Assembly: GCA_015066955.1 (NCBI GenBank)
Contig: SVNJ01000005.1
Location: 1 to 33,917, forward strand
Direction of reading: 5' to 3'
DNA: 33,917 nucleotides
Origin: Ruminococcus sp.
Lineage (GTDB): Bacteria; Bacillota; Clostridia; Oscillospirales; Ruminococcaceae
Part shown: positions 1 to 33,917 of the stretch, one piece after another
How the letters are laid out: every line of letters begins with the position of its first letter
Position numbering within the stretch: the stretch's first letter is position 1
Program-made: the position numbers and the translations under genes
Notes under the pieces: model-generated
What the model saw: only the letters and a program-made list of their open reading frames with translations
What the model was told of the DNA's origin: nothing
Databases searched by the model: none

Positions 1-805
1 ACGTGAATTCTACATGGAATCAAAGCTTATGAAGGCAAGCCTTGATTCCTCTGCAACCGAGCTTGTCTGCGAGTTCAATGACGCACTTGCACGCAGTGAC
101 GGCGGGATATTGCTTATCGGAGATATGCTCTATTTCATCGCCTTTGACCCCGACGTACAATTTGATGAAACAGGCGGTACAAGCTGGGGAGGCTGCGGCG
201 GTTATGATTATCTTTACAGCATCAATGTAAAAACAGGCGAGTATACAAATTACGGAAGTATCTGCTATGTTGAGGACGAATATCCCGCCGCAGATAAATC
301 TGCAAGTGCACAGCTTGAAGGATATTATGACGGAAAGCTCTGGATTGCTTATGCATTTGCCAAAGAGGAACCTGAAATCGATGAAAACGGATTCCCTGTA
401 ACTAACCCCGAGTTTACAAAATATATGTTTTCATTTGACCCTGAGGTAAAGGAATATGTAAAAACTGATATGCCTTACCCGAACATCATCACAGAGGAAT
501 ATTACACCTACAGAGATGAAGAAACAGAAAAAGTCAATGTCATCAGCGGAGATAAAACCTACACTACAGGATTAGACTACTGCGAGTTAATCGCAAACAA
601 CAAAGTATTCTATTCTGATTTGAATGGATGTTGGTGGTGCAGTATCGGCGAGGAGACAGTATATGCTCTTAATGAGGAATATAAGGGCTACAGTGTTGTC
701 GCCTTCCACGACGGAAAATATGTACTCTTCAATAACAGAAAGGCTGTCAAGCTTTCAGAGGAGGAGCTTATTGCGAATAGTACGATTGTGGAGGAAGAAA
801 ACTGA
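1..805 (+). CDS. Lipoprotein-family paralogue (copy 1), 5' truncated by window edge
   Basis: Open in frame from the window start (..REFYMESKLMKASLDSS) and collinear with the interior of the next ORF; the listed M at 14 is internal. The C-terminus is nearly identical to copy 2. Confidence 0.85.
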   Translation, partial: REFYMESKLMKASLDSSATELVCEFNDALARSDGGILLIGDMLYFIAFDPDVQFDETGGTSWGGCGGYDYLYSINVKTGEYTNYGSICYVEDEYPAADKSASAQLEGYYDGKLWIAYAFAKEEPEIDENGFPVTNPEFTKYMFSFDPEVKEYVKTDMPYPNIITEEYYTYRDEETEKVNVISGDKTYTTGLDYCELIANNKVFYSDLNGCWWCSIGEETVYALNEEYKGYSVVAFHDGKYVLFNNRKAVKLSEEELIANSTIVEEEN

Positions 806-1968
806 TGAAAAAGAAAATATTATCAATAGCACTTGCCGCATTGATGCTTACAGCTTGCGGAGAGAAGAAAGAAGAGCCAAAAGAGCTTGTTTTATTCACC
901 TCGTATCAGAATGTCTACGAAAACGGCAAAATATATTCCGCAGGACTGGATGCCAACAGGGTCACGAGATTCCTCGATTTTGCGTCACTTGAAACAGCTC
1001 CTTTTTGTGCAGTACCTAACTGCACCCACAGCATATCATCGTCTGAGTGCCTTTCCCGTGTGGCAGGCGAGCGTCCTTTTCTCGTGGGAGACAGCGTTTA
1101 TTTCTTTATCAATAACGGGAATATAACCGGCGGAGAAATTATAGAAACGCCCGAAGGACGTGAATTCTACATGGAATCAAAGCTTATGAAGGCAAGCCTT
1201 GATTCCTCTGCAACCGAGCTTGTCTGCGAGTTCAATGACGCACTTACACGTACCGAAGACAGCTTTATGATTATCGGAGATATACTGTATTTTCTCGCCT
1301 ATGACCCCGACCCATATATTGACGGAATGGGCGGTGCAAGCTGGGGAAGCGGCGGCGGATATGATTTTCTGTGCAGTATAAATATCAAAACAGGTGAGTA
1401 TACCAATTATGGAAGTATATGCTACGTTGAAGACGAATATCCTGCCGCTGATAACTCGAGCGGTGCAAGACTTTGCGGTTATTATGATGGCAAACTGTGG
1501 ATTGAGTATTCATTCCTTAAAGAAGATATTCAACGTGATGAAAACGGCATTCCCGAACCCGATTATGTTCCTGAGTTTACTATATATATGTTTGAATTTG
1601 ACCCCTCAGTAAAAGAGTATGTACGGAGTGATATGCCCGAACCGCAGACTATTACAGAAGAATATTATTCCTATATCAATGAAGAAACAGAAAAAGTCAA
1701 TGTCATCAGCGGAGATAAAACCTACACTACGGGAATAGAATACTGCGAGGTAATCGCAAACAACAAAGTGTTCTATTCTGATTTGAATGGCTGTTGGTGG
1801 TGCAGTATCGGCGAGGAGACAGTATATGCCCTTACCGAAGAATATAAGGGCTACAGTGTTGTCGCCTTCCATGACGGAAAATACGTACTCTTCAATAACA
1901 GAAAGGCTGTCAAGCTTTCAGAGGAAGAGCTTATTGCAAATAGTACGATTTATGAGGAGGAAAACTGA
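805..1968 (+). CDS. Lipoprotein paralogue (copy 2)
   Basis: Signal peptide plus lipobox (LMLTAC). ATGA overlap with copy 1. CAVPNCTH...C motif. RBS-like gaggagg-type sequence upstream. Confidence 0.88.
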   Translation: MKKKILSIALAALMLTACGEKKEEPKELVLFTSYQNVYENGKIYSAGLDANRVTRFLDFASLETAPFCAVPNCTHSISSSECLSRVAGERPFLVGDSVYFFINNGNITGGEIIETPEGREFYMESKLMKASLDSSATELVCEFNDALTRTEDSFMIIGDILYFLAYDPDPYIDGMGGASWGSGGGYDFLCSINIKTGEYTNYGSICYVEDEYPAADNSSGARLCGYYDGKLWIEYSFLKEDIQRDENGIPEPDYVPEFTIYMFEFDPSVKEYVRSDMPEPQTITEEYYSYINEETEKVNVISGDKTYTTGIEYCEVIANNKVFYSDLNGCWWCSIGEETVYALTEEYKGYSVVAFHDGKYVLFNNRKAVKLSEEELIANSTIYEEEN

Positions 1969-3128
1969 TGAAACGGAAAATACTGTCTATGATTGCGGCG
2001 GCGGTTATGATGACGGTGTTTGCTTGCTCGGAAAAGAAGGAGAGCGACGTTCATCGTATAATTTCGGGGAATACATACGAAAACGGCATGATATACAATG
2101 CAGGAACATGGCCTAATGAAACGAAACGTTTTCTTGATTTTACGTCTCTTGAAACTGCACCTCTCTGTGCAGTGCCCAACTGTACCCATTCATCAAGTTC
2201 AAGCGAATGCCTGACTCGTGTTGTAAATGATAACTGCATGCTTGTTGATGATTATTTGTACTACTTTGTAACTAACGGACAGGGCGGACTCGGAGAAATG
2301 GTAGCGACTCCCGACGGATACGAACATCGTATGGAATCAAAGCTTATGAGGGTAAGTCTTGATTCTTCCGAAACAGAAACAGTCTGTACCTTTACCGACT
2401 CACTTGTACGCAGTGAGGATAAATTTCTGCTTATCGATAACATGCTGTATTTCATCACTTTTGACCCCGACCCGAAATACACCGAAAACGGAGGATATGA
2501 AGGCTTCGGAAGCAACGGCGGATATGATTTTCTTTGCAGTATAAAAATTAATACAGGAGAATATACCAACTACGGATATTTCTGCTATGTTGAGGATGAG
2601 TACCCTGCTGCTGATCATTCAGGCACGGCAAGCATGATAGGTTATTATGAAGGCAATATAATACTGGAGTATAGCTTCCTTAAAGAATTACCCGAAGTTG
2701 ATGAAAACGGAATACCGCTGAACGAAGAAGGCTATATGGAAAGCTGGGCATATTACACCTATGAATTCAATCCCAAAACAAAAGAATTTACAAGAAATGC
2801 TGAGCTCGACCATTGGAGGTTCGGCGACGATTGCCGTGTATTGTATGATGACGATTCTCCTGTGGCAACAGTTGTAAAAGGAGATGAGACCTATACAATT
2901 CACGGTATGTGGTCATGCGAGGTAATTAATAACAAGGTATTCGGCGACCAAAATAAATGGTGCAATCTCGGAGAGGAGACAGTATATGCACTTACCGAAG
3001 AATATAAGGGTTACAGTGTTGTCGCCTTCCACGACGAAAAATACATACTCTTCAATAACAGAAAGGCTGTGAAGCTTTCAGAGGAAGAGCTTATTGCAAA
3101 CAGTACGATTTATGAGGGGGAAAACTGA
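1968..3128 (+). CDS. Lipoprotein paralogue (copy 3)
   Basis: Signal peptide with Cys (MTVFAC). ATGA overlap with copy 2. Same CAVPNCTH motif and same C-terminal block (EETVYALTEEYKGYSVVAFHD..). Confidence 0.88.
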   Translation: MKRKILSMIAAAVMMTVFACSEKKESDVHRIISGNTYENGMIYNAGTWPNETKRFLDFTSLETAPLCAVPNCTHSSSSSECLTRVVNDNCMLVDDYLYYFVTNGQGGLGEMVATPDGYEHRMESKLMRVSLDSSETETVCTFTDSLVRSEDKFLLIDNMLYFITFDPDPKYTENGGYEGFGSNGGYDFLCSIKINTGEYTNYGYFCYVEDEYPAADHSGTASMIGYYEGNIILEYSFLKELPEVDENGIPLNEEGYMESWAYYTYEFNPKTKEFTRNAELDHWRFGDDCRVLYDDDSPVATVVKGDETYTIHGMWSCEVINNKVFGDQNKWCNLGEETVYALTEEYKGYSVVAFHDEKYILFNNRKAVKLSEEELIANSTIYEGEN

Positions 3129-4291
3129 TGAAACGAAAAATACTATGCATGCTCACATCGGCAGTTATGCTGACAGCGGCGGCTTGCTCTGAAAAGAATG
3201 AAAGCGGTGCATCATCGGCTGACAGCGGAAAAACAGGTGTGCAGTCGGATATGGTTTACTTTTCAGGCACAGGCTCAGTGTACAACGGCGGCTTTATCTA
3301 CAATTTAGGCATCGATTCCCCTACGTATTATCTCGACCTTAATACACAGGAAAAATCAGCACTTTGCGCCGTTCCTAACTGCACTCACAGGGTAAGCAGT
3401 TGTCTTGCACAGCAGGCAGGCAATAATCCCGTTTTCTACAATGACAGCATTTATTATTTTGTTTCATCCTTTGGCTACGAGGAAGTGCCCGAAGGACATC
3501 GGTTTTATATGAAAAGCACGCTTTATAAAGCAAGACTTGATTCCTCAGAAGCTGAAAAAGTTGTGGAATTTACCGACTGTGTACCAACAGAGGGAGGCGG
3601 AATAGTCCTTGACGGGAACACTATATGGTTTATCGGCGACGATGAAAGCCCGATTCCCGAAAATATTTACGATGATACGTGGATATCTGAATCAGATACG
3701 CCGGGCAGCCATTTTATGTGCAGTATAAATCTTGATACGGGTGAGTATAAAAACTTCGGAAGCATTACCGATGAGGACAAGCAGTACCCATGCCGCTCAC
3801 AGTGCAATAATGCCAACATAAGGGGCATTTATAAGGATAAGCTTGTGATTGATTATCAGTATGCCTTCAAGGATATGGAGGAGTACAATAACGGGGCAGA
3901 TAATCCTATCGACTGCGTAAAATTCCTCAGCTTTGAATTTGATACAAAAACGGAAACCCTCATACAAAATGAACGTCCTGCACCAATTACGGCAGACGGC
4001 AACGTTTATATAGGCTGTGATTTTGCAGAAAATACAATGACAGTAATCACAGACAGCGGAGAGCGCAACTATAACTACGATGAACTTTCCGCATCTGTTG
4101 CAGCCTGCAACGGAAAGGTTTTCGGACTGACAAAATGGATTGATACGGCGGATTTTTCAGAGCATACTTATCCCGAATCTATAGATGAATGGGTTAATGT
4201 GGCATATCATAACGGAAGCTATTATTTCCTGACAACTAAAGGGAAAACGATTGAAATTTCAGAGGAGATGATGAATGGTGAACAATCTTAA
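3128..4291 (+). CDS. Divergent lipoprotein paralogue (copy 4)
   Basis: Signal peptide with Cys (LTAAAC). ATGA overlap with copy 3. Shares CAVPNCTH, SSLDSSE-like and GEYKNFGS blocks; C-terminus diverged. Confidence 0.87.
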   Translation: MKRKILCMLTSAVMLTAAACSEKNESGASSADSGKTGVQSDMVYFSGTGSVYNGGFIYNLGIDSPTYYLDLNTQEKSALCAVPNCTHRVSSCLAQQAGNNPVFYNDSIYYFVSSFGYEEVPEGHRFYMKSTLYKARLDSSEAEKVVEFTDCVPTEGGGIVLDGNTIWFIGDDESPIPENIYDDTWISESDTPGSHFMCSINLDTGEYKNFGSITDEDKQYPCRSQCNNANIRGIYKDKLVIDYQYAFKDMEEYNNGADNPIDCVKFLSFEFDTKTETLIQNERPAPITADGNVYIGCDFAENTMTVITDSGERNYNYDELSASVAACNGKVFGLTKWIDTADFSEHTYPESIDEWVNVAYHNGSYYFLTTKGKTIEISEEMMNGEQS

Positions 4292-5018
4292 ACTCGAAAA
4301 AATCAACAAACACTACGGCAAAAAAAAGCATGCACTATGCGATTTCAGCTTTGAATTCACAAACGGAATCTACGGACTTTTAGGGCCTAACGGTGCAGGA
4401 AAGTCAACGCTGATGAATATAGTCACAGATAATCTTCTGCCCGATAAGGACGGCGGAAAAATCCTGTGGAACGGCGAGGAAACTAAGGTTTTAAAGGATA
4501 AATTCCGAAGCAGAATGGGCTTTATGCCTCAGCAGCAGAACCTCTACGAAAGTATGACCGCACGCACATTTTTGAACTATATTGCCGCACTGAAATGCCT
4601 TGACAAAAAGACAGCCGAAAAGGAAATTCCCGAAATTGTCGGGCGTGTGGAGCTTTCCGACAGCCTTGACAAGAAAATGGGCGGATTTTCAGGCGGTATG
4701 AAGCAGAGAGTACTCATAGCGGCGGCACTTCTCGGCAACCCCGACCTTATAATCCTCGATGAGCCTACCGCAGGTCTTGACCCTAAACAGCGTGTAATTA
4801 TCCGCAATATGGTCTCGGCACTTTCAAAAGACAAGATAATTATAATTTCCACCCACATCGTCTCGGATATTGAAAATATCGCAAAGGAAATCCTATTTAT
4901 CAAGGAGGGACACCTTATCGACAGCGGTACTATCCCTGAACTTCTTGAAAAGGTTGAGGGTGAAGAAAGGACGCTTGAAAGCCTGTATATGCAGTACTAT
5001 GGGGAGATGCAGTCATGA
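4275..5018 (+). CDS. ABC transporter ATP-binding protein
   Basis: Walker A GPNGAGKST, signature FSGGMKQR, Walker B LIILDEPTAGLDP, H-loop STHIVSD. Start overlaps the 3' end of copy 4. Confidence 0.93.
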   Translation: MVNNLKLEKINKHYGKKKHALCDFSFEFTNGIYGLLGPNGAGKSTLMNIVTDNLLPDKDGGKILWNGEETKVLKDKFRSRMGFMPQQQNLYESMTARTFLNYIAALKCLDKKTAEKEIPEIVGRVELSDSLDKKMGGFSGGMKQRVLIAAALLGNPDLIILDEPTAGLDPKQRVIIRNMVSALSKDKIIIISTHIVSDIENIAKEILFIKEGHLIDSGTIPELLEKVEGEERTLESLYMQYYGEMQS

Positions 5019-7189
5019 GAATTTTTACAACTGAGCTGAAAAAGCTTCTCAGCGGACGCATCTTTCTGCTTATTTCGGCGGTGGCACTTGTGCTCAATGC
5101 GTATCTTATGTTCAGAACCGCAAATTCGTCCGAATCAACCCCCGAAGAATACAAAGCAATATACTCCGAATTAGATGGCATGGGCGACAGTGAAAAGTTT
5201 CAGTGGCTTGAAGCAAGATGCAATGAGTTTTCGGGTCAGCATAGCTATGACTTCGGTGTACTTTATGAACTGCGTGAGGAATGCGGACAGATTACAGGCT
5301 ATCAGGAGTACCTCGACAGTATCGACGCACAGGCTAAATCTATGTCGAGCATCTCGATATTTGCAAAGCCCGACACCTTCAATTATCGGAGCATAATGAA
5401 AACGCCCCCCGCTTATGAGCACATGAGAGACGTTCAGCCTGTATTTGACGTATCTAAGGGAATAAACCTTGCAACGGACAATAATTTCACGGATATACTT
5501 ATCGGATTCATCGTACTTTTCGCAGTGATTTCGCTTATGATTTCCGACCGTGAACAGGGACTTTCGGGACTTCTGTTTCCGCTGAAAAGAGGACGTGGGT
5601 ATCTTCTGCTGACTAAAATGGGAGTGCTTTCTGTTACGGTTTTTGCGACAATATTGCTCATGTACGGTGAAAACCTTATTATCGGTTCGCAGATTTACGG
5701 ACTGGGAGATTTATCACGTCCCGTACAGTCGCTAGGCGGCTTTATCGGCTGTAATCTGAAAATCAGCGTACTCGGCTATCTTGTACTTTACATTGCTTTC
5801 AAATTTGCGTCTGTTTTCACAATCGGAGCGGTACTTTCGCTCATTGCCGTAAATACAAAAAATACCGTATCATTCTACGGCATTTCGGCGGTTATTCTTG
5901 CTGTCGAGGGACTGACCTTTGCACTTATTCACCCTCTTTCAAAGTACAGCATTTTCCGTTACATAAATCTAATATCGTTCACTCGTGGAAACGATATTTT
6001 CTGTAATTTCAAGAACATCAACTTCTGGGGTTATCCTATCCCCCTCATTCCTACATCGGTGGGAGCGATATGTGTAATTGCACTTCTCTGCACGGGGCTT
6101 TCCGCATGGCTTTACTCCGCAAAGCGTAACCTTGAATACAGAAAAATCGGAATAAGGCTTGGATTTATACGCTCAGAGAAAATCCACTCACAGCTTTACT
6201 ACACGCTTTACAAATCGCTGATTCTGCAGAAGGGTATTGTTTTCATTGCAATTTTTATTGCCGCTGCAGGCTTTATGAGTACGGGCTTTATTAAGAAATA
6301 TGACCCCGCTGACGCTTATTATCAGTATTACTGTAACGAGCATGAAGGCGATATTACGCAGGAAACCTTTGATTTTATCGAGGCTGAAACCGCACGCTTT
6401 TCCGAGATAAACGCACGTATTGAGGAGCTTTCACAGCAAGGCTTTTCTTCCGAGCTTAACCAGCTTTACAGAGAGGTTGCTCCCGAAATAGGATTTATAC
6501 CGTTTTCCGAGCGTGTTTCACAGATTAAGGATATTGACGGTGCACAGGTTTTCTACGATACGGGTTACAAGCGTGCACTTGGTTTTGCCGGATATGACGA
6601 TGATATGAAGTATGCTCTTGCGTGTGTACTGCTTTGTCTTTTCCTCGTATCACCGCTGATTGCAAACGATAACCGCCACAAAATGAGCTTTGTAATCAAT
6701 GCAACGGCTTCGGGAAAACGAAGCTATATCCGCAGAAATATACTCACCGCCTGTATGTACGGTGTGCTCTCGGCATTGCTGTGGATAGTGCCCTATGCGG
6801 TAACAATTTCACGCTACTACAAGCACAGCGGACTCGGTGCGTCACTGCGAAGCATCACCGATTTCATTGATTTTCCGCTTAATATCAAGGTGTGGCAGTA
6901 TCTGCTGATTGTGTGTCTGCTGAGAATTCTTTTCACTTCTCTTTCCGCACTTGTTATGCTTGGAATATCCTCGCAGTGCAGAAACGCTTCCTCTGCGGTA
7001 CTTGTAAATTTTGCGGTATTCGCTCTGCCGATTATTATTTATATGCTCGGTGCGAAATTTATGGTGAACATCGGATTCAATCCGCTTCTGAGTGTAAATG
7101 CGGTACTGAATGAGGCTTCTGTTATACAGTTTGCAGTGCCTTTAGGTGTTGCTGCGGTGCTTGCCTACAGAATCAGAGAGAAAACATGA
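5015..7189 (+). CDS. ABC-2-type permease, large multi-span membrane protein
   Basis: 724 aa with many hydrophobic segments. ATGA overlap with the ATPase gene. Confidence 0.85.
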   Translation: MRIFTTELKKLLSGRIFLLISAVALVLNAYLMFRTANSSESTPEEYKAIYSELDGMGDSEKFQWLEARCNEFSGQHSYDFGVLYELREECGQITGYQEYLDSIDAQAKSMSSISIFAKPDTFNYRSIMKTPPAYEHMRDVQPVFDVSKGINLATDNNFTDILIGFIVLFAVISLMISDREQGLSGLLFPLKRGRGYLLLTKMGVLSVTVFATILLMYGENLIIGSQIYGLGDLSRPVQSLGGFIGCNLKISVLGYLVLYIAFKFASVFTIGAVLSLIAVNTKNTVSFYGISAVILAVEGLTFALIHPLSKYSIFRYINLISFTRGNDIFCNFKNINFWGYPIPLIPTSVGAICVIALLCTGLSAWLYSAKRNLEYRKIGIRLGFIRSEKIHSQLYYTLYKSLILQKGIVFIAIFIAAAGFMSTGFIKKYDPADAYYQYYCNEHEGDITQETFDFIEAETARFSEINARIEELSQQGFSSELNQLYREVAPEIGFIPFSERVSQIKDIDGAQVFYDTGYKRALGFAGYDDDMKYALACVLLCLFLVSPLIANDNRHKMSFVINATASGKRSYIRRNILTACMYGVLSALLWIVPYAVTISRYYKHSGLGASLRSITDFIDFPLNIKVWQYLLIVCLLRILFTSLSALVMLGISSQCRNASSAVLVNFAVFALPIIIYMLGAKFMVNIGFNPLLSVNAVLNEASVIQFAVPLGVAAVLAYRIREKT

Positions 7190-7202
7190 TATAGATAAAA
7201 TA

Positions 7203-7232
7203 ACAGCACGGAAGGTTCACTTTCCGTGCTGT
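7203..7232 (+). terminator. Strong hairpin after permease gene (no T-tract on + strand)
   Basis: ACAGCACGGAA-ggttcact-TTCCGTGCTGT inverted repeat just downstream of the stop codon. Confidence 0.5.
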
Positions 7233-7270
7233 CAGAGTGTCGTAAAAGCAATAATTTATGCGTAAAGCAA

Positions 7271-7297
7271 CGGACAGCCGCAAGGGCTGTCCCTACA
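7271..7297 (-). repeat. REP-like palindromic unit (reverse orientation)
   Basis: cggacagccgcaagggctgtccctaca; reverse complement matches the TGTAGGGRCRRCCCTTGCGGYYGYCCG pattern seen elsewhere in the window. Confidence 0.75.
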
Positions 7298-7322
7298 GTA
7301 TGTACGTAAAACAGACATTATC

Positions 7323-7349
7323 TGTAGGGGCGACCCTTGCGGTCGCCCG
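7323..7349 (+). repeat. REP-like palindromic unit (forward orientation)
   Basis: tgtaggggcgacccttgcggtcgcccg; identical to 10686-10712. Confidence 0.8.
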
Positions 7350-7379
7350 TTTCCGTATCGTTATTTTTTCTACAGACTG

Positions 7380-7419
7380 ACAGCACGAATTAATTATCTT
7401 TCCGTGCTGTTTATTTATA
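7380..7419 (+). terminator. Hairpin with T-rich tail, possible terminator
   Basis: acagcacg...cgtgctgt followed by ttatttata. Confidence 0.45.
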
Positions 7420-7431
7420 CAATCTATTTGA

Positions 7432-7905
7432 TTACTTATGATACTTACCGCCGCCTGCAATCTGAAATGCACGGTAAATCTGCTCTAAAAGCATTACCCT
7501 TGCAAGCTGATGCGGAAATGTCATTTTCGACATGGAAAGCCTCAGCTGTCCCATAGACTTTATTTCACTGTCGATGCCGAATGAGCTTCCGATAATAAAC
7601 GTTACAGTGCTGAAACCGTTTACACCCGCTTCCGAAATTGTCTCCGAAAGCTCGATACTGCTGAGCTGTTTTCCCTCGATACACATAGGTATAATCATAC
7701 CCTTTGCGTACTTTTTTATCTGCTCAGCCTCCTTTTTCAGTGCGGAGGCTATTTCCTTATCCGAAGGATTATCGCTGAGACGGCACTCGTCAAGCTCATG
7801 AAGCTCAAAGGTACAGTAGCGTCCGAGACGCTTTATATATTCGGCACAGGCACTGCGGAGATAGTCCTCCTTAAGCTTGCCTATTACAATTAAATTTATA
7901 GTCAT
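7432..7905 (-). CDS. rlmH: 23S rRNA (pseudouridine1915-N3)-methyltransferase RlmH
   Basis: Typical RlmH size and sequence: MTINLIVIGKLKEDYLRSACAEYIKRL... TFIIGSSFGID..., ...MTFPHQLARVMLLEQIYRAFQI..GGKYHK. Confidence 0.95.
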   Translation of the reverse strand: MTINLIVIGKLKEDYLRSACAEYIKRLGRYCTFELHELDECRLSDNPSDKEIASALKKEAEQIKKYAKGMIIPMCIEGKQLSSIELSETISEAGVNGFSTVTFIIGSSFGIDSEIKSMGQLRLSMSKMTFPHQLARVMLLEQIYRAFQIAGGGKYHK

Positions 7906-8690
7906 CAGAAAATCACTGCTCCTCCCGCTGTTTCCACAGGTGCAACGCCGAGAAGATAGTCCTTGCAGCGTTTATACTGCGGAAGACTGTTCTGCACGGT
8001 ACTGTCAGCAATCTGCGGACGGTTGTTGTCCTGACTGAGATGTCCCAGTATGAAATGTGTCGTGCCACGCTCAATAAGCCGTCCAACCTGAGCGGCACAG
8101 TCATTGTTGGAAAGGTGGCCGTTTTTCGACAGTATTCGCTCTTTCAGATAAAGGGGATAACCGCCTGTGCGGAGCATATTTTCATCATAATTCGACTCTA
8201 AAAGGACAAGCCTGCACCCTGTCAGTGCTTCATCGACCTCAGGTGTAACGTGCCCTAAATCGGTACAAACCGCACAATACTTATCGTCCTCAGTATGTAT
8301 GCGGTAGCCGCAGCTTTGAATGGTATCATGAGGTGTGTTGAAGCAACGCACCTCCATACCTGCGGCGGCAATTGAGATGCCCGTCATATCGATTATGGGC
8401 GAGGACGAGGATATTTTGTCCGCATCCGCAAGTCTTTGAAGCGTCCTTTTCTGTCCGTAAACGGGGCAACCTGTCTTATTGGTGAAAAGCCTCAGTCCAC
8501 TTACGTGGTCTGAGTGCTCATGGGTGATGAATATCGCCTTCACCGCTTCGGCAGATATTCTGTTAAGCTCCAGTGCCGCCATGAGCCTTTTGCAGCTGAC
8601 GCCGCAGTCTATAAGTATTCCGCCCTTTTCAGTCCCGATAAAGGTTGAATTGCCCTTACTTGAACTGAAAAGAGGATATATTCTTGCCAT
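7905..8690 (-). CDS. MBL-fold metallohydrolase, YycJ/WalJ-like
   Basis: N-terminal LFSSSKGNSTFIG, metal-binding HEHSDH, later HLSNND and LGHLSQDNN. Abuts rlmH. Confidence 0.88.
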   Translation of the reverse strand: MARIYPLFSSSKGNSTFIGTEKGGILIDCGVSCKRLMAALELNRISAEAVKAIFITHEHSDHVSGLRLFTNKTGCPVYGQKRTLQRLADADKISSSSPIIDMTGISIAAAGMEVRCFNTPHDTIQSCGYRIHTEDDKYCAVCTDLGHVTPEVDEALTGCRLVLLESNYDENMLRTGGYPLYLKERILSKNGHLSNNDCAAQVGRLIERGTTHFILGHLSQDNNRPQIADSTVQNSLPQYKRCKDYLLGVAPVETAGGAVIF

Positions 8691-8740
8691 ATTTTATTAT
8701 GACACTCCGTTCTGAATGTAGTTTTTGTAGAATAGAATTC

Positions 8741-9220
8741 TCAGATTATGTATTCCATCGCATAATAGTCATGCCCGAAGGCAAAGCATTCTCCGACCGT
8801 TTCAAAGTTCAATGCAAGGTATGTCTTCACAGCGGCGGGATTTGACTTTGCAGCAAGAAGATGCACCGATTTACAGCCTCTTTCCACAAGCATGTCAATA
8901 AATGCCCTTACCATGATTTTAGCATAGCCTTTTCCCTGCTGCTCCTTAGCTATTACAATGCGTGCGATTTCCCTTTGTGTGCCGTCATTGATTTTCCAGA
9001 AGTCAAGCCCTTTCAGCTCGCCGTCCGCTTCAACAGAACATGCACCGATAATCTCACCGTCCTTTTCAAGCACGAAAAGATTATCCCTTTCAAGGTCGTT
9101 TTCGGCATCAGCGGCAGTAGGATAGTTTTCGTCCCATACGCTGTTGTTTACTCCGATAACGCTTTTATACAAGGCGGACACCATACCGATATCCGCCTTT
9201 ACTGCAAGTCTCAGGGTCAT
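8741..9220 (-). CDS. GNAT family N-acetyltransferase
   Basis: LRLAVKADIGMVSALYKS..., IARIVIAKEQQGKGYAKIMV acetyl-CoA motif. ATGA overlap with the cysS stop codon. Confidence 0.88.
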   Translation of the reverse strand: MTLRLAVKADIGMVSALYKSVIGVNNSVWDENYPTAADAENDLERDNLFVLEKDGEIIGACSVEADGELKGLDFWKINDGTQREIARIVIAKEQQGKGYAKIMVRAFIDMLVERGCKSVHLLAAKSNPAAVKTYLALNFETVGECFAFGHDYYAMEYII

Positions 9221-10635
9221 ATTTTGTTTATCTCGGTGCCCTGTCTTGTTTCCTTGATTTCATAGCCCAGAGCAGCAATCTTGTCTCTCAGCTCATCTGC
9301 AAGGGCAAAATTCTTCTCCTTACGTGCAGCCTTTCTCTGCTCTGCAAGTTCAAGTACCTCAGCAGGGATTTCAGGCTTGTTTGCCTCTGCCTCAGCAAGA
9401 CTATTTTCAGCAGTTGCAACAAGGTCAAGTCCGAGAACCTTGTCAAATTCGTTGAGAAGTGCAAGCTTTGTAGCCGCATTTGCCTTTGATTTGAGCACGT
9501 CATATACCGCAGTAACCGCAAGAGAAGTATTAAGGTCATTGCCGAGAGCGTCATTGAAGCTCTTCATGAGACGGTCATACTCAGCCTTGTCAATTTCACC
9601 CGACTTATCTGCTGTAAGAGGTGCAATTTTATCGATAAGCTTATTGAATGCAGTAACCGCATTGTCAAGGTTCTCCCATGAGAATACAAGTGACTTTCTG
9701 TAATGGGACTGGAGACAGAAGAAACGGTAAACCAGCGGATTATAGCCCTTTTCTTCAAGAAGCGAAACGGTAAGGAATTCGCCGCTTGACTTGCTCATCT
9801 TGCCGCTGTTTGTATTGAGGTGGTGAACGTGGAACCAGTAATTGCACCACTCATGACCTACATAAGCTTCACTCTGTGCGATTTCGTTCGTGTGGTGGGG
9901 GAAGGCATTGTCGATACCGCCGCAGTGAAGGTCGAGATATTCACCGAGATGCTTCATGCTGATGCATGAACACTCGATATGCCAGCCGGGATAACCGATA
10001 CCCCAAGGACTGTCCCACTTAAGCTCCTGGTCGTCAAATTTGGACTTGGTAAACCAGAGTACAAAGTCAGCCTTGTTACGCTTGTTTGAGTCCTCCTCAA
10101 CGCCCTCACGAACACCTACAGCAAGGTCCTCCTCCTTGAAATCGTTGAAAACATAGTACTTTTCAAGCTTTGATGTATCGAAGTAGATGTTTCCGCCTGC
10201 CTCATAAGCATAACCCTTTTCCATAAGGCTCTCAATAACCTTGATGAATTCATCGATACAGCCTGTTGCTGGCTCAACAACATCGGGAGTCTTGATATTG
10301 AGCTTCCTGCAGTCCGCAAAGAAAGCGTCAGTGTAGAACTGTGCAATCTCCATAACGGTTTTCTTCTCACGCTTTGCACCCTTAAGCATCTTATCATCGC
10401 CTGTATCGCCGTCGCTTGTAAGGTGTCCTACGTCGGTTATGTTCATTACACGGGTAACATCAAGTCCTGTGAAGCGGAGATACTTCTCCAGTATATCCTC
10501 CATGATGTAGCTTCTCAGGTTTCCTATATGTGCATAGTGGTAAACTGTAGGGCCGCAGGTATACATGCTTACCTTGCCTGCCTCTCTCGGAATAAATTCA
10601 TCTTTCTTTCTTGTAAGTGAGTTGTATAAGTACAT
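9217..10635 (-). CDS. cysS: Cysteinyl-tRNA synthetase
   Basis: MYLYNSLTRKKDEFIP..VSMYTCGPTVYHYAHIGN, KMSKSSG motif. Start at 10635 (aaaggaagaaaacc RBS upstream) preferred over the listed 10797 start, whose extension translates REP-like DNA. Confidence 0.95.
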   Translation of the reverse strand: MYLYNSLTRKKDEFIPREAGKVSMYTCGPTVYHYAHIGNLRSYIMEDILEKYLRFTGLDVTRVMNITDVGHLTSDGDTGDDKMLKGAKREKKTVMEIAQFYTDAFFADCRKLNIKTPDVVEPATGCIDEFIKVIESLMEKGYAYEAGGNIYFDTSKLEKYYVFNDFKEEDLAVGVREGVEEDSNKRNKADFVLWFTKSKFDDQELKWDSPWGIGYPGWHIECSCISMKHLGEYLDLHCGGIDNAFPHHTNEIAQSEAYVGHEWCNYWFHVHHLNTNSGKMSKSSGEFLTVSLLEEKGYNPLVYRFFCLQSHYRKSLVFSWENLDNAVTAFNKLIDKIAPLTADKSGEIDKAEYDRLMKSFNDALGNDLNTSLAVTAVYDVLKSKANAATKLALLNEFDKVLGLDLVATAENSLAEAEANKPEIPAEVLELAEQRKAARKEKNFALADELRDKIAALGYEIKETRQGTEINKI

Positions 10636-10685
10636 AGGTTTTCTTCCTTTCATTTTTATTTGATTTATAATCTGAATGCGTTTAT

Positions 10686-10712
10686 TGTAGGGGCGACCCT
10701 TGCGGTCGCCCG
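10686..10712 (+). repeat. REP-like palindromic unit
   Basis: tgtaggggcgacccttgcggtcgcccg, identical to 7323-7349; lies between cysE and cysS. Confidence 0.8.
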
Positions 10713-10736
10713 ATGGGTACATTATATATCTGTTTG

Positions 10737-10763
10737 CGGGCGGCCGCAAGAGCCGTCCCTGCA
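10737..10763 (-). repeat. REP-like palindromic unit (reverse orientation)
   Basis: cgggcggccgcaagagccgtccctgca; inverted partner of 10686-10712. Confidence 0.75.
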
Positions 10764-10793
10764 TAACAAAATCCGTAAGCTGAGCGAACAAAA

Positions 10794-11462
10794 TCATTCC
10801 GGATTTTTCTCAAGCTCCTCAATCCTCTTCTGCATACGCTCAATTTCAATATGCATACGGCAAAGCTCCTGAGAAACGGGGTCGGGAATGTGAATCTGGT
10901 CGATGTCCTGAGTAACCTTTTTCTCGCTGACCTTTTCGCCCTTACGCTTGACTATTCTCGCAGGTACGCCTACTGCCGTACAGTCATCGGGAATTGCACT
11001 GAGCACCACAGCATTTGCGGCAATTTTAACATTATTGCCAACCCTGAACGGTCCGAGAACCTTTGCACCCGAGCCTACGAGGACATTATCTCCCAGAGTA
11101 GGATGACGCTTGCCCTTGTCCTTACCCGTACCGCCGAGTGTTACTCCCTGATACAAAAGGCAGTTGTCGCCGATAACTGCGGTTTCGCCGATAACAACAC
11201 CCATGCCGTGATCGATGAAAAGTCCCTTGCCGATTGTTGCACCCGGATGAATCTCTATGCCCGTCTTGTTTCTTGCATGCTGAGAAATCATTCTTGCAAT
11301 GGTGAACATTCTGTGCCTGTAGAACCAGTTTGCTTTTCTGTAGCTTCTCATTGCTCTGAGGCTGGGATAGGTCATGAGTATCTCAAATGTACCTCGTGCG
11401 GCAGGGTCACGCTCTTTTATCAGTGCAATATCTTCTTTAAGCTGTCTGAACAATAGCTTCAC
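10794..11462 (-). CDS. cysE: Serine O-acetyltransferase
   Basis: Hexapeptide-repeat protein: IEIHPGATIGKGLFIDHGMGVVIGETAVIGDNCLLYQGVTLGGTGKDKGKRHPTLGDNVLVGSGAKVLGP. Confidence 0.95.
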   Translation of the reverse strand: MKLLFRQLKEDIALIKERDPAARGTFEILMTYPSLRAMRSYRKANWFYRHRMFTIARMISQHARNKTGIEIHPGATIGKGLFIDHGMGVVIGETAVIGDNCLLYQGVTLGGTGKDKGKRHPTLGDNVLVGSGAKVLGPFRVGNNVKIAANAVVLSAIPDDCTAVGVPARIVKRKGEKVSEKKVTQDIDQIHIPDPVSQELCRMHIEIERMQKRIEELEKNPE

Positions 11463-11472
11463 TCCTTTATAA

Positions 11473-11770
11473 ACAAAAATACGCCTGCGGGATTTCTCCC
11501 GGAGGCGTATGTACGCGGTTCCACTCCGATTTATAACTCATGCCCCGTAACGAGGGGATTACGTCGGGGAATACTATTATTGCTCCTCCAACTAAACCAT
11601 ACCATCAATGCTTTTTCGCATACGACCGTTGGCAAGTTTTAATTGGTGCAGCAATATTTCCTCTCCGAAGCTGACAGCCGCACTTCACTCCACCCGTTTA
11701 CGCCGTCACACCACACCGACGCTCTCTGAAAAACCGCAGTAAAGCTACTCTGACTGCTACGCCTTTATCA
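11473..11770 (-). promoter_or_regulatory. T-box leader (probably Cys-specific) upstream of cysE-cysS
   Basis: Reverse strand: AGAGAG stem I element, GGAGTGGAACCGCG T-box motif (complement of 11514-11527), then hairpin ATACGCCTCCGGGA..TCCCGCAGGCGTAT plus TTTTTG. Candidate specifier TGC (complement of about 11648-11653). Confidence 0.88.
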
Positions 11771-11775
11771 TTTCT

Positions 11776-11804
11776 ATTATATGCGATTTTTTGCGGTTTG
11801 TCAA
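11776..11804 (-). promoter_or_regulatory. Sigma-70/SigA-type promoter for the cysE T-box transcript
   Basis: Reverse strand TTGACA (11799-11804), 17 bp, TATAAT (11776-11781). Confidence 0.85.
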
Positions 11805-11986
11805 TCGTTATCGTGTGGAAATTTCTATAGAAAAAACATCGGATGTCAATATCATTATGATATGCTTTCTGTAAGGGGGAAACTTGAGGTCAGCCTGTTT
11901 GATGCAACATTAATTTTGAATTTTGTTTATAGTCTCATTGATAAATGAGGGATTTGATTAATCAATTTTTATTTTGGAAAAATCGC

Positions 11987-13000
11987 TCAGCGTAACATAT
12001 AGGAAAACATGCTTCGGACAGCTTTTAACGTATAACGCGGCTTCTCCACACTCTCAATATCCACTTTGTCAGCCTCTATTCTTATATCTTTTGCCGAACG
12101 ATCACAGGATATCAGTGTACATAACTCCGTTGGCAGACTGCGTCTGTGACATTCTGTCTCAGCTTTTTCAGGATTGAATTTATAAGAAAGACTGCATTCA
12201 AAATATACTCGTTCATCTTTATATTTTATAAGCTTTATTCTGGTCCAGGACGAATGATAATTGACAAAACATTCTTTCGGGATATCAAAAAATTCGGCTA
12301 CCATATCAATAATACTGTTTTCTTCTTTATTGCTGAAAAAGCGTTTCTTTTTCATATTCGCAACATCATAACACCATGAATGATCTAACCCATGATAAAT
12401 AATCGTTTCATCGTCAAGGTAAGCCATACGACTGCCGTCAAAATGCGGATTGATAACTTCTTTTGTTTCACGATCGTACCACATTGTATTATTGGTACTG
12501 TGTGTCCAGTGCTGAAAGAAAATGCGTTTTGGTGTGATATGCAGATCAATACAACTTTTCTTGATACCTGAATGCTTGAACAGTATTTCCGTTTCCTCCG
12601 TAGATATATGATATACAGCAACTTTGTTCCCGACATTGAAGTAAAGATCATTTTCATAAAAGCAAAGGTCGCCGTAGCATTCACCCTTATAGATGAGCTT
12701 TTCCTCTCCTGAAGCAAAATCCCCGAGATAAATAGCAGCCTTTTTACTCAGCTTATAATCAACACCGTCAGGAAGAAATTCCTGCGTATACCATGCTGCC
12801 ATTCCGTTTCCTATAGCTATATCTTGTATAGCAGTATGTTTTTCAATTTTAATCTTATCACTTCTGTTTGATAAATGGTGACCGCCTACACTGATTGAAG
12901 GCATAATCGAAGGACGAGATTTTTCTCCGTGAGCGTCAAATGAGTATTCATTTCCGTTTTCATTAAAAATAATTCTTCCATTCTCAACTGTAATATCCAT
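11987..13000 (-). CDS. Hypothetical protein, possibly beta-propeller-like
   Basis: Complete 337-aa ORF with promoter and aggtgaaat-like RBS; repeated short beta-rich blocks (GECYGDLCFYENDLYFNVGNKVAVYHIS...). No family recognised with certainty. Confidence 0.7.
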   Translation of the reverse strand: MDITVENGRIIFNENGNEYSFDAHGEKSRPSIMPSISVGGHHLSNRSDKIKIEKHTAIQDIAIGNGMAAWYTQEFLPDGVDYKLSKKAAIYLGDFASGEEKLIYKGECYGDLCFYENDLYFNVGNKVAVYHISTEETEILFKHSGIKKSCIDLHITPKRIFFQHWTHSTNNTMWYDRETKEVINPHFDGSRMAYLDDETIIYHGLDHSWCYDVANMKKKRFFSNKEENSIIDMVAEFFDIPKECFVNYHSSWTRIKLIKYKDERVYFECSLSYKFNPEKAETECHRRSLPTELCTLISCDRSAKDIRIEADKVDIESVEKPRYTLKAVRSMFSYMLR

Positions 13001-13040
13001 ATTTCACCTCATGAGCAAATTCCGATTTCTCAACGAGTCA

Positions 13041-13069
13041 ATTATAACAAAATTATCAGAAAAAGTCAA
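13041..13069 (-). promoter_or_regulatory. Promoter of the 11987-13000 gene
   Basis: Reverse strand TTGACT (13064-13069), 17 bp, TATAAT (13041-13046). Confidence 0.75.
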
Positions 13070-13070
13070 C

Positions 13071-13105
13071 GCCGCTTCTGACGCATTACATCAGAAGCGG
13101 CTTTT
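13071..13105. terminator. Rho-independent terminator-like hairpin downstream of dpaB
   Basis: GCCGCTTCTGA-cgcattaca-TCAGAAGCGGC, followed by TTTTT on the + strand; located 3' of the minus-strand dpaAB genes. Confidence 0.6.
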
Positions 13106-13144
13106 TGATATTTCTGTATCACGCTTTACCTTAAAAGCGTACCT

Positions 13145-13753
13145 TTATTTCTTGTCGTTATTCTCCCCATGATAAATAATCGGTCTGAGCTGTACACCCT
13201 TCATTGCCGCTTCAACCGCATCGGGAAGCATAGTAAATTCAGCAACAAGCGAGCCGGGCTTTTTTACGCAGTCGTCCTGAAGCATGGGCACGAAATAGTA
13301 ATTCTTTCTGTTGAAAAGTGCACCGATATTTGCCGCTGAGCCGAGAAGCGAATCATTTGAGGCTATTGCAAGAAGCACAGGCTTTCCGCTTCGCAGATGT
13401 GACTTTACCGCCATTGTAACAGTGCTGTCTGTTATGCTCATTGCAAGCTTTGCCGCTGTATTTGAGGTACACGGTGCAACCACCATAATATCGGTAAGCT
13501 CCTTCGGACCTATAGGCTCAGCGTCCTCAATGGTATGGATTATACTTCTTCCGCAGATGTTTTCAAAACGGCGGATATTATCCTGTGCAGTGCCGAAGCG
13601 TGTGGAAATTCCACAGGCGTGCTCCGACATAATGGGTATAAGCTCCGCACCCATATCGGTGAGAAGCTTTGCCTGCTGAAAGGACTTTTCAAAAGTGCAG
13701 AATGAGCCTGTAAGAGCATAGCCTATACGAAGTCCGCTGAAATTCTTATTCAT
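13145..13753 (-). CDS. dpaB: Dipicolinate synthase subunit B
   Basis: Flavoprotein-like RIGYALTGSFCTFEKSFQQ.. APCTSNTAAKLAMSITDSTVTMAVKSHLRSGKPVLLAIASNDSLLGSAANIGALFNRKNYYFVPMLQDD. ATG at 13753 (ggggtgaggcgg upstream) overlaps the dpaA end. Confidence 0.92.
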   Translation of the reverse strand: MNKNFSGLRIGYALTGSFCTFEKSFQQAKLLTDMGAELIPIMSEHACGISTRFGTAQDNIRRFENICGRSIIHTIEDAEPIGPKELTDIMVVAPCTSNTAAKLAMSITDSTVTMAVKSHLRSGKPVLLAIASNDSLLGSAANIGALFNRKNYYFVPMLQDDCVKKPGSLVAEFTMLPDAVEAAMKGVQLRPIIYHGENNDKK

Positions 13754-14603
13754 CCGCCTCACCCCTTTCCGCAAGTATACCGCTTATGCTGTCGGCAATT
13801 ATTTCTCCTGACGTTACGGGAGCTGTCTTTCCGGGAAGTCCGAGTGCCCATATTGCACGTATTCCAAGCTCGGCGGCACAGTCGAAGTCAATTCCGCCCG
13901 GCTTTGAGGCAAGGTCGATAAAGAGAGTGTCTTTGCCGAATTTTTCAAGGACTTTCATGTCAAATATCAGCGAGGGGACGGTATTGAAGATAAGGTCGTA
14001 ACTCGCTGTCATATCTCGGGTGCAGACAGACTTCACTCCCGCAATTTTAGCCTTTGCCGAGCCTTTTGCATTCCTTACGGCAACGGTAATATCCGCACCG
14101 AAGCCTTTGAGGATATTAATAAGAGCCGTGCCTATTCTTCCGCAGCCTACTATGAGCACACGAAGTCCGCTGAGTGTTACGGGAAGCTCATCAAGTGCAA
14201 TCTGAACCGCACCCTCTGCTGTGGGTATGGCATTAAGCAGACTCACCTCTTCAAGCTCCATATAGTTTATTATTTCCGAATCTGCAAAGGCTTCATGCAG
14301 TCTGACGTCATCCCTGCCTGTGAAAACTGTACCGCAGGGCTTAATCATATCCTTAATGCGTGCAAGGGAAAGCTTTTCGCCGCCGCAGGGTGTACTGAGA
14401 AAGCCATCCTCGCTCGGGGGCGGCACGGGAAAAACAACACAGTCATAAAGAGCATCGGGGTCTGCCGCTTTCAATGACGCATGAGGGACGGTGTACTTCT
14501 CGTCAAAGCCGATAACAGCGGTATCGTGTCCCTGTGCAAGCCTCAGTCCGCAGTAAAGCTGACGCATATCTCCGCCTGCTATAAGTATTTTTTCTTTTTT
14601 CAT
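13746..14603 (-). CDS. dpaA: Dipicolinate synthase subunit A
   Basis: NAD-binding core VLIVGCGRIGTALINILKGFGADITVAVRN; adjacent and overlapping dpaB. Confidence 0.9.
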   Translation of the reverse strand: MKKEKILIAGGDMRQLYCGLRLAQGHDTAVIGFDEKYTVPHASLKAADPDALYDCVVFPVPPPSEDGFLSTPCGGEKLSLARIKDMIKPCGTVFTGRDDVRLHEAFADSEIINYMELEEVSLLNAIPTAEGAVQIALDELPVTLSGLRVLIVGCGRIGTALINILKGFGADITVAVRNAKGSAKAKIAGVKSVCTRDMTASYDLIFNTVPSLIFDMKVLEKFGKDTLFIDLASKPGGIDFDCAAELGIRAIWALGLPGKTAPVTSGEIIADSISGILAERGEADE

Positions 14604-14771
14604 ATTTCAATCTCCATTCATAAGGAAATATTGTTGGTTTGGATAAGAGATTCCTTATTATTGTATGCGGAGACAGGGGAAAGGGTGTGTGAGGCTTTTG
14701 TGCATATTGCGGAATTGCTGAATCTGCATTTGTGCAATCGGGAGATTTGTGTTTTTTATTTGCGTTTTCGC

Positions 14772-14800
14772 TTGAAAAATCTGAGGCTGTTTTGTATAAT
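14772..14800 (+). promoter_or_regulatory. Promoter of LRR-dockerin gene
   Basis: TTGAAA (14772-14777), 17 bp, TATAAT (14795-14800). Confidence 0.7.
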
Positions 14801-14845
14801 TAAAATATATGAATAGAGCAAAATTCCGAAAAGGAGTGTATATTT

Positions 14846-16021
14846 ATGAGATTAAAAAAGATTGCGGCGGCTTTGCTTTCACTTACTCTTATGTGCGGTG
14901 CAGTGCCTTTTAGTAATGATTTTGTGAATGATTCTGCGGTTTATGCGGCAGAAGAATATACTGAGGGGACTTATGGACCTCTGACTTATAAGAATTATGG
15001 GGATTATATTGAGATTTCTGATTGTGATACATCTGCTACTGAGGTTGATATACCGAGTGAAATTGATGGGGTGGCTGTAACGAGTATAGGGTATGAAGCT
15101 TTTAAGTATTGTTACGAGATTTCTTCATTAATAATTCCTGACAGTATTATAAGTATAAGTGATTTTGCTTTTCACGGTTGTCAATCACTTAAATCAATAG
15201 CTATCCCCGAAAGTGTTACAAGCATTGGAAACGGTGCGTTTTGTTATTGTGATTTACTTGAATCAGTATCAATTCCCGATAGTGTTACAATCATAAGTGA
15301 TAATTTATTCAGGTATTGTTCTTCACTTGCATCAATAACCATCTCTGACAGTGTTACAAGTATTTCATTCAGAGCATTTTCTGACTGTACTTCCCTGACA
15401 TCAATAATAATTCCAAATAGTGTTACAAGTATTGGATTTTATGCATTTGAAGCATGTTCTTCGATTACATCGATAATTATCCCTGATAGTGTTGAAAATA
15501 TAGGTTGTGCTGCGTTTGCCAATTGCGAATCACTGAAATCAGTAACGATTAAAAATCCCAATTGTGAAATAGATGATACTTATTATACTTTTTCTAATGG
15601 ATTTGATTCTACTATCGATGAACTTTATTATTATAACGGCACAATCTACGGCTACGATAACTCCACTGCCCAAGCCTATGCAGAAAAACACGGCAGAACC
15701 TTTGTAAGTCTCGGTACAGCACCAGAAACAACTCCGACCACCCCTACTAATCCTGGAATATCTGATAATCCAACAACAGACAATATTCTCGGCGACACCG
15801 ACGGCGACGGAGTAGTAAACTCCAGCGACGCATCAAACGTCCTTGCGGCATACGCAAAAATCGCAACAGGCGGAGAATCTCCCTTTACAGAGGCACAGAC
15901 AGCCGCCGCAGACGTTAACAATGACAGTGCAGTTGACTCATCAGACGCATCCTCAATCCTTGCATACTATGCATACACCGCAACAGGCGGACAGGGCACA
16001 TTAGAGGAATTTCTCGGCTAA
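14846..16021 (+). CDS. Secreted BspA-like leucine-rich repeat protein with C-terminal dockerin
   Basis: Signal peptide; about six 'IPDSVTSIGxxAFxxCxSLxSI' repeats; Thr/Pro linker; C-terminal duplicated dockerin GDTDGDGVVNSSDASNVLAAYA / ADVNNDSAVDSSDASSILAYYA. RBS aaaaggag. Confidence 0.92.
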   Translation: MRLKKIAAALLSLTLMCGAVPFSNDFVNDSAVYAAEEYTEGTYGPLTYKNYGDYIEISDCDTSATEVDIPSEIDGVAVTSIGYEAFKYCYEISSLIIPDSIISISDFAFHGCQSLKSIAIPESVTSIGNGAFCYCDLLESVSIPDSVTIISDNLFRYCSSLASITISDSVTSISFRAFSDCTSLTSIIIPNSVTSIGFYAFEACSSITSIIIPDSVENIGCAAFANCESLKSVTIKNPNCEIDDTYYTFSNGFDSTIDELYYYNGTIYGYDNSTAQAYAEKHGRTFVSLGTAPETTPTTPTNPGISDNPTTDNILGDTDGDGVVNSSDASNVLAAYAKIATGGESPFTEAQTAAADVNNDSAVDSSDASSILAYYAYTATGGQGTLEEFLG

Positions 16022-16052
16022 ACATTTAAATCCGAATTCCGAATTAATAAAG

Positions 16053-16078
16053 GGCGGACGCAGAAAGTCCGCCTTTTC
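16053..16078 (+). terminator. Rho-independent terminator
   Basis: GGCGGAC-gcagaaa-GTCCGCC followed by TTTT. Confidence 0.75.
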
Positions 16079-16100
16079 TGCGTATAAATGCAAATATGAC

Positions 16101-16129
16101 TTGACAAATAATACAAATTAGCGTAAAAT
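16101..16129 (+). promoter_or_regulatory. Promoter of glyS
   Basis: TTGACA (16101-16106), 17 bp, TAAAAT (16124-16129). Confidence 0.8.
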
Positions 16130-16166
16130 GTAATAGAATGATTATTTTGAAACGAGGTACATATCT

Positions 16167-17573
16167 ATGCTTAAGAATAATGAAAAGCAAATGGAAAAAA
16201 TCGTTGACCTTTGTAAGTCTAAGGGCTTTGTATATCCCGGCTCTGAGATTTACGGCGGTCTTGCAAATACATGGGACTACGGTCCGCTTGGTGTTGAACT
16301 TAAGAACAATATCAAGAAGGCATGGCTCAAGAAATTCGTTCAGGAAAACAAGTACAACGTAGGTCTTGACAGCGCTATCCTTATGAATCCGCAGACATGG
16401 GTTGCTTCAGGTCATATCGGCGGCTTCTCCGACCCCCTTATGGACTGTAAGGAGTGTAAGACACGTCACCGTGCAGACAACCTTATCGAGGACTTTGACG
16501 GCACAAACGTTGCAGGCTGGTCAAACGAGCAGATGACAGCTTATATCAACGAAAAGGAAATTCCATGTCCTGAGTGCGGAAAGCACAACTTCACTGATAT
16601 CCGTCAGTTCAACCTTATGTTCAAGACATTTCAGGGTGTAACAGAGGGTTCAAAGTCTGAGCTTTATCTCCGTCCCGAAACTGCACAGGGTATCTTCGTA
16701 AACTTTGCAAATATCCAGAGAACTACACGTAAAAAGGTTCCTTTCGGTGTAGCTCAGGTTGGTAAGTCATTCAGAAATGAGATTACTCCCGGAAACTTTA
16801 TCTTCCGTGTACGTGAGTTTGAGCAGATGGAGCTTGAATTCTTCTGCAAGCCGGGCACAGACCTTGAGTGGTTTGCTTACTGGAGAGAATTCTGCAAGAA
16901 CTTCCTTCTCAATATCGGTCTCAAGGAGGAGAATATCCGTCTCCGTGACCATGACCCTGAGGAGCTTTGCTTCTATTCAAAGGCTACTACAGACTTCGAA
17001 TACCTCTTCCCATTTGGCTGGGGCGAGCTGTGGGGTGTTGCTGACAGAACAGACTACGACCTCACTCAGCACATCAAGACCAGCAACAAGTCGCTTGAAT
17101 ACTTCGACCCTGAGACTAACGAAAAGTATATTCCTTACGTTATCGAGCCTTCGCTCGGCGTAGAGAGACTTTTCCTCTCAGTTGTTACAGAGGCTTACGA
17201 CGAAGAGGAGCTTACATCTGTTGACAAGAACGGCAACGAGAAGAAGGAAACAAGAACTGTTATGCACTTCCACCCTGCTCTTGCGCCTTACAAGGCAGCT
17301 GTGCTTCCTCTTGTAAAGAAGCTCACTCCTAAGGCTGAGGAAGTATACGAAATGCTTTCAAAGAAGTTCATGGTTGACTTTGACGAAACTGGTACTATCG
17401 GTAAGAGATACCGCCGTCAGGACGAAATCGGTACTCCTTTCTGTATCACATACGACTTCGATACACTTGAAAAGGATAACTGCGTAACAGTACGTGATCG
17501 TGACACAATGCAGCAGGAAAGAGTTGCTATCGATGACCTCGTAGCATATCTTGAGGCTAAAATGGAATTTTAA
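16167..17573 (+). CDS. glyS: Glycyl-tRNA synthetase (single-chain type)
   Basis: [36 protein letters not shown].., [39 protein letters not shown]. Confidence 0.96.
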
Positions 17574-17582
17574 TTGAAACTG

Positions 17583-17608
17583 AAAGGGCGGATTTTCCGC
17601 CCTTTTTC
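17583..17608 (+). terminator. Rho-independent terminator of glyS
   Basis: AAAGGGCGG-atttt-CCGCCCTTTTTC. Confidence 0.75.
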
Positions 17609-17687
17609 TGTATATGCAAAGAGACGGCATCTTACGTGCCGTCTCTTCTCATATTTATATATTCTTTCCTTGTTCTGCTATCTGGTA

Positions 17688-19916
17688 TCAGTCGTAGTAA
17701 TCGTAGTCGGGAGCATACATCTGCTTATTCATGGTGTATGCTTCTTTAAGAGCCTCAATAAGAGCGTCATTTTCATCACTCTTTATAAGGGCAAAGGATA
17801 TGCTTCCTCCTCTTCCAGCGTAAGGCTCAGCATACACAACACCTGAAACTTCCGAATCAATCACAACGGGAGCAGCCTTGCGAAGTGCCTCACACATAAG
17901 TGTCATATCTTCGCCGCTGTAATTTATATAGAGATCTTCGGGAGTATGAACGTAGTCGCAGTAGGCTGTCAGACGTTTGTCGGAATAATAATAATTTTCA
18001 GCCTCATCATAATCGGTTTCACCGGGCTCAGCAACCGAGTGATTTATAATAAGGTTATCTTCAATTCCTACATGCATACCATTTTCGCTTAAGGTTTCGG
18101 CTGTGATTTCCGGCGGAGTAAGTCCCATTTCATCAATAAGGGCAATAGTATCCTCAAAGCATTCTCTTACGGGGTAATCCACACCAAAGATGTAACCATA
18201 AACAGGAGATTTTTCGAACTCATCTTCGGTCATATCCTTCATATCCTCAGCATAAGCCTCCGCAAGCCTGTATAAATCCTTATTTTTAACAGAGACAACT
18301 TCTCCCTCTTCAAGCAACTGATTCGTCACTGAAAGCTCTGAACGCCTGTTTTTGATTTCTTCCAGTGTTTTTTCGGATATATCATAGTAATATGTATCGC
18401 TGCTGTAGTTCAATACCTCCTCAATGAGTTCGTATTCCATATATTCTGCATACTCGTCGGAAAGAAGAATGCTTTCAAAAAGATAAGCAAGTTCTTTCAT
18501 TGAGGTATCGTAGTATCTTGAAGAAATTGTACCGCTCTTCATATGATATGTAATATGAACAGTAGTATAGTCGTAATAGATGTTGCTGTTTTCGTAATAT
18601 TCCGGGCTTCTGGATACATCTTCGTAGTCATCGGGATTGTAGAAGCGGTCCACTATCTTCTCATGAGCGGCAACGGTTTCCTCTATTACATTTTTATCCT
18701 TGAATACGGTATTTGCGTCAATATAATAAGCGCTTCCGTAAAGCTGTATTGACACGGAATCAACCATTGAAGCGTTAGGTACATGCTTTCCCACACCGAA
18801 GCCCTCTGTTGCCATACATACATTGCACAGTACAAACACAGCCGCAACTGTAGCTCCGAATTTCACTATAGATACCCAGAAACGCCTGAAGCCTCTTCTT
18901 GAAATAACTTCGAGTATGAAGTAAATTATTCCGCATATAACGATACCCGTACCAACAGCCTCTGAATAAACGATAAACAGAGAGAGTATGCAGTAGATTC
19001 CGACAATCATGATAATATGATTGAACAGCTTGTATACATAGGGCTGAGAAACGCTTTCTGCCTTTCTGTGTTTATAGAGCAGATACGAGCCGATAATAAA
19101 TACCGCAAGAACAAAAAGCGACAATAAAAGCCAGCGCATGAAACCGTATGCGGCAAATGAGCTGCCGTAGCCGTAGTCCACACTGTCTGCATATATTACA
19201 ATATAACACAGCACTCCTATAGGGCTTGTCGAGGTAAAGAGCGTGTTTTCAAACACCGTTTCATTCCAGAAGCCAAAGCCTGCGGACTCGCATATAACGG
19301 TTGAGGTACACGCAATAACTGCGGGAATAAGCATATTCAATGCAAACGTACCGAAAACCGACTCAAATGAGCTTCCCGTACATACCGTTGCAAATACCGT
19401 GAGAGTATAGTAAAGTATTATACCCACAAGAATAATAAGACCTATTTTAAGAATCTCAGGGAAAACCTCCCAGTCGAATTCCACATCAAACATATTAGTG
19501 CCTGCCACAAGTACTATAAGGCTTACGATACCCGAAAGAAAAGCAGGTCCGATATATACCGTAAGTCCTGAAAGATACTCGCAGAAGAATTTCTGTTTAG
19601 CGGTCAGCGGAAGTGAATAGTTCATATCAACAAGGGTTTTTGTAAAAAGATAGCTGAAGCTGTTTCGTGCGATAAGCATACCTGAAAATATGCATATCAT
19701 AATTGCAAATGTTGATACGCCGAGAATAGATTCATCGGGGGAATACAAATCATTAGCATAAGTGTATTCCGAATAAATTATAAATGCAATCATGAGAGGA
19801 AGTCCTATCAGCTGAAGGACAATATTCACGATAAGAAGCCTTTTGTTTTCGGCAAGCTTATTTCGGAAATGTACTCCGAAGAAGCTTTTCTTAGACTCCG
19901 ATGTCACTGCTGTCAT
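17688..19916 (-). CDS. ABC-2-type permease
   Basis: Multi-span membrane protein. Start at 19916 preferred (ggaggtgctcggatATG, reverse strand), giving a short overlap with the ATPase gene; listed ORF start is 19955. Confidence 0.85.
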   Translation of the reverse strand: MTAVTSESKKSFFGVHFRNKLAENKRLLIVNIVLQLIGLPLMIAFIIYSEYTYANDLYSPDESILGVSTFAIMICIFSGMLIARNSFSYLFTKTLVDMNYSLPLTAKQKFFCEYLSGLTVYIGPAFLSGIVSLIVLVAGTNMFDVEFDWEVFPEILKIGLIILVGIILYYTLTVFATVCTGSSFESVFGTFALNMLIPAVIACTSTVICESAGFGFWNETVFENTLFTSTSPIGVLCYIVIYADSVDYGYGSSFAAYGFMRWLLLSLFVLAVFIIGSYLLYKHRKAESVSQPYVYKLFNHIIMIVGIYCILSLFIVYSEAVGTGIVICGIIYFILEVISRRGFRRFWVSIVKFGATVAAVFVLCNVCMATEGFGVGKHVPNASMVDSVSIQLYGSAYYIDANTVFKDKNVIEETVAAHEKIVDRFYNPDDYEDVSRSPEYYENSNIYYDYTTVHITYHMKSGTISSRYYDTSMKELAYLFESILLSDEYAEYMEYELIEEVLNYSSDTYYYDISEKTLEEIKNRRSELSVTNQLLEEGEVVSVKNKDLYRLAEAYAEDMKDMTEDEFEKSPVYGYIFGVDYPVRECFEDTIALIDEMGLTPPEITAETLSENGMHVGIEDNLIINHSVAEPGETDYDEAENYYYSDKRLTAYCDYVHTPEDLYINYSGEDMTLMCEALRKAAPVVIDSEVSGVVYAEPYAGRGGSISFALIKSDENDALIEALKEAYTMNKQMYAPDYDYYD

Positions 19917-20817
19917 ATCCGAGCACCTCCAGTTCATAGATAAATATTTCTTCAAGGGAAAGCGGAATTATTTCAAGCAGCATAGGCTTTTTCGGTGCAA
20001 ATGCTGACTTAAGGGTTTCTTCATCACCCTTTGCGATAATATAGTAGATACTCTGACTGCGTTCAAAGTGAAGAACGTCAAGACCAAGCTGTTCAATATC
20101 TTCACGGCTGTAATCCTTCGGAGTGCCGTCATCATTCGGCGGAAATACAGCCTGCACCTTATGGACACTGCTTTTTACGCTGTCAATTTCACGGGCAAAT
20201 ACTATTTTTCCGTTATGGAGAAGTGCCGCAGTATCGCAGACCTCGTTTATCTCTTTAAGGTTATGCGACGATATAATAGTTGTAAGCTGACGGTCAAGCA
20301 TAGCGTCAACAAGCATTTTCTTTACGATTATACGCATTGTCGGGTCAAGACCGTCAAATGCCTCGTCAAGAAGAAGGTAGTCCGTGCGGCAGGCAAGTCC
20401 GATAATAACGATTGCCTGTCTCTTCATACCCTTTGAAAAATCGCCTATCTTTTTATCAAGAGGAAGATTAACCTTTTGTCTGAGGCTTTCAAAAAGCTTA
20501 TTGGAAAAGTTCGGATAATAGCCCTTATAGTAGTCCCTGAGTTTTTTCAGTGTAAAGCCCGCAAACTGTACCGTTTCATCGTTTATGAAAAAGATTTTCT
20601 GCTTAAGCTTTACATTATCGTAAACCTTTTCCCCGTCAACAAGAACCTCTCCGTCTTCGGGACGGTAAATTCCCGAAATAAGCCTTAATATGGTGGATTT
20701 TCCCGCACCATTTGAGCCGAGAAGTCCGAATGCTGTGCCTTTTTCAATTTTAAGGCTGACATTATCGAGAGCTGTAAAGCTTCCGAAGCTTTTGGTAGTC
20801 TTAATAAGTTCAATCAT
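19891..20817 (-). CDS. ABC transporter ATP-binding protein
   Basis: Walker A GSNGAGKST, FSKGMKRQ signature, DYLLLDEAFDGLDP, SSHNLKEI. Confidence 0.93.
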   Translation of the reverse strand: MIELIKTTKSFGSFTALDNVSLKIEKGTAFGLLGSNGAGKSTILRLISGIYRPEDGEVLVDGEKVYDNVKLKQKIFFINDETVQFAGFTLKKLRDYYKGYYPNFSNKLFESLRQKVNLPLDKKIGDFSKGMKRQAIVIIGLACRTDYLLLDEAFDGLDPTMRIIVKKMLVDAMLDRQLTTIISSHNLKEINEVCDTAALLHNGKIVFAREIDSVKSSVHKVQAVFPPNDDGTPKDYSREDIEQLGLDVLHFERSQSIYYIIAKGDEETLKSAFAPKKPMLLEIIPLSLEEIFIYELEVLGYDSSDIGV

Positions 20818-21179
20818 TCCCCGTGTTCCTCCTTTATCATGTCAATTCTTTCCTTAAGTTCGTCTGCGCCTATTCCCCTGTCAAACGCTTCCCGCACCGA
20901 TTTGTCAAAACCGCTCAGTATAGCCGAACGGAATATTTCCGCATTCGGCTTCGCTATAAAGCTGCCTCTGCCCTGAAGCGAATAAATTATGCCGTTTCGT
21001 TCAAGCTCCTGATATGCCTTTGCGACCGTATTCGGATTGACTCCCGCATCCTTTGCAAAACTCCTGACACTCGGAATCTGGTCATTTTCTTTTAACGTAC
21101 CCTTAATTATAAGCTCTATTATTTTTTTGTATATCTGCTCATAAATGGGCATACGGCTTGTAAGGTCGATATTAAACAT
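20814..21179 (-). CDS. GntR family regulator, YtrA-type
   Basis: SRMPIYEQIYKKIIELIIKGTLKENDQIPSVRSFAKDAGVNPNTVAKAYQELERNGIIYSLQGRGSFIA winged-helix domain with a short C-terminal region; ATGA overlap with the ABC ATPase. Confidence 0.93.
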   Translation of the reverse strand: MFNIDLTSRMPIYEQIYKKIIELIIKGTLKENDQIPSVRSFAKDAGVNPNTVAKAYQELERNGIIYSLQGRGSFIAKPNAEIFRSAILSGFDKSVREAFDRGIGADELKERIDMIKEEHGE

Positions 21180-21199
21180 AAATCCTCCTTTCTGTAGTA

Positions 21200-21224
21200 G
21201 GTGTACTATCCGTGTTATTACACT
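21200..21224. promoter_or_regulatory. YtrA-type operator upstream of gntR-ABC operon
   Basis: GGTGTA-N13-TACACT inverted repeat, one mismatch from the AGTGTA-N13-TACACT repeat described for B. subtilis YtrA; immediately downstream of the -10 element. Confidence 0.75.
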
Positions 21225-21227
21225 AAT

Positions 21228-21256
21228 ATAATATCACACTTCCTTTCCTTTGTCAA
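21228..21256 (-). promoter_or_regulatory. Promoter of gntR-ABC operon
   Basis: Reverse strand TTGACA (21251-21256), 17 bp, TATTAT (21228-21233). Confidence 0.8.
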
Positions 21257-21458
21257 TAGCAGATTTGACTTTTTATTTTACTATTGCCATGTTTCTGTGA
21301 AAAAAGAGCGAAAACATATAAAAACACAAGGCAATATAATACAAAACAGTGTTACCTTAAATTAAATTAAGCTTAAATAATTTCATATTGTGCATACAGC
21401 TGAGAAAGCTTAACGAATTTTTGTTAAAGTTTTGTTAGTGTAATTTACACAAATTTCA

Positions 21459-21487
21459 TTGACAAACTTTTTGCAATGTGTTAATAT
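21459..21487 (+). promoter_or_regulatory. Promoter of GH5-dockerin gene
   Basis: TTGACA (21459-21464), 17 bp, TAATAT (21482-21487). Confidence 0.8.
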
Positions 21488-21575
21488 GTAAATGCACTAT
21501 TTTTTGAATTTAGCAGACGCTTTCTGCACTGGGTGTCTGTTGAATATATTTTTATATAATATTAGGGAGGATATT

Positions 21576-23798
21576 ATGTTTAAAAACAGAAAAACAATTA
21601 AACGTATCGTAAGCATTTCGGCAGCTGCGGTATGCATGATGTCTGCACTGCGCTTCATGCCTGCACTGAAAAACGAAACATTTGCTGCTGATGAGCTTAC
21701 AGCATTCGAAATTACAAAAGAAATGAAAATCGGCTGGAATATCGGTAACTCACTCGATGCTACAGCTGCCGGCTCAAATCCCGGTCTCAGCACTGAAACT
21801 GCATGGGGCAACCCTAAAATCACAAAGGAGCTTATCGACGCTGTAAAAGCTAAGGGCTTCAACACTATCAGAATCCCTACAACATGGTATCAGCACCTTG
21901 ATGCGGATAACAACATCGACCCTGAGTGGATGGCTCGTGTACATGAAGTTGTAGATTACTGCTATGATAACGATATGTACATTATTCTTAACCTCCACCA
22001 TGAAGAGTGGGTTAACAGAGCTGATCTGGGTACTGCTTATGACGAAATGGCACCTAAGCTTCTGAAAATCTGGCAGCAGATTGCAGACGAATTCACAAAC
22101 TATGACCAGCACCTTATTTTTGAGTGTATGAACGAGCCGAGAGCTGTAGGTACTACTCACGAGTGGTGGGGTCCTGAGCAGAGCGAGGTTAACACAATCA
22201 ATAACCTCAACGCTGATTTCGTTGAGCTTATCAGAAACGACGATTCACCCTACGCTGACACACGTCTCCTTATGATTCCCGGCTACTGTGCAGCAAGTGA
22301 TATTTCAATGATTTCAAAAATCGCTGTTCCTGATGATGATTACGTTGCAGTTTCAATTCATGCTTATGTTCCTTATAACTTCACAATGAATTCTGCTGTT
22401 GCGGATCACAGCGTATTTACAGACAGCTACAAGGCAGAGCTTAAGTCAATCCTTGAAGGTATTCGCTCAACCTTTATTGCAGAAGATATTCCTGTAGTTA
22501 TCGGTGAGTTCGGTACATCAAACTTTGAGAATACCGACGCAAGAGTTGAATGGGCAAACGCTTATATCTCACAGGCTAAGTCTATCGGTGTTCCCTGTGT
22601 TCTCTGGGATAACAATACTATCACAAATCCTAAGGATCCCGGCGAGTGTCACGGCTATATAAACAGAAGAACACTCGAATGGTACGAGATTTCCGAGCCT
22701 GTTATTGCTGAAATGATGGACGTTCTTGCTGATGACTCCATTGTATGGGGCAGCGAAGGCAAGGGTCCTGAGTATATTCACTCCTCAATTGATTCAGGCA
22801 AGACCCTTACATCATCCTCACAGTCTATCGACGCTTCCATAAAAAATGGAAACTGCACCGGAAATTATGACGTTTCATGGGCTGCACTTCAAGGCAAGGA
22901 AATTGCTATAAAGTTCACAGGTGACGTTCCGCTTGCTTGCTTTATGGACAGCGAATGGGGCAACTGGACTCAGTTAAACCCTTATGACGTTGACAAGAAG
23001 AACGGTATTGCTTACTATTCTTATGAAGATATCAAATCAGCATGGACAGCTTCCTCAGAGCCTGCACATCTCTGTGCTATGACAATGGGTGTAACAACTG
23101 TAGATAAGATTTCTCTTATCGATGCTGCTACAATCAAAGAACCCGGCACAGATGACCCACAGCCTACAGATCCTGTAAAGCCTACAGACCCTGTAAATCC
23201 TACAGATCCCGTTGAGCCTACAACACCCGGTAATGAGGACTTTGTATTTGAGACATTATTCTATAATGTAGATATCTCCGAGAGAGTACAGGGCGGAAGC
23301 GTTATCACTCTTAAGATTGAAGGCGAGCCTTCTGCAAGTGTCGGCGGATGCGTAGGCTACGGTACAAACGAGGATGACTGGGTAAATATCGAGTGGAGCA
23401 CAAATCTCGACAACGACGGTGCTGCTGAGGTAGTCGTTGATATCAGCGATATCCCCGAAGAGCTTGATGCTGCACAGGTACAGATCTGGTGGTCAAATGT
23501 ATGGAATGCTTCCACAGAGACTGCAAAGGATTACCCCTGCGAAATGGTTGACTATAAGGTTGAAACAAAAGGTATGGGCGACATTTTATACGGTGACGTA
23601 AACAACAGCGGCGATGTTGAGGTTGCAGACGCTATCGCAGTTATGTCATACGTAACAAACGCTGAGAAATTCCCGCTTACAGCAGAGCAGCAGGCTGCTG
23701 CTGACGTATATCAGTCAGGTGACGGCGTTGGTATTAATGACGCAGTTTCAATTCAGAAGTATCTCACAAAGCTTATTAAGGTTCTTCCTGAATCCTGA
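21576..23798 (+). CDS. Secreted GH5-family glycoside hydrolase with two putative carbohydrate-binding regions, PT linker and C-terminal dockerin
   Basis: Start ATG 21576 behind agggagg. Signal peptide. GH5 motifs IGWNIGNSLDA, FNTIRIPTTW, LIFECMNEPR (acid/base Glu), PVVIGEFGTS (nucleophile Glu). PTDPVKPTDPV linker. Dockerin YGDVNNSGDVEVADAIAVMSYV / ADVYQSGDGVGINDAVSIQKYL. Confidence 0.94.
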   Translation: MFKNRKTIKRIVSISAAAVCMMSALRFMPALKNETFAADELTAFEITKEMKIGWNIGNSLDATAAGSNPGLSTETAWGNPKITKELIDAVKAKGFNTIRIPTTWYQHLDADNNIDPEWMARVHEVVDYCYDNDMYIILNLHHEEWVNRADLGTAYDEMAPKLLKIWQQIADEFTNYDQHLIFECMNEPRAVGTTHEWWGPEQSEVNTINNLNADFVELIRNDDSPYADTRLLMIPGYCAASDISMISKIAVPDDDYVAVSIHAYVPYNFTMNSAVADHSVFTDSYKAELKSILEGIRSTFIAEDIPVVIGEFGTSNFENTDARVEWANAYISQAKSIGVPCVLWDNNTITNPKDPGECHGYINRRTLEWYEISEPVIAEMMDVLADDSIVWGSEGKGPEYIHSSIDSGKTLTSSSQSIDASIKNGNCTGNYDVSWAALQGKEIAIKFTGDVPLACFMDSEWGNWTQLNPYDVDKKNGIAYYSYEDIKSAWTASSEPAHLCAMTMGVTTVDKISLIDAATIKEPGTDDPQPTDPVKPTDPVNPTDPVEPTTPGNEDFVFETLFYNVDISERVQGGSVITLKIEGEPSASVGGCVGYGTNEDDWVNIEWSTNLDNDGAAEVVVDISDIPEELDAAQVQIWWSNVWNASTETAKDYPCEMVDYKVETKGMGDILYGDVNNSGDVEVADAIAVMSYVTNAEKFPLTAEQQAAADVYQSGDGVGINDAVSIQKYLTKLIKVLPES

Positions 23799-23817
23799 TT
23801 AGTATAAGCCAAAATCA

Positions 23818-23845
23818 ACGGACGGCCATCGGCCGTCCGTTTTTG
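23818..23845 (+). terminator. Rho-independent terminator of GH5 gene
   Basis: ACGGACGGCC-atc-GGCCGTCCGT followed by TTTTT. Confidence 0.85.
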
Positions 23846-23890
23846 CGTGTATACATAAGAAATCCCCCGAAGCTTCAGGGGAGCAAAGAA

Positions 23891-23930
23891 ATACCGCACA
23901 AAGCCCGTCTGAGGACTTTGTGCGGTATTG
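23891..23930 (-). terminator. Terminator-like hairpin 3' of the glycosyltransferase gene
   Basis: AATACCGCACAAAG...CTTTGTGCGGTATT long inverted repeat directly downstream of the minus-strand gene. Confidence 0.65.
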
Positions 23931-23936
23931 CCATTA

Positions 23937-24920
23937 TTATTCCTTATTCACAAACTCTGCGCCAAGCTCATTGATGAATTCTGCAACAATAAATCTCGGA
24001 CGCTGTTTAACTTCAGCGTAAATCTTGCCGATATACTCACCGATAATACCAAGGCAAAGGAGCTGAAGTCCGCCGATAAGCCATATTGAGCATATTGTAC
24101 TCGACCAGCCAAGCTCTGTATCACCGATAAGCTTTGAGATAAATGCCCAAATAAAGGCGATAATGCTGACAATGGTCATAAAGAAGCCGAGACTTGTAAT
24201 AAGCTTAAGAGGCTTTACGCTGAATGAGGTTATACCGTTCATTGCAAAGCTGAGCATCTTCTTAAGCGGATACTTGCTTTCACCTGCAAAACGTTCATGA
24301 CGCTCATAAAATACGCTTGTGCTCTGAAATCCGATAAGGGGAACCATTCCTCTGAGGAAAAGATTTACTTCCTTGAAATTCGCAAGCTCCTGAAGCACTC
24401 TCTTGCTCATGAGACGGAAGTCTGCATGATTATACACAACATCCGCACCCATGACCTTCATGAATTTATAGAAGCCCTCTGCGGTAAAGCGCTTGAAGAA
24501 GGTATCGGTTTTACGCTCGCTTCTTACGCCGTATACAACCTGATTGCCCTCATAGTATTTTTCAACCATAGCGTCAATGGTGTTGATATCGTCCTGAAGG
24601 TCTGCGTCCATAGTTATAGCCATATCGCAGATATCCTTTACAGTCATAAGACCCGCAAGTACAGCATTCTGATGTCCGCTGTTATGTGCAAGATTAATAC
24701 CTGAGAAGAAGTCAGGGTCGCTCTGATGAAGCTCCTGTATAATCTGCCATGTTTTGTCCTTTGAGCCGTCGTTTACGAAAACCACACGGCTTTTTGCAGA
24801 TATAAGCTGACGCTCTCTCAGCGACTGATATTTTTCCTTAAGCTGCTTTGCCGTTTCGTGAAGAACTTCTTCTTCGTTGTAGCACGGAACGACCATATAT
24901 AAAATTTCGGGATTAAGCAT
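23937..24920 (-). CDS. Family 2 glycosyltransferase (polyprenyl-phosphate/GtrB-like) with C-terminal membrane spans
   Basis: YMVVPCYNEEEVL, VFVNDGSKDKTW, AITMDADLQDD, two C-terminal hydrophobic helices. Confidence 0.92.
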   Translation of the reverse strand: MLNPEILYMVVPCYNEEEVLHETAKQLKEKYQSLRERQLISAKSRVVFVNDGSKDKTWQIIQELHQSDPDFFSGINLAHNSGHQNAVLAGLMTVKDICDMAITMDADLQDDINTIDAMVEKYYEGNQVVYGVRSERKTDTFFKRFTAEGFYKFMKVMGADVVYNHADFRLMSKRVLQELANFKEVNLFLRGMVPLIGFQSTSVFYERHERFAGESKYPLKKMLSFAMNGITSFSVKPLKLITSLGFFMTIVSIIAFIWAFISKLIGDTELGWSSTICSIWLIGGLQLLCLGIIGEYIGKIYAEVKQRPRFIVAEFINELGAEFVNKE

Positions 24921-25046
24921 ATTAAACGTCCTCTTTTTATAGATTTATATTTAAATTATAGCACTCTGCCTTATCAATGTCAAGAACTATCCCCTGTTTC
25001 TCATGCAAATCATTTCAAAAGCAATTGCCTGATTATGTATTCCTTT

Positions 25047-25102
25047 TGTAGGGGCTGATTACGTAATTTATTCGTGGGTCGATGTGGGCATCGACCTCTA
25101 CA
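25047..25102. repeat. Degenerate REP-like element(s)
   Basis: tgtaggggctgattacg... and gggtcgatgtgggcatcgacctctaca, whose reverse complement tgtagaggtcgatgcccacatcgaccc fits the same TGTAGRG + palindrome layout. Confidence 0.5.
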
Positions 25103-25146
25103 GAACACACAAATGATTTAATATCTAAGATTGATTTGCATGTCTG

Positions 25147-26835
25147 TCACTCTGCCGAAGCTTCTTCCGTAGTTTCCTCAGTCTCAGCCGTCGCTTCTTC
25201 GGATTCATCCTCAGTTGTGCCTTCTTCTGGAGAAGCATTTTTAAGCTGTCCATACTCATCAAGAGTAAGTGCACCGCTTGAATTATAGGCACGTATGAAG
25301 TTTTCCTGTGTCATATACTTATCGGAGAATTCGCCCTCCTCATTCTGCAGATAATCGCCGTACCAGAGTCCGAAGAACGACCACACCGCATTGTCACGGA
25401 AGGAAGCGTCGATGTCGGGAACACTGCTGCATTCGCTGAGTGCGATAAGCTTGCCTGTACCGATTATTTTCTGCAATGAGGCAAACTGTTCGTAGCGGCT
25501 TCCGTAATTTTTATCCTCACCCATGTAAATATCAACAGCAGCTATATCGAAGGTGCTTTCATCAACGAGAGTGTCCTCACTCTGACCGTTCCAAATCCAG
25601 ATAAGGTTGTCAAGCTCGAAATACTCAGTCATACGTGTGTACATAAGCTGCCAGAGCCACTTATAGTCCTCCGCACCGCTTGCACCCCACCAGAACCAGT
25701 CGCCCGAACCCTCATGAAGAGGTCTCCAGAGTACGGGAATACCCTTGTTTTTAAGTGAAAGAAGCTGTCCTGCCATATTGTCTATATCAAGGATAAGACC
25801 GTAGCACTGCTCGGAAATACGTCCCTCGCCGTAAAGGCCACGAATTTCCTCCTGAGTCAGCAGAGCAATATCCTCATCTGTCACAGCGTCGCTGAGAAGG
25901 AAATCTGTTTCCTCTGCGTATACGGAGGGATTGCTTCCGGGAGATTCCCAGTGCCACATAAGTCCCACTATACCGCCTTTTCTGTGCCATTCTGCGGCTG
26001 CATCGATAGTCTTGAAGCTTTCATCAAATGAGTCATTGAAATTTTCAAGTGCGGAGAAGCGTATAACGGGGTATTTTCCCGTAGTGCGGTACACGAAATC
26101 AAGCTCCTTGTTTGTTTCGTCGGAAACATACTGTCCCGTAATTATGTACTCGCCGTAATTTTCCGTAAGGAAGCTCATAAGCTCCTTTGCTGATTCTGCG
26201 GCATTAGCGTTTGACAGCTCACCGTCGGTTTCGTAGCTTATTTCGCTGAGAGTTGTATTATTGGAAATTTTCAGAAAATCAAAGCTTATATCGCCGTCTG
26301 CGCTGAGTCTGATTTCCGACTCGCCCTTTACAAGGAAAACACCGTAAAGGGTGATAACGGTGAATGCACCGTCTGATTTTGTGTCAAAACGGCTGATTTC
26401 CGTATCGTTGAGAAAAACGGTACACTCTGCCTCAGCATCGGAAGCAATGCAGAATGAAAGGTCATAATGCTGATTGCTCGGCACTTCGATATTAAAATCC
26501 AGATAATCCGTTTCGCCGCCTGTAAATCCCGTAACATAGCCGTCGCCGCTGTAATTTTCCCTGTCAGACGATATGGAAAGACCTGAGCCAAGCTCACAAA
26601 GCTCTGCCTCATAAAGGTCACCCGTGTCCTGCTGCTCAATCGCAGGGTATGATACGGGATAATCGGGATATGACTCGACAGGCTCGGTTGTAGCCTCTGC
26701 CGAGCCTTCATCGCCTGTTGTCAGCTCGACGATAGAAATATCCTCAGTCTCACTGATTTCCGCTCTCGGAACGGAATTACAGCCTGTAAGCAGCATTGCC
26801 GCTGCTGTCAGGGATATACATTTCTTGAAATTCAT
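25147..26835 (-). CDS. GH26-like (beta-mannanase-type) lipoprotein with putative N-terminal CBM35-like region
   Basis: Start 26835 behind aggaggaattt. Lipobox LLTGC. YGEYIITGQYVS, GLMWHWESPG, VLWRPLHEGSGDWFWWG (GH26 acid/base region), NLIWIWNGQ, ALSECSSVPDI. Confidence 0.85.
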   Translation of the reverse strand: MNFKKCISLTAAAMLLTGCNSVPRAEISETEDISIVELTTGDEGSAEATTEPVESYPDYPVSYPAIEQQDTGDLYEAELCELGSGLSISSDRENYSGDGYVTGFTGGETDYLDFNIEVPSNQHYDLSFCIASDAEAECTVFLNDTEISRFDTKSDGAFTVITLYGVFLVKGESEIRLSADGDISFDFLKISNNTTLSEISYETDGELSNANAAESAKELMSFLTENYGEYIITGQYVSDETNKELDFVYRTTGKYPVIRFSALENFNDSFDESFKTIDAAAEWHRKGGIVGLMWHWESPGSNPSVYAEETDFLLSDAVTDEDIALLTQEEIRGLYGEGRISEQCYGLILDIDNMAGQLLSLKNKGIPVLWRPLHEGSGDWFWWGASGAEDYKWLWQLMYTRMTEYFELDNLIWIWNGQSEDTLVDESTFDIAAVDIYMGEDKNYGSRYEQFASLQKIIGTGKLIALSECSSVPDIDASFRDNAVWSFFGLWYGDYLQNEEGEFSDKYMTQENFIRAYNSSGALTLDEYGQLKNASPEEGTTEDESEEATAETEETTEEASAE

Positions 26836-26906
26836 AAATTCCTCCTGTATAATAAGGTGCACATTGTGCCTTAAGCTGTATCGCACAGAGCCTGTGCGGA
26901 ATTGTC

Positions 26907-29225
26907 TCAAGCCTTAACGGTATAGGTGCTTCCGGGAGTTGTGCTGAAAATGATTACACCGTTTTCAATACGTGAGCCTACTGTTTCGCCGTCGCAGACT
27001 ATGCTTACAACGCAGTTTGCTCTTACACGGCATTCTCCGCCGTTATCCGAAGTTATTTCTGCGGATTTAAGCTTTCCGTCAGCCCACTCAATATCAACTC
27101 CGAAGCCGCCCTTTGCACGAAGTCCCTTTACATAGCCCTCAGACCATGCTTCGGGAAGTGCGGGCAGAAGATTGATTTCTCCGCAGCAGCTCTGGAGAAG
27201 AGCCTCAGTAATTGCCGCTGTACCGCCGAAATTACCGTCAATCTGGAACGGCGGATGTGAATCAAGCATATTGGGGTTGGTGGAATGTGCAAGAAGCTTT
27301 TTGATGTTCTCGTATACCATGCGGTTATCGTAAAGACGTGCCCACATATTTGCAATCCACGCACAGCTCCAGCCTGTATGCCCGCCTCCGTGAATAAGTC
27401 TGCGGATAAGTGTTGCTCTTGCCGCATCAGCAAGCTTCGGGGTTTTATTCGGAGTAATAAGGTCGGCAGGATGAAGTGCAAAAAGCTGAGAAATATGACG
27501 GTGACCGATTTCAACCTCGTCGTAGTCCTCCGCCCACTCCTGAATCTGACCGTACTTGCCGATTTCAGGCTGAGGAAGCTTTTCAAGCTGAGCCTTAAGC
27601 TTTTTCGCAAGACTGTGGTCTGTATCAAGAATTTCCGTGCACTTAATAACGGCATTGTAGAGCACTGTGATAATCTGTGAATCCATTGAGGGACCCATGC
27701 AGAGGCAGCCCTTGACGCCCTTGTCGGTAAGATATGTATTTTCGGGTGAAACGGAAGGACATGTTACAAGCTGTCCGTTTTCGTTTTCAATAAGGTATTC
27801 CGTAAAGAATTCCGCCGCCTCTCTGAGGATATGGTACTTCTCTTCAAGGAATTCCCTGTCAAGAGTATATTCGTAATGCTCAAAAATGTGGAGCGCAAGC
27901 CACGCACCGCCCATAGGCCATATCGTAGCAGGCATCCATAAATCCTGAGGAGCTGTATCACCCCATATATCGGTATTGTGGTGGCATACAAAGCCCTTGT
28001 TTATGCCGTACATTTCCTTTGCGGTAATTCTTCCGTTTTCGCATACCCTTTCAAGCAGGTCAAAAAGCGGAAGGTGACACTCGGAAAGATTGCAGCTTTC
28101 GGCACACCAGTAATTCATCTCGGTATTGATATTAACGGTAAATCTGCTTCCCCATGCAGGCCACATATCCTGATTCCAAATACCCTGAAGATTCATAGGC
28201 TGAGTGCCCGGACGGCTTGCGGAAATCATGAGGTAGCGTCCGTAGTTGAAATAAAGCTCGATAAGCTTGTTGTCGTGGATATTTCTCACACATTCCTTAT
28301 CATCAAGCTCATTTCCCCTCAGACGTGCAATTCGCTCATCTGTAGGCATATCCGTAAGATTCGCTTCACTGTTGTCATTGAGATTAAGCTCAACTCTTTC
28401 AAAAAGCTCTCTGTAGTCGCTTGCATGACGATAGTAAAGCTCATCGTATTCGCACTGTAGTGCCATTTCAGCGTCAACCTCTGCCGATTCCTCGTAGCAC
28501 TCACTGTAGAAGCTTGTGCGTACGGAAAGCACTATCATAACCTCATCTGCATTTTTCACGGAAAGCTTTCCTCCGAGAGTACGAAGCTCGCCGCCTGATG
28601 TCTTTGCACCGACAGCCGCCGCAAAGAATATACCGTCCTTTGAGCCTGTGCCGCCTGTATAAAGGAGCATATTTTCTCCGCAGGGACGGTTATCGTCATA
28701 GTAGTCATCACGTCCGTCAATACCGCAGGAAAGGGATATGCTTCCGGGCTGTGAGGCTGAGATGTGTATAACCATAACCTCATCGGGAGCGGACACGAAA
28801 ACCTCTCTTGTGTATGTAGTTTCTCCGACAGTAAACTGTACTGTTGTCACTGCATCGGAAAGGTCAAGCACACGGGAATAATCCTTAGCCTTGCCGTCAA
28901 GCTCCATACTGATTGAAAGCTCGCCAAGAGGCATATAATGACGCATATTAGGAGTTACACCCTGAAGCTTCTCAAAAGCAATCTTTTCAGCTTCGGGAAT
29001 ACGTCCTTCTGCAAGAAGTGCACGCACCTGTGCAAGACCTTCCTTAGCATCGGGATTCACACGGTGACGCAGTCCGCCCGACCATACAGAGTCCTCGTTG
29101 AGCTTGATTACCTCGTTTGCAGTGCCGCCGAAAACCATTCCGCCGATTCTGCCGTTTCCTACGGGAAGAGCCTCGTCAAAGCTTTCCGCAGGCTTTATAT
29201 ATCTTAAAATTGTTTCGGTTTCCAT
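26907..29225 (-). CDS. GH95-like alpha-L-fucosidase/galactosidase family protein, no signal peptide
   Basis: [113 protein letters not shown]. Confidence 0.92.
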
Positions 29226-29348
29226 ATCAATAATCTCCTTTCGGGGATTTGGCTTATTTGTTTCTTTACATTATAACACATATTTTCGGCGTTTGCAAAT
29301 TTCCCGTGTATTTCCCTGAATTTTCTGAAACAAATTATAAAAATCCGC

Positions 29349-29377
29349 TTGACAAAGGGACGAAAGTGTGTTAATAT
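29349..29377 (+). promoter_or_regulatory. Promoter of the thr T-box transcript
   Basis: TTGACA (29349-29354), 17 bp, TAATAT (29372-29377). Confidence 0.85.
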
Positions 29378-29384
29378 GAACAAT

Positions 29385-29625
29385 AGAATATCCTTAAAAC
29401 GTTGATGAGGAAGGCTTTTCCGCTTGCTTTTTTCAGAGAGCAGCCGTTCGGTGCGAGGCTGCAACAGCATGGAATATACAGCACACCGCCTCTGAGTATG
29501 CCCAATACGCATCGGGTGCTCCCGTTACAGAGCCAATGAGATACGGAGTATTTTCCGTGTGAATCAGGGTGGAACCACGATTTTTGTCGTCCCTTGAGCC
29601 GCTTTGCGGTTTGAGGGATTTTTTG
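29385..29625 (+). promoter_or_regulatory. T-box leader (probably Thr-specific)
   Basis: GTTGATGAGGAAG stem I start, AGAGAG, CGGTGCGAGG distal-loop-like element, T-box AGGGTGGAACCACG (29566-29579), terminator stem CCCTTGAGCCGC/GCGGTTTGAGGG plus ATTTTTTG (29591-29625). Candidate specifier ACC at 29485-29487. Confidence 0.88.
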
Positions 29626-29641
29626 TTTATGAGGGTATCTT

Positions 29642-30199
29642 ATGGAACGCATAACACGTAAGAAGCTGCGTCTTGAAAATTATGATTACAGCCGTAATGG
29701 TGCTTATTTCGTAACGGTTTGTACGATAAATAAAATGTGCTTATTCTGGGAGCCTCAGAATAAATATCAACCGATTGAATCAGATTCATCTGCTGTAGGG
29801 GCGGTCATCGGCCGCCCGAACCGAAAAATTCATCTTTCCGAATATGGAAGATATGTCAAGGAAGCCCTTAACAATATACACACGTATTATCCAACGGTAC
29901 ATGTTGACAAATACGTTATAATGCCCAATCATATTCATATTATTCTGCGAATTGATAAAGATTTTCAAAATGCAAATGAACAATATGACGGGCGGCCGAT
30001 GACCGCCCCTACAATTTCGTGGGTCATTAATCATATGAAGGGATATGTATCCAAACAAATCGGATTTTCCCTTTGGCAGCGTTCATTCAACGACCACATA
30101 ATCCGAAATCAAGCCGAATATGCCGCATATTGGCAGTACATTGAAAACAACCCCATTAATTGGGAAAACGATGAACTGTTCAGCAATGAAAAACTGTAG
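29642..30199 (+). CDS. REP-associated tyrosine transposase-like protein (Y1_Tnp / RAYT)
   Basis: RLENYDYSRNGAYFVTVCT, HUH-type motif MPNHIHIILRI, SFNDHIIRNQAEYAAYWQYIENNPINW. The ORF itself contains REP-like palindromes. Confidence 0.92.
   Translation: MERITRKKLRLENYDYSRNGAYFVTVCTINKMCLFWEPQNKYQPIESDSSAVGAVIGRPNRKIHLSEYGRYVKEALNNIHTYYPTVHVDKYVIMPNHIHIILRIDKDFQNANEQYDGRPMTAPTISWVINHMKGYVSKQIGFSLWQRSFNDHIIRNQAEYAAYWQYIENNPINWENDELFSNEKL
29794..29818 (+). repeat. REP-like unit inside RAYT ORF
   Basis: tgtaggggcggtcatcggccgcccg. Confidence 0.85.
29989..30013 (-). repeat. REP-like unit inside RAYT ORF (inverted)
   Basis: cgggcggccgatgaccgcccctaca, exact reverse complement of 29794-29818. Confidence 0.88.
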
Positions 30200-30219
30200 G
30201 GGCGGTCATCAGCCACCCA
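30195..30219 (+). repeat. REP-like unit overlapping RAYT stop codon
   Basis: tgtaggggcggtcatcagccaccca; the TAG of tgTAGggg is the RAYT stop codon (30197-30199). Confidence 0.8.
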
Positions 30220-30274
30220 CCTGCAAAACACAAATCATTAATAAATAATAACATCACATAAAGGAGTAATAACT

Positions 30275-32221
30275 ATGATTAAACTTACACTCAAAGACGG
30301 AAGCATTCGTGAAATCGAATCAGCAATGCCCGCTTCCGAAATCATCAAGGGCATCGGTATGGGACTTTACAAGGCTTCATGCTGCGTAAAGCTCAACGGC
30401 GAGGTCAAGGACCTCCGTACAGTTGTTGACAGCGACTGCGAATTCGAGGTATGCACCTTCGACAGTATCGACGGTAAGAAAACCTTCTGGCACACAGCTT
30501 CACATATTCTTGCACAGGCTGTAAAGAGACTCTACCCCAATGCTAAGCTTGCAATCGGTCCTGCTATCGATAACGGCTTCTACTATGACTTCGACCTTGA
30601 AAAGCCCTTCACTCCCGAAGAGCTTGAAAAAATCGAAGCTGAAATGAAGAAAATCGTCAAGGAGGGTCTCCCCCTTGAGCAGTTTGAGCTTTCTCCTCAG
30701 GAGGCTATTGCTAAGCTTAAGGAAATGGATGAGCCCTACAAGGTTGAGCTTTGTGAGGAGCACGCTGACAAGGGCGAGCCTATCTCATTCTACAAGCAGG
30801 GCGAATTTGTTGACCTTTGTGCAGGTCCTCACCTCATGACAACAGCTCCCGTAAAGGCATTCAAGCTTCTTTCATGTACAGGTGCTTACTGGAGAGGCTC
30901 GGAAAAGAACAAGATGCTTTCAAGAGTATACGCAACAGCTTACCCTAAGGCAGCTGACCTTGACGCTGACCTCAAGCAGCGTGAGGAAGCTAAGATGCGT
31001 GACCACAACAAGCTCGGTCGTGAGCTTGAGCTTTTCACAACAGTTGACTGTATCGGTCAGGGACTTCCTGTACTTCTTCCTAAGGGCGCAAGAGTTGTAC
31101 AGCTTCTCCAGCGCTGGATTGAGGACGAGGAGCAGAAGAGAGGCTATCTCCTTACAAAGACACCTCTTATGGCCAAGTCTGACCTTTATAAAATTTCAGG
31201 CCACTGGGACCACTACCTTGACGGTATGTTCGTTCTCGGCGACCCCACAGATGAAACTAAGGAATGCTTTGCACTCCGTCCTATGACATGTCCCTTCCAG
31301 TATCAGGTATTCCTCAACAGACAGCGTTCATACCGTGACCTTCCTATGAGACTCGGCGAGACCTCAACACTTTTCCGTAACGAAGACAGCGGCGAGATGC
31401 ACGGTCTTATCCGTGTACGTCAGTTCACAATCTCCGAAGGACACCTTATTCTCCGTCCCGAACAGCTTGAAGAAGAATTCAAGGGCTGTCTCGAGCTTGC
31501 AAAGTATGTTCTTGATACTGTAGGTATGCTTGAGGACTGTACCTTCCGCTTCTCACAGTGGGATCCTGCTAACCCGAAGAATAAGTATGAGGGTACTGCT
31601 GAACAGTGGGAGACTGCACAGGCAGCTATGGCAAAGATTCTTGACAATCTCGGAGTTGAATACGAGGTTGGTATCGATGAGGCTGCATTCTACGGTCCTA
31701 AGCTTGATATTCAGTATAAGAATGTTTACGGCAAGGAAGATACTATCGTAACTATTCAGATCGATATGCTTCTTGCTGAAAAATTCGGCATGGAGTACGT
31801 TGACGTTGACGGTTCAAAGAAGCGTCCTTACATCATTCACAGAACTTCACTCGGCTGCTACGAGAGAACACTTGCTTATCTTATTGAAAAGTATGCAGGC
31901 GCATTCCCGCTCTGGCTTGCTCCCGAACAGGTTCGTATCGTCCCTGTTGCTGACCGTCACCTTGAATACTGCAACAGCGTTCTTGCTAAGCTTGAAGCTG
32001 CAGGAATCCGTGCGACAATCGACGACAGAGCTGAAAAGGTAGGCTGGAAGATTCGCTCCGCTACAATGGATAAGCTTCCGATCATGCTTACAGTAGGCGA
32101 TAAGGAGGTTGAAGAGCAGACTGTTTCTGTACGTTCAAGACGTGAGGGCGATTTAGGCTCAATGTCTCAGGCTGACCTGCTTGTCAAGCTTATTGATGAT
32201 ATTGCCAAGAAGGTAAGATAA
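30275..32221 (+). CDS. thrS: Threonyl-tRNA synthetase
   Basis: TGS domain, HTASHILAQAVKRLYP, catalytic core RPMTCPFQYQVF, anticodon-binding C-terminus; RBS aaaggag. Confidence 0.97.
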   Translation: MIKLTLKDGSIREIESAMPASEIIKGIGMGLYKASCCVKLNGEVKDLRTVVDSDCEFEVCTFDSIDGKKTFWHTASHILAQAVKRLYPNAKLAIGPAIDNGFYYDFDLEKPFTPEELEKIEAEMKKIVKEGLPLEQFELSPQEAIAKLKEMDEPYKVELCEEHADKGEPISFYKQGEFVDLCAGPHLMTTAPVKAFKLLSCTGAYWRGSEKNKMLSRVYATAYPKAADLDADLKQREEAKMRDHNKLGRELELFTTVDCIGQGLPVLLPKGARVVQLLQRWIEDEEQKRGYLLTKTPLMAKSDLYKISGHWDHYLDGMFVLGDPTDETKECFALRPMTCPFQYQVFLNRQRSYRDLPMRLGETSTLFRNEDSGEMHGLIRVRQFTISEGHLILRPEQLEEEFKGCLELAKYVLDTVGMLEDCTFRFSQWDPANPKNKYEGTAEQWETAQAAMAKILDNLGVEYEVGIDEAAFYGPKLDIQYKNVYGKEDTIVTIQIDMLLAEKFGMEYVDVDGSKKRPYIIHRTSLGCYERTLAYLIEKYAGAFPLWLAPEQVRIVPVADRHLEYCNSVLAKLEAAGIRATIDDRAEKVGWKIRSATMDKLPIMLTVGDKEVEEQTVSVRSRREGDLGSMSQADLLVKLIDDIAKKVR

Positions 32222-32796
32222 TGTATCTGTCAAAGAATAAGCTTTTATTCTCTCAGCTTGTATCGTGGATTACTGTTTTGTGGACAGCTTTCGGAATTTT
32301 TCTCGGAATCGTTGGAATAGGACTTTGTATCTCGGCAATGAACGGCAACTATAACGTTATAGAAGAAGATGAAATAGAAAGTCACTTTGCAGTGTATATT
32401 GCTTTCATCATTGTTCCGGGAGCTTTTCTGATATGGGCTGTAAGGAATCTTAAGCTTGCAGGAAAGGCTAACAAATTCAACAGTATGTTTGAAAGCGACC
32501 CTGACGGAGTAATATCGGCCGAAAGAGCTTCACGTCTTTTCGGCAAAAACGTATATGAGCTGACTGATCTGTTTGACAAGCTTGTGAAAAAAGGCTATCT
32601 TATAAACTGTTCGCTTCAGAATCCCGATAATCCTGTATTTGTGCTCAATAACGGTGCGGAAACGGTTGAGGAGCGTTATGATATTATTCACTGTCCCAAC
32701 TGCGGTGCACCAAATTCCGTAAAATACGGCTTTATAGAGCAATGTCAGTACTGCGGCTCAAAGGTGAATATGTCTGTAAAAAAGAATATACGCTAA
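32221..32796 (+). CDS. Membrane protein with C-terminal zinc-ribbon (CPNCG...CQYCG)
   Basis: TAATG overlap with the thrS stop; two hydrophobic N-terminal segments; IIHCPNCGAPNSVKYGFIEQCQYCGSKV. Confidence 0.78.
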   Translation: MYLSKNKLLFSQLVSWITVLWTAFGIFLGIVGIGLCISAMNGNYNVIEEDEIESHFAVYIAFIIVPGAFLIWAVRNLKLAGKANKFNSMFESDPDGVISAERASRLFGKNVYELTDLFDKLVKKGYLINCSLQNPDNPVFVLNNGAETVEERYDIIHCPNCGAPNSVKYGFIEQCQYCGSKVNMSVKKNIR

Positions 32797-32804
32797 AATA
32801 AAAT

Positions 32805-32838
32805 CCTGAGAAGATCTGGTTCTTCTCAGGATTTTTTC
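32805..32838. terminator. Rho-independent terminator
   Basis: tCCTGAGAAGA-tctggt-TCTTCTCAGGATTTTTTC hairpin plus T-tract. Confidence 0.75.
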
Positions 32839-32848
32839 AATTATATTT

Positions 32849-33337
32849 TCAGTCACGCTTGAAAGCATGCCACACATCAATTTCCTTTTTCTCAGGCACC
32901 TCAAAAAGCGAATTCACCTTGTTGAAAAGTCCCTCATCCACGTAATAATCCAACGAAAGACCGTCCCTGATTCTTTTGTTTCTCTCAATGAAATTAACTG
33001 TCCAGTCTTCATCGTTAATGTCGATATAGTGCCACTCACAGCCGATATTATGCGACCTGTAGTACTCCGTAACAGCAAGCCTGTCGCTTTTCCTCCAGAA
33101 TCCCCAGTCAAGGATAACATTGCACCCTGCACCGACGATTTCCACAGCCTTTTTATGCAGGTAACGGTGAATACTGTCGGCGATTTCATCATGACGTTCA
33201 TCGTTGTTGTGGCTGAAAAGGTCATTCATAACCTCGTCGCTTGAAAGTATGACCGCATTATACTGTTTTTTCAGCTTTTCACAATAGTAAGACTTTCCGC
33301 AGCATATTTTTCCGCATACAGCTATAATTCTGCTCAT
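32849..33337 (-). CDS. P-loop ATP-binding kinase-like protein (AAA_33/zeta-toxin-like fold)
   Basis: MSRIIAVCGKICCGKSYYCEKL Walker A; NVILDWGFWRKSDR. Start 33337 preferred (ggaggtgagacgtATG). Confidence 0.8.
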   Translation of the reverse strand: MSRIIAVCGKICCGKSYYCEKLKKQYNAVILSSDEVMNDLFSHNNDERHDEIADSIHRYLHKKAVEIVGAGCNVILDWGFWRKSDRLAVTEYYRSHNIGCEWHYIDINDEDWTVNFIERNKRIRDGLSLDYYVDEGLFNKVNSLFEVPEKKEIDVWHAFKRD

Positions 33338-33351
33338 ACGTCTCACCTCCG

Positions 33352-33917
33352 TCATGTTCCGAAAATCGTTTCAAGGAATGTCAGTACATAGTCGCCCATT
33401 CCGTAGGAGTAAACGGTTTCCGCCGCAACATCGGGGCGGTCGGTGATTATATTGTCTACTCCCATTGAAATCATACGTTCAATGTCACTTTTATTGTTTA
33501 CCGTCCACACAAATACCTTTTTGCCGCTTTTATGGGCGGTGCTGACGATATTCTGATTGACAAAGATATGATTGAGGCTTACTGCGTCTATATCCCTGAG
33601 CTGTGAATACACGGCAGTTGTTGCTATATTCGTGATAAGTCCCGTTTTTATGGAAGGCTCAGCCTTTTTCACTGCCTTCAGTGCCTGATAGGAAAATGAC
33701 GTAATATAGCAAGAATCGGTCATTTCATACTCAATTAACAGCTCAACGACCTTTCGTGCGGTATCCGTAGCGTCACCCGTCTTTTTAATTTCAATATTCA
33801 GCAGGATTTCATCACGGGTAAGGTCAAGCACTTCGGAAAGAAGCATGATTCGTGCGTCGGAAAATTCGCCGTCTCCGAACCATTCTCCGCAGGAAAGTTG
33901 TGAAAGCTCATCATAGG
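33352..33917 (-). CDS. Glycerophosphodiester phosphodiesterase (5' truncated by window edge)
   Basis: Frame stays open to the window end (..LSQLSCGEWFGDGEFSDARIMLLSEVLDLTRDEILLNIEIK); VFVWTVNNKSDIERMISMGVDNIITDRPDVA. Confidence 0.88.
   Translation of the reverse strand, partial: YDELSQLSCGEWFGDGEFSDARIMLLSEVLDLTRDEILLNIEIKKTGDATDTARKVVELLIEYEMTDSCYITSFSYQALKAVKKAEPSIKTGLITNIATTAVYSQLRDIDAVSLNHIFVNQNIVSTAHKSGKKVFVWTVNNKSDIERMISMGVDNIITDRPDVAAETVYSYGMGDYVLTFLETIFGT

Follow-up and report, generated by a model that had tools for sequence, protein, structure and literature searches.

The window, a stretch of 33,917 nucleotides of Ruminococcus sp. DNA (contig SVNJ01000005.1), holds a RAYT gene between a T-box leader and thrS (29393-30275). 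Two REP units in inverted orientation lie within the reading frame of this gene, and a third lies at its end. The features of the region are the following.

26907-29225, minus strand: neighbouring 772-aa ORF (from the ORF list), which we take to resemble a glycoside hydrolase of the alpha-L-fucosidase type
29393-29597, plus strand: T-box leader upstream of the RAYT gene and thrS (Rfam RF00230, 89.8 bits, E 5.9e-20, just below the gathering score of 93)
29642-30199, plus strand: TnpA_REP/RAYT gene for a HuH/Y1 transposase-like protein of 185 aa (ORF, NF047646, 4ER8)
29794-30061, plus strand: proposed specificity cassette, in the order REP, core, inverted REP, alphaC (trees and identity profiles)
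29794-29818, plus strand: in-gene REP arm 1, GTAG tag and hairpin, in the loop between beta1 and the first helix (exact inverted repeat, hairpin, not in 4ER8)
29930-29938, plus strand: HuH motif H97-I98-H99 (invariant in an alignment of 20)
29989-30013, minus strand: in-gene REP arm 2, inverted, in the loop between the HuH strand and alphaC (exact inverted repeat, hairpin, not in 4ER8)
30014-30061, plus strand: alphaC helix, residues 125-140, equivalent of the E. coli REP-stem helix in the K82 region (model, 4ER8 alignment, type-linked identity profile)
30074-30106, plus strand: W145-Q146, D151, and R155, equivalents of E. coli W94/Q95, position 100, and R104 (invariance, alignment to 4ER8, literature)
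30137-30139, plus strand: likely catalytic tyrosine Y166 (invariant, aligned to E. coli Y115)
30195-30219, plus strand: third REP unit, which supplies the TAG stop (92% match to the first unit over 30195-30218)
30275-32221, plus strand: next gene after the RAYT gene, thrS, for threonyl-tRNA synthetase (ORF and sequence)

The designation of the gene as a RAYT, made in the first-pass annotation, is borne out by two matches. The curated NCBIfam model NF047646 matches the protein with 55.4 bits (E 5.9e-15), under its cut-off of 80, and by this model the window RAYT is a divergent member; a match to Pfam Y1_Tnp is likewise below its cut-off. There is also a profile match to E. coli TnpA_REP (4ER8; E 1.1e-9), which is the best fold match of the modest AlphaFold model (pLDDT 62.6) as well. 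Among 20 aligned sequences, H97, H99, Y166, and N170 are invariant; the protein has the single tyrosine, with the asparagine four residues on, at ~69 residues from the HuH motif. The genome contains the dispersed GTAG-tagged REPs with which RAYTs are associated, and across the genus these genes occupy two fixed sites rather than the varied sites of a mobile IS200/IS605 insertion sequence. As a putative RAYT activity, the protein would bind and cleave single-stranded REP DNA.

The T-box is the sole RNA family found by an RNA family search of the region. A T-box core motif precedes the RAYT gene at 26 of the 28 thrS-site loci, and the thrS orthologues of 16 genomes are 85-96% identical. If the T-box reads threonine tRNA, expression of the RAYT would go up on threonine shortage.

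REP units within the gene and their occurrence across the genus

The two inner units are exact 25-bp reverse complements separated by 170 nt, as the first-pass annotation had stated, and by our own estimate a 558-bp ORF would contain one by chance with a probability on the order of 1e-10. Both are in frame, encoding AVGAVIGRPN (arm 1) and YDGRPMTAPT (arm 2) on either side of H97-I-H99, and each folds at -8.6 kcal/mol. The diverged third unit was likewise correctly described, its TAG (30197-30199) being the stop codon of the RAYT gene; it folds at -2.9 kcal/mol, which is not better than shuffles, and is thus a decayed copy. It is the only downstream flanking unit among 61 genes compared, and a REP-like hexamer lies near the gene in only 5 of the 61, so the in-gene pair is usually the sole linked REP pair. 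(Further REP-like units lie outside the RAYT gene at positions 7323, 10686, and 25047 of the window, the first between convergent ORFs and the second near the start of a minus-strand ORF.)

Both arm segments are missing from 4ER8 in the alignment and are therefore insertions, as was supposed at the outset; they are also missing from the REP-less homologues L127, L138, and L155, which show background matches (14/22). In the AlphaFold model the segments fall in predicted loops, the first of them at low confidence. Since the family includes REP-less homologues, a RAYT as such can do without the REPs. Of the two findings that would have spoken against the first-pass annotation, neither was made: no homologue was seen to retain these peptides in the absence of REP DNA, and the units do occur elsewhere in the genome (below).

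Of 125 genomes of the genus that were searched, 53 contained RAYTs. The better matches fall at two fixed sites, before thrS (n=28) and before gyrB (n=33), with a few elsewhere, and in 61/61 compared genes at both sites an arm pair lies in the same two loops. (The set is limited to genes with a recognisable pair, at 20 or more of 24 matching positions; left out were L054, the fragment L119 at a contig edge, and two remote genes, L114 and L115.) Altogether 14 REP types are represented, the window's own being AVIG. The source genome itself carries a paralogue before gyrB, the corresponding two loops of which hold an inverted pair of another sequence, GTAGGGGACGCCGCCCTCGGCGTCCC, and other genera of the family show the same design with further REP types. 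The excluded L054, at the thrS site, has arm 1 and lacks the arm 2 segment. Plasmids yielded four remote relatives only.

Some genes depart from this layout. The remote L115 has REP-like inverted units in the loop that follows the HuH motif and in another one ahead of the WQ motif, and lacks arm 1, so other insertion sites exist. L111 and L113 belong to a further RAYT lineage at other sites, with compensatory stem differences between the two arms. In 31 of 33 gyrB-site loci, the final two codons of the RAYT gene and its stop read TGG AGG TA(A/G) right before the gyrB ATG, the two others being RAYTs with an internal stop; given this ending, the gyrB ribosome-binding site is probably coded within the RAYT gene (for example L002, ~2050-2080).

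Preservation of the arms as DNA

Four-fold degenerate third positions distinguish the preservation of DNA from that of peptide. Between genes of the same type these positions are 98-99% alike in the arms (0.98/0.99) and 48-51% alike elsewhere; silent sites are thus fixed in the arms and saturated outside them, which argues that it is the DNA of the arms rather than their peptide that is preserved. (It should be noted that the types were named by peptide, so that within-type peptide identity is partly by construction; silent sites were not used in the naming.) Selection on the REP-coded peptides as protein loops is scarcely credible in the face of these fixed silent positions, even though a VG close to the beginning of arm 1 and a P close to its end recur across types, because the peptides differ among types and in L112 the REPs are read in another frame (RGDPCGRP / GDRKGRPY). 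Recent insertion alone was also rejected, as the arms are identical across saturated divergence. A comparison of disrupted with intact genes, considered as a sign of selection, was set aside: identical arms occur in 3/9 and 38/52, respectively (3/7 disrupted genes after L104 and L064, whose stop precedes the start codon, are dropped), and the cases are too few.

The differences between arms indicate which structure is kept. In 40 of 65 genes the two arms agree at all 24 nt, and in the remaining 25, 23 of the differing positions lie in the loop of the small hairpin, while 10 of 15 stem positions leave both small hairpins paired. Compensatory changes within one arm are found in L060, L064, L065, L111, and L113. 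Most differences therefore leave the individual small hairpins intact and disrupt the pairing between the arms, and this pattern suggests that each REP hairpin, not the pairing of the arms with one another, is the preserved object. The GTAG, which is outside the hairpin, is likewise kept nearly throughout the types, and nearly every gene has in-gene REPs of a single type. In one gyrB-site gene (L096, genome G101) the arms have the same stems with loops CCCT and AGGG, which are reverse complements, as if the tip of the hairpin had been flipped.

These results bear on an earlier suggestion, that the arms pair in the mRNA or in single-stranded DNA around the HuH region and thereby control expression of the RAYT. 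The energetic part of this suggestion stands: the 25-bp stem forms in silico, with z-scores of -8.6 (DNA, 246 nt) and -6.1 (RNA, gene), and the frequent identity of the arms agrees with it. The regulatory reading itself is not favoured and seems improbable, given that the loop and stem differences just described spare the small hairpins at the expense of the long one and that the GTAG is conserved too. Translating ribosomes, moreover, would open a long stem in coding sequence.

A more serious alternative is that the REPs are parasitic insertions tolerated in permissive loops without any role, either recent or converted from dispersed copies and carried along by the segment around them. Quentin et al. 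2018 read their in-gene REPs in a similar way (PMC6006769), and the first-pass annotation had offered it in the form of tolerated self-insertions. It accommodates the position of the segments in loops absent from 4ER8, the existence of REP-less and eroded homologues (L127, L138, L155, and L150), and the insertion of REPs in many unrelated genes (PMC3733652). We nevertheless consider it unlikely. The same two positions are occupied in every one of the 61 genes at both sites, and as stated it leaves unexplained both the REP DNA kept identical amid saturated silent sites and the joint replacement of REP type, HuH core, and alphaC (below). In genome G013, both in-gene arms have the C variant, yet 11 of the 14 dispersed copies listed have T; the arms thus keep their variant against T-rich dispersed copies, and local rewriting is not evident there.

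Exchange of the REPs together with the HuH core and alphaC

Trees were built from the inter-arm segment together with the 20 residues that follow arm 2 (alphaC), with the arms omitted, and from the 3' flank, comprising the rest of the gene and neighbouring DNA. On the cassette trees the REP type changes 5 times at the gyrB site (minimum 4) and 8 times at the thrS site (minimum 8); on the flank trees it changes 13 and 17 times, compared with shuffled means of 16.9 and 18.8. AU tests on the flank DNA, with groups named from the arms and not from the flank trees, rejected a single clade for 6/6 types tested. On a joint cassette tree the 14 types require 13 changes, the minimum, and the site label changes once, so blocks have been exchanged among orthologues at the same site and not between thrS and gyrB.

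The extent of the exchanged block can be followed in the ratio of within-type to between-type identity, which is ~1 in the N-terminus, at least ~2 over most of the core and in alphaC, and back near 1 from the GTAG-contact motif onward. W145, Q146, D151, and R155, which are invariant among the 20 aligned sequences and aligned to 4ER8, fall beyond the block, and the K82 equivalent varies between types. Individual pairs of loci show the same. L118 (genome G028) and L059 (genome G002) are 93-98% identical upstream (81% in one 60-base window), 53-71% in the block, and 95-100% from ~25-30 codons past arm 2 through the neighbouring gene. In the pairs L103/L088, L084/L087, and L081/L088, the loci are near-identical apart from the block, the 5' boundary of which is sometimes before arm 1; the ends of the exchanged blocks are not exactly at the arms. 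Two genes still carry an arm of a different type, read as the previous one, next to the present cassette: L116 has an intact AHSV-L REP just before its AHSV-E cassette, and in L103 the DGVL cassette is preceded by a NAAL REP that has decayed. (In the NAAL genes L088 and L091, a candidate DGVL relic that follows arm 1 is too short to count.)

Relic arms beside the present ones, as in L116 and L103, and the orientation of the arms, which is that of paired dispersed REPs, might suggest that the block is a REPIN-like mobile unit, GTAG ends outward, that is moved by the RAYT as cargo and not by homologous recombination. This is very improbable. The single change of site label leaves no movement between thrS and gyrB, and the exchanged stretch extends ~25-30 codons past arm 2 and in some pairs starts before arm 1.

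Taken together, these analyses show that the REPs are preserved as DNA, that their type is linked to the core and alphaC, and that repeated replacements of the block have occurred between species at two fixed chromosomal sites. The N-terminus, the neighbouring genes, and the C-terminus, which holds the GTAG-contact residues, stayed in place. In E. coli TnpA_REP (PMC8266576, PMC6006769), a helix that follows the HuH strands (K82) makes contact with the REP stem, and W94, Q95, position 100, and R104 belong to the GTAG contact. By homology to that protein, we infer that the block sets specificity.

The explanation preferred here, at a probability of roughly 0.6, is that the gene encodes a domesticated RAYT with an exchangeable specificity cassette that carries its own cognate REPs. 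The cassette would be laid out as a cognate REP, the first helix and HuH strands, an inverted cognate REP, and the alphaC helix, with the core and alphaC reading the type-specific REP stem. Homologous recombination through the conserved flanks would replace the block, and a new specificity would bring its own substrate copies; since the REPs lie within the block, a new reader would arrive with its targets. The cassette REPs could then found a new dispersed REP family, so that reader and target would stay matched; service as substrates or founders may be the reason why the in-gene REPs are preserved. In type I restriction systems, the target-recognition domains of HsdS are exchanged by recombination between conserved flanks. 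The likeness is one of way of working only; the proteins are unrelated, and here the sequence presumed to be recognised is carried inside the exchanged segment.

Dispersed REP families and related systems

The claim that the in-gene units are REPs of a dispersed family is upheld by copies elsewhere in the genome. TGTAGGGGCG occurs 54 times in the 1.88-Mb assembly compared with once for the reversed control, and the 22-nt unit (with one degenerate loop base) is found without mismatches at 3 places outside the gene; from this excess and these copies, the window unit belongs to a genome-wide REP family. The arm of the gyrB-site paralogue, GTAGGGGACGCCGCCCTCGGCGTCCC, has five exact dispersed copies in the same genome. 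REPs of both RAYTs of this genome (G000) adjoin in clusters, as at L007 (G000:C147), with C147:15733 of the gyrB type and C147:15785 of the thrS type, and at L003 (G000:C17), with C17:12512 and C17:12680.

Copies of three REP types were counted. Among genomes in which a RAYT was detected, 42/53, 47/53, and 30/53 have them, compared with 9/72, 11/72, and 8/72 of the others (Fisher p at most 5e-8), and copy numbers are higher where the RAYT belongs to the type in question (medians 14 vs 2, 34.5 vs 12, and 16.5 vs 1; one-sided p 0.012-0.019), all these tests ignoring phylogeny and assembly gaps. Many copies are present in several non-cognate genomes. The match of type between RAYT and dispersed REPs is thus a loose tendency; a strict one-to-one correspondence was rejected. 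By hand count, exact AHSV-L copies outside the gene number ~58 in G002, whose own cassette is AHSV-E, and ~38 in G028, which has an AHSV-L cassette; for AHSV-E the counts are ~5 and ~2, respectively. The thrS-site flanks of the two genomes are alike. The dispersed copies of G002 fit a recent cassette switch, and another source of AHSV-L is possible; the G002 gene, the best example of a recent switch, has an internal stop codon. It is conceivable, at somewhat short of even odds, that each cassette switch seeds a genome-wide REP family, in which case the dispersed REPs would record the earlier cassettes of a genome.

In-frame REPs in a RAYT are of a known kind: in Quentin et al. 2018, REP insertions in tnpA_REP genes are a feature of subclass 2.4, which includes RAYT group 4 of Bertels et al. 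2017, and are judged to have little impact on the protein (PMC6006769). The subclass as described there shares with the present genes a HuH/Y1 protein, GTAG REPs with a G-C-rich stem foot, in-frame REPs, and a variable segment between the HuH strand and alphaC. A REP in frame between the HuH and Y motifs, by which the subclass is described, is represented here by arm 2 (between H99 and Y166), whereas arm 1 precedes the HuH motif. The present genes differ from that description in having an inverted pair in two loops around the HuH core, in the rarity of flanking REPs (the 5 genes of 61 above, the window having one decayed downstream unit), in the shorter distance from HuH to Y (the subclass median is 88), and in the DNA-level constraint and exchange with alphaC, which do not figure in the available published description (PMC6006769). 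Among the openly searchable papers, no report was found of a pair around the HuH core, of constraint at the DNA level, or of cassette exchange with alphaC.

Other systems share parts of the design. As in REPtrons (RAYT genes with their REPs on either side) and in E. coli TnpA_REP (4ER8), a reader gene is linked to REPs and the W, Q, and R of the GTAG contact are kept, but here the linked REPs are inside the coding frame, in two segments that the E. coli protein lacks. REPINs and BIMEs also have two inverted GTAG-tagged hairpins with the tags outward; they have a short spacer and are dispersed as a unit, whereas the spacer here is ~170 nt and codes for the HuH core. REPs within other genes and REPs supplying stop codons are already known, and intragenic REPs and Rickettsia palindromic elements share with the present units the in-frame palindromic repeats and, for REPs, the TAG stops (PMC3733652). 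Here, in contrast, the repeats lie in the gene of their own presumed reader, at sites conserved throughout the genus.

The questions addressed by these genes are the origin of REP families and the way in which a RAYT and its REP remain matched as both of them change. In ~14 natural alleles, the target sequence, the reading helix, and the boundaries of exchange can be read directly, so the specificity of a RAYT is testable by simple domain swaps. The genes also present a case in which DNA is preserved as such within a coding frame, and in which the encoded protein probably recognises the sequence that is preserved.
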